Both the position numbers and the translations under genes were made by a program. A stretch of 64,000 nucleotides of DNA from Verrucomicrobiota bacterium. GTDB lineage: Bacteria > Verrucomicrobiota > Verrucomicrobiia > Chthoniobacterales > UBA10450. The notes beneath the pieces are model-generated. The model was given only the letters and a program-made list of their open reading frames with translations, searched no databases and had not been told where the DNA came from. The DNA lies in the NCBI GenBank assembly GCA_003218375.1, contig QHNH01000030.1, forward strand, positions 1 through 64,000. Direction: 5' to 3'. Below, one piece after another: positions 1 through 64,000 of this stretch (positions are counted from its first letter, which is position 1; every line of letters begins with the position of its first letter).

Positions 1-241
1 TGTTCGGCTCCCCCGCCGCTTCCCAATAGACGACGTTGCCAGCCACGGTGCCGTCCGCGAGGATGGTGTTTAGGATTCCGGTCTCGTTGGTCTCCTTACT
101 CATGATTCTGGCCCAGTGCGCCATAAAGGCGTCGCGGTCGCGGCTGGGGAACGCCGCCATACGTGTCGCCTCGGCATCCAGCTGATGCTCAAAAAAAGTC
201 GGCAGATCTTCCTTCGTGACTTCGCGGAGTGCAACAGTCAT
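1..241 (-). CDS. GNAT-family N-acetyltransferase, partial (cassette 4)
   Basis: The minus strand reads from an ATG at 241 off the left edge of the window, giving about 80 residues with no stop. The start reads MTVALREVTKEDLPTFFEHQ and continues with an EATRMAAF segment and an FMAHW segment. This is the usual N-terminal pattern of small acetyl-CoA-dependent acetyltransferases often found in gene cassettes; the acetyl-CoA-binding motif lies outside the window. The ATG is about 10 bases inside the cassette boundary left by the attC at 251-379, so this is the first gene of the fourth cassette from attI. Substrate unknown. The family call rests on N-terminal resemblance only. Confidence 0.7.
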   Translation of the reverse strand, partial: MTVALREVTKEDLPTFFEHQLDAEATRMAAFPSRDRDAFMAHWARIMSKETNETGILNTILADGTVAGNVVYWEAAGEPN

Positions 242-250
242 CCGATTCTG

Positions 251-379
251 ACCTAACGAAACACAAGATCAGCGACGGCGAGCCCGGTAAAGCGTGACTC
301 GCAGCCAAAAGGTGGATGGCAAACACGCAGGACGTAGACCGTAGGCTGGCTCGCGGTTCGCTGCATCGTTTGGTTAGAT
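251..379 (-). other. attC recombination site, cassette 3/4 boundary
   Basis: On the plus strand the site begins ACCTAAC (251-257, RYYYAAC) and ends GTTAGAT (373-379, GTTRRRY), 129 bp in all. Just inside are imperfect inverted arms, AAGATCAGCGACGGC on the left and GCGGTTCGCTGCATCG on the right, which pair with unpaired extra bases as in attC L boxes. Sequence and spacing match the attC sites at 1281 and 1774. Confidence 0.88.
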
Positions 380-380
380 C

Positions 381-758
381 TCATGGTTTGTTCAGCTGAG
401 TTCGACAGCCGCCGCAGCCCCAGCGCTGATGATCGGGATCCCAAATCAGCGGTAGTGCAACGTGCTTTGTGACGTAGCAGTTGTGGCAGATTCGCGCGCG
501 CGCGTCGCTGCGCTTCGTCATCGTTCCAGGCCACGACGAATCGGGAACGTAGCTGCGGCGATACCGGATGAACAAGCCGACAGCCAGCGCTACGAGAGAT
601 AGTGCAGCTAGGATGAGAAGTGCAAGTCGTGCTGTCGCCCTGTCTGCAGGGATGGCAAACGCCGCTGTGGAGAATAGAAACGCAAGGAGAACTAAGACTC
701 CGTGTGCGAGGCGTGTGCCAAGCTCCTTCTGGAACGACTCGATAAACGGGCTCATCAT
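381..758 (-). CDS. Two-TM protein with C-terminal zinc-ribbon-like CxxC pair (cassette 3, gene 2)
   Basis: The product is 125 residues from the ATG at 758. Two hydrophobic segments (about residues 20-38 and 45-66) are followed by a basic stretch and a cytoplasmic-looking tail with two CxxC pairs (ICHNC and CGGC) about 25 residues apart, a likely zinc ribbon. The start overlaps the stop of the preceding gene in an ATGATGA arrangement, which suggests translational coupling. The stop lies just before the attC at 251-379, as expected for a cassette gene. I do not recognise a family. Confidence 0.65.
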   Translation of the reverse strand: MMSPFIESFQKELGTRLAHGVLVLLAFLFSTAAFAIPADRATARLALLILAALSLVALAVGLFIRYRRSYVPDSSWPGTMTKRSDARARICHNCYVTKHVALPLIWDPDHQRWGCGGCRTQLNKP

Positions 759-1282
759 CGTGCAAATCCTCTGCGTATCCATCCTACGCCAATACCAAGC
801 GCGAGTGTAGCCGCGCAAGCGCCGACTGCGAAGACGAGAAACCAAACCGTCCTGCGCAATCTTGCCCTATGAACGTAGCCTGAAACGCGACCGATCATCT
901 CCGACGCCGTAATCTCTTTCTTGTCGAACACATCCAAGAAATCGCGATCTCTGAATGACCACCCGCCTGGCTCAAGCCACTGGACGCCCACCTGAGTCAC
1001 CGCGCCGCGTCCAGCGAGGGACTCCAGAGTCAGAATCGGCGAATACGGGAATTGGCCGGTAAATGTCTTCGTAGTCGCCTCCTGCTTCACGCTCTCGGCG
1101 AGTTGTCGGTCTTCGGGGTTGGCGGTATCAGATATAGTAACGCTGACAAAGGTGTAAGACACGTCGCGACCCCACACGTAAATGCTGGACACGGTAACAG
1201 TGCCGACCAGCACGAAGCAGGTCAGAACAACCCAGAGTCGTATCCATCCACTTTTGAACATGGTGTGGCGTGGCAATGACAT
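755..1282 (-). CDS. Hypothetical membrane protein with terminal TM segments (cassette 3, gene 1)
   Basis: The product is 175 residues. One hydrophobic segment lies near the N-terminus (WVVLTCFVLVGTVTV) and a second near the C-terminus (TVWFLVFAVGACAATLALGI), with a polar domain of about 100 residues between them that is probably periplasmic. The ATG at 1282 overlaps the recombined core GTTAGATG; an internal ATG at 1261 is an alternative. The stop overlaps the start of the next gene, so this cassette carries two coupled genes. No family recognised. Both proteins may act together at the membrane, but that is inference from arrangement. Confidence 0.65.
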   Translation of the reverse strand: MSLPRHTMFKSGWIRLWVVLTCFVLVGTVTVSSIYVWGRDVSYTFVSVTISDTANPEDRQLAESVKQEATTKTFTGQFPYSPILTLESLAGRGAVTQVGVQWLEPGGWSFRDRDFLDVFDKKEITASEMIGRVSGYVHRARLRRTVWFLVFAVGACAATLALGIGVGWIRRGFAR

Positions 1283-1404
1283 CTAACGAGAACAAGATGA
1301 GCGACGGCGGACGAGAACGCGTGGCGCTCGGAGTGGGAGTGGTGAAATCATCTCAAAAGTGGAGCGCACAGCGGTCCGCCCTTCGCTCCATCGCATGGTT
1401 AGGC
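1281..1404 (-). other. attC recombination site, cassette 2/3 boundary
   Basis: The plus strand starts ATCTAAC (1281-1287) and ends GTTAGGC (1398-1404), 124 bp. Inner arms GATGAGCGACGGCGG and CCGCCCTTCGCTCCATC are imperfect inverted repeats. The core boxes fit RYYYAAC/GTTRRRY, and both ends closely resemble the other two attC sites. Confidence 0.88.
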
Positions 1405-1414
1405 CTTGGCGTGC

Positions 1415-1771
1415 TCATCGACAATCACTATCGCGAGACCTCCTCGCCAGCAATACGCGATCAACGATGAACTTGCGCCGATAGCCACCCAAATGACCAT
1501 GTCTGCCGCGGGAACTGACGCGTCCACGAAGCTCAACGTAAACAGTGCCACCAACGAAACCACGAGATGATGTGACTGCAGCAATGAGCGGCTCTACACG
1601 ACCGGTGACCCACCAGCGCTCTGAACTGCCGCAAGGCTCGAGGGAACTGACCTCGAATTTTTTCTCGAATATCCCACGATAGATGCCATCGCGAGGCGGA
1701 GGCGCGCTGCCGGTGCCGAGTGCACAGCCGGCGAATGCGACTGCAATGCTTGCTACTAGGGCGATCTTCAC
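1415..1771 (-). CDS. Small lipoprotein (cassette 2)
   Basis: From a GTG at 1771, three bases after the recombined core, the product is 118 residues. It opens with a lipoprotein signal, VKIALVASIAVAFAGC, in which AFAGC is the lipobox, so it is probably exported and lipid-anchored. The C-terminal half has a YVELRG...SRGRHGHLGGY pattern followed by a short basic end with a final cysteine. I recall similar cassette-borne lipoproteins of unknown function but cannot name the family. A longer start at 1804 would lie inside attC and is less likely. The stop falls 10 bases before the attC at 1281-1404. Confidence 0.65.
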   Translation of the reverse strand: MKIALVASIAVAFAGCALGTGSAPPPRDGIYRGIFEKKFEVSSLEPCGSSERWWVTGRVEPLIAAVTSSRGFVGGTVYVELRGRVSSRGRHGHLGGYRRKFIVDRVLLARRSRDSDCR

Positions 1772-1773
1772 GG

Positions 1774-1897
1774 GCCTAACGAGAAAAAGCTGAGCGACTG
1801 CCACCGAGAGCGCGCTTGGCTTCGGCTGAAAACTGTTTTGGTCATCTTAAATGTGAACGCACGGCGGGTGGCGGTTCGCTCCAGCGCTTGGTTAGAT
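1774..1897 (-). other. attC recombination site, cassette 1/2 boundary
   Basis: The plus strand starts GCCTAAC (1774-1780) and ends GTTAGAT (1891-1897), 124 bp. Inner arms GCTGAGCGACTGCC and GGCGGTTCGCTCCAGC pair with extra unpaired bases, the asymmetry that gives attC sites their orientation. It is very like the sites at 251 and 1281, so the array is homogeneous. Confidence 0.88.
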
Positions 1898-1935
1898 GTG
1901 CGCGTGGCATACAGAGTGATCTTAGCAGGAGAGAA

Positions 1936-2202
1936 TCATAACTCGCAACGCTCTCGCACCGACTTGAGAATCGCATCATACATCTCGGGTCGCACCAAGG
2001 CAGAAATCGCCGCAGCCAACTCCGGGTCTTCTCTGTCCGATCTCATCTGCTGTGCCATCTGACGAAAGGCGGCTCGGCGCAATGAGGCTGAGAGACTCTC
2101 CAGACTAAGGAACCATGAACGAAGCGACGCATCCTCGACGAGCGCGTGAGTGAACCGAACCATACCTTCGGGAATCGGATGCCGGGCCATCGGTGACAAC
2201 AT
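1936..2202 (-). CDS. Hypothetical protein, 88 aa (cassette 1)
   Basis: This is the first cassette gene, next to the attI-like boundary. The product is 88 residues, soluble and probably mostly helical, with no signal peptide or membrane segment. The ATG at 2202 overlaps the recombined core GTTAGATG; a second ATG at 2190 is an alternative start. Its short spacing after the boundary and a stop about 40 bases before the next attC are typical of cassettes. No family recognised. Confidence 0.6.
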   Translation of the reverse strand: MLSPMARHPIPEGMVRFTHALVEDASLRSWFLSLESLSASLRRAAFRQMAQQMRSDREDPELAAAISALVRPEMYDAILKSVRERCEL

Positions 2203-2282
2203 CTAACGAGAATTAGGCCCAATAATTGGGCCTTTAAAGGCGCATTTTTGGGGTCTAATCAGCTTGAGATTCGACGGGGCGG
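2201..2282 (-). other. attI-like insertion site and integron leader region
   Basis: The core GTTAGAT on the minus strand (2207-2201) marks where cassette 1 joins the integron platform; no second attC-type core follows on the integrase side, so this is the attI side. The stretch between the boundary and the integrase remnant holds a palindrome at 2213-2231 (AGGCCCAA, spacer TAA, TTGGGCCT). The cassette promoter Pc would be expected here or inside the integrase gene, but I see no convincing -35/-10 pair. Confidence 0.6.
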
Positions 2283-2466
2283 GTGTCAGCATGGGGAGGT
2301 GAAGCTATCCCCGAGGCCGCGCCGCGCAATCCGAAACTGCTGGACCGAGTCCGGGACGCGATCCGGCTCAAGCACTACAGCATTCGAACCGAGAAGATTT
2401 ATTGCGATTGGATTCGGCGTTTCATCCTTTTTCACGGAAAGCGGCATCCGACAGAGCTCCACGAAA
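2283..2466 (+). pseudogene. intI: Integron integrase (IntI), truncated to its N-terminal ~60 codons
   Basis: Residues 18-61 of this frame show the start of the core-binding domain of integron integrases: PKLLDRVRDAIRLKHYSIRT, then EKIYCDWIRRFILFHGKRHP. Known IntI proteins have nearly the same LLxxVRxxIRxxHYSxRTE...YxxWIRRFIxFHGKRHP pattern. After HPTELHE the match stops and the frame ends at 2501, inside the last codons of rlmN. The tyrosine-recombinase catalytic domain (R-H-R-Y) and the IntI-specific extra helix are absent. It is divergent from the cassettes with its 5' end towards attI, the standard integron layout. It cannot be active; any recombination would need an integrase supplied in trans. 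Confidence 0.9.
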
Positions 2467-2493
2467 CCCTTTCGGGGCTGATCTTGGGTCTCT

Positions 2494-3588
2494 TTAGCTG
2501 ACGGCGGCGATTATAACGCCGTCTTCGCTTCGTTTCGTTTGCAAACGCAGTTGGCCGCAAGCGGCATCGATGTCGTGGCCCTTTTCGCGGCGGAGCGTCG
2601 CGACGACCTGATGGCCGCGCAAGATGGAGAGAAAACGTTCCTGCTTTTCTCGCGAAGGGCGCGACCATTCGAGGCCTTCGACCGTGTTGTAAGGGATGAG
2701 ATTGACGCGAGCGCCCAGGCGGCGGGCGTGATGGGCCAGGAGATGAGCTTGTTCTTCGGCGTCGTTAATGCCGGCGATCAAAATGTATTCGAAGTAGATG
2801 CGCTGCTTCTTGCGGCTGGCGTAGTAGTCGCAGGCGGCGAGAAGTGTCGTTAGGTTATACTTGCGGTTTATCGGCATGATCTTGTCTCGCACGTCGTCGG
2901 TCGCGCCGTGAAGGGAGATGGCGAGCCGGCTTTGGAGCGGTTCATCGGCCAACTTTCTAATTTGTGGTGCGAGGCCACTGGTGGAGACAGTGATATGGCG
3001 CGCGCCGATCTCGAGACCCCAGGGCGCGTTGATGATCCGAATGGCGCGAACGACGTTGGCGAAATTGGCCAGCGGTTCGCCCATCCCCATGAAGACCACA
3101 TTGTCGATCCGCTCACCGCTCGCTTTTTCTACCGCGAGCAGTTGCTGCACGATTTCGCTCGCGTCGAGGTTCCGCGAAAATCCGTCGAGACCGCTCGCGC
3201 AAAATTTACAACCGTAAGCACAGCCGACCTGGGTGGAAACGCAAATGGTGCGGCGGTCCGAGGTGGAGCCATAAAGCGAAGGCGAAGCGGGGATCAGGAC
3301 CGATTCGATGAGGTTTCCATCGCCGAGCCGAAAGAGAAATTTTCGCGTCGTGTCCTGCGAGCCGAGAACGCGGACGGTTTCGAAATTACCGAACGCAAAC
3401 TCTTGCGCGAGCCGTTCGCGCAACGCCTGCGGCAAATCGCTCATCTCGTTGAACCCACCCACGCGCCTTTGGTAGAGCCAATCCACAATCTGTTTCGCGC
3501 GGTACGGGCGCTCGTTCTGGGTGGCGAGATAATCGGTTATCTCGTCGAGGACAAGCGAATGGATCGATCGTTTGCCGGTTGTCTGCAC
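2494..3588 (-). CDS. rlmN: 23S rRNA (adenine-2503-C2)/tRNA methyltransferase, radical SAM
   Basis: The 364-residue protein is full length for the family. It methylates C2 of A2503 in 23S rRNA (and A37 of some tRNAs) by a dual-SAM radical mechanism in the cytoplasm. The radical-SAM cluster motif is C123-x3-C127-x2-C130 in VGCAYGCKFCASG. The SAM-binding motif MGMGEPLAN follows, and C344 (in DAACGQLR) is placed as the catalytic cysteine near the C-terminus. No neighbour forms an operon with it. Its 3' end directly abuts the truncated integron integrase on the opposite strand, so a deletion or insertion joint lies at about 2467-2501. Confidence 0.95.
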   Translation of the reverse strand: MQTTGKRSIHSLVLDEITDYLATQNERPYRAKQIVDWLYQRRVGGFNEMSDLPQALRERLAQEFAFGNFETVRVLGSQDTTRKFLFRLGDGNLIESVLIPASPSLYGSTSDRRTICVSTQVGCAYGCKFCASGLDGFSRNLDASEIVQQLLAVEKASGERIDNVVFMGMGEPLANFANVVRAIRIINAPWGLEIGARHITVSTSGLAPQIRKLADEPLQSRLAISLHGATDDVRDKIMPINRKYNLTTLLAACDYYASRKKQRIYFEYILIAGINDAEEQAHLLAHHARRLGARVNLIPYNTVEGLEWSRPSREKQERFLSILRGHQVVATLRREKGHDIDAACGQLRLQTKRSEDGVIIAAVS

Positions 3589-3636
3589 CGTTCAGGTTAC
3601 TCCACGCGCAAAGTTCATCAAAGCTTCAGCGAACTC

Positions 3637-3718
3637 ACACAACGGGCACAAAGGATCACGAAGGGGATGACATGATCCTTCTTTCCTCTGTGTCCGTTGT
3701 GGACTTTGTGTGAGGTTC
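3637..3718. repeat. Palindromic spacer repeat (CACACAACGG family)
   Basis: The left arm runs CTCACACAACGGGCACAAAG and the right arm TGTGTCCGTTGTGG...TTTGTGTGAG, forming an imperfect hairpin between two divergent genes. A close relative lies at 62892-62990, so this is a dispersed element. A role as terminator or mRNA stabiliser is possible but unproven. Confidence 0.6.
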
Positions 3719-3723
3719 CGAAA

Positions 3724-4467
3724 ATGGCCATTGCAACTCGCAAAGAAGATCGCACCTCGCTCGCGCTCGGCTGGGAAGCAGCCAGGGCGAACGCGGTCCC
3801 AGCCTTCATTTTGCAAGGCGCGATGCTTGCCGTCCTGATTTCCTATTACCTCAGTCCGGCGTGCGCGGATTTCCTGAACCGTCTCGCTCACTATAAAGAG
3901 CGGCACGGTCTCGCGTTCGTCGTTATTGCCGCGGTGCTCGCGGGCGCCATCGTGCCTGAGCTATTCGTGATCGTGTTTTTTCAACGCGGTCGCCCGCGGC
4001 GGGCGAACCTGCGCAATCTCGCTTTCACTATCCCAACCTGGGGCGTCGATGGAATCCTGGTCGACTTTATGTATCGGCTGAATGCGGTCTGGTTCGGCGA
4101 TGTCACGACTGTCTGGGTCGTGAGCGCGAAGATTCTGGTCGATCAGCTCGGCTACAATCCCTTTATCGCGGCTCCGCTCGAGGTGCTCGTCTACGAGTGG
4201 AAAAACGAAGGTTTTTCCTGGCAGTCTCTGCGCCGCGCCCTGACCTGGGGCCATTATCGCGACAAGATCGTCCCAACTTTGCTGGCGACCTGGGCAGTCT
4301 GGGCCCCGCTCATGGCGATCATTTATTCGCTGCCGTTCGCATTGCAGTTCCCGCTTTTCAGCATCGCCCTCACGTTCTGGGTGCTGCTTCTCACCTACAT
4401 GACGAACCGCTTCGCCGGAAAAATCGAGGCGGACGCGCCCCCGGCGTTGTCGGTTGCGAAGTCGTAA
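3724..4467 (+). CDS. Membrane protein resembling the Mpv17/PMP22 family
   Basis: The product is 247 residues from the ATG at 3724 (an upstream in-frame start at 3697 lies in the repeat). Several hydrophobic segments are visible: residues 28-45, 65-85, about 115-130, and a C-terminal pair around LLATWAVWAPLMAIIYSLP and FSIALTFWVLLLTYM. The C-terminal part, VDQLGYNPF...W...YRDKIVPTLLATWAVWAPL, resembles the Mpv17/PMP22 pattern of a lysine/tyrosine-rich loop followed by W-x2-WPP-type helices. Function in bacteria is unknown. It is followed 45 bases later by an unknown gene on the same strand. The family resemblance is a recollection, not a search. Confidence 0.6.
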   Translation: MAIATRKEDRTSLALGWEAARANAVPAFILQGAMLAVLISYYLSPACADFLNRLAHYKERHGLAFVVIAAVLAGAIVPELFVIVFFQRGRPRRANLRNLAFTIPTWGVDGILVDFMYRLNAVWFGDVTTVWVVSAKILVDQLGYNPFIAAPLEVLVYEWKNEGFSWQSLRRALTWGHYRDKIVPTLLATWAVWAPLMAIIYSLPFALQFPLFSIALTFWVLLLTYMTNRFAGKIEADAPPALSVAKS

Positions 4468-4512
4468 CCCGGTGGACGAAATCGCGGAAGCTGGCATCGT
4501 GTCCGCCGACCG

Positions 4513-5013
4513 ATGAGATCGCACGAAATTTTCCAACGGATGTCGCCCGCGCTGGCGGTGCAGATATTCACCTTTCTGCAGACCGAACAGAAGCCGGCTT
4601 ACAAAGCGGCGATCCAGGGCTTGGCGAACCAGCGAAATTTGCGCAGCATTTTCATCGAGCGAAAACCGCCGGCGGAGCGCTTCCCCTGGATGCATTCCGC
4701 GTTCAGCCGTAAGATCAGTGATTCGCTGGCGAGCCATGTCTTGCAGGCGTGGTTGCTTGGCGCGAACAAGGAAATGCTGTGCGATTTCCTGGATACGATG
4801 GAGATCGAGCACGCTGAGGACGGGACGGTGGAGGAATTGCCGGCGACCGCGCCGAAGGAGAGGATCGCGGCCGCCGTGCGCCGGCTGCTTGAGAAATATC
4901 CGGCGGAAAGTGTGGCGGTCTACCTGCACGCCTTTAGCGATATGGATAGCGCCGTCCAATGGCCGGCGCTCAACGAGATTCTGAAGGAGGAGCCGCGGCT
5001 CAATTTGGGCTAG
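4513..5013 (+). CDS. Conserved hypothetical protein, 166 aa
   Basis: A soluble, mainly helical protein of 166 residues with no signal or membrane segment. It has a basic N-terminal half (AIQGLANQRNLRSIFIERKP) and an acidic middle (MEIEHAEDGTVEELP). It follows the Mpv17-like gene on the same strand and could be cotranscribed. I do not recognise a domain. Confidence 0.6.
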   Translation: MRSHEIFQRMSPALAVQIFTFLQTEQKPAYKAAIQGLANQRNLRSIFIERKPPAERFPWMHSAFSRKISDSLASHVLQAWLLGANKEMLCDFLDTMEIEHAEDGTVEELPATAPKERIAAAVRRLLEKYPAESVAVYLHAFSDMDSAVQWPALNEILKEEPRLNLG

Positions 5014-5019
5014 CCCGCG

Positions 5020-5799
5020 TTACGGTTCAGCGAAGTGCAAGAGCGCTTCATGCACGCCCGCGCCGTGATTCTTGCTCGCAACATATCCGCCGCCTGACTG
5101 AACGGCCGCCTTCACTTCGGGAATTGCATTAGCTGGGCAAGCAGGGTACCGCGCAAATCGGCCATCCAGCATCGAGATGTCGTTGTGGTGATCGCCGGCA
5201 GCAAAAATCTGTTCGGGCGGGATTTCAAGCAGACGCGATAATTCGGCCAGCGCCGCGCCCTTGTGGTAATCGGCGTGGCAAAAGCGCAGGTAAACGGTGT
5301 TTCGCTGGTAATGAAACTTCGGATGCACGGCGCGGGCTCGATCGATGAATCTCACCACTCGCTCCAATTCCTCCTCGTTCTCGGCCACCAGCCCTTCAAG
5401 ACCAGCGCTGTGATAGAGGAGCCGCGCCCTGGTTTTCCGGTTCACGAAATCGACGACCTCCGCGAGGACCGATTCAGCCGCTTGAAAAAGCTCGGCATGC
5501 TCGCGCGCGACGCGTTCGTTCCAATCACCGTACGGTTCCCATTTGCCGCGATGCGCGGAGGGACGAAACACGTCGCGCTCGCTGGTCAGGATAAAATCGG
5601 GATGGATCGGGAAGTCGAGATCGGTCAGGCCCGATTGGAGTAAATCGACGGATCGCCCGGTGTTGATCGCCCAAACGACGCCGGCGGCCTGCAGTTTCCC
5701 GATATGCTCCATGCAGCCGCGATCGAGCACCGGATCGCTGCCATGCGCGACGAGAGTGCCGTCGAAATCGGTGCTCAAAAGGCGAATCATCAGGGACAT
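5020..5799 (-). CDS. HAD-superfamily hydrolase, Cof/IIB type
   Basis: The product is 259 residues. Motif I is STDFDGTLVAHG (nucleophile aspartate near residue 10) and motif II is the threonine of INTGRS. The lysine of motif III may be in FCHADYHKGAAL, and motif IV is AAGDHHNDISML. The insertion between motifs II and III, a roughly 90-residue cap, is the IIB arrangement of Cof-type sugar-phosphate/cofactor phosphatases. Substrate cannot be predicted. A second ATG at 5790 is a possible start. It is convergent with the 4513 gene with only six bases between them. Confidence 0.85.
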   Translation of the reverse strand: MSLMIRLLSTDFDGTLVAHGSDPVLDRGCMEHIGKLQAAGVVWAINTGRSVDLLQSGLTDLDFPIHPDFILTSERDVFRPSAHRGKWEPYGDWNERVAREHAELFQAAESVLAEVVDFVNRKTRARLLYHSAGLEGLVAENEEELERVVRFIDRARAVHPKFHYQRNTVYLRFCHADYHKGAALAELSRLLEIPPEQIFAAGDHHNDISMLDGRFARYPACPANAIPEVKAAVQSGGGYVASKNHGAGVHEALLHFAEP

Positions 5800-5880
5800 C
5801 GCGGGGCTAACTTAAGATTTGATTGGGCAACCGCAATCCGCCACGGTTGTTCAGGAGCCTGATCAAAGCAGGAGCGAAAG

Positions 5881-6165
5881 ATGAAATCGGCTTACGAATT
5901 GGCGATGGAGCGCCTCGAGAAAAAAGCGCCCAGCTTTGCGCTTACCGACGAGCAGAAACAGCAGATCGCGGAAATCGATTCGACCTTTAAGGCGCGCATC
6001 GCCGAGCGGGAGCTGTTTCTGAAGGACCAAATCGACAAGGCCCGGGAAACCGGGAACCTGGAAGAGGCGGACTCGCTCCAGAAGCAATTGACCCTCGACC
6101 TCCGGCGGCTGCAGGAAGACGCCGCAGCGAAAAAAGAGAAGCTGCGCGCCTCGTTTTCGGCCTAA
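5881..6165 (+). CDS. Small coiled-coil protein, 94 aa
   Basis: The 94 residues are almost all charged and helical, with heptad-like spacing from about residue 20 to the end. A good Shine-Dalgarno (GCAGGAG) lies 8 bases before the ATG. There is no signal peptide. Small proteins like this next to unrelated genes are of unknown function; it could be a cytoplasmic scaffold or chaperone-like protein, but that is speculation. Confidence 0.6.
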   Translation: MKSAYELAMERLEKKAPSFALTDEQKQQIAEIDSTFKARIAERELFLKDQIDKARETGNLEEADSLQKQLTLDLRRLQEDAAAKKEKLRASFSA

Positions 6166-6519
6166 CGACGGCGGTTTTCGCCTTCAAAACATCTTTCGGA
6201 GCCCCGCGAAGGAGCCCGGTCCAGGTGCGTGTGGCAGGGCTGATTGCCCGGTCGGGGCGTAGTGTCCGCCTCAACTTTGAGGAATCCAGAGGGAAAGATT
6301 TTCATGAGAATTGTCTTTTTTTTCTTGCCTCTACAGGGGCGGTGGCCGTAAAAGGAGGGCCGGGCAGGAAAAAATTTTCCCAAGGGCATAAGAATTGTTA
6401 TTGACGTTGAGAATCAATTATGACAAATATGGGAAACATAAGAGATAGCCGTAGCTGCAAAGGTTGTGGAAACGGCACCAATAAATCGCAATAACAAAAC
6501 GGAAATCAGGAGAAAACCA
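6166..6519 (+). promoter_or_regulatory. Upstream region of the PEP-CTERM gene (354 bp without a gene)
   Basis: No convincing ORF. A TTGACG hexamer at 6401-6406 could be a -35 box, with a weak AT-rich -10 (AAATAT, 6425-6430) 18 bases on. Three related AT-rich motifs (GAGAATTGTC, AGAATTGTTA, GAGAATCAATTA) occur between 6307 and 6420 and might be regulator sites. A Shine-Dalgarno, CAGGAG, precedes the start at 6520. Confidence 0.35.
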
Positions 6520-7314
6520 ATGATCAAACGTAACTTCACCGCGGCCCTTATCGCCGCCGGAATATTCGCAATCGCAAGCGCCGCGCAGGCTACTGTGGTC
6601 GACTTAACGTGCGCTAACGGATGCAACGATCTGGGCAGCTTTACGAATCAATACGGCACGAGCATTTTCCAATTCACCCAGCCGCAGCCAACCGGCACCG
6701 GATACATCGATCCGTTCCTCCGGGTCCAAGCCTCGCCGACCGAGCAAGGCTATAACACCTCGGGCGGAACACCGTTTGACGACAAAGGCGGTCCCTGGAC
6801 TCACGACATCAAGTTCTCCGATTTACAGGCTACGGCCGTGACCAAAAATGGGACGCTTTACTATGTGGTCATGGTGGACCTGAATGAGCCGAACGGCGCG
6901 AAGTCGACCATTAGCCTCGAAAACCTGCAGTTCTACACTTCTGGGACCGGCAGCAAGACGACGACTGATCTCAGCCAGCTCGGCACTCTCCGTTACAGCA
7001 TGGACACTGCAGGTGGCGACAACCAAGTTCTGTTTGATGCGGCACGCAACCACGGCAGCGGCTCGGGCGACGCCTTCTTCTACATCCCGGCCAGCGCATT
7101 TGCGGGCACCAACGCGAATGACTTCGTCTACATGTATACGAACTTCGGTTCGGCCGATGTCACGACTGCGGGCGGCTTCGAAGAGTTCACGCTGGTTCGC
7201 AACCTGGCTCCCGTTCCGGAAATGAGCGCGCTCTTCCCGATCCTCGGATTGCTCGTGGCCGTTGGTTCGACCACGGTGCTGCGCCGCCGCCGGATGGCAA
7301 AGGTCAATTCCTAA
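6520..7314 (+). CDS. Exported protein with variant PEP-CTERM (VPEM) sorting signal
   Basis: The product is 264 residues. An N-terminal signal peptide (MIKRNFTAALIAAGIFAIAS, cleavage after AQA) is followed by a beta-rich domain with no motif I recognise. The C-terminal tripartite sorting signal is VPEMSALFPILGLLVAVGS plus an arginine cluster RRRR. Exosortases recognise Pro-Glu-Pro type signals with this layout; here the third residue is Met instead of Pro. The protein is probably processed at the cell envelope and displayed or released. It stands alone, with an upstream regulatory region and a strong terminator, so it looks monocistronic. Confidence 0.8.
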   Translation: MIKRNFTAALIAAGIFAIASAAQATVVDLTCANGCNDLGSFTNQYGTSIFQFTQPQPTGTGYIDPFLRVQASPTEQGYNTSGGTPFDDKGGPWTHDIKFSDLQATAVTKNGTLYYVVMVDLNEPNGAKSTISLENLQFYTSGTGSKTTTDLSQLGTLRYSMDTAGGDNQVLFDAARNHGSGSGDAFFYIPASAFAGTNANDFVYMYTNFGSADVTTAGGFEEFTLVRNLAPVPEMSALFPILGLLVAVGSTTVLRRRRMAKVNS

Positions 7315-7347
7315 GCAGTTTCCTTTTTTCTTATCTCCATTGTTTGG

Positions 7348-7383
7348 CGGAGGCGACAGTGATCCTGTCGCCTCCGTTTTTTT
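7348..7383 (+). terminator. Rho-independent terminator of the PEP-CTERM gene
   Basis: A perfect 12-bp stem (CGGAGGCGACAG, 7348-7359; loop TGATC; CTGTCGCCTCCG, 7365-7376) is followed by seven T residues. It sits 33 bases after the stop codon. Confidence 0.93.
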
Positions 7384-7457
7384 GTACCGGAAAAGTCTTT
7401 CGAATCGGCGATTGCCAGCCGCGTGGGCACGCCTAAGTTAGCCGCTCCTTCGAAATC

Positions 7458-8423
7458 ATGTTCGCGCTTCAACCCGAGATGAAGGTCTTCAGCGGCTCCG
7501 CCAATCGGGAGCTGGCGCAACGCATTTGCGATTGCATCGGTACGCCCCTGGGCCAGGCCACGATCAGCTCATTTCCGGATGGCGAAACCTACGTAAAGAT
7601 CGAGGAAAACATCCGCGGCCGGGACGTTTTCATCATCCAGCCGACCTCGCCGCCGACCAATCAGCATCTGATGGAATTGCTGATCATGGTGGATGCGGCG
7701 CGCCGCGCGAGCGCGGATCGCATCACGGCCGTGATCCCATTTTTTGGTTACGCGCGACAGGATCGCAAAGATCAGCCGCGCGTGCCGATCACGGCGAAGC
7801 TGGTGGCGAATCTGTTGCACGCGGCCGGGGTAAGCCGGGTGCTCACGATGGATCTTCACGCACAGCAGGTGCAGGGATTTTTCGACATCCCGGTGGATCA
7901 TCTCTATTCCATGCCGGTTTTGCTCAAATACCTGCGGACGCGGCTGACACGCAAGACAGTCGTGGTTTCCCCCGATGTCGGCGGATTGAAAATGGCGTCC
8001 GCGTATTCGCAGGCGCTCGGCGCGAACCTGGCGATCGTCGCCAAGCAGCGGAAGAGCGCGACCGAGACAAAAGCACTTTACGTGATCGGTGATGTGGAAG
8101 GCTGCGATGTGCTCCTGGTGGACGACCTGACCGAGACCGCCGGCACTCTTTCGTCCGCGGCCACCGTTCTAAAAGAGCGCGGGGCCCTGCAAATCTACGC
8201 CGGGGTCGCCCACGCCGTTCTGGTGGATGTCGCCATTCCCCGGTTGCAAAAATCCCAGATCGAGGAATTAATAACGACGAACAGTACGCCTGTGCGCACA
8301 GTGGAGGGATTCAAGACCACGGTGCTTTGCATCTCCGAGCTTCTCGGCGAAGGCATGAAACGAATCCACAACGACGAATCGGTTTCTTCGCTGTTCAAGA
8401 TCGATAACGACGGAAAGAATTGA
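7458..8423 (+). CDS. prs: Ribose-phosphate pyrophosphokinase (PRPP synthase)
   Basis: The 321-residue protein makes PRPP from ribose 5-phosphate and ATP for purine, pyrimidine, histidine and NAD synthesis. Visible hallmarks are KVFSGSANRELAQ at the N-terminus, the ATP-site region FFGYARQDRKDQPR, the DLHAQQVQGFFDIPVDHL signature, and the PRPP-binding loop VDDLTETAGTL. The C-terminus is normal. An internal ATG at 7479 (MKVFSGS) is a plausible alternative start. It leads a row of translation genes (rplY, pth, rpsF, ssb) in the same direction with short gaps. The pairing of prs with rplY and pth is common in bacteria. Confidence 0.95.
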   Translation: MFALQPEMKVFSGSANRELAQRICDCIGTPLGQATISSFPDGETYVKIEENIRGRDVFIIQPTSPPTNQHLMELLIMVDAARRASADRITAVIPFFGYARQDRKDQPRVPITAKLVANLLHAAGVSRVLTMDLHAQQVQGFFDIPVDHLYSMPVLLKYLRTRLTRKTVVVSPDVGGLKMASAYSQALGANLAIVAKQRKSATETKALYVIGDVEGCDVLLVDDLTETAGTLSSAATVLKERGALQIYAGVAHAVLVDVAIPRLQKSQIEELITTNSTPVRTVEGFKTTVLCISELLGEGMKRIHNDESVSSLFKIDNDGKN

Positions 8424-8426
8424 GAC

Positions 8427-9116
8427 ATGGCTAAGCAGGTAAAACTCACAGCGGAACGGCGAACAGCCATTGGGCGTGCGGCGGTGCGGAAATTAAAGGC
8501 GAGCGGCTCGGTGCCGGCGGTAATGTACGGCTCGAAGGACAAACCGGAGGCGCTCCAGGTTTCCAAGCGCGATATCAATGCGCTTCTGAGTCACGCTGCA
8601 GGCGAGAATATTTTGGTGGAACTGGAAATTGCGGGGAAGAGCCGGCTGGCTCTCGTCCAGGAAGTGCAGCATGCGCCGCTAGGGGGCGCCGTGCTGCACA
8701 TCGATTTCCATGCGGTTTCGCAGGACGAAGTGATCCAGGCCGAGGTCCCGCTCGAACCCGTGGGAACGGCCAACGGTGTCAAAAACATGGGCGGCTTGCT
8801 CGAGCAGAATCTTCGTTCGCTCGCGATCGAATGTCTGCCGCGCGATTTGCCGGATGTCATTCGCGTCGATGTTTCCGCACTCGATATCGGTGACTCGATT
8901 CACGTGCGCGAAATCCAGCTGCCCTCCGGGGTCAGCACGCGGATTCAGCTGGATCTGACGGCGTTCTCTGTCCTGGCTCCGACCGTGGAAGAGGAGCCGG
9001 TGACAGCGGTGGCCGAAGTCGCAGCTGGACCCGAAGTGATCCGCGAGAAGAAGGAAGAACCGGAAGCCGGGACGGCCCCGGGTGGCGCGGCGCCGAAGGA
9101 AAAAGAGAAGAAATAA
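8427..9116 (+). CDS. rplY: 50S ribosomal protein L25/general stress protein CTC
   Basis: The 229 residues fit the long CTC form: an N-terminal L25 domain that binds 5S rRNA (about 1-95) followed by the TL5/CTC beta domain (about 100-190). The first residues, VKLTAERRTAIGR...LKASGSVPAVMYG, and HAPLGGAVLHIDFHAV are typical. An acidic, alanine-rich tail of about 35 residues ends in a KEKEKK run. It starts three bases after prs, so translational coupling is likely. Confidence 0.93.
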   Translation: MAKQVKLTAERRTAIGRAAVRKLKASGSVPAVMYGSKDKPEALQVSKRDINALLSHAAGENILVELEIAGKSRLALVQEVQHAPLGGAVLHIDFHAVSQDEVIQAEVPLEPVGTANGVKNMGGLLEQNLRSLAIECLPRDLPDVIRVDVSALDIGDSIHVREIQLPSGVSTRIQLDLTAFSVLAPTVEEEPVTAVAEVAAGPEVIREKKEEPEAGTAPGGAAPKEKEKK

Positions 9117-9120
9117 TCCA

Positions 9121-9150
9121 TTTTGGATTTTGGATTTCGGACTTTGGGTT
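9121..9150. repeat. Short degenerate heptamer array (TTTTGGA type)
   Basis: The rplY-pth spacer is built from repeats of about 7 bp: TTTTGGA, TTTTGGA, TTTCGGA, CTTTGGG. It is one of several low-complexity spacer arrays in the window. Confidence 0.5.
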
Positions 9151-9157
9151 AGCGGAT

Positions 9158-9769
9158 GTGGACGAAACGACTCCACAGATTCGCTTGATTGCCGGGCTCG
9201 GGAATTCTGGCGACGAATACAAAGGCACGCGCCATAACATCGGTTTCGAAGTCGTCGATCGGCTCGCCGCCGAGTGGGGAGTCTCATGGCAGCATTCAAA
9301 ATCCTGGCACGCTCTCTGGGCGAAGAGCGAGAAGGCGATCCTGGTTAAGCCGACGAGCTACATGAACCGCAGCGGCGAACCAATCCAGGCCGTCGCGAGT
9401 TTTTACAAAATTGAGCCCGCGGAGACTCTCGTCGTTCTCGACGACATGGTGCTCGAGCTCGGGCGATTACGGATCCGGCCCGACGGCGGTACCGGCGGGC
9501 ATAACGGGCTCGAGTCGGTCATTGTCCAAACCGGCACCGAAGAGATTCCCCGGCTGCGGGTAGGGATTGGCGCGGCACCGAGGGAAGGCGCGGTCGATTA
9601 TGTCCTCGGTCGCTTCTTCGAGGAAGAACGTCCACTCGTCGAAAAAACCATCGCCCGCGCGGCCGAAGCGGTGAAATGCGCGATTGACAACGGCCTGCTT
9701 TCCGCGATGAACCAGTTCAACAAAAATCCAGAACCAGACCGGCCCAAGAGTGGGCCAAAAGAATCATGA
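9158..9769 (+). CDS. pth: Peptidyl-tRNA hydrolase
   Basis: The product is 203 residues and releases tRNA from stalled peptidyl-tRNA. The family pattern LIAGLGNSGDEYKGTRHNIG carries the substrate-binding N16 and the catalytic H26. Later come VKPTSYMNRSG, the acid D in VVLDDMVLELG, and GGTGGHNGLES. The start is a GTG at 9158. The C-terminus extends a little beyond the usual end with a polar tail. Its stop overlaps the ATG of rpsF (ATGA), which indicates cotranscription. Confidence 0.94.
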   Translation: MDETTPQIRLIAGLGNSGDEYKGTRHNIGFEVVDRLAAEWGVSWQHSKSWHALWAKSEKAILVKPTSYMNRSGEPIQAVASFYKIEPAETLVVLDDMVLELGRLRIRPDGGTGGHNGLESVIVQTGTEEIPRLRVGIGAAPREGAVDYVLGRFFEEERPLVEKTIARAAEAVKCAIDNGLLSAMNQFNKNPEPDRPKSGPKES

Positions 9770-10104
9770 AGAATCGTTACGAAGCTTTGCTCGTGCTGAA
9801 CACGCAGGGCAGGGAAGATACCGTCAAGGACGTGGTCGATCGCCTCGAGTCCGAGTTTCAAAAGGAAGGCGCCGAGATCGAGCAGGTGCAGAAAATGGAC
9901 AAGCGCCCGTTCTCCTACGTCGCCGGCGAACTGGATGCGGGGCACTACGTGAATTTCATTTTCCACGCCGACTCGCAGCTGGTCACGAAGCTGCGCGCGA
10001 AGTTCAAGCTCGACCCGGAAGTTTACCGGCAGCATTACCAGAAGCTGCGCCCGAAACGGGAGAAGAAAGAGCGGTCCGCGAAAAAGTTGGCCGAGGCCAC
10101 ATAA
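9766..10104 (+). CDS. rpsF: 30S ribosomal protein S6
   Basis: The 112-residue protein has the S6 ferredoxin-like fold pattern: MKNRYEALLVLNTQGREDTV at the start, then KMDKRPFSYVAGELDAGHYV. It ends in a basic tail. It binds the central domain of 16S rRNA with S18. Its start overlaps pth by four bases, and ssb follows 18 bases later. The usual next genes rpsR and rplI are absent here. Confidence 0.93.
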   Translation: MKNRYEALLVLNTQGREDTVKDVVDRLESEFQKEGAEIEQVQKMDKRPFSYVAGELDAGHYVNFIFHADSQLVTKLRAKFKLDPEVYRQHYQKLRPKREKKERSAKKLAEAT

Positions 10105-10122
10105 TTCCGCTAGAAAAGCGGC

Positions 10123-10578
10123 ATGGCCAGTTTCAATAAAGTAATCCTCCTCGGAAACCTCACCCGCGACCCAGAGGTCCGATACACCCCCAAGGGAACC
10201 GCCGTCACGGATTTAGGTCTGGCGGTCAATCGCACTTATACTGCGGATAACGGTGAGAAACGCGAAGAGGTCACCTTCGTCGATGTGACCTTTTGGGGAC
10301 GAACGGCGGAAGTTGCCGGCGAATACTTAAAAAAAGGCCGCCCGGTTTTTGTCGAAGGCCGGCTTCAGCTCGATTCGTGGGATGACAAACAGTCCGGACA
10401 AAAACGGACCAAGCTCAAAGTCATCGGGGAAAATATGCAGATGCTCGGTGCTCCCCGTGGCGGCGGAGGCGGCGGCGGTGGAGATGAGGAAAGCTCGGGC
10501 GGATCGCGTTCCAGCAAGCCGGCGCCACCACCGAAAGCAGCTCCCTCCGCGCCCGACGAGGACGAGATTCCGTTTTAG
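10123..10578 (+). CDS. ssb: Single-stranded DNA-binding protein
   Basis: The 151 residues comprise an OB-fold (about 1-110) that starts [20 protein letters not shown], with the [12 protein letters not shown] strand and RPVFVEGRL, then a glycine-rich linker, then an acidic tip DEDEIPF that recruits replication and repair partners. It is downstream of rpsF on the same strand, a widespread arrangement. It probably serves both replication and the natural-transformation pathway suggested by the next gene, dprA. Confidence 0.95.
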
Positions 10579-10629
10579 ACACTCTGTTCCTGATAGGGCG
10601 AGACTCCCTCGAGCTGCGCCGTTAAATCC

Positions 10630-11730
10630 ATGACCCCCACGGAAGCCTGCATTGCGCTCAACATGCTTCCGACCATGGGGCCGGTGCGCCTGCGGAAGCT
10701 GCTGGAGGTTTTCGAAACGCCGGACCGCGTTCTCGCCGCGCGGCGCGACGCGTTGCGCGCCGTCGAAGGAATCGGCCGCGATGTCGCCGATCAGATCGTG
10801 AGTTGGGAAACGATCGTCGATCTGCCCGCGGAACTGCAACGCATCAGCGACTTCGGCGCGACTGTCATCACAACCGACTCGCCGCTCTATCCGCGCCAGC
10901 TCCGCGAGATCCACGCGCCACCGATCGTTCTTTATGTCTGGGGCGAACTGAGCGAGCGCGATCAACATGCCATTGCCGTCATCGGTTCGCGGCGCACCAC
11001 GCATTACGGTCTGGAATCGGCGAAGAAGCTTTCCTATCAGCTCGCCTACGCCGGTCTCACTGTGATCAGTGGTCTTGCGCGCGGGATCGATACCGCCGCT
11101 CATCAAGGCGCGCTGGCGGCGAAGGGCCGGACGATCGCGGTCATTGGCTCGGGATTGATGAAGTTATATCCGCCGGAGAACGCCGCTCTGGCCGAGAAAA
11201 TTCGCAGTGGCAACGGCGCCGTCGTTTCTGAGTTCTCGATGGAGATCGAGCCCGATCGCCAGACTTTTCCGATGCGCAACCGAATCATCAGCGGCTGGAG
11301 TCACGGGCTGCTCGTCGTAGAAGCCGGCCAAAATAGCGGAGCCCTGATCAGCGTCACGCAAGCGCTCGAACAAGGCCGCTCGGTTTACGCCGTGCCCGGC
11401 CATATCAACGCGCCGAGCGCACAGGGATCGAACCGCTTGATCCAACAGGGCGCGAAACTGGTGATGGACGCGAGCGACATCCTTGACGACCTGCAAATTC
11501 TTCTTCCGGAAACCAAGCCCGCGCCGGAAGCCGCGGTGCGAAGTTTGCCGGCCCTCAGCGACGAGGAGCGCCGCGTTTACGATTCAATCCGCGAGACCGA
11601 AACGTCCATCGACGACATCGCCACGAAAGCCGAACTGCCGAGCGGCACGGTCTCTTCCACGCTTCTGCGCCTCGAGCTAAAGCGGCTCGTAAAGCAACTC
11701 CCCGGCAAATATTTCGTGAAGCTCGGGTAA
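10630..11730 (+). CDS. dprA: DNA-processing protein DprA
   Basis: The product is 366 residues. An N-terminal helical SAM/HhH region (about 1-65; GIGRDVADQI) precedes the Rossmann-like DNA-binding domain with IAVIGSRRTTHYGLE, VISGLARGIDTAAHQGAL and the basic FPMRNRIISG loop. A C-terminal winged-helix domain (about 310-366) ends the protein. DprA loads RecA on incoming single-stranded DNA during transformation. It follows ssb by 51 bases on the same strand. Presence of dprA alone does not prove competence. Confidence 0.94.
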   Translation: MTPTEACIALNMLPTMGPVRLRKLLEVFETPDRVLAARRDALRAVEGIGRDVADQIVSWETIVDLPAELQRISDFGATVITTDSPLYPRQLREIHAPPIVLYVWGELSERDQHAIAVIGSRRTTHYGLESAKKLSYQLAYAGLTVISGLARGIDTAAHQGALAAKGRTIAVIGSGLMKLYPPENAALAEKIRSGNGAVVSEFSMEIEPDRQTFPMRNRIISGWSHGLLVVEAGQNSGALISVTQALEQGRSVYAVPGHINAPSAQGSNRLIQQGAKLVMDASDILDDLQILLPETKPAPEAAVRSLPALSDEERRVYDSIRETETSIDDIATKAELPSGTVSSTLLRLELKRLVKQLPGKYFVKLG

Positions 11731-11738
11731 CCGCTTCT

Positions 11739-11970
11739 AGCGCTGAAGGTGCGATCTCATACCAGCCTGGGGCGCAGCCCCGGATCTGATCGAGTGGGGA
11801 ATAAGCGCTGAAGGCGCAATTCAACTTACCGCTCGCCGTTGATCCTCGCGGGCTTTGGCGTCCGAATGAATCGCGCCTACAGCGCTGGCGGGGTTCGGGT
11901 GGCCCGAATCCCTGGGGCGTTGCCCCAGGCTACTAATGAACGCGCGCCTTTGGCGCTCGTAGATACGAGG
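11739..11970. repeat. Cluster of palindromic GCCTGGGGC / GCGCTGAA repeats
   Basis: The dprA-adh spacer (271 bp, no gene) is filled with repeat units: AGCGCTGAAGGTGCGAT, CCTGGGGCGCAGCCCCGG, GCGCTGAAGGCGCAATT, and CCTGGGGCGTTGCCCCAGG followed by GCGCCTTTGGCGC. Several are perfect or near-perfect palindromes. Related units occur at 25868-25938. Confidence 0.65.
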
Positions 11971-12001
11971 CGAGACGCCCGTGTTACGATGCAGCCGTTA
12001 C

Positions 12002-13030
12002 ATGAAAGCCATTCGCCTCACCGCAATCGGTTCGCCGCTGGAAGAGCAGGGGATCGAGATTCCACCACTCGGACCACGCGACGTTCTTATTCGCGTTCGC
12101 GCTGCCGGCATTTGCCATTCCGACGCGCATTATCGCGCCGGCGTTTCGCCAGTGAAACAGTTACCGCTCACGCTCGGCCACGAGATCGCTGGCGTGGTGG
12201 AATCGACCGGCGTTGAGGTTCACAATTTCAACGCCGGCGACCGCGTCTGCGTCCATTACCTCGTCACTTGCGGAAGTTGCCGGTTCTGCGCGAACCGCCA
12301 CGAACAGTTTTGTCCGAGTGCCGAAATGATCGGCAAGCATCGCGATGGAGGTTACGCCGAATTCATCCTGGCGCCTGAGCGCAGCGTCTTTCATTTGCCC
12401 GATGAAATTCCCTTTGAAGAGGGCGCAATCATGATGTGTTCGTCCGCGACTTCGCTTCATGCTTTGCGCAAGGCGCGGCTCCGGCCGGGCGAGACCGTCG
12501 CGATCTTCGGCGTCGGCGGTCTGGGAATTTCAGCAGTCCAGTTGGCGAGGTGTTTCGGTGCGGCCCAGGTATTCGCCGTCGACATCAATCCGCGAAAGCT
12601 CGAATTGGCGGAACGTTTCGACGCCGTCGCAGTCAACGCCGCGGCCGGTGATCCCGTCGAGCAACTTCGCGAAATCACAAATGGGCGCGGAGTGGACGTA
12701 GCGCTGGAATTGGTCGGCCTGTCGCTGACCATGCGCCAGGCGATTCAATCGCTGGCCGTCCTTGGCCGCGCGGCCCTGGTGGGCCTGACCCAGGAAAAAT
12801 TGGAGATCGCGCCCTACGCCGAGTTGTTGAACAAGGAGGCTGAGGTCATCGGCGTCTCCGACCATCTCGCGAGCGAAATTCCAGAGCTGCTCGAATTGAC
12901 ACGCAGCGGAAAACTGGATCTGTCGCACGGTGTGATTCGAAAGGTTCCGCTCGAGGCCGAAGCCGTGAACGATGCCCTGGATGGCCTGGAAGAATTCGGC
13001 GACGACGTTCGGGCGGTGATCGTCCCATAA
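12002..13030 (+). CDS. Zinc-dependent alcohol dehydrogenase (MDR family)
   Basis: From the ATG at 12002 the product is 342 residues, usual for the medium-chain dehydrogenase/reductase family. The catalytic-zinc ligands are C and H in AAGICHSDAHY and GHEIAGVVE. The structural-zinc cluster is CGSCRFCANRHEQFC. The Rossmann motif is GVGGLGISAVQLA and the acidic residue after the second strand, VDIN, suggests NAD(H). It oxidises alcohols or reduces aldehydes; substrate unknown. It stands alone after a repeat-filled spacer. Confidence 0.88.
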   Translation: MKAIRLTAIGSPLEEQGIEIPPLGPRDVLIRVRAAGICHSDAHYRAGVSPVKQLPLTLGHEIAGVVESTGVEVHNFNAGDRVCVHYLVTCGSCRFCANRHEQFCPSAEMIGKHRDGGYAEFILAPERSVFHLPDEIPFEEGAIMMCSSATSLHALRKARLRPGETVAIFGVGGLGISAVQLARCFGAAQVFAVDINPRKLELAERFDAVAVNAAAGDPVEQLREITNGRGVDVALELVGLSLTMRQAIQSLAVLGRAALVGLTQEKLEIAPYAELLNKEAEVIGVSDHLASEIPELLELTRSGKLDLSHGVIRKVPLEAEAVNDALDGLEEFGDDVRAVIVP

Positions 13031-13154
13031 ACGTCGCGTCACCAAATCCGATTTGCGAACTGGCGAGGTCTCTTCTACCCTCCCCGCCTTGACGAAGCCG
13101 GGACGGTAGCCGTCCAGTTGTTCCTCAAGCCCGAAGGTTTACCCCTAAAACGAC

Positions 13155-15659
13155 ATGTCCAAATCGCTCATCATCGCGGAGAAGCCCAGCGTGGCGAACG
13201 ATCTCGCTCGCGCGCTCGGCGGTTTCAAAAAAGTCGAGGACCACTTCGAGAACGAGAACTACATTATCTCGTCCGCGGTCGGTCATCTGGTCGAGCTCTG
13301 CCTGCCGAGCGAGCTCGATGTGAAGCGCGGGAAATGGAGCTTCGCCAATCTCCCGATCATCCCGGACGAGTTCGCGCTCAAGCCGATCGAGAAATCCAAG
13401 CCGCGCTTCAATCAGCTCAAACGCCTCATTCAGCGCAGGGACGTGACCGATCTGATCAACGCCTGCGACGCCGGCCGGGAAGGCGAGTTGATTTTCCGCT
13501 ACCTCGTCAAGCTGACCGGCAGCAAAAAACCGGTACGCCGGCTCTGGCTCCAATCGATGACGGCCGAATCGATCCGCTCGGCCTTTGCCCATTTGCGGAC
13601 GAACGAAGAAATGATTCCGCTGGCCAAGGCGGCTGTCTGCCGTTCCGAGAGCGATTGGCTCGTCGGCATCAACGGCACCCGCGCGATGACCGCTTTCAAT
13701 AATAAGGCCGGCGGCTTTCAGCTTACGCCGGTCGGGCGGGTGCAAACGCCTACGCTCGCGATCCTCACCGAGCGGGAAGAGAAGATCCGCGAGTTCAAAT
13801 CGCGGCCGTTCTTCGAAGTATTTGGCGACTTCGAGGTCAAAGCCGGGGAATATCGGGGCCGCTGGTTCCGCGAAGATTTCACCAAAAACGGCGACGAGGA
13901 TGCGCGGGCGGAGCGCATTTGGGAAGCGGCCGAAGCGGAAGCGATCCGGGAGCGTTGCCTCGGCAAGACTGGCATCGCTACCGAGGAAAAGAAGCCGACC
14001 ACGCAGGCCCCGCCGTTACTTTACGATCTCACCAGTCTCCAGCGCGATGCCAACGGGCGCGGCTTCAGCGCGAAGCGAACCCTCCAAATCGCGCAACAAC
14101 TCTACGAGAAGTTCAAAGTCATCACCTATCCGCGAACGGATTCCCGTTATCTCCCGGAGGATTACATTTCAACGGTCAAAGCGACGCTCGGGAGAATCCA
14201 GGACCCCGTGCTCGCCGCGCACGCGCGCAGGGCGATCGAGCTGGTGAAGCCGTCGAAGCGGATTTTTAACAACGCCAAGATTTCCGATCACTTCGCCATC
14301 GTCCCGAGCGGCGAATCGCCGCACGGTCACCTCGACGAAGTGCAGCAAAAGATTTACGACATGATCGTGCGGCGCTTCATCGCCGTCTTTTTCCCCGCCG
14401 CGCAATTCGAAGTGACGACGCGCATCACCCGCGTCGAGAAAGATGCGTTTCGCACCGACGGCAAGATCATCACCGATCCGGGCTGGCTGGCAGTCTACGG
14501 ACGCGAGGCTGCGCTGGGGGACGACGAAGGCGGCGCTTCGCTCGTGGCGATTTCGCCTAACGAATCGGCCAGGGTGCTCGAGATCGAAGTGAAACAGAAC
14601 GAGACCAAACCGCCCGCGCGTTTCAACGAAGCCACCCTGCTCTCCGCCATGGAAGGCGCCGGTAAACTCGTCGAGGATGAAGAATTGCGCGAAGCGATGG
14701 CGGCGAATGGCCTCGGCACGCCGGCGACCCGCGCGGCTATTATCGAAGGTCTGATCTACCAGGAATACGTGCGCCGCCAGGGCCGTGAGCTGATCGCGAC
14801 CGCGAAAGGCATGGCGTTGATCACGCTGCTGCGCGGGATCGGGGTGTCCGCGCTTTGTTCGCCTGAGATGACGGGCGAATGGGAGCACAAGCTGAAACAA
14901 ATTCAGCGGGGCGAAATGAAGCGGAAAGAGTTCATGGCCCAGATCAAGGATTTCACCCGCGAGATCGTCGAGAAAGCGAAGACCTTCGAAGGCGACAGCG
15001 TCACCGGCAATTTCGCGCCGCTCGAAGTGAAATGTCCGAAGTGCGGCGGCGGCCCGTTCGACGAGGACTATCGCACCTTCAAGTGTCGGAGCTGCGGATT
15101 GATCGTATGGAAAACAATGGCCGGAAGGTTGTTCGACCCCGGCGAAGTCGAAACTTTGTTGAAAGAGGGCAAAGTCGGTCCGCTCGAGGGATTCCGCAGC
15201 AAGATGGGCCGTCCGTTTACGGCCAGCGTAAAACTCGGCGAAGAATTCAAACCCGCGTTCGAATTTGAAAACACCGAGGGAAGCGGCGCCATCACGATCG
15301 ATCCCGCGCGGCACGAAGCGCTCGGTCTCTGTCCCGTTTGCCAGAAAGGCCAGGTCTACGCCTTGGATAATTCCTACGCCTGCGAAAACGCCGTCTCCGC
15401 CGAGAAAACCTGCACCTTCCGCGTCGGCAAAGTGATTTTGCAACGCGAGATCCCGAAAGAGCAGGTCCAGAAACTCATCACCACCGGCAAGACCGATCTC
15501 CTCCCGAAATTCATTTCCAAAAAAGGCCGCCCGTTCTCCGCGCACCTGAAATTGGAAAAAGGCAAAGTCGGCTTCGAATTCGCCGAGCGAGCACCGAAGC
15601 CGAAGAAAGCAGCCGCGAAGAAACCGCCTGTCGCAAAAACAGCGACGGAAGAGGTGTAG
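13155..15659 (+). CDS. topB: DNA topoisomerase III (type IA)
   Basis: The 834-residue enzyme relaxes and decatenates DNA through a transient 5'-phosphotyrosine. The Toprim domain starts LIIAEKPSVANDLA (residues 5-18) and has the acidic site DAGREGE (105-111). The active tyrosine is Y325 in ITYPRTDSRYL. C-terminally are a four-cysteine zinc motif (CPKCGGGPFDEDYRTFKCRS) and two Toprim-associated C-terminal repeats with RPFTASVKLG and RPFSAHLKLE, then a lysine/alanine tail. E. coli TopB lacks this long repeat tail; it is common in other phyla. No operon partner is visible. Confidence 0.93.
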   Translation: MSKSLIIAEKPSVANDLARALGGFKKVEDHFENENYIISSAVGHLVELCLPSELDVKRGKWSFANLPIIPDEFALKPIEKSKPRFNQLKRLIQRRDVTDLINACDAGREGELIFRYLVKLTGSKKPVRRLWLQSMTAESIRSAFAHLRTNEEMIPLAKAAVCRSESDWLVGINGTRAMTAFNNKAGGFQLTPVGRVQTPTLAILTEREEKIREFKSRPFFEVFGDFEVKAGEYRGRWFREDFTKNGDEDARAERIWEAAEAEAIRERCLGKTGIATEEKKPTTQAPPLLYDLTSLQRDANGRGFSAKRTLQIAQQLYEKFKVITYPRTDSRYLPEDYISTVKATLGRIQDPVLAAHARRAIELVKPSKRIFNNAKISDHFAIVPSGESPHGHLDEVQQKIYDMIVRRFIAVFFPAAQFEVTTRITRVEKDAFRTDGKIITDPGWLAVYGREAALGDDEGGASLVAISPNESARVLEIEVKQNETKPPARFNEATLLSAMEGAGKLVEDEELREAMAANGLGTPATRAAIIEGLIYQEYVRRQGRELIATAKGMALITLLRGIGVSALCSPEMTGEWEHKLKQIQRGEMKRKEFMAQIKDFTREIVEKAKTFEGDSVTGNFAPLEVKCPKCGGGPFDEDYRTFKCRSCGLIVWKTMAGRLFDPGEVETLLKEGKVGPLEGFRSKMGRPFTASVKLGEEFKPAFEFENTEGSGAITIDPARHEALGLCPVCQKGQVYALDNSYACENAVSAEKTCTFRVGKVILQREIPKEQVQKLITTGKTDLLPKFISKKGRPFSAHLKLEKGKVGFEFAERAPKPKKAAAKKPPVAKTATEEV

Positions 15660-15725
15660 CGTCGGCTGTCCCCAGCCGAAAGACTCCTTCCTCCGCTGAG
15701 ACAGCGGACTCTACAACGTGACGAC

Positions 15726-16190
15726 CTAGCGTCGCAGCTCGAGATGAACGTGGACGCTGCCGACCTGATTATTCAGGTGCGTTAGCTCGACATCGTCCGT
15801 GTACCAGACATCGAGATAATGGTCGCCGGTCCACTGGGCGCCGATTTTATGGGTCGTGGCGTTCCACGGAAACTCATAACCGGCGATTACTTCGGCTGAC
15901 GCCTCGCCGGGCGGCGATGCCGCCTTGCGAATGACGTTCAAGCGCGTGCTGGCCCGCGTCGTCGCGCCACAATCGCGCACATAAAGTACGGCCTTCAGCT
16001 TACCATCCGGCGAAGGGATTTCGCTGACGATCTGTTCGTTGCATCCACCACCAAGGAAAAGCGCCAGCTTGGAGTAATGGAGGAATAGGCTCGTGCCGAA
16101 GGTCAAGGTGAGCCCCCCTGCGAGAACCCAGAGGGCGACAATCGCAAACCGACGGGCGCGGCTAGACCTACGTCTCGGTTCTTCTACCAC
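15726..16190 (-). CDS. Hypothetical protein with one N-terminal TM segment
   Basis: The product is 154 residues. A basic start (RRRSSRARR) leads into one hydrophobic segment (about 15-38), then a predicted extracytoplasmic domain with a GGGCNEQI segment and LYVRDCGATTRAST. The two cysteines might form a disulfide. I recall similar short proteins of unknown function with a RDCGATT motif but cannot name the family. Confidence 0.6.
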   Translation of the reverse strand: MVEEPRRRSSRARRFAIVALWVLAGGLTLTFGTSLFLHYSKLALFLGGGCNEQIVSEIPSPDGKLKAVLYVRDCGATTRASTRLNVIRKAASPPGEASAEVIAGYEFPWNATTHKIGAQWTGDHYLDVWYTDDVELTHLNNQVGSVHVHLELRR

Positions 16191-16246
16191 GACTCAGATT
16201 ATCGATTATTGGAGCTTTTCCAAAAACGCATCCGGCGGGACAAAAA

Positions 16247-16843
16247 TGTAGAGGCGCTTGTGCCAAGCGCCTGATTCTTTTGGCTAGGTGCTTGGCACAA
16301 GCACCTCTACAATCTCTGCAACGCTTCCAGGCGGACGAGCTCGCCTTGATATGGCCATCCCTCCGGATCGCTAACAAGATTAGCCCTCACGGGATTTTCC
16401 CGGACGTATTCCCACTTCTGAGAATAGCTTTCACTATTCCGGATCAAATGATCAAAGAAGCCGCTTTGCCAATGAGGACGCTCGATGATGATGCTTTTCG
16501 ATAACTCGCGTTTCAAGAGTCGGACCCACTGAGCCAGAACAAAGTCGGTGCTACCGCGGACAAACAGATGCGCATGATCCGGCATGAGCACGTACCGGCC
16601 GACTCCGATGCCTCGCGATTCGCCGATGCTCGCGAAAGTTTTGAACCGTTCGTGGATTTTCGGATTAGCCAGGATATGACGACGCCTGTGGGTGTTGAAT
16701 GTAACGAAGTAGAGCGGCGCATCGTAGCAATCAAAGATTCGCTCAAGCCGCGGCGGTCGCTCCGGCATCAGATGTGACTGTAGAGGTGCTTGTGCCAAGC
16801 ACCTGTTTTCTTGGTTCAGGCGCTTGGCACAAGCGCCTCTACA
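16247..16843. mobile_element. REP/RAYT element: transposase flanked by paired REP palindromes
   Basis: Each end has an inverted pair of the same REP sequence (TGTAGAGGCGCTTGTGCCAA... and its complement): 16247-16273 with 16285-16311 on the left, and 16779-16806 with 16817-16843 on the right. Between them lies one tyrosine transposase gene. This is the classic layout of a RAYT with its own BIME/REPIN-like repeats. Confidence 0.88.
16307..16768 (-). CDS. REP-associated tyrosine transposase (RAYT, IS200-like HUH family)
   Basis: From the ATG at 16768 the product is 153 residues (a longer start at 16798 would lie inside the flanking REP). It has PLYFVTFNTHRRR, the HUH-type metal pair in VLMPDHAHLFV, a WQSGFFDHLIR segment, and the candidate nucleophile tyrosine in KWEYVRENPVRA. 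These enzymes cut single-stranded REP DNA and are thought to spread REP sequences. The stop codon TAG is supplied by the left REP palindrome (TGTAGAGG), so gene and repeat are physically joined. It appears intact. Confidence 0.9.
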   Translation of the reverse strand: MPERPPRLERIFDCYDAPLYFVTFNTHRRRHILANPKIHERFKTFASIGESRGIGVGRYVLMPDHAHLFVRGSTDFVLAQWVRLLKRELSKSIIIERPHWQSGFFDHLIRNSESYSQKWEYVRENPVRANLVSDPEGWPYQGELVRLEALQRL

Positions 16844-16846
16844 TCC

Positions 16847-17557
16847 TTACGGTTTTGCTGGCGGGGGCGGAGTTGCCGCCTTCTTAGCTTTCGGTTGGCG
16901 CTCGACGTGGCTGGCGGTGTGCCACTCGCCCATTCTCTCGGCGTTGGTCTTGTAGAAGTTGTGCATGAAGGCATTGAGCTGCTGCACCGTCTTCATCGCC
17001 TCCTTCAGGAGCGGCTCGAAGCCTTCGGTGGCGCCGGCGCGCACCTGTTTGCCGGTTTCCTTGGTGGTATCGGCGCCTCCGATCGCGCCGATGTGTGCCC
17101 GCAGATCGTCGACGAACGTGGAATCATGGCCGTAGAGGATGAAGTCGGCCGCCATGGCTTCGGCGGCGTCGGCGATGGCGCTGGCTTTGGCTGCGAGGAC
17201 GGCGTCCCCCACGCCGTAGGGCATCCGAAACTGGTCCATGATTTCCGGCGTCCCCTTGTCCTCCGCGATCGCGGCCGCGCTGCGATTGATCCCTTTCAGT
17301 TCCAGGAACAGGGCATTGCGCAGGACCGCCTTGGAAGTCGCGCCGCTGGCTTCGGTGCCTTCGCCGGTTTGCTGGCTTTGCGCGTTCTTGGCGATCTGGT
17401 CGATCAGGCCGGTATCTGGAGTATTGAGTTTGGCGAACAGATCGAGCACGAAACTGGTCGCCGGCGCGATAGGGATGGGAAAATCCGTAGCGTTATTGGT
17501 TCCGAAAGTGCCGACACGTTGGACGGCGTCGAAGCGCGCTTGTTCGCGAGCGTTCAT
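16847..17557 (-). CDS. Conserved hypothetical protein, 236 aa (leader-block gene 1)
   Basis: A soluble protein of 236 residues, alanine-rich and largely helical, with a proline-rich basic end. No signal peptide or motif I recognise. Its stop is three bases from the right REP of the RAYT element. Upstream, behind an AAGGAG Shine-Dalgarno, lies copy 1 of a promoter/leader block also found before the genes at 17707 and 18829, which suggests shared regulation. Confidence 0.65.
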   Translation of the reverse strand: MNAREQARFDAVQRVGTFGTNNATDFPIPIAPATSFVLDLFAKLNTPDTGLIDQIAKNAQSQQTGEGTEASGATSKAVLRNALFLELKGINRSAAAIAEDKGTPEIMDQFRMPYGVGDAVLAAKASAIADAAEAMAADFILYGHDSTFVDDLRAHIGAIGGADTTKETGKQVRAGATEGFEPLLKEAMKTVQQLNAFMHNFYKTNAERMGEWHTASHVERQPKAKKAATPPPPAKP

Positions 17558-17597
17558 AAGAATCTCCTTGGTTGAGTTTGGGGTTGAGGGTGCTCGA

Positions 17598-17700
17598 CCA
17601 CCGGAAGGGCGGGGAATCCAGGGGGATGCTCCGTTCTGTTCGGGGACGAATTTAGTTAACGGCCCGAGAGTAGCGGGAATTTTCTGAGCGTGTCACGAAC
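17598..17700 (-). promoter_or_regulatory. Promoter/leader block, copy 1
   Basis: Reading the minus strand: GTGACA (17696-17691), 18-bp spacer ending TTCCCGC, TACTCT (17672-17667), then a leader with GTTAACTAAATTCGTCCCCG and a C-rich segment ending CTTCCGGTGG. Copies at 18593-18695 and 19488-19569 keep the same hexamers and spacing; copy 2 also keeps nearly the whole leader. Confidence 0.65.
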
Positions 17701-17706
17701 AAACTT

Positions 17707-18570
17707 TCAGGATGGCGCGTTGCCTTTCCCGGGTGACGCCGCATCATCCTCCGTTTTCTTAATAATCGTCGGGACAAGTCGTTCGCTGGCTCCGGCAATG
17801 AGCGCGATGAAAATCAACGCCGGATGCCCAAAGGTCTTTAACATTCCGAGAATCAGGGAAAGATGGACGGCGAGGACGGCGAAAATCGCTCCGATGGCCC
17901 CGGCCACGACTCGCGCGCCGCCTTCGAGAAGATGCAGCCGTTCACCGGCAGATGGATCGAGAGAATTGGTTCCCAACCGCGTCAACACGGAAAACAGGGC
18001 GCCGACGGCGCCAGCGCAGACGCCAAGAAGAAGAATGAACGGCAGTTCCCCGAGCTTTGGGCGAAGGGCGCTGCGAGCCAGCCAGGCGATGGAAGCCAGG
18101 ATGAAAAATGCGGCTGCTATCCAAGCTGTTCCCTTGAGTTGCCAACCCCGTGCGATTTCTTGATTGCGTGCTGATACGTAAGCGCCAGCGGCATTCATCA
18201 TCTGCAGAGCGTTCTTCGGGTCCAAACTAAAGAGGCGGGCGAAACCTTCGCCCATCATTAGGCGAAAATTCTCCTGCTGGGAATCGGTCAGGTGCTCTAT
18301 TGGCATCGCACAGATTTCCGTCGAACGGTTATGAACCGCTCCAACCTCTGCGGGGGCGAGTGCATTGAGGGCGATATCTATGGACGACATGGTTTGCCAC
18401 CCCAAATGGCCATCGGCCCCCAGATACACAATGAATTCGGTCGTCGCAAAGATTAGCCGTTTGATCGGCAACGGCTTCCAGAAATCTTCGTAAACAATGA
18501 CCTCTGTTTTGGGCTTGACCGTGGGTGGTGATGTTCCGATAGGCGGTGTTACTTCGGCTGGATCGGCCAT
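17707..18570 (-). CDS. Hypothetical membrane protein, 287 aa (leader-block gene 2)
   Basis: An N-terminal soluble domain of about 145 residues is followed by four hydrophobic segments (around residues 148-166, 175-196, 220-240 and 245-265), then a polar, glycine- and proline-containing tail. This looks like a cytoplasmic sensor or regulatory domain fused to a small membrane bundle. No family recognised. It carries copy 2 of the shared promoter/leader block; copy 1 begins seven bases beyond its stop. Confidence 0.65.
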   Translation of the reverse strand: MADPAEVTPPIGTSPPTVKPKTEVIVYEDFWKPLPIKRLIFATTEFIVYLGADGHLGWQTMSSIDIALNALAPAEVGAVHNRSTEICAMPIEHLTDSQQENFRLMMGEGFARLFSLDPKNALQMMNAAGAYVSARNQEIARGWQLKGTAWIAAAFFILASIAWLARSALRPKLGELPFILLLGVCAGAVGALFSVLTRLGTNSLDPSAGERLHLLEGGARVVAGAIGAIFAVLAVHLSLILGMLKTFGHPALIFIALIAGASERLVPTIIKKTEDDAASPGKGNAPS

Positions 18571-18592
18571 AGGAGGGTTACCTCAGTTACGC

Positions 18593-18695
18593 CCACCGGA
18601 AGAGCGGGGAACCCAGGGGGATGCTCCGTTCTGTTCGGGGACGAATTTAGTTAACGGCGCGAGAGTAGCGGGAAATTTCGTGACATGTCACGAAA
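18593..18695 (-). promoter_or_regulatory. Promoter/leader block, copy 2, with a perfect 20-bp palindrome
   Basis: It has the same elements as copy 1: GTGACA (18691-18686), 18-bp spacer, TACTCT (18667-18662), then the conserved leader. Here the -35 region lies inside a perfect palindrome at 18676-18695 (TTTCGTGACATGTCACGAAA), a likely operator. The other copies keep only one half-site. Confidence 0.65.
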
Positions 18696-18828
18696 AAACT
18701 TTCGAAAGCAAGGGATAACGAACGCCGAAATCGGCTGGCGGCTACCAAGGCGGCGTGGGTCTTGTTTACACGACTCTCAGTCGAGCAAAATTGCAATGGG
18801 AGCAGATAATGCGGTCGCGTTAAGTGCA

Positions 18829-19491
18829 TCACTTGGATCCGGCCGGGGATAGAAATTCATATGTCGCAGCTTCTATCTGCAACCGCTCACTGCCGAACAT
18901 TGTGAGTTTACCGTGCACCTTGATCCGGTCGCCTGACTTCAGGCTCGACGCTGGCGAGCCTTCAACGAAGCGCGCAGCAAACAATGCTGCAGAATCTAGA
19001 CGCGATCCATCTTTCTTGTAGGAGAAGCTCCAATCACCTGGGCTGAACTGAGATCGAAGAGTTATTTCCCAATCGACCTCCTTGTCGACGTATCGTCGAA
19101 GAAAATCTCTTTGTTCCGCGTCGCGACCAGCGCGCATTGCGTACCCATCCTCGATTTCGTTCCAACCCAAGGCCTGGACCTCGGGGACGGTCAATTCGCG
19201 AATTCTTTGATCGCGATTCGCGATGGCGGCAGTCAACTCGCTGTTAGTTGTCTTGAGCGCTACATTTTCGTCATGCAGTGACATCTTTTCGCTTGGGACG
19301 AAAAAAATCTGCATTGCAAGGAATGTAAATGTGCATCCGACAGAAAAGGCGCTAATCAATCCGGGAAATTTGGACTTAGCAAAACGTTTAATCGCCGGCC
19401 AAACCTTCCTACGCCGGGAAACTTGTCTCTTCGGCTTCGATGGAAGAGCAGTTGTGTTTTGGTCGGCGGGGGCTGGGGGCGCGGGTTCCAA
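18829..19491 (-). CDS. Hypothetical membrane-anchored coiled-coil protein (leader-block gene 3)
   Basis: The product is 220 residues from a TTG at 19491. A proline-rich start and a strongly basic stretch (KRQVSRRRKVW) lead into one TM segment (about 45-65). A short coiled coil (EKMSLHDENVALKTTNSELT, then IANRDQRIREL) comes next. The C-terminal region reads like a beta domain (SGDRIKVHGKLTMFGSERLQ), perhaps OB-like. The start codon lies at the end of copy 3 of the shared leader, so the 5' untranslated region is short and without an obvious Shine-Dalgarno. Function unknown. Confidence 0.6.
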   Translation of the reverse strand: MEPAPPAPADQNTTALPSKPKRQVSRRRKVWPAIKRFAKSKFPGLISAFSVGCTFTFLAMQIFFVPSEKMSLHDENVALKTTNSELTAAIANRDQRIRELTVPEVQALGWNEIEDGYAMRAGRDAEQRDFLRRYVDKEVDWEITLRSQFSPGDWSFSYKKDGSRLDSAALFAARFVEGSPASSLKSGDRIKVHGKLTMFGSERLQIEAATYEFLSPAGSK

Positions 19492-19569
19492 GGGAAATCT
19501 TCGTTTTGCGGGGGAGAATTTATTTAACGGCGCGAGATTAGCGGGAAATTTGCGGGCGTGTCACGAAAA
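19488..19569 (-). promoter_or_regulatory. Promoter/leader block, copy 3 (most diverged)
   Basis: GTGACA (19564-19559), 18-bp spacer ending TTTCCCGC, TAATCT (19540-19535), then GCGCCGTTAAATAAATTC. The leader is shorter than in the other copies and runs into the TTG start of the 220-residue gene. Confidence 0.6.
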
Positions 19570-19651
19570 AAATAACTTCGTGCAAAGAAGCCCGCGTTCT
19601 GGAGGACAAGGTCCCATCCGTTTGCTCGCTAGTCAGGACGCCTGTTTCGAA

Positions 19652-20668
19652 CTATTTGACCTCTGCGATTTCTTTGATGGTATCATAATACACGTAGCCT
19701 TGGCCGTTCTTGATCGAAAGGTCGCAATCGTTGGCTTTGGCGTACAACGAGTTTTGAACGTAAAAATGAATCTTCTTGTCAGCACACTCCAATACGATGT
19801 TGCCGGCCTGATTGTTCGTGATAACGCGCAGTTTACGATTTCTCCAAGACTGATGCGCTAGCTGGCCGGACGATGCACAGCCGAAAAATGTGATTTGGGG
19901 TTTTACAACGTCGAGGAAATCAAAACTGCGCCCCGATTTGCGTCCGTGATGCGGAGCAAAAAGTACCGAACAATTCTCGATATCACTTTTGTAATGCTTC
20001 GTCACGTAATCCCACGTCTCGTCATGCGCATCACCCGGAATCAAGATGCGTCCACCGGTGGTTCGATAAAGTAAGACGTATGACGCGTCATTTATGTCGC
20101 CGCTCTTGTTCGCGGCGGCGACTAGGTCTTTATCAGGAGCGAGAATATATAGCCCGTCAGGCCCGGCTGCGCCTTCGACTGCCTTGTTTGCATAAGCAAA
20201 AGAACTTCCAGCGAGCGGATTAATGACCCTTATGTCGGATTCTGCACCACCATACACGCGAGCATAACGGTCCCAGTCCTCTTCCTTGTATTGGCAACAT
20301 TCCTCAAAGTCAGGTTTTTCCCTTCGGATTCTAGAGTCCCAAAAATTTGTGATCCCAAGTTCATCCATGAGCTTATCAAAGCCATCCAAGTGATCCATAT
20401 CCGGGTGTGTTAGAATGAAACGAAATATTGATTCGATCCCCAATGTCTCGAGATAAGTGATCGGATTGGTCGGTTTCTTCGACATCCCAAAATTCCCGAG
20501 AACGGCGGACGCTGCCTCGTCCAGCGCCTCAAGAATTGATGCTTGTGCTGTTTTCTTCTCGAGCACATGATTGCCTTTGCAGATGTCCACCACAGAGGCC
20601 CGGCCCGAATTGTGTTGAATGACAGTGCAATCTCCTTGCCCAACATTCAGAAAATGTACGGTTGCCAT
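19652..20668 (-). CDS. Metallo-beta-lactamase-fold hydrolase, ComEC/Rec2-like
   Basis: The product is 338 residues without a signal peptide. It opens with VHFLNVGQGDCTVIQ, as in ComEC-type MBL domains. The metal site is THPDMDHLDG (87-96), an HxDxDH motif, and later LIPGDAHDE and FAPHHGRKSG supply further ligands. The C-terminal part (HQSWRNRKLRVITNNQAGN) resembles the end of stand-alone ComEC-like hydrolases. These act on phosphodiesters or nucleotides; substrate unknown. It lies four bases after a membrane-protein gene, so the two are almost certainly cotranscribed. The accessory location suggests a defence or stress role, but that is inference. Confidence 0.8.
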   Translation of the reverse strand: MATVHFLNVGQGDCTVIQHNSGRASVVDICKGNHVLEKKTAQASILEALDEAASAVLGNFGMSKKPTNPITYLETLGIESIFRFILTHPDMDHLDGFDKLMDELGITNFWDSRIRREKPDFEECCQYKEEDWDRYARVYGGAESDIRVINPLAGSSFAYANKAVEGAAGPDGLYILAPDKDLVAAANKSGDINDASYVLLYRTTGGRILIPGDAHDETWDYVTKHYKSDIENCSVLFAPHHGRKSGRSFDFLDVVKPQITFFGCASSGQLAHQSWRNRKLRVITNNQAGNIVLECADKKIHFYVQNSLYAKANDCDLSIKNGQGYVYYDTIKEIAEVK

Positions 20669-20672
20669 ATCG

Positions 20673-21392
20673 CTACTTCGGCGAGCGAACGTTTCCGACG
20701 GCCATAAATTCCGAAATCAACTGTCGTGCATAAGCTTCTGCGTTCTGGAAAAGAAGGGCCCTGTGAAACATCAAAAGCGTCGAGTAAATCACTAAAAGGA
20801 TCGCTGAAGCGATAACCAATGGATCGCTCTTAAGAACCATGAGTCCGAGAAGGATATTCACACAGCAAAAGAGCGACGAGTAAATCGCCCCGCCAAGTAA
20901 GTTCCTGGTAAACCCGTACCAGATGTTATGTTTTAGCACGAGCTTCCCAGGGCCTACCTTCAGTCGGATGTGATTGATGCATTCATTCAATCGATTCTTC
21001 GCTTCTAGTGGCTGAGAGTGTTCATCCGCTTCGTCGAGTAGGTCTAGTTTGCATATGGCCTTTACGCGGGCGCGGAACTTGGCCTTGTAATCCTTTGAAT
21101 ACGTTGTGTCGTGGAATAGCATAAAGTATGTCGTCGGGAAGCCGCGCCTGGATGTGAAGTATCGTCGTTCAAACCATTTCGACGTGTACCGGAGAAAGTG
21201 GGAGTAGAAGTACAGAAATACTGCCGAGAGGGAAATCGCGCCGAGGAATCGCAGGCTAAAAACGAAGGTTAATAGGCCCCTCCACTCGGCGTCACGCCGA
21301 ACGAAATACCAAAGAACAAATAACGGCGTAGCTGATATTAGAGCCGGTAGAGTGCGGGCGTACAGAGAATAGGTATCAGGTTTGAGTGTCAT
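20673..21392 (-). CDS. Four-TM hypothetical protein, partner of the MBL hydrolase
   Basis: From the ATG at 21392 (MTLKPDTYSLYARTLPALIS) the product is 239 residues; an upstream start at 21446 is less likely. Two hydrophobic segments lie near the N-terminus (about 14-32 and 45-68) and two near the C-terminus (about 175-195 and 200-220). Between them is a charged cytoplasmic-looking region of about 100 residues. This 2+2 layout resembles membrane effectors in some bacterial conflict systems, though I cannot assign it to a named family. It overlaps nothing upstream and leads the two-gene unit. Confidence 0.65.
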   Translation of the reverse strand: MTLKPDTYSLYARTLPALISATPLFVLWYFVRRDAEWRGLLTFVFSLRFLGAISLSAVFLYFYSHFLRYTSKWFERRYFTSRRGFPTTYFMLFHDTTYSKDYKAKFRARVKAICKLDLLDEADEHSQPLEAKNRLNECINHIRLKVGPGKLVLKHNIWYGFTRNLLGGAIYSSLFCCVNILLGLMVLKSDPLVIASAILLVIYSTLLMFHRALLFQNAEAYARQLISEFMAVGNVRSPK

Positions 21393-21490
21393 CGCGAGGC
21401 TCGGGTTGGGGGCTTTCCACTCTTGGCGATCTGTCGTGGCTCGCACGATCGCTAGTCGTTAATAGATTGACTGGGTTTGAGGCAGAGCGC

Positions 21491-21659
21491 ATCACGGCCA
21501 GATCTTTTTCAGGATCGCGGCGAGGCGATAGCCGGCGCGAGCGATCTCGGTACGGACCTGGGCAGAGGACCATTGGTCGTAGCCGGGGAGATCGATCGTT
21601 TGAGGGTTCGGGTGAGGATTCAAGTGTTGGAGATGACGCAGGGGTTTGAAAGCACCGTT
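21491..21659 (-). pseudogene. C-terminal fragment, possibly of an S1/P1-type nuclease
   Basis: After an in-frame stop, 55 codons end in IDLPGYDQWSSAQVRTEIAR followed by AGYRLAAILKKIWP and a stop. The final AGxRLAxxLxxIW pattern resembles the last helix of S1/P1-family zinc nucleases. The rest of the gene is missing, so this looks like the scrap of a deleted gene. The family name is a recollection from a short match. Confidence 0.4.
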
Positions 21660-21719
21660 TTACACACTCGCAATTTTGATTGCACGCTCTAAGAATCCGC
21701 ACGGTTGATTGTTCACACC

Positions 21720-21832
21720 TGGCCCACGCCGCAGCAGTTTTTGTATTTTCGCTTGCTGCCGAAGGGGCGGGGCGGGGGTTTGAGGATGGAGAAATAGAGG
21801 ATGGAGGGCGGACGGATCCGCCTTTGCCAAGG
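21720..21832. repeat. Low-complexity spacer sharing sequence with 22640-22740
   Basis: CGCCGCAGCAGTTTTTGTAT (from 21727) recurs at 22668, and both copies are followed by GAGGATGGAG-type purine-rich repeats. The stretch 21393-21832 holds no intact gene, only this repeat and the nuclease-like fragment. Confidence 0.55.
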
Positions 21833-22165
21833 CTACGGCGTGACAGGGGTCTGTGGGGCGGGCTCGCGGGTGTAGAGCACGATTCCAACGCGGCGAATGT
21901 GATCGATTAAAGCGGGGTGTTTCAGCCCGGAGAAAAGGGAGAGATCGATCTTGTAAGGCAATAGGAGGTCGTCTAACGCCCAGTAGATGCGCGACATGAC
22001 GTTGTCGGTTAGTCCATCTCCAAACAAAGTAAGATCGATGTCGGAGCCGTTGCGATAATTGCCTTTCGCGCGCGAGCCGTAGAGCAGGGCCTTTTCCACT
22101 TCAGGAAAACCCGCGAGCACGGATTTGATGCGAGCGACCGTATCTGACGAAAGGCCGTGGCTCAT
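21833..22165 (-). CDS. MNT-family nucleotidyltransferase (antitoxin of HEPN/MNT pair)
   Basis: The product is 110 residues, the size of minimal nucleotidyltransferases (MNT, HI0073-like). The signature GSRAKGNYRNGSDIDL has the G-S-x10-D-x-D catalytic pattern. The gene overlaps the upstream HEPN gene by four bases. In characterised HEPN/MNT pairs the MNT protein adenylylates the HEPN toxin near its active site and blocks it; assigning that to this pair is inference. The C-terminus ends in a proline/threonine tail next to a repeat. Confidence 0.85.
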   Translation of the reverse strand: MSHGLSSDTVARIKSVLAGFPEVEKALLYGSRAKGNYRNGSDIDLTLFGDGLTDNVMSRIYWALDDLLLPYKIDLSLFSGLKHPALIDHIRRVGIVLYTREPAPQTPVTP

Positions 22166-22593
22166 TCGCCTTCTTCTGCTCCAATTTTGTTCAGGGTGTC
22201 GCGCAGCTTTTCAAACTCGGTCACGTAACGAGTAAGAATATCCTGGGTCATTCTGTCTGCCGTCGCTTCGTCGTAAGTGTGAGTGGTGGCGTTCCGGCTT
22301 TCGAGCATCTTCATCCAGATCTGACCGTCCTCGATGAGATCGGCGGCGAACGCCTCCCGCGTGGCATCGCGCGCACCGTAGATCCGGGCGGTATTGCCGC
22401 GGCGCGCAAGGAAGTCTTTCAGGGTATTCCAAGCGAGCTCGTGGGTGAATTCGAACGCTTGAATGAGTCCCTGTTGCTCAAGCTTCGATAGCGGGCGCGT
22501 GCGCGCCAACTCGGCCGCGCCCAGCAGCTGGGCCAGCGCCTGCTGGAAGTTCTCGAAGCGCTGCCGCCAACGCACGTCTGGATTCTGGGCCAT
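22162..22593 (-). CDS. HEPN-domain protein (HI0074-like, toxin of HEPN/MNT pair)
   Basis: The product is 143 residues, mainly helical. The family pattern is AFEFTHELAWNTLKDFLARR in the middle and SRNATTHTYDE later. The latter contains the Rx4H motif (R-N-A-T-T-H) seen in HEPN ribonucleases. The older name is nucleotidyltransferase substrate-binding protein. It is translated first and overlaps the MNT gene. A TTTCCCGCTAAGCTC element lies just upstream, similar to the -10 regions of other minus-strand genes here. Confidence 0.85.
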   Translation of the reverse strand: MAQNPDVRWRQRFENFQQALAQLLGAAELARTRPLSKLEQQGLIQAFEFTHELAWNTLKDFLARRGNTARIYGARDATREAFAADLIEDGQIWMKMLESRNATTHTYDEATADRMTQDILTRYVTEFEKLRDTLNKIGAEEGE

Positions 22594-23185
22594 CTTTCAG
22601 AGCTTAGCGGGAAAGGGTTCGGCTCGCAGCGAAATTTTGGGCCGTGGCAGCGTCACGCCTGAGCCGACGCCGCAGCAGTTTTTGTATTTGCTTTGGATGA
22701 CGCAGGGAAGAGGAAAGCGAGGATGGAGGATTGAGAATAGAGGATGGCGGGTAGGCCGGGAGGCGGAGGACCAAGGGCTAATAGCGAAGTTCCGTGCCAA
22801 GCATGGCGCGGGAAGGGTCAAGGACGGCGCTGCGGAGGTTTTCGATGGAATTTGAGGGGTCGAGGACGGAGTTGGGCAGACAGAGGATCGAGGATGGAGG
22901 GTCGAGGATGGGGGTGAGCGGAGCGAAGACGGGGGAAGCGCCGACGAATGAGGACGTAGCGGGGCCGAGGAGGCGATTTGCGTGCTCGAGGAACGCGCGG
23001 GAGCGCGCGAAAGTTGCGATCTGAGGAACGAAAGTTGGGTTTTGGCGCTCGAGGACCCGCCTTCTCTGAAGCTACGGCGTGGCGAGGAGGTCGGAAGGCG
23101 GAGGGCTGAGGTCCGAGGACGGAGGCCGGAGGGCGGAGAGAAGGTTCGACGGCCGGAGGCCGCCGCTACAGAAGACAAAAAGCGT
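22594..23185. repeat. 634-bp gene-free spacer with GAGGATGGAG-type repeats
   Basis: The sequence is strongly purine-biased on the plus strand, with many degenerate units of GAGGATGGAG, GGAGGGCGGA and GAGGACGGAG. It includes the block shared with 21727 and ends in GGCCGGAGGCCGCCGCTACAG. Long open frames on the minus strand are serine/proline/arginine-rich products of this composition and not credible genes. No RNA gene recognised. Confidence 0.6.
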
Positions 23186-23214
23186 TGACGCCACAACTTA
23201 TGGTGTGTTACTTA
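23186..23214 (+). promoter_or_regulatory. nrdR promoter with a candidate NrdR box between -35 and -10
   Basis: TTGACG (23186-23191), a 17-bp spacer and TTACTT (23209-23214) lie just ahead of nrdR. The spacer contains CCACAACTTATGGTGT (23192-23207), which fits 12 of 16 positions of the NrdR-box pattern ACACWATATATWGTGT as I remember it and has CACA/TGTG ends. This would allow autoregulation. Confidence 0.5.
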
Positions 23215-23227
23215 CTGCGCCGACACT

Positions 23228-23797
23228 ATGCGTTGTCCCAAGTGTGGGTTTCGTGACGACAAGGTCATCGACTCGCGCCAATCTCGAGATAGTTCCAGTA
23301 TTCGCCGCCGGCGCGTGTGTCTCCAGTGCGCGTATCGGTTCACTACGTACGAGCAAATCGAGCGCTCGGATCTGCGCGTGATAAAACGGGACCGGACCCA
23401 TGAGCCGTTCGATCGGCGCAAGCTCGTGAACAGCCTGGCGAAGGCGTGCGAGAAACGGTCGATCAGCCTCGTCGCGCTCGAGAGCGCGGTGGACGAGATT
23501 GTGCACGAACTGGAAACGAGCGGGCGCGAAGTTTCCTCGCAGCTCATCGGGACGAAGGTGCTGGAGAGATTGCGCGAGATCGATGAGGTGGCGTATCTGC
23601 GTTATGCCTCGGTCCATCAACGATTCAATGAAGTGGACGAATTCGTGGACGCGATCCAGGCGCTCGGGCGGCGGATCAAACCGAACGCGCTTCAGCGGGA
23701 ATTATTTCCCCCGGAAATGGCGACGCCGGAAATGCATCCGGCCTCTGCGGGAACGGCGACTGCGAAAAGAGAGACCGAAATCAATGGTGGCGTTTAA
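23228..23797 (+). CDS. nrdR: Transcriptional repressor NrdR
   Basis: The 189-residue protein has the NrdR layout: an N-terminal zinc ribbon with C3-x2-C6 and C31-x2-C34 (MRCPKCGF...RRRRVCLQCAY), then an ATP-cone (about 48-140) starting VIKRDRTHEPFDRRKLVNSL. NrdR senses (d)ATP and represses ribonucleotide reductase genes, none of which is in this window. It is about 35 residues longer than usual, with a polar, alanine-rich tail. The end of the gene overlaps the next gene by 14 bases. Confidence 0.94.
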   Translation: MRCPKCGFRDDKVIDSRQSRDSSSIRRRRVCLQCAYRFTTYEQIERSDLRVIKRDRTHEPFDRRKLVNSLAKACEKRSISLVALESAVDEIVHELETSGREVSSQLIGTKVLERLREIDEVAYLRYASVHQRFNEVDEFVDAIQALGRRIKPNALQRELFPPEMATPEMHPASAGTATAKRETEINGGV

Positions 23798-24344
23798 GGA
23801 GGAGTTTCCCTATCTGCGGGGCGATTCGGGGCAGCTCTTCGAGTTCGACCAGGCGTGGCTGCGCGCCGCGATCACGCGGGCGGCGAACGAGGCGGGCTAT
23901 CCCAAGTGGTGGCTCACGGATCACGTCACGGAAAGCATCGCGTTTTATCTGCGGCTGCGAAACGACGAGTCAGTGGTGCCGTTCGATCAGCTTTCCCAAA
24001 CTGTGCGCTATGTCCTGAAGGTGATCGGTTACAAAGAAATCGTCCCGCACTTTGAGCCGTCGCCGCCGCCGGTTTCGTTTTCGCTCCTGGCGATCGCGCA
24101 GGAGGCGGGCGCGGGATATGAGCTGGCGTTTTTCGACGGGCTCGAGAAACGCATCGCCGCCCTGGTCAACGCGGGCGCGGATAGTTTGTTGCTCTGCGAT
24201 CTCCAGGCGTGCGTGAAACATCTTCGCGGCGCGAAGACGTGGACGCGCTCCTGCGACACGTTGCGCGAGGAAGTGATTTGTTTTGTCCGGGAACGATTGA
24301 GCTCGACGCCGGAACTGCAGCATCTGCGCTGCTTCATGCGCTGA
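23784..24344 (+). CDS. Conserved hypothetical protein coupled to nrdR
   Basis: From an ATG at 23784, inside the end of nrdR and behind an in-register purine-rich stretch, the product is 186 residues. It has FDQAWLRAAITRAANEAGYP, then WLTDHVTESIAFYLR, and a later FDGLEKRIAAL region. It resembles an ATP-cone-sized helical protein, but I recognise no domain. The overlap suggests cotranslation with NrdR and perhaps a related task. A longer start at 23499 would lie wholly within nrdR and is rejected. Confidence 0.65.
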   Translation: MVAFKEEFPYLRGDSGQLFEFDQAWLRAAITRAANEAGYPKWWLTDHVTESIAFYLRLRNDESVVPFDQLSQTVRYVLKVIGYKEIVPHFEPSPPPVSFSLLAIAQEAGAGYELAFFDGLEKRIAALVNAGADSLLLCDLQACVKHLRGAKTWTRSCDTLREEVICFVRERLSSTPELQHLRCFMR

Positions 24345-24353
24345 CGCTTCGCG

Positions 24354-24380
24354 AAATGACGAATGACGAATGACGAAGGA
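24354..24380. repeat. Short tandem array (ATGACGA type)
   Basis: Three copies of the 7-bp unit ATGACGA with small changes lie directly after the 186-residue gene. It is another example of the low-complexity spacer arrays in the window. Confidence 0.5.
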
Positions 24381-24458
24381 ATGCGGCGGTAATCAACCGC
24401 TTCCGCGCGCCATGCGATTCGCTTGCACGCGCGGAGACTCACGGACAACTATGTTGCG

Positions 24459-24797
24459 ATGACGATCTTCGAGAAAATCATTCGGCGCGAGATTCCGGCG
24501 GAAATCGTCTGGGAAGATGATGAGGTGCTCGCGTTTCGCGATGTGAATCCGCAGGCGCCGGTGCACGTGTTGATCGTGCCGAAGCGGGTGTTGCCGCGAT
24601 TAGCGGACGCGAAAGAGGAAGATGGCGCGTTGCTGGGAAGGTTGCTGCTCGCGTCAAGCAAGGTTGCGGAGAAGCTCGATCTGCTAAAGTCGGGTTACCG
24701 GGTGGTGATCAACAGCGGGCCGGACGCAGGAGAGAGCGTGCCTCATTTGCACGTGCATGTGTTGGGAAAACGGGCGCTGGCCTGGCCGCCCGGATAG
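24459..24797 (+). CDS. hinT: HIT-family hydrolase (HinT-like)
   Basis: The product is 112 residues from the ATG at 24459. Family landmarks are MTIFEKIIRREIPAEIVWED, VLAFRDVNPQAPVHVLIVPK and the histidine triad HLHVHVLGKR near the C-terminus. HIT proteins hydrolyse adenosine phosphoramidates; the cellular substrate is unknown. It is monocistronic, ending at a bidirectional terminator shared with the convergent gene. Confidence 0.92.
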   Translation: MTIFEKIIRREIPAEIVWEDDEVLAFRDVNPQAPVHVLIVPKRVLPRLADAKEEDGALLGRLLLASSKVAEKLDLLKSGYRVVINSGPDAGESVPHLHVHVLGKRALAWPPG

Positions 24798-24798
24798 G

Positions 24799-24893
24799 GA
24801 AAAAGCTGAAACGCTGAAAAGCTGAAACGCTGAAATGAGGAGAAGCTTGCCTTAGAATTTCAGCTTTTCAGGATTTCAGCGTTTCAGCTTTTT
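24799..24893. terminator. Bidirectional terminator made of 8-bp repeats
   Basis: The left arm is four copies of GCTGAAA plus one base (24803-24835). The right arm carries the complement, with three clear TTTCAGC/TTTTCAG units (24857-24888). Runs of A and T flank the arms, so both converging genes can use the hairpin. Confidence 0.8.
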
Positions 24894-24896
24894 ATA

Positions 24897-25466
24897 TCAT
24901 TCCTTCACAACGACGGGGGTGCCAAACGAAGCGGCGTTGAAGAAGATCTCGGCGATTCCTCTGGGCAGACGAATGCATCCGTGGGAAGCCGCATACGGTG
25001 GCACGTAACCTTGATGCATGGCGTAGCCGCCCCGGAAAAACATCGCGAATGGCATGCGCGCGCCGTCGAAATGCGAGCCTGGGGGATGGCGATCCTTGGC
25101 AGAATCAATGTTCGATTTCGTCACGTTGCCGAAGTCGTCGACGTAATCACCGAACCGGGTGGAAATATGATCCTTATCTTTCCAGACCACGGTGTAATGC
25201 CCGGGTGGAGTGGAAAAGCCGGGCTTGCCGGTGGAGACGGTGGTCTCGCCCACAAGAGCCTTCCCCTTGAAGAAGTAGGCGCGCTGCTCGTGGATGTTCA
25301 CGATAATCTTCGCGGGACCCGGGACGCCGTCGCCGTTCCAAGCGTAGGGTATTGGAGTGGGCGTGGGTGCGACCACGGCCGGCCGCGTTTCCACTTCGGC
25401 GCAGCCGACGAGAAGGGCCAGCGCGCATAAAGCAAGAGAGGCTCGAAGCAGCGTCGGACTGGTCAT
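24897..25466 (-). CDS. L,D-transpeptidase (YkuD domain) lipoprotein
   Basis: The product is 189 residues. A lipoprotein signal ends in the lipobox LLVGC (C22). After a proline-rich linker comes a YkuD domain, KIIVNIHEQRAYFFKGKALV, ending in the catalytic motif HQGYVPPYAASHGCIRLP, where the cysteine is the nucleophile. Such enzymes make 3-3 cross-links in peptidoglycan or attach proteins to it, in the periplasm. It is convergent with hinT and divergent from the small lipoprotein gene at 25634. Confidence 0.92.
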   Translation of the reverse strand: MTSPTLLRASLALCALALLVGCAEVETRPAVVAPTPTPIPYAWNGDGVPGPAKIIVNIHEQRAYFFKGKALVGETTVSTGKPGFSTPPGHYTVVWKDKDHISTRFGDYVDDFGNVTKSNIDSAKDRHPPGSHFDGARMPFAMFFRGGYAMHQGYVPPYAASHGCIRLPRGIAEIFFNAASFGTPVVVKE

Positions 25467-25633
25467 TGGATGCGCAGAGTAATACGTCCGGTTCGCTCTT
25501 CAATACGAAAGATTTAGCGTGCAGCCGCCCCGTGGTTCCAGTTCGGCTGTTCGGAAAGTGGGTGGAACGGTGCGGTTGTTCTTGCCCACGGGCGCGGTTC
25601 CTGATTGCCTCACCGGCGGAGGAAACACTTTCC

Positions 25634-25903
25634 ATGCATCATCGCTCGCTCGCCATCTTAGCCATCGTCTGTGTCGCCTGTGGCGGAGGAGGCTGCGCCT
25701 CAAAATCGAACCGGGATTACGAAGAAGTCCTGATGCCGTTGCAGACCGGCAGCCTCCTCCAGCGGCGTGTCTTCGTACGGATGGAGAACGAAAAGAAGTC
25801 TCAGAAGAAAAAGAAGAAGGAAACTTCCGCGCCCAAACCGGAAGCGGAGCCGAGCGCAACGCCCGCACCGGAAGCAGCCTGGGGCGACGCCCCAGAGATT
25901 TGA
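25634..25903 (+). CDS. Small lipoprotein whose C-terminus is encoded by a repeat
   Basis: From the ATG at 25634 the product is 89 residues. The signal sequence MHHRSLAILAIVCVACGGGG ends at lipobox cysteine C21. The mature part is short and highly charged with a lysine run (KKSQKKKKKE), then a proline/alanine/glutamate-rich stretch. The last residues (AAWGDAPEI) come from the GCCTGGGGCGACGCCCCAG palindrome of the dispersed repeat at 25868, so the original stop may have been lost. Function unknown; possibly an envelope protein. Confidence 0.6.
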   Translation: MHHRSLAILAIVCVACGGGGCASKSNRDYEEVLMPLQTGSLLQRRVFVRMENEKKSQKKKKKETSAPKPEAEPSATPAPEAAWGDAPEI

Positions 25904-25938
25904 GCAACGCGAATTCGCCAGCGCTGAAAGCGCGATTC
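25868..25938. repeat. Dispersed palindromic repeat (CCTGGGGC / GCGCTGAA family)
   Basis: GCCTGGGGCGACGCCCCAG, a spacer with GCGAATTCGC, and AGCGCTGAAAGCGCGATTCC. These are the same units as in the dprA-adh spacer at 11739. The element lies exactly between the end of the lipoprotein gene and a truncated kinase gene. Confidence 0.65.
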
Positions 25939-26130
25939 CACGCCCATCCCGCCACGCCCCAGTTCTCCCTCGATCTCGTAGCCGCCGATCACCCGCGTGC
26001 CTCCGCCAGTCAGTGGAGCCGTCGGATCGGAAGAAATGGAATCGGAATTGGCCAAGGCGAAAAAGAGTCTGTTCATTTTCTCTCGCTTGCTCAAGAGCCG
26101 CGATGGGAACGGCCGCAAGTTGACGAGCAT
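25939..26130 (-). pseudogene. Serine/threonine kinase gene remnant, cut at the P-loop
   Basis: The minus strand encodes about 64 residues ending VIGGYEIEGELGRGGMGV, which is the canonical start of a bacterial Hanks-type kinase domain (GxGxxGxV). The reading frame then runs straight into the dispersed repeat at 25938 and the rest of the kinase is absent. The upstream part resembles a normal polar kinase N-terminus. Probably a dead gene truncated by recombination at the repeat. Confidence 0.65.
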
Positions 26131-26160
26131 CCGGCGACCCCATATCCTCGCAATCTAATT

Positions 26161-26251
26161 GGTGAGGTGGCTGAGTGGTCGAAAGCAGCGCTTTGCTAAA
26201 GCGCCGTACCCCAAACGGGTACCGAGGGTTCGAATCCCTCCCTCACCGCCA
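26161..26251 (+). tRNA. tRNA-Ser (GCU)
   Basis: The acceptor arms GGTGAGG and CCTCACC pair perfectly; discriminator G and an encoded CCA follow. The D arm is GTGGCTGAGTGGTC. The anticodon stem GCGCTTT-GCT-AAAGCGC gives anticodon GCU for AGC/AGU. There is a long variable arm (CGTACCCCAAACGGGTACC), as in serine tRNAs, and the T arm is AGGGTTCGAATCCCT. The gene runs just beyond a kinase remnant and 54 bases ahead of moeA. Confidence 0.96.
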
Positions 26252-26304
26252 TCATTAGAAGTCGATCTTTTCGCATCCACCGGACGCAACTCCAATCCGA
26301 AATC

Positions 26305-27486
26305 GTGATCACGGAAGAACAGGCTCTGGCCCGCATTTTGGAAAAAGTGCGATCGCTTCCATCGCGCAAAGTTTCTTTGCTCGAGGCGCGGGATCAGTTT
26401 GCAGCCGGTGATGTTATCGCTCGGGTCGCGCTGCCGCGGTTCGACAACTCGGCGATGGATGGATATGCGGTCGTCGCGTCTTCTTGTGGTGACGGAACCC
26501 CGCAGTGGCTCATTGGCGAACAGCCGGCAGGAATAGATCGCGGGCTGCGCATCAAGGCGGGCGAAACGGTCCGGGTGTTCACCGGCGCGCCGATGCCGGC
26601 CGGCGCAGATACGGTGGTGATGCAGGAAGACGTGCGCGTCGAAGGCGCCGAGATTTTCCTGAACACGAAAGTAGAACCGGGCGAGTTCGTGCGCCGGCGC
26701 GGTTGCGATTTGAGCGAGGGCCAAAAGATCGTGGAGGCCGGAACGCGGATCCGTTCGCAAACCTTGGCGCTGCTGGCTTCGCAGGGATTTGCCGAAGTGG
26801 AAATCGGAGGCGCGGTTCGGGCGGCGATCGTTTCGACTGGCGATGAATTAGTCGCGCCCGGCGGCAAGCTCGGCGCGGGACAGATTTTCGAAAGCAATTC
26901 GACGCTCGTGCATGGGCTCGTGGAAAAATCCGGAGCGGCGGTGGGCGACGTCCGGCATTGTCCGGATGACGCGAAGTCGATCGAGGACGCGTTCCGCAAC
27001 GGACTTCAATTCCACGTCCTGATCGTTCTCGGCGGAGTTTCCGTGGGCGCGCGCGACCTGGTGAAACCGGCGTTGAATGCCATCGGGGCGGAGACCGATC
27101 TCTGGCGGGTGGCGGTGAAACCAGGCAAGCCATTCCTCTTCGGTCGCGCGGGACAATGCGCGATCTTCGGGTTGCCGGGGAACCCAGTCTCCGCATTCGT
27201 GACGTTTCTGCTTTTTGTGCGGCCGGCGATCCTTCGCCTGATGGGCGCGCGCGCCGATCAGCTCCCGCTGCCGCGCTTCGACGCGCTCCTCACCGGAGAG
27301 GTAAACAATGAGGGCGATCGCCCTCACTACGTGCGCGGCGATTTGCGGGACGGAAAATTCAGCGCCGTCGGCCGGCAGGAATCGCACGCACTTTATGGTT
27401 TGAGCCGGGCGAACGCTTTGCTCCGAGTTCCACCGGGCGAAACTTTTCGCAGCGGCGCGACCGTACCGGTCATCCCACTCGACTAA
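26305..27486 (+). CDS. moeA: Molybdopterin molybdenumtransferase MoeA
   Basis: The product is 393 residues from a GTG at 26305. It inserts molybdate into MPT-adenylate in the last step of molybdenum cofactor synthesis. Family landmarks are FDNSAMDGYAV, FTGAPMPAGADTVVMQED, VSTGDELV in the MogA-like domain, LGGVSVGARD, KPGKPFLFG and FGLPGNPVSAFVTF. Domain IV is present at the C-terminus. No other cofactor genes are beside it. Confidence 0.94.
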   Translation: MITEEQALARILEKVRSLPSRKVSLLEARDQFAAGDVIARVALPRFDNSAMDGYAVVASSCGDGTPQWLIGEQPAGIDRGLRIKAGETVRVFTGAPMPAGADTVVMQEDVRVEGAEIFLNTKVEPGEFVRRRGCDLSEGQKIVEAGTRIRSQTLALLASQGFAEVEIGGAVRAAIVSTGDELVAPGGKLGAGQIFESNSTLVHGLVEKSGAAVGDVRHCPDDAKSIEDAFRNGLQFHVLIVLGGVSVGARDLVKPALNAIGAETDLWRVAVKPGKPFLFGRAGQCAIFGLPGNPVSAFVTFLLFVRPAILRLMGARADQLPLPRFDALLTGEVNNEGDRPHYVRGDLRDGKFSAVGRQESHALYGLSRANALLRVPPGETFRSGATVPVIPLD

Positions 27487-27507
27487 ATCCTTTCTTCCGC
27501 GGGACGT

Positions 27508-27535
27508 TTGACACTCCGCGCGAGCATTTTAGCTT
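27508..27535 (+). promoter_or_regulatory. Promoter of the marR-tolC-pgeF unit
   Basis: TTGACA (27508-27513), a 16-bp spacer and TAGCTT (27530-27535). The predicted transcript start falls next to the TTG at 27543, so either the mRNA is leaderless or translation starts further in. Confidence 0.5.
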
Positions 27536-27542
27536 ATGCGGT

Positions 27543-28094
27543 TTGAATACCCCGACCCAATTGAGGCTCAACGGCACCGATCAGTTTCGCGCTGACGCCG
27601 AACGCCTCTCTCACATCATCCTGGAAATGCAGCGCTGTTTCGTCCTGCGTCTCTCCAAGGAGCTGGCACCGGGCAATGTTTCCTTCCCGCAATTTTTCCT
27701 GCTCGCGGCCCTCGATCAAAAAGAAGTGCTGACGATGTCCGCCATCGCGCAAAAAATGGGGCACACGACCGCGGCGGCGAGCGGGCTGGTGGATCGACTG
27801 GAGAATCTCGGTTACGTCGTGCGCTCGAGCGCGCGGGAAGATCGCCGCAAGGTCATGGTTTGCATCACCGAAAAAGGATCGGCGCTGGTGCGGCGAATCC
27901 GCGAAGAAATGGTGGGCAACCTGATGAAAGTGATGACCCACCTCACGCCGGGCGAGCAAAAGGCGTGGCTCCAGATTTACACCAAGATTTACAATTACTG
28001 CCAGGCGAAGGAAGAGCCGGAGCCTGCAGCGCGCCGCCCGAAGTCGAGTCGGGTTCTGCTCACCTCGCGGCGTTTCGAAAATGGAACGCGCTGA
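27543..28094 (+). CDS. MarR-family transcriptional regulator
   Basis: The product is 183 residues if the TTG at 27543 is used. The winged helix-turn-helix is clear: LTMSAIAQKMGHTTAAASGL, then the wing SSAREDRRKVMVCITEKG. Flanking helices form the dimer interface. A basic C-terminal tail of about 25 residues (RRPKSSRVLLTSRR) is longer than usual. It precedes a TolC-type gene by 180 bases and pgeF after that, so it may control an efflux or envelope response. Ligand unknown. Confidence 0.87.
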   Translation: MNTPTQLRLNGTDQFRADAERLSHIILEMQRCFVLRLSKELAPGNVSFPQFFLLAALDQKEVLTMSAIAQKMGHTTAAASGLVDRLENLGYVVRSSAREDRRKVMVCITEKGSALVRRIREEMVGNLMKVMTHLTPGEQKAWLQIYTKIYNYCQAKEEPEPAARRPKSSRVLLTSRRFENGTR

Positions 28095-28272
28095 TCCCGA
28101 ACTCGGGAAGGATCAGTGGCGCCGCGAATCAACTTCAAATTTTTAAGGAGTTATTCGAGAGCAGCTTAAGCTACAACCGGCGGATGCGGCACGCGCCTTG
28201 CATAACACCGGTCGCTCCTGCATTCTTCGCTTCGTCTCCGCCTTAACTCTGCCCATCCCGCGTCTTCCATCC

Positions 28273-29874
28273 ATGCGAAAAGTTTCCATCTGTCTCTCGC
28301 TCTGCGCCGCGATCCTGGCGTGTGTCCCGCTCGCTCCGCTTCTTTTTGCGGGAACTGAGTCGCTCTCCGAACTGCGTTCGCGGCGCACGGCCGTTCCGCG
28401 TTTCACGCTCGATCAGGCCGTTCTGACCGCGCTGCAGCGCAACGCCGACATTCAAAAGGCGCGCCAGGAAATCGAGCGCACGAAAGGTCTCTACATTGCG
28501 ATGCGGGCGGAGATCCTGCCGAAAATCGAAATGACGGGCCAATTTCAGGACATCGATCCGCACCTGCAGGTGAACCACGGCGGACCAGAAATCACCGCCT
28601 CCGCAACGCCGACCCCGACGCCCGGGGCGACGGCGACGCCCGTGGGAACTTCCGGCTTTAACTTCAGCAGCGTCGAGCGCTCGTACAATGTGCGGCTCGA
28701 AGCGACCCAGGTACTCTTCGCCGGCGGGCGCATCGTTTCCCAAATCCGCGCGGCCAATTTCACGCGGGACGGCAGTTACTTCGCGTTTCGAAACGCGATC
28801 GACACCGTGGTTGCGACCGTGAAGCAGCAATTCTATCAGGTGTTGCTCAACCGGGAGCTGATTCATGTGCAGGAGGAATCGGTCAAGCTTCTCCAAAGCC
28901 AATTGCAGGATCAGCAGAATCGTTTTGAAGCCGGCACGGTGCCGCGGTTTAACGTCCTCCAGGCGCAGGTCGCGCTTTCCAACCAGTATCCGCTCCTGAT
29001 CGCGGCGCAGAATAATTACCGCATTTCCCTGCTCCAACTCGCGAAGACCCTCGGCCTCGATTTCGCGCCGGAGCGCGCCGGCCAACCGCCGCTGGAAGCG
29101 ATCGGTCAATTGCAATATCGGCCCCGCCACATTCCGCTGCCGATGGCGATCGAGCTCGCGAAGGAACGCCGGCCATTCCTGAAACAGCAAAAAGCCGTCG
29201 TGCTCAGCAACGCCGAACAAGTCCGCGTTGCGCGGTCCACTTATTTCCCGCAGGTCAGCGCTTTCGGCGGGACCGAAGCCCGCAGCTCGTCGCTGAGCGA
29301 TAATCCGCGCGATGTCAGCACCGGTTACATCTTCGGCGCGACCGGCACCTGGGCCATTTGGGATTGGGGCGCTACCTACGGCGCTGTGAAACAAGCGCGA
29401 GCGGTGCTGGAGGAATCGAAGATCACGCTCGATGACGCGAACCGGCAGGTGGAGCTGGAAGTGCAGCAACAGGATTCGAATTTGAAGCAGAGCGCCGAGC
29501 TGGTGAAGGCGACGGAGCAAAGTGTCGGGCAGGCCGAGGAAGCGTTGCGGCTGGCGAGCGCGCGTTTGAGCGCGGGAGCTGGGACACAGTTGGAAGTGCT
29601 GAACTCGCGCGTGGAAGTGACCCAGGCGCAATCGAACCGGCTCCAGGCGCTCTACAATTACAACACCGCGCTGGCGGAATTCGATCGCGTCACTGCGACC
29701 GAGGTGGTTTATTCAAACGAGCTCGATGAGCCGAACACGCGCCAGAAGGTCAAGAGCGACGCGAAGCCAACCCCGGCGCCGAAGCCGAGCCCGCTCGAAT
29801 TGAATCACGCGGGTAACCGCCCGCCTGTTCAGACGACGACGCGCACCACGCGGACGACCACTTCCGGTAAGTGA
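28273..29874 (+). CDS. TolC-family outer membrane efflux protein
   Basis: From the ATG at 28273 the product is 533 residues (a longer start at 28198 adds an unlikely N-terminus). A signal peptide MRKVSICLSLCAAILACVPL is followed by two outer-membrane-efflux repeats with long alpha-helical hairpins; FTLDQAVLTALQRNADIQKA and the later GTVPRFNVLQAQVAL are typical. A proline/threonine-rich insertion (PTPTPGATATP) and a lysine/proline/threonine tail are lineage-specific. Expected partners (RND pump, adaptor) are not in the window. The stop overlaps the next start. Confidence 0.9.
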   Translation: MRKVSICLSLCAAILACVPLAPLLFAGTESLSELRSRRTAVPRFTLDQAVLTALQRNADIQKARQEIERTKGLYIAMRAEILPKIEMTGQFQDIDPHLQVNHGGPEITASATPTPTPGATATPVGTSGFNFSSVERSYNVRLEATQVLFAGGRIVSQIRAANFTRDGSYFAFRNAIDTVVATVKQQFYQVLLNRELIHVQEESVKLLQSQLQDQQNRFEAGTVPRFNVLQAQVALSNQYPLLIAAQNNYRISLLQLAKTLGLDFAPERAGQPPLEAIGQLQYRPRHIPLPMAIELAKERRPFLKQQKAVVLSNAEQVRVARSTYFPQVSAFGGTEARSSSLSDNPRDVSTGYIFGATGTWAIWDWGATYGAVKQARAVLEESKITLDDANRQVELEVQQQDSNLKQSAELVKATEQSVGQAEEALRLASARLSAGAGTQLEVLNSRVEVTQAQSNRLQALYNYNTALAEFDRVTATEVVYSNELDEPNTRQKVKSDAKPTPAPKPSPLELNHAGNRPPVQTTTRTTRTTTSGK

Positions 29875-30536
29875 GCGATAGTCAGCTTCCGGCTGAACAA
29901 TTTCGAGCGCTGGGTGTTTTGCCGGGCGTCGTTCACGGCTTCACCCTGCGCGTACCCGGCATCGAGATGTCGCACGACAAAGCGGAAGCGCTCGCGCGGC
30001 TTGACGGCGTTCATCGGAAAATTCGCGGCGAACATGGTCTCGCTGACGTGCCGTTCATTACCGCGCAGCAGGTCCACGGGAAAGAGATCGGTGTCGTGGG
30101 TTCAAGCGTCAGCGAAGACAAATGTTTTGAGAACTGCGACGGCTTGATCACAGATCAGCGGAACGTCTGCCTGGGCATCTACGTTGCCGATTGCTGCGCG
30201 GTTTTCCTGGTCGATCCGGTTCGGCGCGTGATTGGTCTCGTGCATTCGGGCAAGAAAGGGACGGAGCTGGGTGTCGTCGCGAACGCCATCGAAACGATGA
30301 CGGCGCGATTTGGTTCGCGCGCTTCCGACCTGATCGTTCAGCTCAGCCCCTGCATTCGTCCGCCGCATTATGAGATCGATTTCGCCGCTGAGATCGTCCG
30401 GGGATGTCGCGAACTCGGCGTCACCGCAGCCCACGATTCCGGCGTCTGCACCGCCTGCGATCTCTCTCGCTACTACTCTTACCGCGCCGAGAAAGGCCGC
30501 ACCGGCCGCATGCTCGCGTTTCTCGCGATGCCCTAA
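29871..30536 (+). CDS. pgeF: PgeF/YfiH-type purine-nucleoside/peptidoglycan editing oxidase
   Basis: The product is 221 residues from a GTG at 29871 that overlaps the tolC stop. The metal-binding set of the family is kept: H in AQQVHGKEI, C in VADCCAVFLVD, H in GLVHSGKKGTE. The usual HAGWRG is replaced by HSGKKG. The protein class was called polyphenol oxidase; later work points to peptidoglycan proofreading or nucleoside phosphorolysis. It probably acts in the cytoplasm. Confidence 0.85.
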   Translation: MSDSQLPAEQFRALGVLPGVVHGFTLRVPGIEMSHDKAEALARLDGVHRKIRGEHGLADVPFITAQQVHGKEIGVVGSSVSEDKCFENCDGLITDQRNVCLGIYVADCCAVFLVDPVRRVIGLVHSGKKGTELGVVANAIETMTARFGSRASDLIVQLSPCIRPPHYEIDFAAEIVRGCRELGVTAAHDSGVCTACDLSRYYSYRAEKGRTGRMLAFLAMP

Positions 30537-30544
30537 CCGCTCGT

Positions 30545-30628
30545 CTGTAGCCGCCGCCCTGTGGGCGGCGTGAGCTCGGCATCGCAGTGCCAGTCGCTCC
30601 CGCGCTTCGCATAGCGAAGCGGCTACAG
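30545..30628. repeat. REP-like palindrome pair ending in CTACAG
   Basis: TGTAGCCGCCGCCCTGTGGGCGGC and GCTTCGCATAGCGAAGC plus GGCTACAG are two hairpins framed by CTGTAGCC/GGCTACAG ends. It fills the spacer between the convergent pgeF and lpxA and may serve as terminator. Similar CTACAG ends occur at 23165. Confidence 0.65.
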
Positions 30629-30646
30629 AAGAAAAGCGGCTAGCAA

Positions 30647-31435
30647 CTATTCGTCGCTCTCCAACCGCGCGCGGTAGGAAACAAATCCGCGCTTACCGGC
30701 GCTCGCGACGAAATCGAAAAATTCGCAGCCTAACGAACCAAATTTCAATTCGCGCGCCTTCTCCGCAGCCTGCGTTCTATTGAGTCCGCTCAGGTAAAGA
30801 AGTTTGAAGGCGCGCTTGATTTCATCGCGCTCGGCTGCGCTCAGCCCGGCGCGTCGCAAGCCGACGCTGTTGATGCCGAGCGCATAATTCGCGACGGCGG
30901 TGACGAACGGCGGAACGCTTCTGGTGGTGCGTCCCTGTGCCAGAGCGAGACGCCCGACCCGGACGTGCTGATGAAACATCGAGCCGCCACCGAGGAACGC
31001 TCCATCGCCGACATGGACGTGACCGCCAAGCAAGGAATCGTTTGCCATCACCACGTCGTTACCCACCCGGCTATCGTGACCAAGATGCGCGCCGACGAGC
31101 AGAAAATTACGATCGCCCAGGATCGTCGCGCTTCCATCGGTGCTGCCGCGGTGGATAGTGCAATGCTCACGAATGATGTTGCCATTGCCAACCTCGACTC
31201 CGCTTTGCGTTCTCGGATTGAATTTCAAATCTTGCGGCGTCGTCCCGATGATCGTGCCGTGACCGATAGAATTTTGCGTTCCCATTTTCACGGCGCCTTC
31301 GATCACGACATGCGATTGGATGATGCAGTTATCTCCGATGATCGCGTCCCTGCTTACGATCGAATAGGGGCCAATCTCGACGTCAAGGCCGAGCTGCGCT
31401 TGCGGATCGACAATTGCGGTCGGATGAATTTTCAC
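30647..31435 (-). CDS. lpxA: UDP-N-acetylglucosamine acyltransferase
   Basis: The 262-residue protein has the left-handed beta-helix hexapeptide repeats typical of LpxA from the N-terminus (IHPTAIVDPQAQLGLDVEIG) to about residue 185, then the C-terminal helical domain. The catalytic histidine lies in LLVGAHLGHDSRVGN. LpxA adds the 3-hydroxyacyl chain to UDP-GlcNAc, the first step of lipid A synthesis, which supports a Gram-negative envelope. It overlaps radC by four bases. Confidence 0.94.
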   Translation of the reverse strand: MKIHPTAIVDPQAQLGLDVEIGPYSIVSRDAIIGDNCIIQSHVVIEGAVKMGTQNSIGHGTIIGTTPQDLKFNPRTQSGVEVGNGNIIREHCTIHRGSTDGSATILGDRNFLLVGAHLGHDSRVGNDVVMANDSLLGGHVHVGDGAFLGGGSMFHQHVRVGRLALAQGRTTRSVPPFVTAVANYALGINSVGLRRAGLSAAERDEIKRAFKLLYLSGLNRTQAAEKARELKFGSLGCEFFDFVASAGKRGFVSYRARLESDE

Positions 31436-32157
31436 AGGACGCCGGCCTCCTTGAAACTGAAGTAGGGCTGCCGGCCTTCCGCCGGCGCGCCGATGATAAC
31501 GTGATCGAGCAACTTGATCTGGAGCAACTCCGCGGCTTCGACCAAACGTCTCGTTAGGCTGTGATCCGATTGGCTGGGCGACGGATCGCCCGAGGGATGA
31601 TTGTGCACGACGATGACGGCATAGGCGGAGGCGATCACCGCCGGCCGGAAAACATCGCGCGGATGCGCAATGCTTTCGTTCACACTGCCGAGCGAGACCT
31701 CTTCGATCCGGATCAGGTGATACCGCGTATCGAGCAGGATTACCCGGAGCGATTCCTTGTGAAGAGTGCGCATTTCAGCGGCCATTAATTCGTGAACGAG
31801 CTCGGGCGAATCCAGTTTCTGCCGGGCCAGGCGCTCGTTCGCCAGACGCCGGCCTAATCCGAACGCCGCCACGAGTTGGATCGCCTTCGCTTCGCCGATT
31901 CCGGGAATCACTTCGATTTCCTGGACCGTGCATCGGCTCAAGCCGGAGAGCGAATCGTATCGCTTCAGGAGTTGCCGTGCGACATCGACCGCGTTCGCGC
32001 CGGGTAATCCTGTTCGCAAAAGAATCGCGATCAATTCCGGATCGGTCAGCGCGGTAGCTCCGCGAGCGAGCAGTTTTTCGCGCGGTCGCTCATCCTGCGC
32101 CATCTCCCTGATCTTTAAGGTGGGAACAGTCTTGGCGCCGCGATCCATCGCTTTCAT
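31432..32157 (-). CDS. radC: RadC-family JAMM-domain protein
   Basis: From the ATG at 32157 the product is 241 residues (a GTG at 32190 would add 11). An N-terminal UPF0758/HhH part (ALTDPELIAILLRTG, then VIPGIGEAKAIQLVAAF) precedes the MPN domain with the JAMM metal motif VVHNHPSGDPSPSQSDHSLT. Despite its name, a direct repair role is unproven. Its stop overlaps the start of lpxA, and the prenyl synthase gene lies upstream on the same strand. Confidence 0.93.
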   Translation of the reverse strand: MKAMDRGAKTVPTLKIREMAQDERPREKLLARGATALTDPELIAILLRTGLPGANAVDVARQLLKRYDSLSGLSRCTVQEIEVIPGIGEAKAIQLVAAFGLGRRLANERLARQKLDSPELVHELMAAEMRTLHKESLRVILLDTRYHLIRIEEVSLGSVNESIAHPRDVFRPAVIASAYAVIVVHNHPSGDPSPSQSDHSLTRRLVEAAELLQIKLLDHVIIGAPAEGRQPYFSFKEAGVL

Positions 32158-32199
32158 TCGCTCTAGTCGAGGCACTGAGACCCCTCCCACATTACGGGA

Positions 32200-33225
32200 T
32201 CAAACACGAAGCTGATCTAACATTTCGCGGAGCGCATCGCCCAACTGGAAGAGCGAGTCCGTGAACGGGTTCGAGGGGAGACCGTGCAGCTCCGCCTGGG
32301 CGTCGCGCACCGATTCATCGCAGGCATCGAGCGAGGAGCGGAGCGAGCCGTTAGGCGCGTCGCTCTTGAGCAGCTTCCCGATCGCGCCCGCCTTTTCCGA
32401 GAGGATCAATTCGCAGTAGCGCTCACGGTCTTCGGCCGGCGCGGAACGCAAAAGCATCAGGATCGGCAAAGTCATTTTTCCTTTGCGCAGATCGGTCCCG
32501 AGCGTCTTGCCGATCTCGGATTCGTTGCCGGCGATATCCAGGCAATCGTCGTAAATCTGATAGGCCGCGCCGATCTTGCTGCCGAAGTTTTTCAGCGCGC
32601 CTGTCGTCTCCAGGTCGGCGCCGTTGAGCACCGCGCCGAGTTCTGCCGCTGCCGCGAAGAGCGAGCCGGTTTTCATTTCGACGATCCGCAGATAATCCGC
32701 GATCGCGAGATGGAGGTCGAACCGGCGCTGCGTCTGGATGATTTCGCCCGAACAAACTTCCCGGGCGGCGCGCGCGATTACCCGGCTGATCTCGGCGTTG
32801 TCGAAGTTGGTCGAAAGATTGAGGGCCTGGGCGAACAGGCAATCGCCCAGGAGCACGCTGAGCGAATTTCCCCAGCGCGCATTCACCGTCGGCTGGGCCC
32901 GGCGCCGTTCCGCTTCGTCCATGATATCGTCATGCACCAGGGTGGCGATGTGAATCAGCTCGACGATCACCGCCAGATCGAGATGACCGGACGTGATCCC
33001 GCCGCTCGCGCCGCCGCTGAGGAGCGCCATCAACGGTCGGAGGCGTTTGCCGCGGCTCCCGATCGCATAGGTCACGTAACCCTCGATCGCCGGATCAAAC
33101 GCAGCCGCCTGCTGCGCGATCCGCGCTTCGACCTCTTCGAGTTGCGGCTGAACCGCCCGCGTTACCCGGGCCAAAGCGCCGTCGCGAGAGATTGAAGGCG
33201 GGCGCGAATCGGCAAAAACTTCCAC
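32200..33225 (-). CDS. Polyprenyl (probably octaprenyl-type) diphosphate synthase
   Basis: The product is 341 residues from a GTG at 33225. It has both aspartate-rich motifs of trans-prenyl synthases: the first in HDDIMDEAERRR, the second in YDDCLDIAGNE, plus GSRGKRLRP for substrate binding and GKTLGTDLRKGKMTLP. Chain length cannot be read with certainty, but long-chain quinone side-chain synthases have this layout. It acts in the cytoplasm at the membrane face. Confidence 0.9.
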   Translation of the reverse strand: MEVFADSRPPSISRDGALARVTRAVQPQLEEVEARIAQQAAAFDPAIEGYVTYAIGSRGKRLRPLMALLSGGASGGITSGHLDLAVIVELIHIATLVHDDIMDEAERRRAQPTVNARWGNSLSVLLGDCLFAQALNLSTNFDNAEISRVIARAAREVCSGEIIQTQRRFDLHLAIADYLRIVEMKTGSLFAAAAELGAVLNGADLETTGALKNFGSKIGAAYQIYDDCLDIAGNESEIGKTLGTDLRKGKMTLPILMLLRSAPAEDRERYCELILSEKAGAIGKLLKSDAPNGSLRSSLDACDESVRDAQAELHGLPSNPFTDSLFQLGDALREMLDQLRV

Positions 33226-33296
33226 AAACCCACGATAGAAGGAGCGCCAATCCAGCGCAAGCTTCTCGCGCGAATGGCCGGAAAAAGTAGTACAGT

Positions 33297-33340
33297 CTTC
33301 CAGCCTGTGTTTATGCGGTCATAGGCTCGAAGCCTGTGCC
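33297..33340. repeat. Small palindromic repeat (CACAGGCTTCCAGCCTGTG type)
   Basis: CTTCCAGCCTGTG at 33297 and GGCTCGAAGCCTGTGCC at 33324 form an inverted pair. The second copy supplies the last codons (VAQASSL, stop) of the cyclic-nucleotide-binding gene. Confidence 0.5.
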
Positions 33341-33789
33341 ACTGGAGTTTTCACGGCGAGCTTCTGGGCCAGCAAAACTCCGAAATTGAACAGGAGTTGG
33401 ACGGCTCCGGGGGAAGAGAAAAACAGATTGCGCAGCGTGTCCGGCGGGATGGTCCACAGAATCACTTCCCCTTCCGCGAACGCTTCCTCATCGGCTGGCA
33501 CGCGTAAGAAAACCTCGCGCTCGCCATACCACTGGCCGGACCCGAGCGCGGCGACGTGTGCCTTCCCGAAATCCTCGTTGCGCCGGGAAAGTTCGACCCG
33601 GCCGGAGATGACGCAGAAGATGTAATCGGCCGGGCGTCCGGCGCTGACGATCGTTTGCTGGTTGTATTCGACGAACGTGCCGTTGAGTTGGAGTTCGGCG
33701 ATGAACTCTTCGTTCACGCCGCTGAGAAGCCCGTCCCGCGGCAAGCTCAGTTGCCGGGCGCGCGCCTGTTGTTCGGACAAAATATTCAC
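33319..33789 (-). CDS. Cyclic-nucleotide-binding-domain protein
   Basis: The product is 156 residues, almost all one cNMP-binding beta-barrel: FVEYNQQTIVSAGRPADYIF, ISGRVELSRRN, and the phosphate-cassette region GSGQWYGEREVF. There is no DNA-binding domain, so it is not a CRP regulator. It may act as a stand-alone sensor. The last residues come from a dispersed palindromic repeat. Confidence 0.82.
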   Translation of the reverse strand: MNILSEQQARARQLSLPRDGLLSGVNEEFIAELQLNGTFVEYNQQTIVSAGRPADYIFCVISGRVELSRRNEDFGKAHVAALGSGQWYGEREVFLRVPADEEAFAEGEVILWTIPPDTLRNLFFSSPGAVQLLFNFGVLLAQKLAVKTPVAQASSL

Positions 33790-33840
33790 GTCACTATCAA
33801 CCTTGGGAATACATCAACAGGGTCGAGGAGACAATCCTTG

Positions 33841-34500
33841 TTACCGGCGCATCAACCAGGTGGTCGTCCCATATTTCGCTCCGGCAATCCGCTCCGAGCG
33901 TTCCATCAATTCCGGCGTCAGCGATTTCGTTTCGCATCGCTCGCAAAGGATTTGCGCGAGATCGCTCCGAAATCGGTCCGATAAATCACGATGTTGAATG
34001 CTGCCCTGGTGCAGCAAACCGGTCCGTGAACGGCGATGGGCCGCGCCGGCGATTTTCCGGCCAGCGCTCATCACATCAGCCCGGACCGCATTGGCAAAAC
34101 AGTTCTCCGATACTTTCGCCGCAGCCGAGTTTGCCAGGGTGGCTTCCACCCCATTCGCGGCGAGCGCGCGCCGAATTGCATCGTGCAAGGCGGTGTAGAT
34201 CTCGGGCGACGATTGGGCAAACAAAGGATGAGAAACGGGAATGATCACCGAATAGGTCAGGTCGTCGCCGTGCGGAACAATTCCGCCCCCTGTCCAGCGA
34301 CGGACGATTTCCCGTTCCTTCGATTGATCGGCGACTTCCGCGTAAAGGCCGAAATAGCCAAACGAAAGCGACGGCTCTCGCCAGCTATAAAAGCGAAGGA
34401 TCGGCGCCGCGGAGTCCGCCAGAAGGGCTTCATCCACCGCCATGTTCAACGCCGCAGGTTTTGGTTCGCGATCGTCGTAGACGTGCAACGCATCGAGCAT
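33841..34500 (-). CDS. Lipoate-protein ligase A-family protein
   Basis: The product is 219 residues of the biotin/lipoate ligase fold: NMAVDEALL, FYSWREPSLSFGYF, the RRWTGGGIVPHGDDLTYS motif, and the lysine region SAGRKIAGAAHRRSRTGLLH followed by QGSI. It lacks the C-terminal accessory domain of E. coli LplA. It may attach or transfer lipoyl or octanoyl groups; specificity is not evident. It lies ten bases from the stop of pyrF on the same strand. Confidence 0.85.
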   Translation of the reverse strand: MLDALHVYDDREPKPAALNMAVDEALLADSAAPILRFYSWREPSLSFGYFGLYAEVADQSKEREIVRRWTGGGIVPHGDDLTYSVIIPVSHPLFAQSSPEIYTALHDAIRRALAANGVEATLANSAAAKVSENCFANAVRADVMSAGRKIAGAAHRRSRTGLLHQGSIQHRDLSDRFRSDLAQILCERCETKSLTPELMERSERIAGAKYGTTTWLMRR

Positions 34501-34509
34501 GGCCGCCTG

Positions 34510-35199
34510 TTACGCCAGTTCTTCCACGATGCGTTGCACCGCCGCTTTTGGATCGACAGTGCCGGTGACCGGGCGGCCGATCACCAAATAATCCGCTCCG
34601 GCATCGATGGCCTCGCGGGGCGTGGCAAAGCGCTTCTGATCGCCGGGGTCCGATTCGGCCGGGCGGATCCCCGGAGTGACGATCTTGATTTTGTCGCCAA
34701 ATTCATCGCGCAGCATCCTGGCTTCGTGCGGACTGGCGACCAACCCATCGATCCCATTGGCCACGCCGAGACGGGCGAGCCGCAAAACGTGGTCGCTTGT
34801 CTTTTCCGCGATTCCGATTTCCGCCAGGGTTTTGTCCGTCGAGCTCGTTAGCACGGTGACGCCGAGAAGCAGCATGTTGTTGCTTCGGGCAGCGACCGCG
34901 GCTCGGATCATTTCGCTGCCGCCGCTCAGATGAATCGTCAACATTTTCACCCCGAGCTTGCCGGCGGATTCGACTGCTTTCGCAACCGTGTTCGGAATGT
35001 CGTGCAGTTTGAGGTCGAGAAAAACCGGCCCGAGAAGGAAGGCCGCTCGAATAAGCCCCGGGCCAGTCGTTGTGTAACTTTGCAGCCCGATCTTGAATGC
35101 GCCTACTTCGCCGGACAGCAGAACCATCAGAGCGAGCGCCTCTTTCTCCGTTGCGACGTCGAGCGCGACGATGATCTTCTCCGCGGCTGGCGATTTCAT
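34510..35199 (-). CDS. pyrF: Orotidine 5'-phosphate decarboxylase
   Basis: The product is 229 residues from the ATG at 35199 (a much longer frame exists but its extra N-terminus overlaps ispE and is not credible). It has KIIVALDVATEKEAL, the catalytic FLDLKLHDIPNTV motif, TIHLSGGSEM and the phosphate-binding end VIGRPVTGTVDP. It makes UMP in the last step of pyrimidine synthesis; pyrE is 27 kb away. Divergent from ispE across 39 bases. Confidence 0.94.
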   Translation of the reverse strand: MKSPAAEKIIVALDVATEKEALALMVLLSGEVGAFKIGLQSYTTTGPGLIRAAFLLGPVFLDLKLHDIPNTVAKAVESAGKLGVKMLTIHLSGGSEMIRAAVAARSNNMLLLGVTVLTSSTDKTLAEIGIAEKTSDHVLRLARLGVANGIDGLVASPHEARMLRDEFGDKIKIVTPGIRPAESDPGDQKRFATPREAIDAGADYLVIGRPVTGTVDPKAAVQRIVEELA

Positions 35200-35238
35200 T
35201 CTGTTGTTCTGCGGTGCTTGGTGAACAAATTGCAGGAT

Positions 35239-36072
35239 ATGCAGCTTTCGGCGCCGGCGAAAATCAATCTTTCCTTCCAGGTCAAGGGCCGTCGCCCCGA
35301 TGGGTTTCACGAAATCGAAACGCTGATGACGCCGGTTTCGCTCGCGGACCGGATCACGATCGAAAGAGCGGAGCACCACGACGAGATTCGTTTTACCTGC
35401 GACTATCCTTCCTTGACGGCCGGCGACGACAATCTCGTTGTTCGCGCCGCCAAGCTTTTTCGCCGGCGAATCAACGTCACGACTGGAATAACAATCGTCC
35501 TGGAAAAGAAGATCCCGCACGGCGCGGGTTTGGGTGGCGGCAGCAGCGACGCGGCCAGCACGCTGCTCGGTCTCACCGAACTGTTCGCGGTTAATCTTCC
35601 GGAGGACGAGTTGCTGAAACTCGCAGCGGAGCTCGGTTCCGATGTTCCATTTTTTGTGGTGCATTCAGTGGCGGTTTGTCGCGGGCGCGGAGAAATAGTG
35701 ACGCCGACGTCACTGGCGACGAAGTTTCGCCTTGTGTTGTTCAAGCCGGATTTCGGGGTCCCGACTCCGTGGGCTTATGAAAGATGGAAAGAATCGCGGG
35801 AGTTGCCGGGAGTGGATTATTCGCCTCAGGAATTTAACGGTCTCCGATTCGTGAACGATCTCGAGCGCCCGGTCTTCGAGAAGTTCGTTGTCCTCGCGCA
35901 TTTGAAGACATGGCTGCGACAACAGCCCGAAGTGGTCGTTGCGTTGATGTCCGGCTCCGGTTCGACCATGTTCGCGGTTTTGCGCGATGGCGCCGCTGGC
36001 GAAGAATTATCGGCGCGAGCCCGCGAGGAGATCGATTCGACCCTGTGGACGCACGATTGTGCGACGTGCTAA
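35239..36072 (+). CDS. ispE: 4-diphosphocytidyl-2-C-methyl-D-erythritol kinase
   Basis: From the ATG at 35239 the product is 277 residues. LSAPAKINLSFQVKGRRPDG and FHEIETLMTPVSLAD are typical IspE starts; the GHMP ATP loop is PHGAGLGGGSSDAAS; the end has MSGSGSTMFAVL. It phosphorylates CDP-ME in the MEP isoprenoid pathway, which can feed the prenyl synthase at 32200. It overlaps nothing and is convergent with sdhB. Confidence 0.93.
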   Translation: MQLSAPAKINLSFQVKGRRPDGFHEIETLMTPVSLADRITIERAEHHDEIRFTCDYPSLTAGDDNLVVRAAKLFRRRINVTTGITIVLEKKIPHGAGLGGGSSDAASTLLGLTELFAVNLPEDELLKLAAELGSDVPFFVVHSVAVCRGRGEIVTPTSLATKFRLVLFKPDFGVPTPWAYERWKESRELPGVDYSPQEFNGLRFVNDLERPVFEKFVVLAHLKTWLRQQPEVVVALMSGSGSTMFAVLRDGAAGEELSARAREEIDSTLWTHDCATC

Positions 36073-36076
36073 CTGC

Positions 36077-36832
36077 CTATTCGCCAGCCTTCCGTCGGAA
36101 ACTCGCCACCGCATACTCGCGATTCAGTTTCGCGATGTAGCTCGCGCTGATCTGCGCGGGACAAACGGCTTCGCACTCGTAGGTGTTCGTGCAATTGCCG
36201 AAACCCTCGGCGTCCATTGCCGTTACCATTTTCAGGACGCGGCTTGTGCGCTCCGGCTGTCCCTGCGGCAGAAACGCGAGATGCGAGACTTTCGCCGCCG
36301 TGAAAAGCATGGCCGACGCGTTCGGGCACGCGGCGGCACACGCGCCACAGCCGATGCACGCCGCTGCTTCCATGGCGCGATCGGCGTCCTGTTTGGGGAC
36401 GAGAGTCGCATTCGCTTCCGGCGCGGACCCGGCGCGGGCCGCGACGAAACCGCCCGCTTGCACGATCCGATCCAACGCGCTGCGATCCACCACCAAATCT
36501 TTGATCAGCGGGAACGGCTTCGCGCGAAACGGCTCGACGATGATCGTCGCGCCATCTTTGAACCGGCGCATGTAAACTTCGCACGCGGCTCCTGGATGGT
36601 CGGGCCCATGCGCCTCGCCGTTGATGGTGAGCGAACAGGTCCCGCAAATGCCTTCGCGGCAATCCGAATCGAACGCGATCGGCTCTTCGCCTTTGGCGAT
36701 GAGCCCCTCGTTCACCACGTCGAGCATTTCGAGAAACGACGTGTTCGGCGAAACGTTGGTCGCCTGGTATTCGACCAGCTTCCCTTTTGTCTTGGGATTT
36801 TTCTGTCGCCAGACTTTGAGTTTGAATCTCAT
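36077..36832 (-). CDS. sdhB: Succinate dehydrogenase/fumarate reductase iron-sulfur subunit
   Basis: The product is 251 residues. The N-terminal plant-type [2Fe-2S] site is [11 protein letters not shown] with a later C. The C-terminal part has [13 protein letters not shown] for the 4Fe-4S cluster and further cysteines ([15 protein letters not shown]) for the 3Fe-4S cluster. It moves electrons from the flavoprotein to quinone. Its ATG overlaps the sdhA stop by four bases. Confidence 0.95.
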
Positions 36833-38754
36833 TTGTAGCTCCTCTGCGTGAGCTGGACGGTTTCGAACACAAGTTGCTCGCGATGCAGTTTCGGCGCGGC
36901 GACCGAGCCATTGCCCTGATATTCCCAGGCGAAAACATCGGCGAAATTTTCGTCGTCGCGCAACGCTTCGCCGTCCGGGGTCTGGTGTTCCTCGCGGAAA
37001 TGGCCGCCGCAGGACTCATCCCGGGACAGTGCATCGGTGCACATCAACTCGGCGAATTCCAGGAAATCGGCGACGCGCCCCGCGCGTTCGAGCGATTGAT
37101 TCAGCGCTTCGCCCTCGCCGAGAACTCGAACGTCGCGCCAGAATTCTTCGCGCAGCTGCGGGATCCGCGCGAGCGCTTCGCGTAAACCGTCGGCGTTTCG
37201 CGCCATGCCACATTTATCCCAGAGCAGCAGGCCCAGCTCACGATGGAACGAATCGACCGAGCGCGTGCCATTGATCGCGAGCATTTTTCCCGTGCGCGCG
37301 CGGACATCGTCTTCGGCCTCGCGAAATTCGGGGCGATCGACCGAAGGCCGTTTCCCGATCTGGGGCGCGAGATAGGCCGGTAGCGTATAAGGCAAAACGA
37401 AATAGCCGTCCGCCAGACCTTGCATGAGCGCGCTGGCCCCGAGCCGGTTTGCACCGTGATCGGAAAAATTCGCTTCGCCGATCACATGCAGTCCGGGCAC
37501 GTTGCTCATCAGGTTATAGTCCACCCACAAACCGCCCATCGTGTAATGGACGGCGGGATAAATTCGCATCGGCCGGCGGTAGGCATTCTCGCCGGTGATC
37601 TTTTCGTAAATGTGAAACAGATTTCCGTAGCGCTCGCGGATCGTGCTCTCGCCCAGCCGCGCGATGGCGTCGGCGAAATCGAGGTAAACGCCGCGGCCGC
37701 TTTCGCCCACGCCGCGTCCTTCATCGCAAACTTCCTTCGCCGCGCGGGATGAGATATCGCGCGGGGCGAGGTTCCCGAAGCTCGGGTATTTGCGTTCGAG
37801 ATAGTAATCGCGTTCCGTCTCGGGAATTTGTGCCGGCGGCCGCTGGTCCCCCGCCTGTTTGGGGACCCAGACGCGCCCGTCGTTTCGCAGCGACTCGGAC
37901 ATGAGGGTGAGCTTCGACTGGTTCTCGCCGCTGACCGGGATGCAGGTCGGATGAATCTGGGTGAAACAGGGGTTGGCGAAAAGCGCGCCTTTCTTGTAAG
38001 CGCGATAAGTCGCGGTGACGTTGCAACCCCGCGCGTTGGTCGAAAGGTAGAAAACGTTTCCGTAACCGCCGGTCGCGAGCACGACGGCGTCGCCCGCGTG
38101 CGCCTCGATTTTTCCCGTCACCAGGCTGCGGGTGATGATCCCTTTGGCGTGACCGTCGACCAGCACGAGGTCGAGCATCTCCGTCTGCGGAAACATCTTC
38201 ACGGTGCCGGCCGCGATTTGGCGGCAGAGTGCCTGGTAGGCGCCGAGAAGAAGTTGCTGGCCGGTCTGGCCCCGCGCGTAAAAGGTGCGCGAAACCTGGG
38301 CGCCACCGAAGGAACGGTTCGCGAGGAGCCCGCTGTATTCCCGGGCGAAGGGCACGCCCTGCTCGACGCATTGGTCGATGATGAGATTACTGACTTCCGC
38401 GAGCCGGTAGACGTTGGCTTCGCGGGCCCGGAAGTCGCCGCCTTTGATCGTGTCGTAGAACAACCGGAAAACGCTGTCGCCATCGTTCTGATAATTTTTC
38501 GCGGCGTTGATGCCGCCCTGGGCAGCAATGCTATGGGCGCGACGAGGGCTGTCCTGGTAGCAGAAGCATTTCACGTTGTAGCCCAGCTCGCCGAGGGTCG
38601 CGGCCGCGGAGCCGCCGGCCAGCCCACTGCCGACGACGATGATCTCGAATTTCCGGCGGTTATTCGGAGCCACGAGTCGAGCGTGGTCTTTGTGGTTCGT
38701 CCATTTTTGGGCGAGCGGGCCGTGCGGAGTCCTGGCGTCGAGATTCCCGATCAT
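36829..38754 (-). CDS. sdhA: Succinate dehydrogenase/fumarate reductase flavoprotein subunit
   Basis: The 641-residue protein has the FAD dinucleotide motif [20 protein letters not shown], the [20 protein letters not shown] segment around the covalent FAD site, substrate-site residues in [10 protein letters not shown], and [20 protein letters not shown]. It oxidises succinate to fumarate at the inner membrane. It is the middle gene of sdhCAB, overlapping both neighbours by four bases, so subunits are made together. Confidence 0.96.
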
Positions 38755-39446
38755 AACTGTTGGGCCGGTTTCACCAGGTGAAGGAGCACGGCTACGGGAA
38801 TGGAAGAGTAACCGATGAAAATCAGCCAGGCGAAAATGCGTCCGCCCGTGGCCAGCCGCGGCGTGAGCTTCTTATCGTTTAGGCCTAACGACTGGAAAAA
38901 GCTGGAGGTGCCGTGGCTGAGATGAAGCGCGAGCAGAAACATTCCGAGAACATAAAAGCCGGACACGAAATAATTCTGAAAGCCGTAGACCATCATCGAG
39001 TAGACGTCGTAGCGGTTGAGCGGATCCGCTTTCAGCAAAAGGAAACGCGGATCGGTCACGCGCGCCGTGAAATGAGCGAGGTGATAAAGGATAAACGCCA
39101 GGACGATCAGCCCGCTCAACGCCATGGAGCGCGAAGCGAACGTAGCCTTCACGTGCTCCTTCCTTTTGTAACTTACGGGCCGGGCTCGGCGATTTTCTAG
39201 CGCCAAACTGATCGTGTAAAAAATGTGGAGCAGAACATTGAGGAGAAGAAACGCGCGGATGATCCACAACACCGGGCCCAGCTGGCGCAAGTGTTCCGCG
39301 TAAGAGTTGACCCAATCCTGTCCGAGAAAAATCTGCAGGTTGCCCAGGAGATGTCCGACGACGAACCCGATCAGGACAACGCCGGTGATCGCGACGATGA
39401 ATTTTTTGCCAACTGAGGAGCGGAAGAATGAAGAAGACGCGGTCAC
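38751..39446 (-). CDS. sdhC: Succinate dehydrogenase cytochrome b subunit (single five-helix type)
   Basis: From a GTG at 39446 the product is 231 residues with five membrane segments. Heme-ligand histidines are available in [25 protein letters not shown] and LALHLSHG. There is no separate SdhD, which is the b558-type arrangement of Bacteroidetes, Verrucomicrobia and Gram-positive bacteria. The open frame runs on to 39929 but this would overlap the methyltransferase gene; the promoter at 39487-39514 supports the internal GTG. Confidence 0.88.
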
Positions 39447-39486
39447 AGGCTTGGCAAGCTCCAGCTTGTCGGCCGCTGGATAGCTG

Positions 39487-39514
39487 AAATTAGAAGTCGG
39501 GTATTTTGTGTCAA
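39487..39514 (-). promoter_or_regulatory. sdhCAB promoter
   Basis: On the minus strand TTGACA (39514-39509), a 16-bp spacer and TAATTT (39492-39487), about 40 bases ahead of the sdhC GTG. The -35 box overlaps the last codon and stop of the methyltransferase gene. Confidence 0.6.
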
Positions 39515-40311
39515 GCCTCCGCCCGGCGGGCGATGGTTTGCAGCGACACGACTTTGCGGAATGGAAAAGCCGGGTAGGCCTGGCCGCCGCGCCAATGATG
39601 ATGGCCCTGGGGAGAAAGGAAGAAAGTTTCCACGTCGGCGCGGAGCCGTTGCAGGAGCTCGTCGAAAGGCAGGTCGTCCGGTGCGCCGGCGACTCGCTTC
39701 TGTTCGGCCAGAATCTTTTGGGCGTGCACGAGATCGTGCCCATCACCGTGACCTTGCAGGATAAAATCAAAACAATGGATCGAGATTCCGGCAGGCGAGA
39801 GAAACTCCGCGATTGCGTCGAAGCATGAGGACAGCGAATCGGGCGGAATATGTTCCAGAACGGAGATGGAAAAAATGGCGTCGAACGAGTGCGGCGGCAG
39901 GCTCGGCAGTCCCGGGCGGAAATACTCACGCATGATTTTTACGCGCGGAAATTGTTCCACGTAGCGCTGGTAATCGGTCGGGCCGTTGCCAAATCCATCA
40001 TAAGGATCCACCAGGGTAACTTCGTAGCCGAGCTCGGCCAGAAATCCGCTCACGATGGGCTCGCCGCCACCGATCTCGAGGAGGCGCGCGGGCGGCGGGA
40101 CATTCGCAAGAATTGCTTTCGCGGCCCAGGGCCGTTGCACGTTCTTCAGATCGCCGTCGACCGCGGTGATCTGCGGAAGCTCATCGAGACTTTCGCAATA
40201 GTCGCGCACCGTTGCGTAAGACGTCCCGGCGACAGGCCCGCGCCCGGAAAAGCGGGAAACGATGGCGGCGGCCTGCGCTGGATTCTTAAGGAGGCGCAAT
40301 GGCTGAGACAT
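39511..40311 (-). CDS. SAM-dependent methyltransferase (class I)
   Basis: From the ATG at 40311 (MSQPLRLLKNP) the product is 266 residues. SAM-binding motif I is RLLEIGGGEPIVSGFL, then an acidic loop LVDPYDGFG, and motif IV/post-I FDAIFSISVLEHIP. It overlaps the end of the glycosyltransferase gene by 26 bases, so it probably methylates a sugar or lipid carrier of the same polysaccharide. Substrate unknown. Confidence 0.82.
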   Translation of the reverse strand: MSQPLRLLKNPAQAAAIVSRFSGRGPVAGTSYATVRDYCESLDELPQITAVDGDLKNVQRPWAAKAILANVPPPARLLEIGGGEPIVSGFLAELGYEVTLVDPYDGFGNGPTDYQRYVEQFPRVKIMREYFRPGLPSLPPHSFDAIFSISVLEHIPPDSLSSCFDAIAEFLSPAGISIHCFDFILQGHGDGHDLVHAQKILAEQKRVAGAPDDLPFDELLQRLRADVETFFLSPQGHHHWRGGQAYPAFPFRKVVSLQTIARRAEA

Positions 40312-41479
40312 CGGTTTCCTCTGGAGGTTTGGCGGCGACCTTCTCGTAAAACGCGGCGAGTGCACCCGCGTTTTGCTTCCAATCGAAATGTTCGCGAGCG
40401 AACGAAAGCGCGCCGGCCGCGAGTCGTTCGCTCAGCGCTTTGTTTGCGCGCAGTTCCAGCACCGCGTCTACGATGCCGAGCGCGTCGACTTTATCCAGCA
40501 CCCAGGCTTCTTCGCGATCGCGAACGAAGCGTCCGATGTTCGTTCGCGGAAGAAGCACGGGGCGGCCCATGGCAAAGAATTCCGGCAGCTTCCCCGGCAA
40601 TCGAAATTCGTTGAAGGCATTATCGGCGCCAGGTTGGACGAGCACGTCGGCCAGGCTCAACAGGGCGGGAATCTCCTGGTAAGGCACCTGTCCAAGCTCG
40701 ATCGAAACCTTCTGCGCCCACTCTTCGTCCGGACCGAGGAAGGAACAGAAATCTCGACCGGTCCGGATCAGGCGGGCTGGCGTTCCTTCACGATCGAGAA
40801 TGGCCGCAGCAAGATAGAGGCTGCGAACGTCCCGCGAGTTCGCGGAGTGGACGTTGCCGGTGTAGCACAGGACGACGGTCCCATTCGTTAGGCCGAGCTG
40901 CGCCAGCAACTGCGGGTCGTGCGGACGCGGAAAAAAAAGCTGCTCGTCCGCGCCGGGCCAGAGAATGAGCTTCGGACGCTCAGAGAGAACGAAGCGCTCC
41001 AGGCGGTCCATGATCATGGTCACGCCGTCGGCGGAAGCGATGAAGCCGCGATAATGGCGAGGATGCGACAGGTTCCCGGGAATTTCCGCGGAACGAGAAC
41101 TCGCCAGTTTTTCGAACGAGGTGCCGAGGTTGACTTCGAGGATGAGTTCCTCGTTGTCCTCGAGGTGAACGAAAAGCGAGAAGGCACACAAGCCGGCCAG
41201 TTTTTCGCAAAAGAGCCGGACGTTTTCGCGCGGTGTCCAGGCGTGCACGACATCGGGCGGCCGGCCATTCGGAAAAATGCGTGACCATTCGCCATCGATC
41301 TGGTCAAAGCGCCGGACAGAATAATTTTGTTCTCCGAGTCCAGGGCCACGGTCGTTGTCTTCGGGAATGGCGACCGCGGTGGAATGGCCGAGCGCCGCGA
41401 GCTGGTTCGCGAAATTGTGGACGTGGACAGCGCTGTTGGCGCTGAAGTCGTGGTAGAGCGCGAAGAGGATGTTGCTCAC
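40286..41479 (-). CDS. Glycosyltransferase, GT4/GT-B-like
   Basis: From a GTG at 41479, which overlaps the stop of the upstream gene (GTGA), the product is 397 residues. The N-terminal Rossmann half begins NILFALYHDFSANSAVHVHN. The C-terminal half has VVLCYTGNVHSANSRDVR, then ADVLVQPGADNAFNEFRLPG (the acidic donor-binding region) and PEFFAMGRPVLLP. These are GT-B features. It likely adds a sugar from a nucleotide donor to a surface glycan. Confidence 0.82.
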   Translation of the reverse strand: MSNILFALYHDFSANSAVHVHNFANQLAALGHSTAVAIPEDNDRGPGLGEQNYSVRRFDQIDGEWSRIFPNGRPPDVVHAWTPRENVRLFCEKLAGLCAFSLFVHLEDNEELILEVNLGTSFEKLASSRSAEIPGNLSHPRHYRGFIASADGVTMIMDRLERFVLSERPKLILWPGADEQLFFPRPHDPQLLAQLGLTNGTVVLCYTGNVHSANSRDVRSLYLAAAILDREGTPARLIRTGRDFCSFLGPDEEWAQKVSIELGQVPYQEIPALLSLADVLVQPGADNAFNEFRLPGKLPEFFAMGRPVLLPRTNIGRFVRDREEAWVLDKVDALGIVDAVLELRANKALSERLAAGALSFAREHFDWKQNAGALAAFYEKVAAKPPEETDVSAIAPP

Positions 41480-51784: not shown

Positions 51785-52326
51785 TTAAGGCGCGATTTCT
51801 GGCAACGCCGGGATGGATCGAATTTCAAAATGAGTGATGAGATAATCCCCCGGATCCAGATGAAGTGAAGCACCAGCAGCCTCTGCTTGGCCTAACTCGA
51901 AATAAACAACGTTTTTCCTGCGGGAAGCACACCGGTTCATGAGGTGACTGCCAGACTCAGATTCCCCGGCGCGCAGAAAGAACAGTTGTAATCCAATGTC
52001 GACCGTCGCTTCGAGATCGATGCGAAGAATGGCGCGCCGGCCCTCAGGTACGGTGAATTTCGGCAAGAACACGCGAGGATTGGCTCCCTCGGCGCGAATG
52101 GACAGGCCCCCCGGTGTCGCCCTCAATTCCACCCCGTCGAGGGCTGAGAAACCGTCGAGGCCGTTCGGTCCGGCGTTAATCAGCACATCAGAGGCCGAAC
52201 GGAAAGCTGCGGCTAACTCCAAAATGGGACCGTCCTCACGGAATAGCGCAGTGTATCTCGCAATGCGCGACGGCCTGTCGCTGATTTCGACCGACAGGTC
52301 TGGAAGAGCAGCAAGCCGGCAAACTA
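51785..52326 (-). pseudogene. Probable frameshifted C-terminal part of the adjacent 610-aa membrane protein
   Basis: An open frame of 217 residues reaches from 52438 but its first 37 codons overlap the neighbour's end and it has no good start after 52324. Beyond the neighbour's stop it reads SIVCRLAALPDLSVEI, then an all-beta-like domain ending GDYLITHFEIRSIPALPE. A one-base change near 52325-52340 would join the two frames. It could instead be a separate gene with an unusual start; comparison with relatives would settle this. Confidence 0.45.
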
Positions 52327-54156
52327 TCGATCGCTGAAAGAAGCGCCGTGATTCCCTGGGGACGTGAACGAGAAAAGAAATCGCGGAACGTTCAGCTCCC
52401 CCGAGACCGCTTTGGAGAAGATCGCGCTCGGTCTCCAATTGGGGATTTCATTCACGTGGATTTCGACCGGCGGCGGTTTGTAGAAAAAATCGAGGAGGCG
52501 CCCGCGAAAGGAAGGCGGGACTTCCAATTCGATCCACAGGTTCTTCCCACCCGGCACGAGGCAGACTTCATCAAACACGAGCGATTGGGTAGCAAAGAGC
52601 AAAGGCGGATTTGGTTTGAGCTCACTGATACGTTTCCAAAGCGTGTATCCGCGTTCCTGAAACAAAGGCCTATAGTTAAAGAGGAGCTGGCGTAACACCC
52701 CGGCATCCTCGAGGTCGGGGTAGCGTTCGTCGATGGGCTGGTATTTGAGCAGGACAAACGCCGGCGCCCGCGGTGACGAATAAAAGGCGGTGTTCGCGGC
52801 GATCAGGCGTGGCGTATAAGCGCTGTAGCCCTGAAAGACTGGACGCGGCTTGTAGTTAAGATCGTTTAGTAAGACGGTTCCCTGTTCATAGCCGAAGACG
52901 TCGACGTTTTCGTTCCCAACGGCCGCTCGCACGAGGGGAAGTGCGTTTGCCGCCTTGGCGTCGATGAGCTGAGTGCGCAACCGCTGCGCGGTGGAACCTG
53001 GGGCCGATGCTATCCGGCAGGTTGCGGCCAAACGGGAAATCGTGTCGGAAAGGCAATGAGTAATTGCGGTCGGTTTCTGCAGGGATATGCCGGTTAAACA
53101 AACGAGCACGATCAGTAAGTTAACCGCGTAGCCAGTGAGCTTGATGATGCCAGGGGATCTTACCGCGATCCAGAGCGTTAATAACGCAACCGGACAAAGA
53201 GCGAAGAAACTAAGAACGTGGTCGTCAGCCCGGACGAAGGCACGGTTCCAACTTAGAAACATTTCGCTGGCGTAAAAGAGAACGAGACAAAGAACGGGCG
53301 GATTACGGGCATTCCAAAAAATCAACGCACAAAGAGCGAGTCCCAGCAAGGCCGCGGCCGCCCCGGCGGCGACGATCCACCCGCTGGCGGCTGGCAATCC
53401 CATGGCGTCCTTGTAACCGAACGAAACATCAAGCGACGTAGCGATGAATGAAGGGAAGTTCCCGTATTCCTGTCCGGCTAATTTCCAGCAGAGGAGAAGG
53501 CAAACGATGAAACTGGCTACGAGTGCAATCGCGCCCGCGCGCCGTTGGCGGCTCAGGTAGGAGATGGCCAGCAGGACCACCGCGAACGCGCAGAGGAGAA
53601 AGTAGGTGAACTTGATCAGGGAACAGGCGCCGAAGAGAGCGCCCGCCAAAGCGTTGAGGGAAGCCCGTGAAACGCCGTGTTGGAAGAGCAGCGCGGTTAC
53701 ACAACTAATAACCAGGAAGTAGAGCGCATCAGAAATGGGATCGAGCCAGATGAAAAGGAGAACAAAAAAGAAAAAAGGCAGTCTCCAAAGCCTGGGAAGG
53801 AAGACAATGGTCGCGCAAAGGATAGCGGCGAACAGCGTCTTGCTGGCATACTCCCAAATCACTCGCGCAGTAAAAAGTTCTCCCGTGTAAACAAAGGAGA
53901 TCAGGTGCCCCAGGGGCCCATAGGTGAAGATGACCTCTTTGCCGAATTGAAGTTTGAGCGCGGAAAAATGGATCAGCGCGCCGCACCACGAAAGATCCAG
54001 AGCGGGGCCGACTGGGACCAGAGGCAGCGAGAAGAGATCAAGCCACAGAAGAACGAAGGCGAGCCCTAAAAAGCTGATTGAGAGCCATTGCGATCGCGAG
54101 CTTGGAAAAGCCAAGAGAAAGTGGTTCCGGTGAAAGCTTGGAGGCCAATTGGCCAC
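52324..54156 (-). CDS. Polytopic membrane protein of the surface-glycan region, probably C-terminally frameshifted
   Basis: The product is 610 residues from a GTG at 54156. It has about ten to twelve TM segments (residues 25-430), then a soluble periplasmic part with FGYEQGTVLLNDLNYKPRPV and FQGYSAYTPRL, and a LWIELEVPPSFRGRLLDFFY segment. The plan resembles membrane proteins in polysaccharide clusters with an outward domain. The abrupt end NHGASFSDR and the in-frame continuation in the next frame suggest that the natural protein is about 180 residues longer. Confidence 0.7.
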   Translation of the reverse strand: MANWPPSFHRNHFLLAFPSSRSQWLSISFLGLAFVLLWLDLFSLPLVPVGPALDLSWCGALIHFSALKLQFGKEVIFTYGPLGHLISFVYTGELFTARVIWEYASKTLFAAILCATIVFLPRLWRLPFFFFVLLFIWLDPISDALYFLVISCVTALLFQHGVSRASLNALAGALFGACSLIKFTYFLLCAFAVVLLAISYLSRQRRAGAIALVASFIVCLLLCWKLAGQEYGNFPSFIATSLDVSFGYKDAMGLPAASGWIVAAGAAAALLGLALCALIFWNARNPPVLCLVLFYASEMFLSWNRAFVRADDHVLSFFALCPVALLTLWIAVRSPGIIKLTGYAVNLLIVLVCLTGISLQKPTAITHCLSDTISRLAATCRIASAPGSTAQRLRTQLIDAKAANALPLVRAAVGNENVDVFGYEQGTVLLNDLNYKPRPVFQGYSAYTPRLIAANTAFYSSPRAPAFVLLKYQPIDERYPDLEDAGVLRQLLFNYRPLFQERGYTLWKRISELKPNPPLLFATQSLVFDEVCLVPGGKNLWIELEVPPSFRGRLLDFFYKPPPVEIHVNEIPNWRPSAIFSKAVSGELNVPRFLFSFTSPGNHGASFSDR

Positions 54157-54290
54157 CTTGAGTAAAGGCTTACACCCGAAATTTCAAGACGCAAAGCTGG
54201 CGATTGCGGGCGATGGCTGAACGAGAGTTTCACCCTAGATTTCTTACGAAATTTATGTAGTCTCAAGCGCTTCCCCAGCTCCAGCGAGCC

Positions 54291-56498
54291 ATGAAATCAC
54301 TGCGCGTCTTTCTCCTGGCGGTTCTGATTACCGCGCTGTTCACTGCGGCCGGAATCGCCGCTCAGTTCACGGTCACGACTAAAGCCAGCACCGGGCCGGG
54401 TTCGCTTTCTGAGGCAATCGATGAGGCGAGCGCCTATCCGGGTGGAGGCACGATCACCTTTAACATTCCCGGCTCGGGCGTCCACGTCATTGATGTGGGC
54501 GCGAATCCGCTGCCGCACGTCAAAAACGTTTTCATCGACGGCTATTCCCAGCCCGGTGCTCACCCGAACACGCTCGCGCTGGGCGATGACGCGGTCATTC
54601 TCATTCAAGTGGATGGAGGCGGAGTGGCGGGCCGATACGGTTTTTGGGTAACTGGCTTCACCCATATTCGTGGCTTGGCGATTACCGGCTGCGACACCGC
54701 GGTTGCGCTGCTCGACCCATACGATGGAAATGTGATTGAAGGCAATTTCATCGGCCTGGAGCCATCGGGCCAAACCGCCGCCGCAAATAGAGTAGGAATA
54801 TTCGTCTCGACGGGCGCGACCATCGGCGGAACTACGGTTGCAGCACGGAACGTGATCGGCGGAAACAGCATTGGCGTCGGTTTGGGCGCCCGCAACGCCA
54901 CGACAGTCGCGGGCAACTATATCGGAACGGATTTGAGCGGAACGGGCGCGTTGCCGAACTCGATCGGGATTGACGTGCAAAGTAGCGTGAACCGCCTTGT
55001 GCAGATTGGTGGGAATGATCACAGCTTAGGGAACGTGATCTCCGGCAATTCCTACGGGATTCGGCTCGGCTATCCGTTTTATGCGCCTGACGGGCATCGC
55101 GTCAGCAACCCCGCGAATTACGTCGTTGTCTCTGGCAACCTCATCGGCACCACCGCGGACGGACAAGGCCGGCTCGGCAACCGTTACCAGGGCATCGTCA
55201 TCTTTGACGGCGTGAATAACACGATCGGTGGAACTGATCCGGCGAGCGGCAACACGATTGCCTATAACGGCTACCAGGGGATTAGCGTCCAAGACTTCGC
55301 CGGCAACGCTTCAGGTAACCGCCTCCTTTCGAATTCCATCTACAGCAACGGCATCTGCGGAATTGCTTTAGGCGCGGGCGGTCCGGTTCCTAACGATCTA
55401 AATGACGGTGATACCGGGCCTAACAGCCTCCAGAATTATCCGATCATAACCGGCGCATCGATTGCGAACGGCCAAGCCACGATTAACGGCACGCTCAATT
55501 CCACTCCCAACGCGCAGTTTACCATTCAGTTCTTTGCCGACTCCCTAGGTTTCACTACGCCCGGGCAGACTTATCTCGGGACCACGAGTGTTATTACCGA
55601 TGCGAATGGAAACGCCAGTTTCTCTGTCGCGTTTTCGATCAGCAAAACGAATGTGGTTTTTGACGCCACGGCCACAAACGCGAATGGCGATACCTCGCCG
55701 TTCTTTTACAATCCTGGCCGCCTGGCGAATATCTCGACCCGTTTACGTGTCCAGACAGGCGACAACGCTTTAATCGCCGGGTTCATCATGGTGCGGAACC
55801 AGGCTCGAGTCGTCCTGCGGGCGTTGGGACCTTCCTTGAGCGTCAACGGCACACCGGTCGCCGGTAGATTGCAGGACCCAACCCTGGAGCTCTACGATTC
55901 GAAAGGCGCGCTTATAGCGACTAACGATAACTGGCGAGACGATCCCAATTCAAATCGTCTGGGGTCTCTCGCGCCGACGAACGATTTGGAGGCAGCGCTT
56001 AGCGTCGACCTGGTCGAGGGCGCTTACACCGCCGTTGTTCGCGGCAAGAACAACACGACTGGAATCGGGCTGGCGGAGGCGTACTTCGATGCAGGTCAAT
56101 CTCCCAGCGTGCCGGCAGAGTTGGCCAACCTTAGCACGCGAGGGCTTGTGGAAACCGGAGACAACGTGATGATTGGAGGTTTCATTGCTACTGATAGCAA
56201 CGGCCCGACGCGGTTTGTCATTCGCGCGATCGGCCCGTCGTTAGGGAGTGCCGGCATCTCGAATCCGTTAGCGGACCCAACGCTGGAGCTCCACGACGGA
56301 AACGGCGCCGTCATTGCAACAAACGACAATTGGAAGGACGGCGACGAAGCATCGGTTCGCGCCACCGGTTTGGCGCCGCAAAACGATGCTGAGTCGGTGA
56401 TTCTTGCCACGCTGCCGGTCGGCGCTTACACCGCAATCGTTCGCGGCAAAGGCAATGCGACGGGCGTCGCGCTGGTCGAAGTATACAATCTGCACTAG
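54291..56498 (+). CDS. Secreted beta-helix protein with two C-terminal domain repeats
   Basis: The product is 735 residues with a signal peptide (MKSLRVFLLAVLITALFTAA). The N-terminal TKASTGPGSLSEAIDEA segment resembles the CSLREAI-type start of bacterial beta-helix surface proteins. Residues about 45-380 form a beta-helix with repeated GNxIG, NVISGN and NYIGTD turns. An Ig-like spacer comes next. The end has two copies of the shared domain (LANISTRLRVQTGDNALIAG... and LANLSTRGLVETGDNVMIGG...). It is divergent from the membrane-protein gene across 134 bases. Probably surface-displayed; no enzymatic motif seen. Confidence 0.82.
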   Translation: MKSLRVFLLAVLITALFTAAGIAAQFTVTTKASTGPGSLSEAIDEASAYPGGGTITFNIPGSGVHVIDVGANPLPHVKNVFIDGYSQPGAHPNTLALGDDAVILIQVDGGGVAGRYGFWVTGFTHIRGLAITGCDTAVALLDPYDGNVIEGNFIGLEPSGQTAAANRVGIFVSTGATIGGTTVAARNVIGGNSIGVGLGARNATTVAGNYIGTDLSGTGALPNSIGIDVQSSVNRLVQIGGNDHSLGNVISGNSYGIRLGYPFYAPDGHRVSNPANYVVVSGNLIGTTADGQGRLGNRYQGIVIFDGVNNTIGGTDPASGNTIAYNGYQGISVQDFAGNASGNRLLSNSIYSNGICGIALGAGGPVPNDLNDGDTGPNSLQNYPIITGASIANGQATINGTLNSTPNAQFTIQFFADSLGFTTPGQTYLGTTSVITDANGNASFSVAFSISKTNVVFDATATNANGDTSPFFYNPGRLANISTRLRVQTGDNALIAGFIMVRNQARVVLRALGPSLSVNGTPVAGRLQDPTLELYDSKGALIATNDNWRDDPNSNRLGSLAPTNDLEAALSVDLVEGAYTAVVRGKNNTTGIGLAEAYFDAGQSPSVPAELANLSTRGLVETGDNVMIGGFIATDSNGPTRFVIRAIGPSLGSAGISNPLADPTLELHDGNGAVIATNDNWKDGDEASVRATGLAPQNDAESVILATLPVGAYTAIVRGKGNATGVALVEVYNLH

Positions 56499-56605
56499 CG
56501 TCTTTCCTTCAGGCTCACGCCGAGGACGGCGCAGATAAGTCTGGAGGGGGCCGGTTTCGGCGCATATCCGCAAATGGACTTAGGATAGTGGAGGAAACAA
56601 AGTCC

Positions 56606-58899
56606 TCAGAAGCTGCTTCGGACCGGCAGCTTCTGAATCGGAGGATTGCCCGGGATTCCGAGCTGACCGGATTGATTGTCTCCCGTGACGAAGACAGCTC
56701 GATCTGTGTAACGTATCATCACGCTGTAATTCGGTCCGGCCGCGAGATCGCTGATGTTGTTCATCCCGTTGGGCCCGGCGTTCATAGCCGCAGGCGATGC
56801 CTGAATGACACTCGTAAAGCCGAGGCCCAGCTGTCCCCGGCCGTTATAACCCCAACCATACACGTTTCCATCCGAGCTGTGGGCGATACAATGAGCCGCC
56901 CCCGCCGCAATCACATCGATCGAATTTCCCGGGCCAACGGGGATGGGAATCGCGAACGCAGAAGAACCCCCGGGAGCGGTGCCAAGCTGCGAAAAGGAGT
57001 TGTTACCCCAGCCGTAAACCGTTCCGCCTCGACCGAGCGCGATACAAAACCCGGACGAACCGCAGACCACCTGCGTTAAACCGACCAAGGTAACACCTTG
57101 ATTACTAGAGTTAGCCGTCATCACTTGGACGGGATACGATTGGTCGTCCGTAAAACCATTCCCCAGGGCGCCGTTCGCTCCTGCTCCCCAAGTCCAAATC
57201 GTGGCGTCGGCATCGATCGCGGCCAGGGTACCTCCACCCGCGGCGATCGATACAATGCCAGTGAGATAATCGTTGGGGCCTGAACTCTTCCTTACTCGCG
57301 CGGGAGTGTAATGGGAGGTGGTCGTCCCATCACCAAGACGCCCGTTCCAGTTTGCGCCCCAGGTCCACACCTGGCCGTCCGTGTCTATAGCGGCGTAGGC
57401 GGAAGTGCCAATCGCCACGACATGTTTACCGCCGCGGGTTGGCGTCGTGATATGAGCGGGTAGCGGGACTTGAACTGGACTTGCGATGTTGCCGCCAGTT
57501 GTTCCGTCGCCGCGTGCGCCGTATTGATTCGATCCCCAGACCCACAAAGAACCGTCGTTCTTCACCGCGAAAGAAGTGTAATCCCCGGCCGCCACCTCTG
57601 TCACCGTGTTATCCAGGCTGGAAATGTGCGTGGGGGGTGACGGTGATGCCACAGTCCCAAGCTGGCTGAAGATGTTTTGACCGGAGGCATTGACGTTTCG
57701 GTTTGTAGTAACGAGCAGATGCTGCATCCCAGAGGCTGGTCTCGTGACCGTGCCTCTACCTTCGCTCCGGCCGGAGTTCAGGTAATGGTCGATCGCCCCT
57801 TGATAGTTCGTCGCCCCAAACGCGTTCGCGATATCCGGATTTAGTTGTAGATATTGCACAGGGGAGAAGGTCTTCGATCCGGCTCTGCCTTGAGGTACGC
57901 CGGAGTTGATCCAATGGTCTTCTGCCGCCCTCAGGTTCGGAACGGCACCCTGCAGCTGGTTGATGCTGACATAGTCGCGCCAATTAAATACATCGGGATC
58001 CAGGGCGCGGAATTGGTAATGCAGCGTATTTAAGGCACTCTTGACCTGATCCATATTGCCGATCACCAGGTACGATCGATCGCTTCTGTTTCCGGGTCCG
58101 TTGAAGCTTTCGAAACGAAGTTGCCCGCCAAAACCTGCGCATGGGAAATCGGGATCCGGATGATTCGGATTTGGAGGAGCCAGGCCCCACCTGTAACCAC
58201 CCTCGCTGCCAGTCCCATACGGTTGGAGCAGCTCCGCCGAGTAATAACCCATGGCGTAGGTGCCATCGGCCGTTGCTAATACTTTTACACTATCGTCTTC
58301 TCCGCCAAGCGAGCGTATCTGCCGGTAATTTTTCGAAACGTGGTCGTACGTCCAGACCGAGGAGAATTCCCACGGCAGGACCGCGGTCATCTGCACGACA
58401 CCTTTCTGGACCTGCTCGGGAATAAACAGAGCGGGCCGGTGTAGGAAGGACATGGCAGGAATTCGGCGGGGTTGCCGCACACGTCTCCGTATCCTGGCCT
58501 CGGTTCGCGCGTTGACAGGTACCAAGACATTTGGGTTGTAGAGTCCAAGATGTTCCCGCCAGCCGTGAGCGATAAGACACGGCTGGAGCTGGTCGGCTTT
58601 TGTCCATCTTCCTTGGTGCCGGTTTCGTAAGGGTTATAGCATTCGTTTCGATTGAAGAATGACGCATTCGTGGAGATCTGACGCCCGTGGTCCCAATTAT
58701 TCACGAACTCTTTTCCCTGCCATTGGATGGAAGATATACCGCCTCCGAATTGACTCGACGTCTTGACGGTTAGAGGTAGTCCTAGAACCGGAGCTGTGAT
58801 GCTGGAATCGCCGCTGACTTGCGCATGAACAGCCGCCGCTCCACAGAGTAAAGCGCCTACGATTCCGGTGATTGCGCCACCTCGATGAATGGTTCGCAT
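56606..58899 (-). pseudogene. Secreted RCC1-repeat protein, disrupted by a frameshift at about 58440-58455
   Basis: Two frames belong together. The first (58899-58387) has a signal peptide (MRTIHRGGAITGIVGALLCG) and a beta-rich start down to GNPAEFLPCP. The second (to 56606) becomes protein-like at SFLHRPALFIPEQVQKGVVQ. Its middle has two YLQLNPDIANAFGATNYQG-type units. The C-terminal half is at least six RCC1 repeats (SLWVWGSNQYGARGDG, QVWTWGANWNGRLGDG, TVYGWGNNSFSQLG), which form a beta-propeller. The joint protein would be about 760 residues. The domain mix suggests a surface protein. A sequencing error is possible. Confidence 0.7.
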
Positions 58900-58905
58900 G
58901 CGAGA

Positions 58906-59835
58906 TTAGTTAAGCTGGTAGGCCTCGATCAAGGCGACGCCTGTCGTGTTGTTTTTGCCGCGCACGATAGCTGTGTAAGCACCCGGAGTAAGCTCGCGAA
59001 GGATCGCGGCTTCGCGCGGATCGGCCGGCGGAATAGTGGTTGCCTGAATGGCAGCCGCCTGGGTGTCTTGCCAATTATCGTTAGTAGCTATGATGCTGCC
59101 CTGGCCGTCGTGAAGCTCAAGCGTTGGATCGTTCAGTGGGTTCGCCACGCCAACGCTTGGACCGAGGGCGCGAAAGAGAACGGTCGTCGTTCCACTACCG
59201 ACTACGATCGTTCCGCCAATCAGGACAGTGTCGCCTTGATCCACAAATCCACGCGTGGAGATGTTTGCCAGCCTCGAGTCAACGGTCAGGTCGAGATCAT
59301 AGACTTCTACCAGGCCAACACCGGTTGTTCCGCCTTTACCGGCAAGCACCGCGGTGTAAGCGCCGGGATTTACGCTCCTCACGATGGCAGAGTCATAGTC
59401 GTTGGTCGGCGGAATTGTTGTCGCTATTAGTGCGTCCTGCTGGGTGTCTCTCCAGTTGTCATTGGCTGCCACTATCGCGCCGGACGAGTCATGCAGTTCC
59501 AGGGTTGGGTCAGCCAGGTTTTCGTTCACCGGCAATAACGGACCGAGCGCGCGCACCATGATTTTCTTCGGCTGGGAACCGGTTACTATGAAACCTCCGA
59601 TCAGCACATTGTCACCGGCGCCAACTGCGAGTCGCGTAGAGATGTTTGCAAGGTGGACCGCTGACGACGCAGTGCTAGCCGATGTGGGTTGCCCGGTGTC
59701 CGCCCTTCCAGCAATGAGGAACGTTGAGCACGTGAAGAACGCCCAAAACCCAACAGCAACCCAACTCGATATTCGGATTAAGACGCCGACCTTCACCAAG
59801 GATGATCCTATAGCAGCGGCGTGGTGTTTTGCCAC
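58906..59835 (-). CDS. Secreted protein made of two copies of the shared C-terminal domain
   Basis: The product is 309 residues. An N-terminal hydrophobic segment (VAVGFWAFFTCSTFLIAG) serves as signal or anchor. After a short linker come only two copies of the roughly 115-residue domain: VHLANISTRLAVGAGDNVLI... and SRLANISTRGFVDQGDTVLI..., each with LRALGPxx/FRALGPSV, DPTLELHDG and NDNWxDT, ending in GLVEVYDL/ALIEAYQL. The domain standing alone argues that it is a real folding unit. It lies seven bases from the RCC1 gene. Confidence 0.8.
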   Translation of the reverse strand: MAKHHAAAIGSSLVKVGVLIRISSWVAVGFWAFFTCSTFLIAGRADTGQPTSASTASSAVHLANISTRLAVGAGDNVLIGGFIVTGSQPKKIMVRALGPLLPVNENLADPTLELHDSSGAIVAANDNWRDTQQDALIATTIPPTNDYDSAIVRSVNPGAYTAVLAGKGGTTGVGLVEVYDLDLTVDSRLANISTRGFVDQGDTVLIGGTIVVGSGTTTVLFRALGPSVGVANPLNDPTLELHDGQGSIIATNDNWQDTQAAAIQATTIPPADPREAAILRELTPGAYTAIVRGKNNTTGVALIEAYQLN

Positions 59836-59853
59836 AAAATATACGCGGTTTGT

Positions 59854-60642
59854 TTACTTTCTTCTGTCACCGGTAGGGCGATCGCTGCGCCGGTAGTCGC
59901 CCGCGCTGAAATATTTTTCCAGCCAGACGTAGAGGCAGATGAAAAGATAGCGGCTTCCCATCTCCTTGATCTTCAACTTCGCTGTGCCGGTGCGCCGGTT
60001 CCGCCAAGTGATGGGAATCGTCGTCCAGGTGAACCCGCGCACGATCGCCTTCAATGGGATTTCGACGGTGAGATTGAAGTGCGGGGCGATGAGCGGCTGG
60101 CAGCCGTCGATGACTTCCTTGCGATAGGCTTTGAACGCGTTGGTGGTGTCGTTCAGTTTGATCCGAAATAGGATCTTGAGGAAATAATTCGCCAGCCGAT
60201 TCAGGAAAAATTTTATTCTCGGGTAATCGATTACGCCGCCGCCTTTGATGAACCGGCTCCCAAACACGCAATCGTAGCCCTCATTCAACTTCTCCCAGTA
60301 GCGCACGACGTCGCGGCAATCGTCGGATTCATCTGCCATCATGATGACGACGGCGTCGCCTTTCATCGCGGCCAGACCGCGCACGACGGCGCGGCCGAAG
60401 CCATGGGGCGCGGGATTTTGCGTGGGGACGAGGTTCGGAATGCTGCGTTGCAAATTCTGAACGATCTCCCAGGTGGAATCGGTGCTGCCATCGTCGACCA
60501 CGACGATTTCGTGTGGCACAGACCGCATTCGCAGTTCGGTATGGAGATGCTCAACGGTAGACGCGACGCAGCCTCCCTCGTCCCGGGCCGGCATAACGAC
60601 AGAGAGCAGCTCCAATTTCTTTCCAGGGGAGGCGCCGGTCAT
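59854..60642 (-). CDS. GT2 glycosyltransferase, dolichyl-phosphate mannosyltransferase-like
   Basis: From the ATG at 60642, which overlaps the upstream stop (ATGA), the product is 262 residues. GT-A motifs are LSVVMPARDEGGCVAS, VVVDDGSTDSTWE, and the DxD-like MMADESDD. GSRFIKGGGVIDYP and the basic TWRNRRTGTAKLK end fit the DPM1/polyprenyl-phosphate sugar transferase group. There is no TM extension. It probably charges a polyprenyl phosphate for the GT-C enzymes in the cluster. Confidence 0.87.
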   Translation of the reverse strand: MTGASPGKKLELLSVVMPARDEGGCVASTVEHLHTELRMRSVPHEIVVVDDGSTDSTWEIVQNLQRSIPNLVPTQNPAPHGFGRAVVRGLAAMKGDAVVIMMADESDDCRDVVRYWEKLNEGYDCVFGSRFIKGGGVIDYPRIKFFLNRLANYFLKILFRIKLNDTTNAFKAYRKEVIDGCQPLIAPHFNLTVEIPLKAIVRGFTWTTIPITWRNRRTGTAKLKIKEMGSRYLFICLYVWLEKYFSAGDYRRSDRPTGDRRK

Positions 60643-61709
60643 AGGGCCGAGGAGATCTCCAGCCAATCCGGATGCGCCTGGGCGTGTTGGGCGATTTCGT
60701 CCAGGATGGCCTCGAGGTTTGTGGCCGGCCGCCAGCTCCAGGTTTTTTCGGCGAGGCGCGAATCCATCACGAGCCAGGGAACGTCGAACGGCCGGGGTGC
60801 GGGATCGCTGGCTACTTGATGCGGTCCAAAGCGCGCGGCGCACCATTGGCTGAGCTGGGCGAGCGACATCGCGTTACCCGCCCCGCCGCCGAGATTGACG
60901 ATCCGCGGCCGGTCCGAACTCGTCATCGCGAACTGTTTTTCCAAGAGCGGCAACAAGTCCCGCGGATGAAAACAATCGCGGCACTGGTGGCCGGCGCCGT
61001 CGAACCCGATATAGCGGAGGGGCTTTCGCCGCAGGTAGCTGTTGATCCAGAAGGAGAAGATGCCCTGCTCGGCGTGCCCGAACTGCCCGGCGCCGGCGAA
61101 CACGCCGCAGCGATTGATCCAGACTGGGAACTCGAACGCCTCGCCGTACTCGAGCGCGAGGATTTCCGAGGCGAGCTTCGTGGCGCCGTAGAGTGAGACC
61201 GGCGCCGCGATGGAAAAAATTTCGGCGATCCCGTGAGAGCTCACGCCTTGCGGCAGCGGGACGTCGAGGTCTGGCGTAAACGTAGCGTCGACGGCCAGGA
61301 CGGGAATCTCCGACAATGATTTCACTGAGTAAACGCGGCTGGTGCTCAACAAAGTGAAACCGGCCCGGTATTTCTTCGCCAGTTCCAGCAGGTTCACCGT
61401 TCCGTAAAGGTTGTGCTCGAGAAGTTGCCGGCTGCTCGTGGTTCCATTCACGCCGGCCAGGACGCTCGGGTTCGCGGCGGCATCGATGATCCAATCCAGG
61501 CCTGCGATCGGTTCGAGATCGCTCGTGCAGCGGAGATCGGCGTGGCGCACGGTGACGCCGCGGCGGCGCAGGGGTCCGAGATTCAGCTGGCTTCCCGCGC
61601 GGCTCAGGTTATCCAGGCCGATGATCTCACGGCTCGAGACATTATCGAGCAGACCACGCGCGATCGTGCTGCCGGCGAAACCACAAACTCCTGAGATGAG
61701 AATCTTCAT
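60639..61709 (-). CDS. NAD-dependent nucleotide-sugar epimerase/dehydratase
   Basis: The product is 356 residues of the extended SDR family. The NAD loop is GVCGFAGSTIARGLL, the acidic residue follows in GLDNLSRAG, and the active-site pair is the STSRVYS serine region with YGATK. The pattern is close to CDP-tyvelose/paratose 2-epimerases, which keep this DNLSRAG start. It overlaps the next glycosyltransferase, so it probably supplies its sugar donor. Exact substrate uncertain. Confidence 0.85.
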   Translation of the reverse strand: MKILISGVCGFAGSTIARGLLDNVSSREIIGLDNLSRAGSQLNLGPLRRRGVTVRHADLRCTSDLEPIAGLDWIIDAAANPSVLAGVNGTTSSRQLLEHNLYGTVNLLELAKKYRAGFTLLSTSRVYSVKSLSEIPVLAVDATFTPDLDVPLPQGVSSHGIAEIFSIAAPVSLYGATKLASEILALEYGEAFEFPVWINRCGVFAGAGQFGHAEQGIFSFWINSYLRRKPLRYIGFDGAGHQCRDCFHPRDLLPLLEKQFAMTSSDRPRIVNLGGGAGNAMSLAQLSQWCAARFGPHQVASDPAPRPFDVPWLVMDSRLAEKTWSWRPATNLEAILDEIAQHAQAHPDWLEISSAL

Positions 61710-61725
61710 GGGGCGCGTTGACGGG

Positions 61726-62292
61726 TCACTTGCTGCCGGGCTTGACCGCGGGAACGCGGGCCAGATCCGGTGGAAGGTTGTCGGCCGGGAAGGTCTCGAC
61801 GTTCATCTCGATGAGGCTGATAAACGGGCAACCGTAATCGGGTCGCTGGCCGCCGCTGCGATCGACGATGACTCCGATGCCGGCGACCAGGCCGCCGTGG
61901 ACGCGGACGATATCGACGGTCTCCTGGACGCGTCCGCCACGCGTGACCACGTCTTCCGCCACGATGAACCGCTCGTTAGGCCGGATCTGAAAACCGCGCC
62001 GCAGCACGAGGCCGCCGGCGTCTTTCTCGACGAAGATGTGGCGTTTCCCGAGGGCCCGGCCGACTTCCTGGCCGACGATGATGCCGCCCAAAGCAGGAGA
62101 GATGACGGTATCGCACTCGAGGTCGCGCAATTTATCGGCGAGCCGTCCGCAAACCTCAGCGGCGATCTCAGTGTGCTGCAGGAGCAGCGCACACTGGAAG
62201 AATTGCCGGCTGTGGAGGCCCGATCGCAAAACGAAATGGCCGTCGAGAAGCGCGCCGGTGCGGCGGAACAGCGCCAGCAAGTCGTCGCTCAT
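61726..62292 (-). CDS. pyrE: Orotate phosphoribosyltransferase
   Basis: From the ATG at 62292 the product is 188 residues. It starts MSDDLLALFRRTGALLDGHF, has LRSGLHSRQFFQ, PALGGIIVGQEVG and the PRPP loop VAEDVVTRGGRVQET. It makes OMP, which pyrF at 34510 then decarboxylates. The start codon directly abuts a 116-bp hairpin, leaving no Shine-Dalgarno; translation of the repeat from upstream starts (to 62484) is possible but the repeat-derived N-terminus is not conserved-looking. Confidence 0.9.
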   Translation of the reverse strand: MSDDLLALFRRTGALLDGHFVLRSGLHSRQFFQCALLLQHTEIAAEVCGRLADKLRDLECDTVISPALGGIIVGQEVGRALGKRHIFVEKDAGGLVLRRGFQIRPNERFIVAEDVVTRGGRVQETVDIVRVHGGLVAGIGVIVDRSGGQRPDYGCPFISLIEMNVETFPADNLPPDLARVPAVKPGSK

Positions 62293-62408
62293 CTGGGGAG
62301 CGCACGCGCCTCGCGTGCTGGCGAAGGCGCCCTCGCCTTCGCGAACTTTGCGCTGGAGTTTCGGCGAGGGCGCCGAAACAAGCACGCGAGGGAGCGTGCG
62401 CTCCCCAG
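62293..62408. repeat. 116-bp long inverted repeat at the pyrE start
   Basis: CTGGGGAGCGCACGC on the left and GCGTGCGCTCCCCAG on the right are complementary, and GCGAAGGCGCCCTCGCC pairs with GGCGAGGGCGCCGAAAC further in. The hairpin starts at the base next to the pyrE ATG. Confidence 0.75.
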
Positions 62409-62443
62409 AAATGCGGGAAATTCTTGAGACCGAGACATGGAGA

Positions 62444-62866
62444 CTAACCCGACGTATCGCTGGCCGTCTTTCCGTTCGCCGCATGGCCGTCGTCGAATGC
62501 GATCGCCTCGATCTCCACGCGTGCGTTCTTCGGCAGGGTGGGAACGGCCACCGTCGAACGCGCGGGCGGGCTCTCCGTGAAGTAGGTCGCGTAAACTTCG
62601 TTCATCTTCTGGAAATCGCCGAAGTCCGCCAGGAACACCGTCGTCTTTACGACGTTGGCCAGGGTGAGTTGCTCCGCTTTCAGGATCGCCGTGACGCTAT
62701 CGAGCACCCGCCTGGTTTGCTCCGCGATATTTTCGGAAACGATCTGGCCGGTTTTTGGATCGAGCGGGACCTGTCCGGCGCAAAAGACCAGCGAGCCGGC
62801 CCGGACCGCCTGCGAGTAAGGCCCGATCGCTGCCGGAGCCTCGGTCGTGGAAATGATCTTCTTCAT
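62444..62866 (-). CDS. ridA: RidA-family reactive intermediate deaminase
   Basis: The product is 140 residues. It has APAAIGPYSQAVRAG, FCAGQVPLDPKTG, a central VVKTTVFLADFGDFQKMNEV segment and the arginine motif PPARSTVAVPTLPKNARVEI. RidA hydrolyses 2-aminoacrylate and similar imines. The C-terminus has about 15 extra polar residues. A TTTCCCGCTAAGCTC element just upstream may be its -10 region. It could be transcribed with pyrE. Confidence 0.92.
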   Translation of the reverse strand: MKKIISTTEAPAAIGPYSQAVRAGSLVFCAGQVPLDPKTGQIVSENIAEQTRRVLDSVTAILKAEQLTLANVVKTTVFLADFGDFQKMNEVYATYFTESPPARSTVAVPTLPKNARVEIEAIAFDDGHAANGKTASDTSG

Positions 62867-62891
62867 CCGGCGAGCTTAGCGGGAAAGGGAA

Positions 62892-62993
62892 TCTCACACA
62901 ACGGACACAAAGGGTCACAACGAAGATTTTTGTCAGGTCAATTCCCCAAAATTCCAAACCTTTGTGTCCCTTTGTGACCGTTGTGTGAGGTCT
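62892..62993. repeat. Palindromic spacer repeat (CACACAACGG family), second copy
   Basis: CTCACACAACGGACACAAAG and CTTTGTGACCGTTGTGTGAG are the outer arms of a hairpin in the divergent ridA-secA spacer. It matches the element at 3637-3718. Confidence 0.65.
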
Positions 62994-63060
62994 TTCTGCC
63001 GCGGCCAGAGACCATCCACGGTTGTTTCTGAGCGAATTGCGTCAATATTACCGGCTCAAC

Positions 63061-64000
63061 ATGGTTGGCTGGATTTTAAAGAAAATACTCGGGTCGAAGA
63101 ATCAGCGGGAGATCAAGCGTCTGATGCCGATCACGGGTCGCATCAACGAGCTCGACGAGCAATTTAAGACGCTCTCGGACGACGAGCTGCGCGCGAAGAC
63201 GGCCACGTGGAAGAGCGAGCTGGCCGCGATCCCAGAGCTGCCGGAACAATGGCAAAAGCTCGATGAGATCCTGCCCGAAGCGTTCGCCGTGGTGAAAAAT
63301 GCCGCGCGCCGGCTGACCGAACGCCAGCACGAGTTCACCGTCTGCGATCAGCCGATGGCTTGGAACATGGTGCATTTCGATGTCCAGCTCGTCGGCGGCA
63401 TCGTGTTGCATCGCGGCCGGATCTCGGAAATGGCGACCGGCGAAGGCAAGACGCTGGTGGCGACCCTCCCGCTCTACCTGAATGCGCTCACCGGCAAGGG
63501 CGCGCATCTCGTGACGGTGAACGATTACCTCGCCCGCCGCGACGCGGAATGGATGGGACAACTTTACAATTTCCTCGGCCTAACGACCGGCTGCATTCAG
63601 CACGATCAATCGCCGGACGAACGTCGCGAGCAGTATGGGATGGACATCACCTACGGAACGAACAGCGAGTTCGGCTTCGATTACCTGCGCGACAACGGGA
63701 TGGCCACGACGCGCGAGCAGCAGGTCCAGCGCGGCTACAATTACGCGATCGTCGATGAAGTCGATTCCATCCTGATCGATGAAGCCCGCACGCCACTCAT
63801 TATTAGCGGGCCCTCCACGGTTTCGACGCATCAATACGACAAGTGGAAGCCGCTCGTCGACCAGCTCGTGCGCAAGCAAAACATGCTTTGCAACCGGCTC
63901 GCGAGCGATGCCAAGGAACTTTTCGATCAGAGCAACATCGAGGACGGCGGCCTGGCGATGTTCAAAGTGAAATTGGGCCAGCCCCGGAACAAACAGCTCC
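63061..64000 (+). CDS. secA: Protein translocase subunit SecA, N-terminal part
   Basis: The frame runs off the right edge after 313 codons from the ATG at 63061. It shows a SecA start ([20 protein letters not shown]), RPxx-type [20 protein letters not shown], Walker [15 protein letters not shown], and [20 protein letters not shown]. SecA is the ATPase motor of the Sec translocon. The beginning of the preprotein-binding region is present; the rest is outside the window. Confidence 0.95.

Follow-up and report, generated by a model that had tools for sequence, protein, structure and literature searches.

A row of attC-like repeats beside a fragment of an integrase gene raises the question of whether an integron once operated here and what has become of it. 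The repeats lie at the left end of contig C32 (QHNH01000030.1) of a Verrucomicrobiota bacterium (UBA10450; assembly GCA_003218375.1, 3.96 Mb in 52 contigs, 97.8% complete). The window is the 64 kb stretch of this contig that was analysed, and its left edge is the end of the contig. The host is a soil bacterium belonging to the Chthoniobacterales (Spartobacteria). With a probability of about 0.92, the window carries the remains of a chromosomal integron of the Chthoniobacterales flanked by rlmN and a gene for a MocR-type regulator.

Three attC sites are present on the minus strand, attC 1 at 1774-1897 (114.3 bits, E 6.3e-29), attC 2 at 1281-1404 (114.1 bits, E 7.4e-29) and attC 3 at 251-379 (73.5 bits, E 6.5e-18). 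They were scored with R1, an attC covariance model built from 19 sites on other contigs of the genome and none from the window; these 19 were initially found by a pattern derived from the window's three attC, which matches the genome 39 times (the window's three included) versus 0 times for a reversed-pattern control. After the three sites, the best R1 match in the 64 kb reaches 15.1 bits (E 0.041), and Rfam, at the gathering threshold, yields a tRNA as its sole match in the window. Each site has R and L boxes, pairing arms and an extra base in one L arm. Read on the minus strand, the L arm with this base is the 5' one, and the cassettes are therefore directed leftwards, away from the integrase piece. 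Among relatives, R1 recovers 57 distinct attC at 12 integrase-bearing loci (64 rows, seven of them opposite-strand repeats), and the stem covaries over 61 sites, with 95.4% of cells paired and 0 of 500 shuffles equal, in an alignment fitted to the model. Folding as single-stranded DNA of the minus strand supports two of the three attC (z -3.07 and -2.98), while attC 1, judged by folding alone, is no better than shuffles (z +0.43). Genome-wide, at least 39 sites score at E<=0.001 with R1 (150 of 2344 candidates scored), and the tally comes to 40 attC in 18 clusters, including C2:9560-9698. The preliminary description had proposed three attC-like sites with core boxes and paired arms, and cassettes running away from an IntI fragment; both proposals are borne out, and the covariance model hits all three sites.

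Three complete cassettes and a partial one were also correctly described within the window, all on the minus strand. Cassette 1 (1780..2206), bounded by core boxes, holds an ORF of 88 aa at 1936-2202 and has no Pfam match over the cut-off. Cassette 2 (1287..1779) contains an ORF with a GTG start (1415-1771), for which a Pfam family was not found and whose N-terminus is, on the basis of its motif, presumably lipoprotein-like. Cassette 3 (257..1286) carries two ORFs (755-1282 and 381-755), again with no Pfam match over the cut-off. In cassette 4 (1..256), a gene for a GNAT acetyltransferase starts at 241; its 5' part is here and the remainder on contig C2. This contig overlaps the left edge of the window by 132 nt with one mismatch. 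A wdey gene and a sigma factor, both ancestral neighbours of rlmN, are located on C2, as is MocR, likewise an ancestral neighbour, and these genes support the join. The overlap could in principle represent a second copy of one cassette, which is disfavoured because the neighbour genes lie on C2. Across the join, the cassette 4 gene encodes 166 aa, its C2 part matches PF13302 (5.1e-15) and its attC lies at C2:95918-96041. Taken as a whole, the array has four complete cassettes whose attC match, is divergent from the intI stub, and ends on C2 in a cut fifth cassette fused to a MocR gene truncated at residue 415 of 553. The array thus continues past the left edge, as had been supposed, its extent there being limited to the rest of cassette 4 and the cut fifth cassette.

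The intI stub, the N-terminal part of an integron integrase, spans 2283..2465 on the plus strand, and its open frame extends to 2501. Within this IntI-like piece (2283-2501, plus strand), residues 13-60 resemble PRK15417 (NCBIfam, 5.6e-13) and residues 19-62 match positions 1-44 of the 315 of TIGR02249 (NCBIfam, 3.8e-11); PF13495 of Pfam matches as well. No NCBIfam family besides integron integrases appears at E<=1, so the segment is not closer to another kind of tyrosine recombinase. Integrase similarity stops near codon 61, giving a stub of about 61 codons, and for most relatives the nucleotide likeness to their intact intI breaks off at 2450-2465. A sigma-70 scan of 2150-2600 revealed no promoter-like site. 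Because the stub stops long before the catalytic domain, the cassettes would be mobile only via an integrase acting in trans, and the array would be frozen in cis; with that domain absent, recombination activity in cis is not expected at this locus. The earlier reading of a complete platform with a dead integrase holds for the integrase; "complete" was generous, since about 44 of 315 profile positions are left.

A second, intact intI was sought in the genome. None over the 265-bit family cut-off is present in the 3.96 Mb assembly, and the five integrase profile matches at E<=0.001 all fall under it. Four of these correspond to two other recombinase genes, of a kind also matched in 14 of 14 control genomes, and these loci (L001-L004) gave no tblastn match to the IntI fragment at 1e-4. 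Since the assembly is 97.8% complete and in 52 contigs, an unassembled, split or contig-missing intI is possible. Within the family, 33 of 83 genomes carry an intact intI over the cut-off, five of the seven congeners among them, and intI genes that are partial or have a broken frame are common.

To the right, intI runs directly into the 3' half of an attC (L' and R' boxes; 2477..2497, plus strand, with a start likely near 2468), which is flush with the stop codon of rlmN, the ancestral right-hand neighbour (2494..3588, minus strand; TIGR00048, 416 bits). Of the 21 positions of this half attC, 20 agree with the 3' half of another attC, C42:187755-187876 (0.00 expected), the single mismatch being the crossover base, and the local score is 20.0 versus a null maximum of 17.5 over 1500 windows. 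At the rlmN loci of relatives (L103-L128; 26 loci, 420 kb), R1 gave one match of 21.4 bits (E 0.0053) and none better. As reconstructed from this one genome, the history of both breaks would have begun with an active IntI that inserted the cassettes. One cassette may have been inserted off target at the core-like sequence of the rlmN stop, and later deletions would have removed the distal array along with most of intI.

The attI-like boundary of the preliminary description corresponds to a hairpin at 2203..2268 on the plus strand, which is hit by the covariance model R2 with 61.8 bits (E 5.7e-14). Its crossover core reads GTTAGAT (minus strand, 2201-2207), and the cassettes lie to the left. 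As in an attI, the site adjoins intI and has a core of the form GTTRRRY, and it is homologous to the attI regions of the intact integrons of relatives. L and R boxes surround the crossover in the arrangement CTAAC GAGAA TTAG, the box names being given by analogy. The outer end of the hairpin is GGTTG, GATTG or another sequence and not GTTAG, so that no R'' box pairs with R'; because of this end, the hairpin is not classed as an attC. In the window, 17 of 21 pairs are formed. Among relatives, the arms covary (0.391 vs 0.222 +- 0.026, 0 of 500 shuffles), and 74.4% of cells are paired, compared with 31-40% when slid. R2 was built from sequences picked for carrying CTAACGAGA, and its pairing register was picked by inspecting the training sequences, for which reasons the covariation test leans towards structure. 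It shows conserved palindromy and not how IntI reads the site.

Of the family's 30 integrase loci, 26 have the R2 hairpin beside them, 11 of these being training loci, and R2 hits 15 of the 19 loci outside the training set. A hit is absent at L014, L019, L023 and L027, the first two of which are cut by contig ends. Outside the family, one (L186) of five order-level integrase loci (L186-L190) has the hairpin, and no further clear one emerged from the upstream regions inspected in other families. The subject genome itself holds 17 attI-type hairpins. They head 14 of the 18 attC clusters, two more having a weak one (C51 and C19:197 kb, E 0.064 and 0.074) and the clusters at C42:186 kb and C28:172 kb showing no R2 match. 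A candidate weak attC at C40:13035-13103 (25 bits) was rejected, as it is an attI-type site. Because 13 of the 17 hairpins have attC on the cassette side and only two retain clear integrase DNA, most of the clusters here that count as integrase-less possess an attI.

How these clusters arose can be explained in several ways. That they are all relics, left by integrons that arrived at or were copied to many loci, each losing intI and keeping attI and cassettes, is rather likely. The window and C21:56226 are near-identical (160 of 172 columns match), although their intI stubs do not end at the same point, intI that is partial or broken in frame is frequent in the family, and selective loss of intI is among the observations given for Xanthomonas (PMC12444791); this explanation is at odds with the 15 of 17 sites that have no clear intI residue. 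The same 15 sites would be expected if the hairpin were a discrete orphan docking site, filled by an IntI encoded elsewhere, and many clusters never had an intI of their own. This alternative, which appears doubtful, is also favoured by the congeners, in which each of the 12 listed hairpin sites that lack a known full intI stands at the head of an attC cluster, one of the 12 having intI pieces, by the right-hand flanks of the other sites, which are unrelated to one another or to intI, and by the spread of R2 (72 of 83 family genomes versus 33 of 83 for intI over the cut-off). At C42:285314, moreover, the 802 nt between the flanking genes hold the hairpin and one cassette without intI, where a congener has 57 nt. 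However, free docking sites should be common, and only two of the 17 hairpins (C42:70599 and C10:172524) lack attC. At least two sites, on C32 and C21, are plain relics with a lost intI, C19:264621 shares a 23-nt match (E 0.007) with DNA beside the intI of a relative, and some flanks are hidden by the contig ends of the metagenome-assembled genomes. Every hairpin class, furthermore, adjoins intI somewhere; the 64-nt class, once considered as orphan-only, was rejected as such, since intI occurs with it at 5 of 30 loci, each time on the outer side of the hairpin.

The hairpin could instead be a transcription terminator or 5'-UTR element lying in attI by happenstance. A terminator-like site at 2215-2233 on the minus strand (one found, shuffle mean 0.4) and the transcription that this region would undergo before the first cassette agree with such a role, but the T tract is weak and the hairpin can lie 5' (19 loci) or 3' (seven loci) of intI, in every case separating intI from the cassettes and with its core directed away from intI, which makes this explanation unlikely. 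Chance palindromes next to a stray tyrosine recombinase fragment, for which the one attC folding no better than shuffles could be cited, are contradicted by the NCBIfam integrase match, the R1 hits in the window and in relatives and the stem covariation, and can practically be dismissed. A bolder proposal, quite doubtful at present, is that the attI of this family is a hairpin with variable yet complementary arms, perhaps read partly by its fold as attC is, and that the same hairpin provides chromosome-wide orphan docking sites filled by IntI in trans, the integrase-less clusters being multi-site integrons.

The dead integron in the window adds one more example to a known pattern. The sedentary chromosomal integrons of Xanthomonas, in the portions of the reports cited here, likewise combine a truncated or deleted intI with a kept homogeneous array and have more clusters elsewhere (PMC12444791, PMC8618304); here, in another phylum, erosion affects both ends, the attI is a hairpin that covaries, and the other clusters bear attI-type hairpins too. 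By the rule of IntegronFinder 2.0, which terms an attC cluster lacking an integrase a CALIN (PMC9024848, as excerpted), the other clusters with at least two attC would qualify. The window locus, with at least two attC, no neighbouring intact intI and an intI stub, would probably also be called a CALIN. The definition, in the cited part of that paper, is silent on attI, while most clusters here are headed by an attI-type hairpin. Insertions at attG (Loot et al. 2024, as described in PMC12901181 and PMC12444791) similarly place cassettes away from the intI-linked attI, and the half attC beside the rlmN stop codon is consistent with such an event; in contrast, the other clusters begin at a recurring hairpin and not at varied genomic sequence. 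The Delta-attI-type cassettes of PMC12901181 resemble the present sites in that parts of attI are located apart from the integrase, but the passages cited concern 3' cassette ends in class 1 and 2 arrays, whereas a whole attI hairpin stands here at the 5' head of the array. The literature search found no paper linking integrons with Chthoniobacter and no use of the phrase "orphan attI" in the one paper returned, and, by titles, none on folded attI or attI-headed CALINs.

The attI hairpin matters more than the dead integron itself. The origin of CALINs is debated between off-target insertion, intI loss and rearrangement, according to the relevant part of PMC8618304. Because most of the clusters found here start with an attI-type site, random off-target insertion is disfavoured as their main origin. 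CALINs have been counted by attC alone, and an attI that can be searched for throughout a bacterial family makes the question of their origin testable. Should the hairpin prove functional, it would also be relevant to the recognition of attI by IntI; for class 1, the cited part of PMC4792948 describes recognition of a double strand by its sequence.

The element at the left end of the window is firmly supported as a dead integron. Its IntI-like fragment (2283–2465, plus strand) matches only integron integrases at family level, as the preliminary description had proposed, and nucleotide similarity to the intact intI genes of relatives reaches 2450–2465 in most of them. No intI match over the cut-off occurs anywhere in the genome (G000; 3.96 Mb in 52 contigs, 97.8% complete, with the window as C32:1–64,000), in keeping with the inactivation claimed earlier. 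Five of seven congeners yielded such a match; congeners G024 and G026 gave none at E ≤ 1e-30 and nevertheless harbour 15 and 36 attC sites. To the right lies rlmN (2494–3588, minus strand), whose closest named relatives are Spartobacteria/Chthoniobacterales MAGs (≤89%), which places the genome in the Verrucomicrobiota. An attC 3' half in the opposite direction (2477–2497; 1 mismatch in 21, expected 0.00) abuts its stop codon, where relative L106 carries a core-like AGCTAAC. Both features fit a history in which the rlmN stop would have served as an off-target insertion site for a cassette, before a deletion reached into intI.

The three attC sites described for the window (1774–1897, 1281–1404 and 251–379, minus strand) were all recovered by a covariance model built from 19 attC of other contigs (E 6.5e-18 to 6.3e-29). 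They have R and L boxes in common (mean column identity 76%), and a half-site pattern derived from them matches the genome 39 times (reversed control, 0). The model found 57 distinct attC in 12 integrase-bearing loci of relatives, and a single weak match (21.4 bits) in 420 kb of their rlmN surroundings. Across 61 sites, both stem sides changed in 160 cells, versus 54.7 ± 4.7 after shuffling; the single-site fold of one of the three window sites was no better than shuffles. A further weak match in the window, at 31069–31160 (15.1 bits, E 0.041), is probably due to chance.

The array does continue past the left edge, as had been suggested. The terminal 132 nt of contig C2 equal the window start with one base different, and C2 completes the truncated GNAT acetyltransferase cassette gene (166 aa in total; Pfam PF13302 on the C2 part), followed by an attC at C2:95918–96041 and part of a fifth cassette. 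After about 40 codons, the latter joins a MocR-type regulator pseudogene (C2:94633–95787), the left break of the array, which has an in-frame stop and loses similarity at residue 415 of 553, so that the C-terminal 138 residues are absent. MocR adjoins rlmN in three relatives (L104, L105 and L069), and the "wdey" gene, present in 25 of the rlmN loci examined, is located on C2 in G000; the contig overlap and the gene order of relatives thus agree.

The proposed attI boundary (2203–2268) aligns with attI of intact integrons in relatives. The hairpin arms that lie between the core and the far end vary in sequence among relatives while complementarity is kept: in 13 relatives, 74.4% of cells are paired versus 31–40% with a slid register, and covariation is 0.391 versus 0.222 ± 0.026 (0 of 500 shuffles as high). 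In the window, 17 of 21 pairs form. Palindromes may also stay alike through copying errors at hairpins, and the covariation is therefore no proof of function. Of 30 integrase loci in the family, 26 are matched by a hairpin model trained on these 13 relatives: 11 that supplied training sequences and 15 of the 19 others. The match lies 5' of intI with divergent cassettes at 19 loci, and just past its 3' end with codirectional cassettes at seven (L020, L021, L026, L028, L029, L030 and L034); in all 26, the core points away from intI. At L029, a further attI-type hairpin (1468–1533) lies on the 5' side with its core toward the intI 5' end, as if intI occupied the first-cassette position.

Cluster heads of attI type without intI exist in G000. 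The hairpin model gave 22 matches at E ≤ 0.01, representing 17 distinct hairpins, and tblastn with eight integrases placed intI beside that of the window only. Within the fetched 1.5 kb, attC lie on the cassette side of 13 of the 17; the remaining four comprise C21:56226 with a broken attC, C27:95728 with a weak one (E 0.18, filters off), and C42:70599 and C10:172524 with none. Conversely, 14 of 18 attC clusters have a hairpin head, two a weak head and two no head. Nucleotide comparison revealed a second relic of the same platform at C21:56226–56291, with near-identical attI and intI start (160 of 172 columns), intI cut after about 13 codons and a broken first attC at 56677; at C19:264621, it gave a doubtful 23-nt match. 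At C42:285314, the flanks are 57 nt apart in a congener versus 802 nt in G000, with exact borders not fixed because the intergenic ends align too poorly.

Relatives present a similar picture. Among the congeners' hairpin matches listed, a known intI adjoins 6 of 18; an attC lies on the cassette side of each of the remaining 12, one of which also carries intI pieces. Among the 30 best hairpin loci of the family, some of them cut by contig ends, intI-like DNA is nearby in 12 (in one just 25 residues) and was not found nearby in 18. A conserved 64-nt hairpin class has 44 occurrences, spread over 27 of 213 genomes from the order (none for the reversed control), with intI at 5 of 30 loci fetched. 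Clusters headed by a hairpin without intI may be docking sites served in trans, which is a live alternative; the reading as relics is favoured because almost every hairpin is occupied and two or more are clearly remnants of this kind.

A long minus-strand frame (253–765) crosses the attC at 251–379, and its tail contains MQRTAS. A similar tail, MERTADR, occurs at 8208–8543 of the C2 locus L075, and such tails are repeated in other attC read-throughs of this set. Read-through of attC is a possible origin of odd C-termini in annotated proteins.

Follow-up and report, generated by a model that had tools for sequence, protein, structure and literature searches.

The analysed window comprises 64,000 nucleotides of contig QHNH01000030.1 from a Verrucomicrobiota bacterium of the order Chthoniobacterales. 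Between topB and nrdR it contains a variable region in which three unrelated neighbouring genes are each directly preceded by one minus-strand copy of a block of 95-115 bp, consisting of two promoter-like boxes and a leader (Table 1). A first-pass annotation, made from the sequence alone, had placed three such copies at 17598, 18593 and 19488. All three were recovered, and these positions correspond approximately to the low-coordinate (3′) ends of the block.

Table 1. Block copies, downstream genes and surrounding variable region in the window.
Feature	Position	Strand	Remarks
Block copy 1	17595..17708	-	Promoter-like boxes and leader, 5′ of gene 1; GTGACA 17696-17691, TACTCT 17672-17667
Block copy 2	18590..18703	-	5′ of gene 2; GTGACA 18691-18686, TACTCT 18667-18662
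Block copy 3	19477..19573	-	At the start of gene 3, overlaps its TTG start codon; GTGACA 19564-19559, TAATCT 19540-19535
Gene 1	16847..17557	-	236 aa, soluble and helical; family with scattered members in Verrucomicrobia and Accumulibacter; probably the gene to which the block first belonged
Gene 2	17707..18570	-	287 aa, four predicted TM segments; stop codon overlaps copy 1
Gene 3	18829..19491	-	220 aa, one TM segment; TTG start inside copy 3; very weak C-terminal OB-fold-like match
topB-nrdR variable region	15618..23176		Holds the three block-gene units and other accessory genes

The two boxes had been described before as GTGACA and TACTCT/TAATCT with an 18-bp spacer, and this architecture was found in all three copies, with a distance of exactly 18 nt between the boxes in each of them. 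Copies 1 and 2, previously reported as nearly identical over 100 bp, share 106 of 115 bases (92%), and copy 3 is 78-80% identical to both over 97 bp. Local alignment of the copies resulted in scores of 181, 88 and 90, compared to a maximum of 29 for shuffled sequences (300 shuffles, run for the pair of copies 1 and 3). The leader motif that had been assigned to the whole set occurs in its exact form (GTTAACTAAATTCG) only in copies 1 and 2, whereas copy 3 reads GTTAAATAAATTCT and thus differs from it by two mismatches. The flanks of the three copies are unrelated, and the shared unit has a length of approximately 110 bp. Since copy 1 shares its first bases with the stop codon of gene 2, one junction lies at the edge of the block.

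For the products of the three genes, no family above the cut-off was obtained from Pfam or NCBIfam. Hydrophobic segments were predicted as none for gene 1, four for gene 2 and one for gene 3, which is in agreement with the earlier description of unrelated proteins (soluble, four-TM and TM-bearing). The predicted fold of the gene 1 product is helical (pLDDT 74), and the best match in the PDB had an E value of 0.21, which was not accepted as a structural relative. Upstream of distant gene-1 relatives the block is absent, and these relatives also have no conserved partner gene. Two of the gene-1 relatives (L053 and L055) are approximately 95% identical and have similar neighbourhoods in differently named MAGs (Chthoniobacteraceae and Prosthecobacter debontii); one of the bins may be mislabelled or the region may have been transferred recently.

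The genome of the window (3.96 Mb in 52 contigs) was searched for further copies of the block. Only the three copies described above were detected, all in promoter position, together with matches of chance length; a scatter over many non-promoter places, as expected of an ordinary repeat, was not found. A sequence model of the block was built from six copies and run on 83 genomes of the family and 213 genomes of the order. The block is present in 4 of the 213 order genomes, namely that of the window and three others of the same genus (G002, G006 and G007) with one copy each. Weak matches of the model in G031, G061 and G069 (E values of 0.004-0.04 per genome) were rejected, as they are at chance level for 83-213 genomes and the inspected sequences do not contain both boxes. 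In collections of phages, plasmids and viral contigs, the block was absent. Each of the six copies is located 5′ of an ORF in the same orientation, and no family is common to the six ORFs. A wider class of sites, defined as TTCGTGACA-N18-TANTCT with up to two mismatches, was counted in eight genomes after exclusion of the six block copies. It occurs at 52 places versus 33 for the reversed control, which is a modest excess.

Among the six copies, TTCGTGACA is invariant and the second box reads TACTCT in five cases and TAATCT in one. The spacing of 18 nt is likewise kept in all six, with a T-tract 5′ of the first box. The sequence of the spacer has diverged, with a mean identity of 52%. In the most distant pair, G002 versus G006, 19 of 19 box positions and 3 of 18 spacer positions are identical (Fisher p 9e-8). 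Upstream (5′) of the T-tract, the identity drops to 28%, which corresponds to random sequence. A sigma-70-type promoter is expected to keep its spacing fixed while the spacer sequence is free to vary, and from this conservation we infer a promoter role of the block, from which the downstream genes would be expressed. Measured against the E. coli consensus TATAAT, the second box is a poor match, with TACTCT and TAATCT agreeing at only 3 of 6 positions, and a consensus promoter scan reported nothing at the block copies. The tRNA-Ser gene of the same genome is preceded by TTGACG-N17-TATCCT, whose second box has a similar shape; as far as one example can tell, a TAxTCT-like box is therefore not odd for this organism.

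The three genes had been interpreted as a small regulon built by block duplication. The duplication is supported, as three unrelated genes share an upstream unit of about 110 bp whose flanks are unrelated. A regulon going beyond three genes that share a promoter-like segment did not emerge, since no further members were found and a candidate regulator palindrome over the first box of copy 2 (TTTCGTGACATGTCACGAAA) was discarded, its right half being unconserved in the other copies.

The sequences following the block in the related genomes point to its former context. Behind the G002 block come a ribosome-binding site and 13 initial codons of gene 1 (37 of 41 nt), after which unrelated sequence begins. 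In G006, approximately 35 gene-1 codons (89 of 118 nt; 57-61% identical) precede a GNAT-type gene. A weak remnant of the gene-1 start was found in G007 (31 of 41 nt, exceeding each of 300 shuffles), located approximately 300 nt 3′ of the second box and followed by an unrelated gene of 238 aa. A remnant of the probable original gene between the promoter-like block and the new gene is thus clear in G002 and G006 and weak in G007; after copies 2 and 3 of the window such a remnant was sought and none was found. As starts of gene 1 follow the block in relatives, the block is most simply explained as the promoter and leader of this gene, and judged by the compared sequences it probably holds this role for the gene-1 family. 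This probable ownership rests on three relatives, the G007 remnant being weak. The gene now behind the block in G002 has a 68% relative elsewhere in the genome of the window, where it carries no block. In G002, the block with the start of gene 1 would therefore have come before an older gene.

In this genus, the interval between topB and nrdR is a hotspot for accessory genes. It measures about 0.07-0.26 kb in G002, G004 and G005 (about 70-180 bp in G002 and G005) and approximately 1 kb in G001 and G003. The intervals holding the block extend over 7.6 kb in the window, 7.2 kb in G007 and 3.7 kb in G006. Five of the six block copies are located inside this hotspot, and the G002 copy lies elsewhere. 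The filled intervals carry accessory, partly defence-like genes. The window has an MBL-fold protein and a nucleotidyltransferase pair, G007 an Eco57I/MmeI-type methyltransferase, and G006 a TIR-domain protein together with a GNAT-domain membrane protein.

Several further features of the region were recorded. The MBL-fold protein (window 19652-21446) was matched by PADLOC PDC-M48B with an E value of 6e-35 and, below the cut-off, by 6A-MBL and ComEC of NCBIfam. Its neighbour within the same coordinates belongs to no known family and is predicted to have three TM segments, and the two genes could possibly form a defence pair. The nucleotidyltransferase and its substrate-binding partner (Polbeta / NTase_sub_bind; 21833-22593) are of a pair type seen in toxin-antitoxin systems, and a 54% relative of this NTase_sub_bind partner is encoded in the G007 hotspot. 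A gene for a Y1 transposase of the REP-associated type (16307-16798) adjoins gene 1. Similar short sequences are located on both sides of the transposase gene (16243-16846) and also match places in G003. The topB protein (13155-15659) is 90-94% identical to its counterparts in G005 and G002, whereas other members of the genus have proteins of only about 50% identity at the same place, which suggests, from sequence comparison, replacement by a distant homologue.

Taking these data together, we consider it likely that the block is a promoter with a 5′ leader, probably once belonging to gene 1, that was reused before unrelated genes. Gene 1 would have been an accessory gene of the genus with the block as its promoter and 5′ untranslated leader. 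In the window, local duplication or recombination would have put further copies before genes 2 and 3, giving each of the three genes a similar start signal of its own. In the relatives, the promoter, the leader and the first codons of gene 1 would have been kept and the remainder of gene 1 lost, so that the promoter would now be 5′ of another gene. Copy 1 groups with copy 2, and copy 3 is nearest to the copy of G007 (86% identity versus 78-80% to copies 1 and 2), so that at least two separate events would be needed; the bootstrap support for these relationships is modest (69-73) with a very short alignment. The copies may have arisen by local duplication, by the promoter moving alone, or by promoter-gene units integrating at a resident promoter.

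The last of these routes leads to a different, rather doubtful reading, in which the block itself is a docking sequence. Incoming promoter-gene DNA would recombine homologously at a resident copy, and the hotspot would grow unit by unit, with the copies flanking the acquired genes as direct repeats. The tandem arrangement of block-gene units, the 92% identical repeats on either side of gene 2, the stop codon of gene 2 abutting copy 1 and the position in a variable hotspot all agree with such a process. However, efficient homologous recombination generally calls for longer stretches than 110 bp at 78-92% identity, and the phages, plasmids and viral contigs yielded no donor element carrying the block.

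It is very unlikely that the leader acts as a conserved regulatory RNA or as the source of a leader peptide controlling the three genes jointly. The leader is well conserved among copies 1, 2 and that of G007, and a GGAG-like site followed by TTG or CTG recurs. The thermodynamic and covariation analyses proposed along with the first-pass annotation did not support a structured leader: the z-scores for folding ranged from -1.5 to +1.3, which is no better than shuffled sequences, and 0 of 8 predicted pairs covary. An Rfam search of the window returned a tRNA only. A small leader peptide was rejected by inspection, as the reading frame after TTG/CTG differs among the copies.

Slightly less probable still is a MITE- or REP-like origin, with the block as a small mobile element or repeat that is intergenic by chance. 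The block is a repeated unit with sharp edges, and the Y1 transposase gene of the REP-associated type next to gene 1 would be compatible with this origin. There are, however, just three copies in the genome, all 5′ of genes and with the same orientation and placement with respect to them; the conservation is of promoter type, and terminal inverted repeats or target duplications were not seen by eye. An integron-like array of cassettes recombining at the block, as unrelated codirectional genes with a repeated element between them might indicate, can practically be dismissed, since the element is located 5′ of each gene and contains promoter boxes, and its leader folds no better than shuffled sequences.

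Beyond the reuse of the gene-1 promoter as such, the resident promoter-leader could be viewed as a landing and expression platform of the accessory, partly defence-like hotspot, behind which incoming genes would have been placed repeatedly by gene replacement or promoter duplication. This extension is speculative and we regard it as improbable. Newly acquired genes need a promoter that is functional in the host, and if the platform existed, unrelated incoming genes would be immediately and uniformly expressed.

The case fits promoter reuse, which is a known process, and it is an unusually readable example and not a new kind of system. With six copies of one promoter-like segment before six unrelated genes in close genomes, and with remnants of the probable original gene, the sequence allows steps of promoter reuse to be traced. 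Putative mobile promoters have been described as repeated promoters 5′ of non-homologous genes (Matus-Garcia, Nijveen and van Passel, 2012, doi 10.1093/nar/gks787, as cited in PMC9208149 and PMC8049555). The block resembles them in being an upstream segment of 78-92% identity that occurs at least twice in one genome before non-homologous genes, a likeness by description and not by the formal thresholds of these authors. In contrast to them, all copies of the genome are adjacent in one hotspot here, and relatives keep the start of the apparent original gene. In promoter capture through deletion or tandem duplication, a gene gains an existing promoter as the intervening DNA is lost or rearranged (PMC11111574). 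In G002 and G006, the truncated starts of gene 1 are similar to this, although they are sequence remnants and not cases selected in an experiment. In horizontal regulatory transfer or regulatory switching (Oren et al., 2014, as described in PMC9944727), a gene can receive a new regulatory region without being exchanged itself, which is a shared trait. There, the intergenic region between the same genes gives way to a non-homologous one, whereas here one region serves several unrelated accessory genes.
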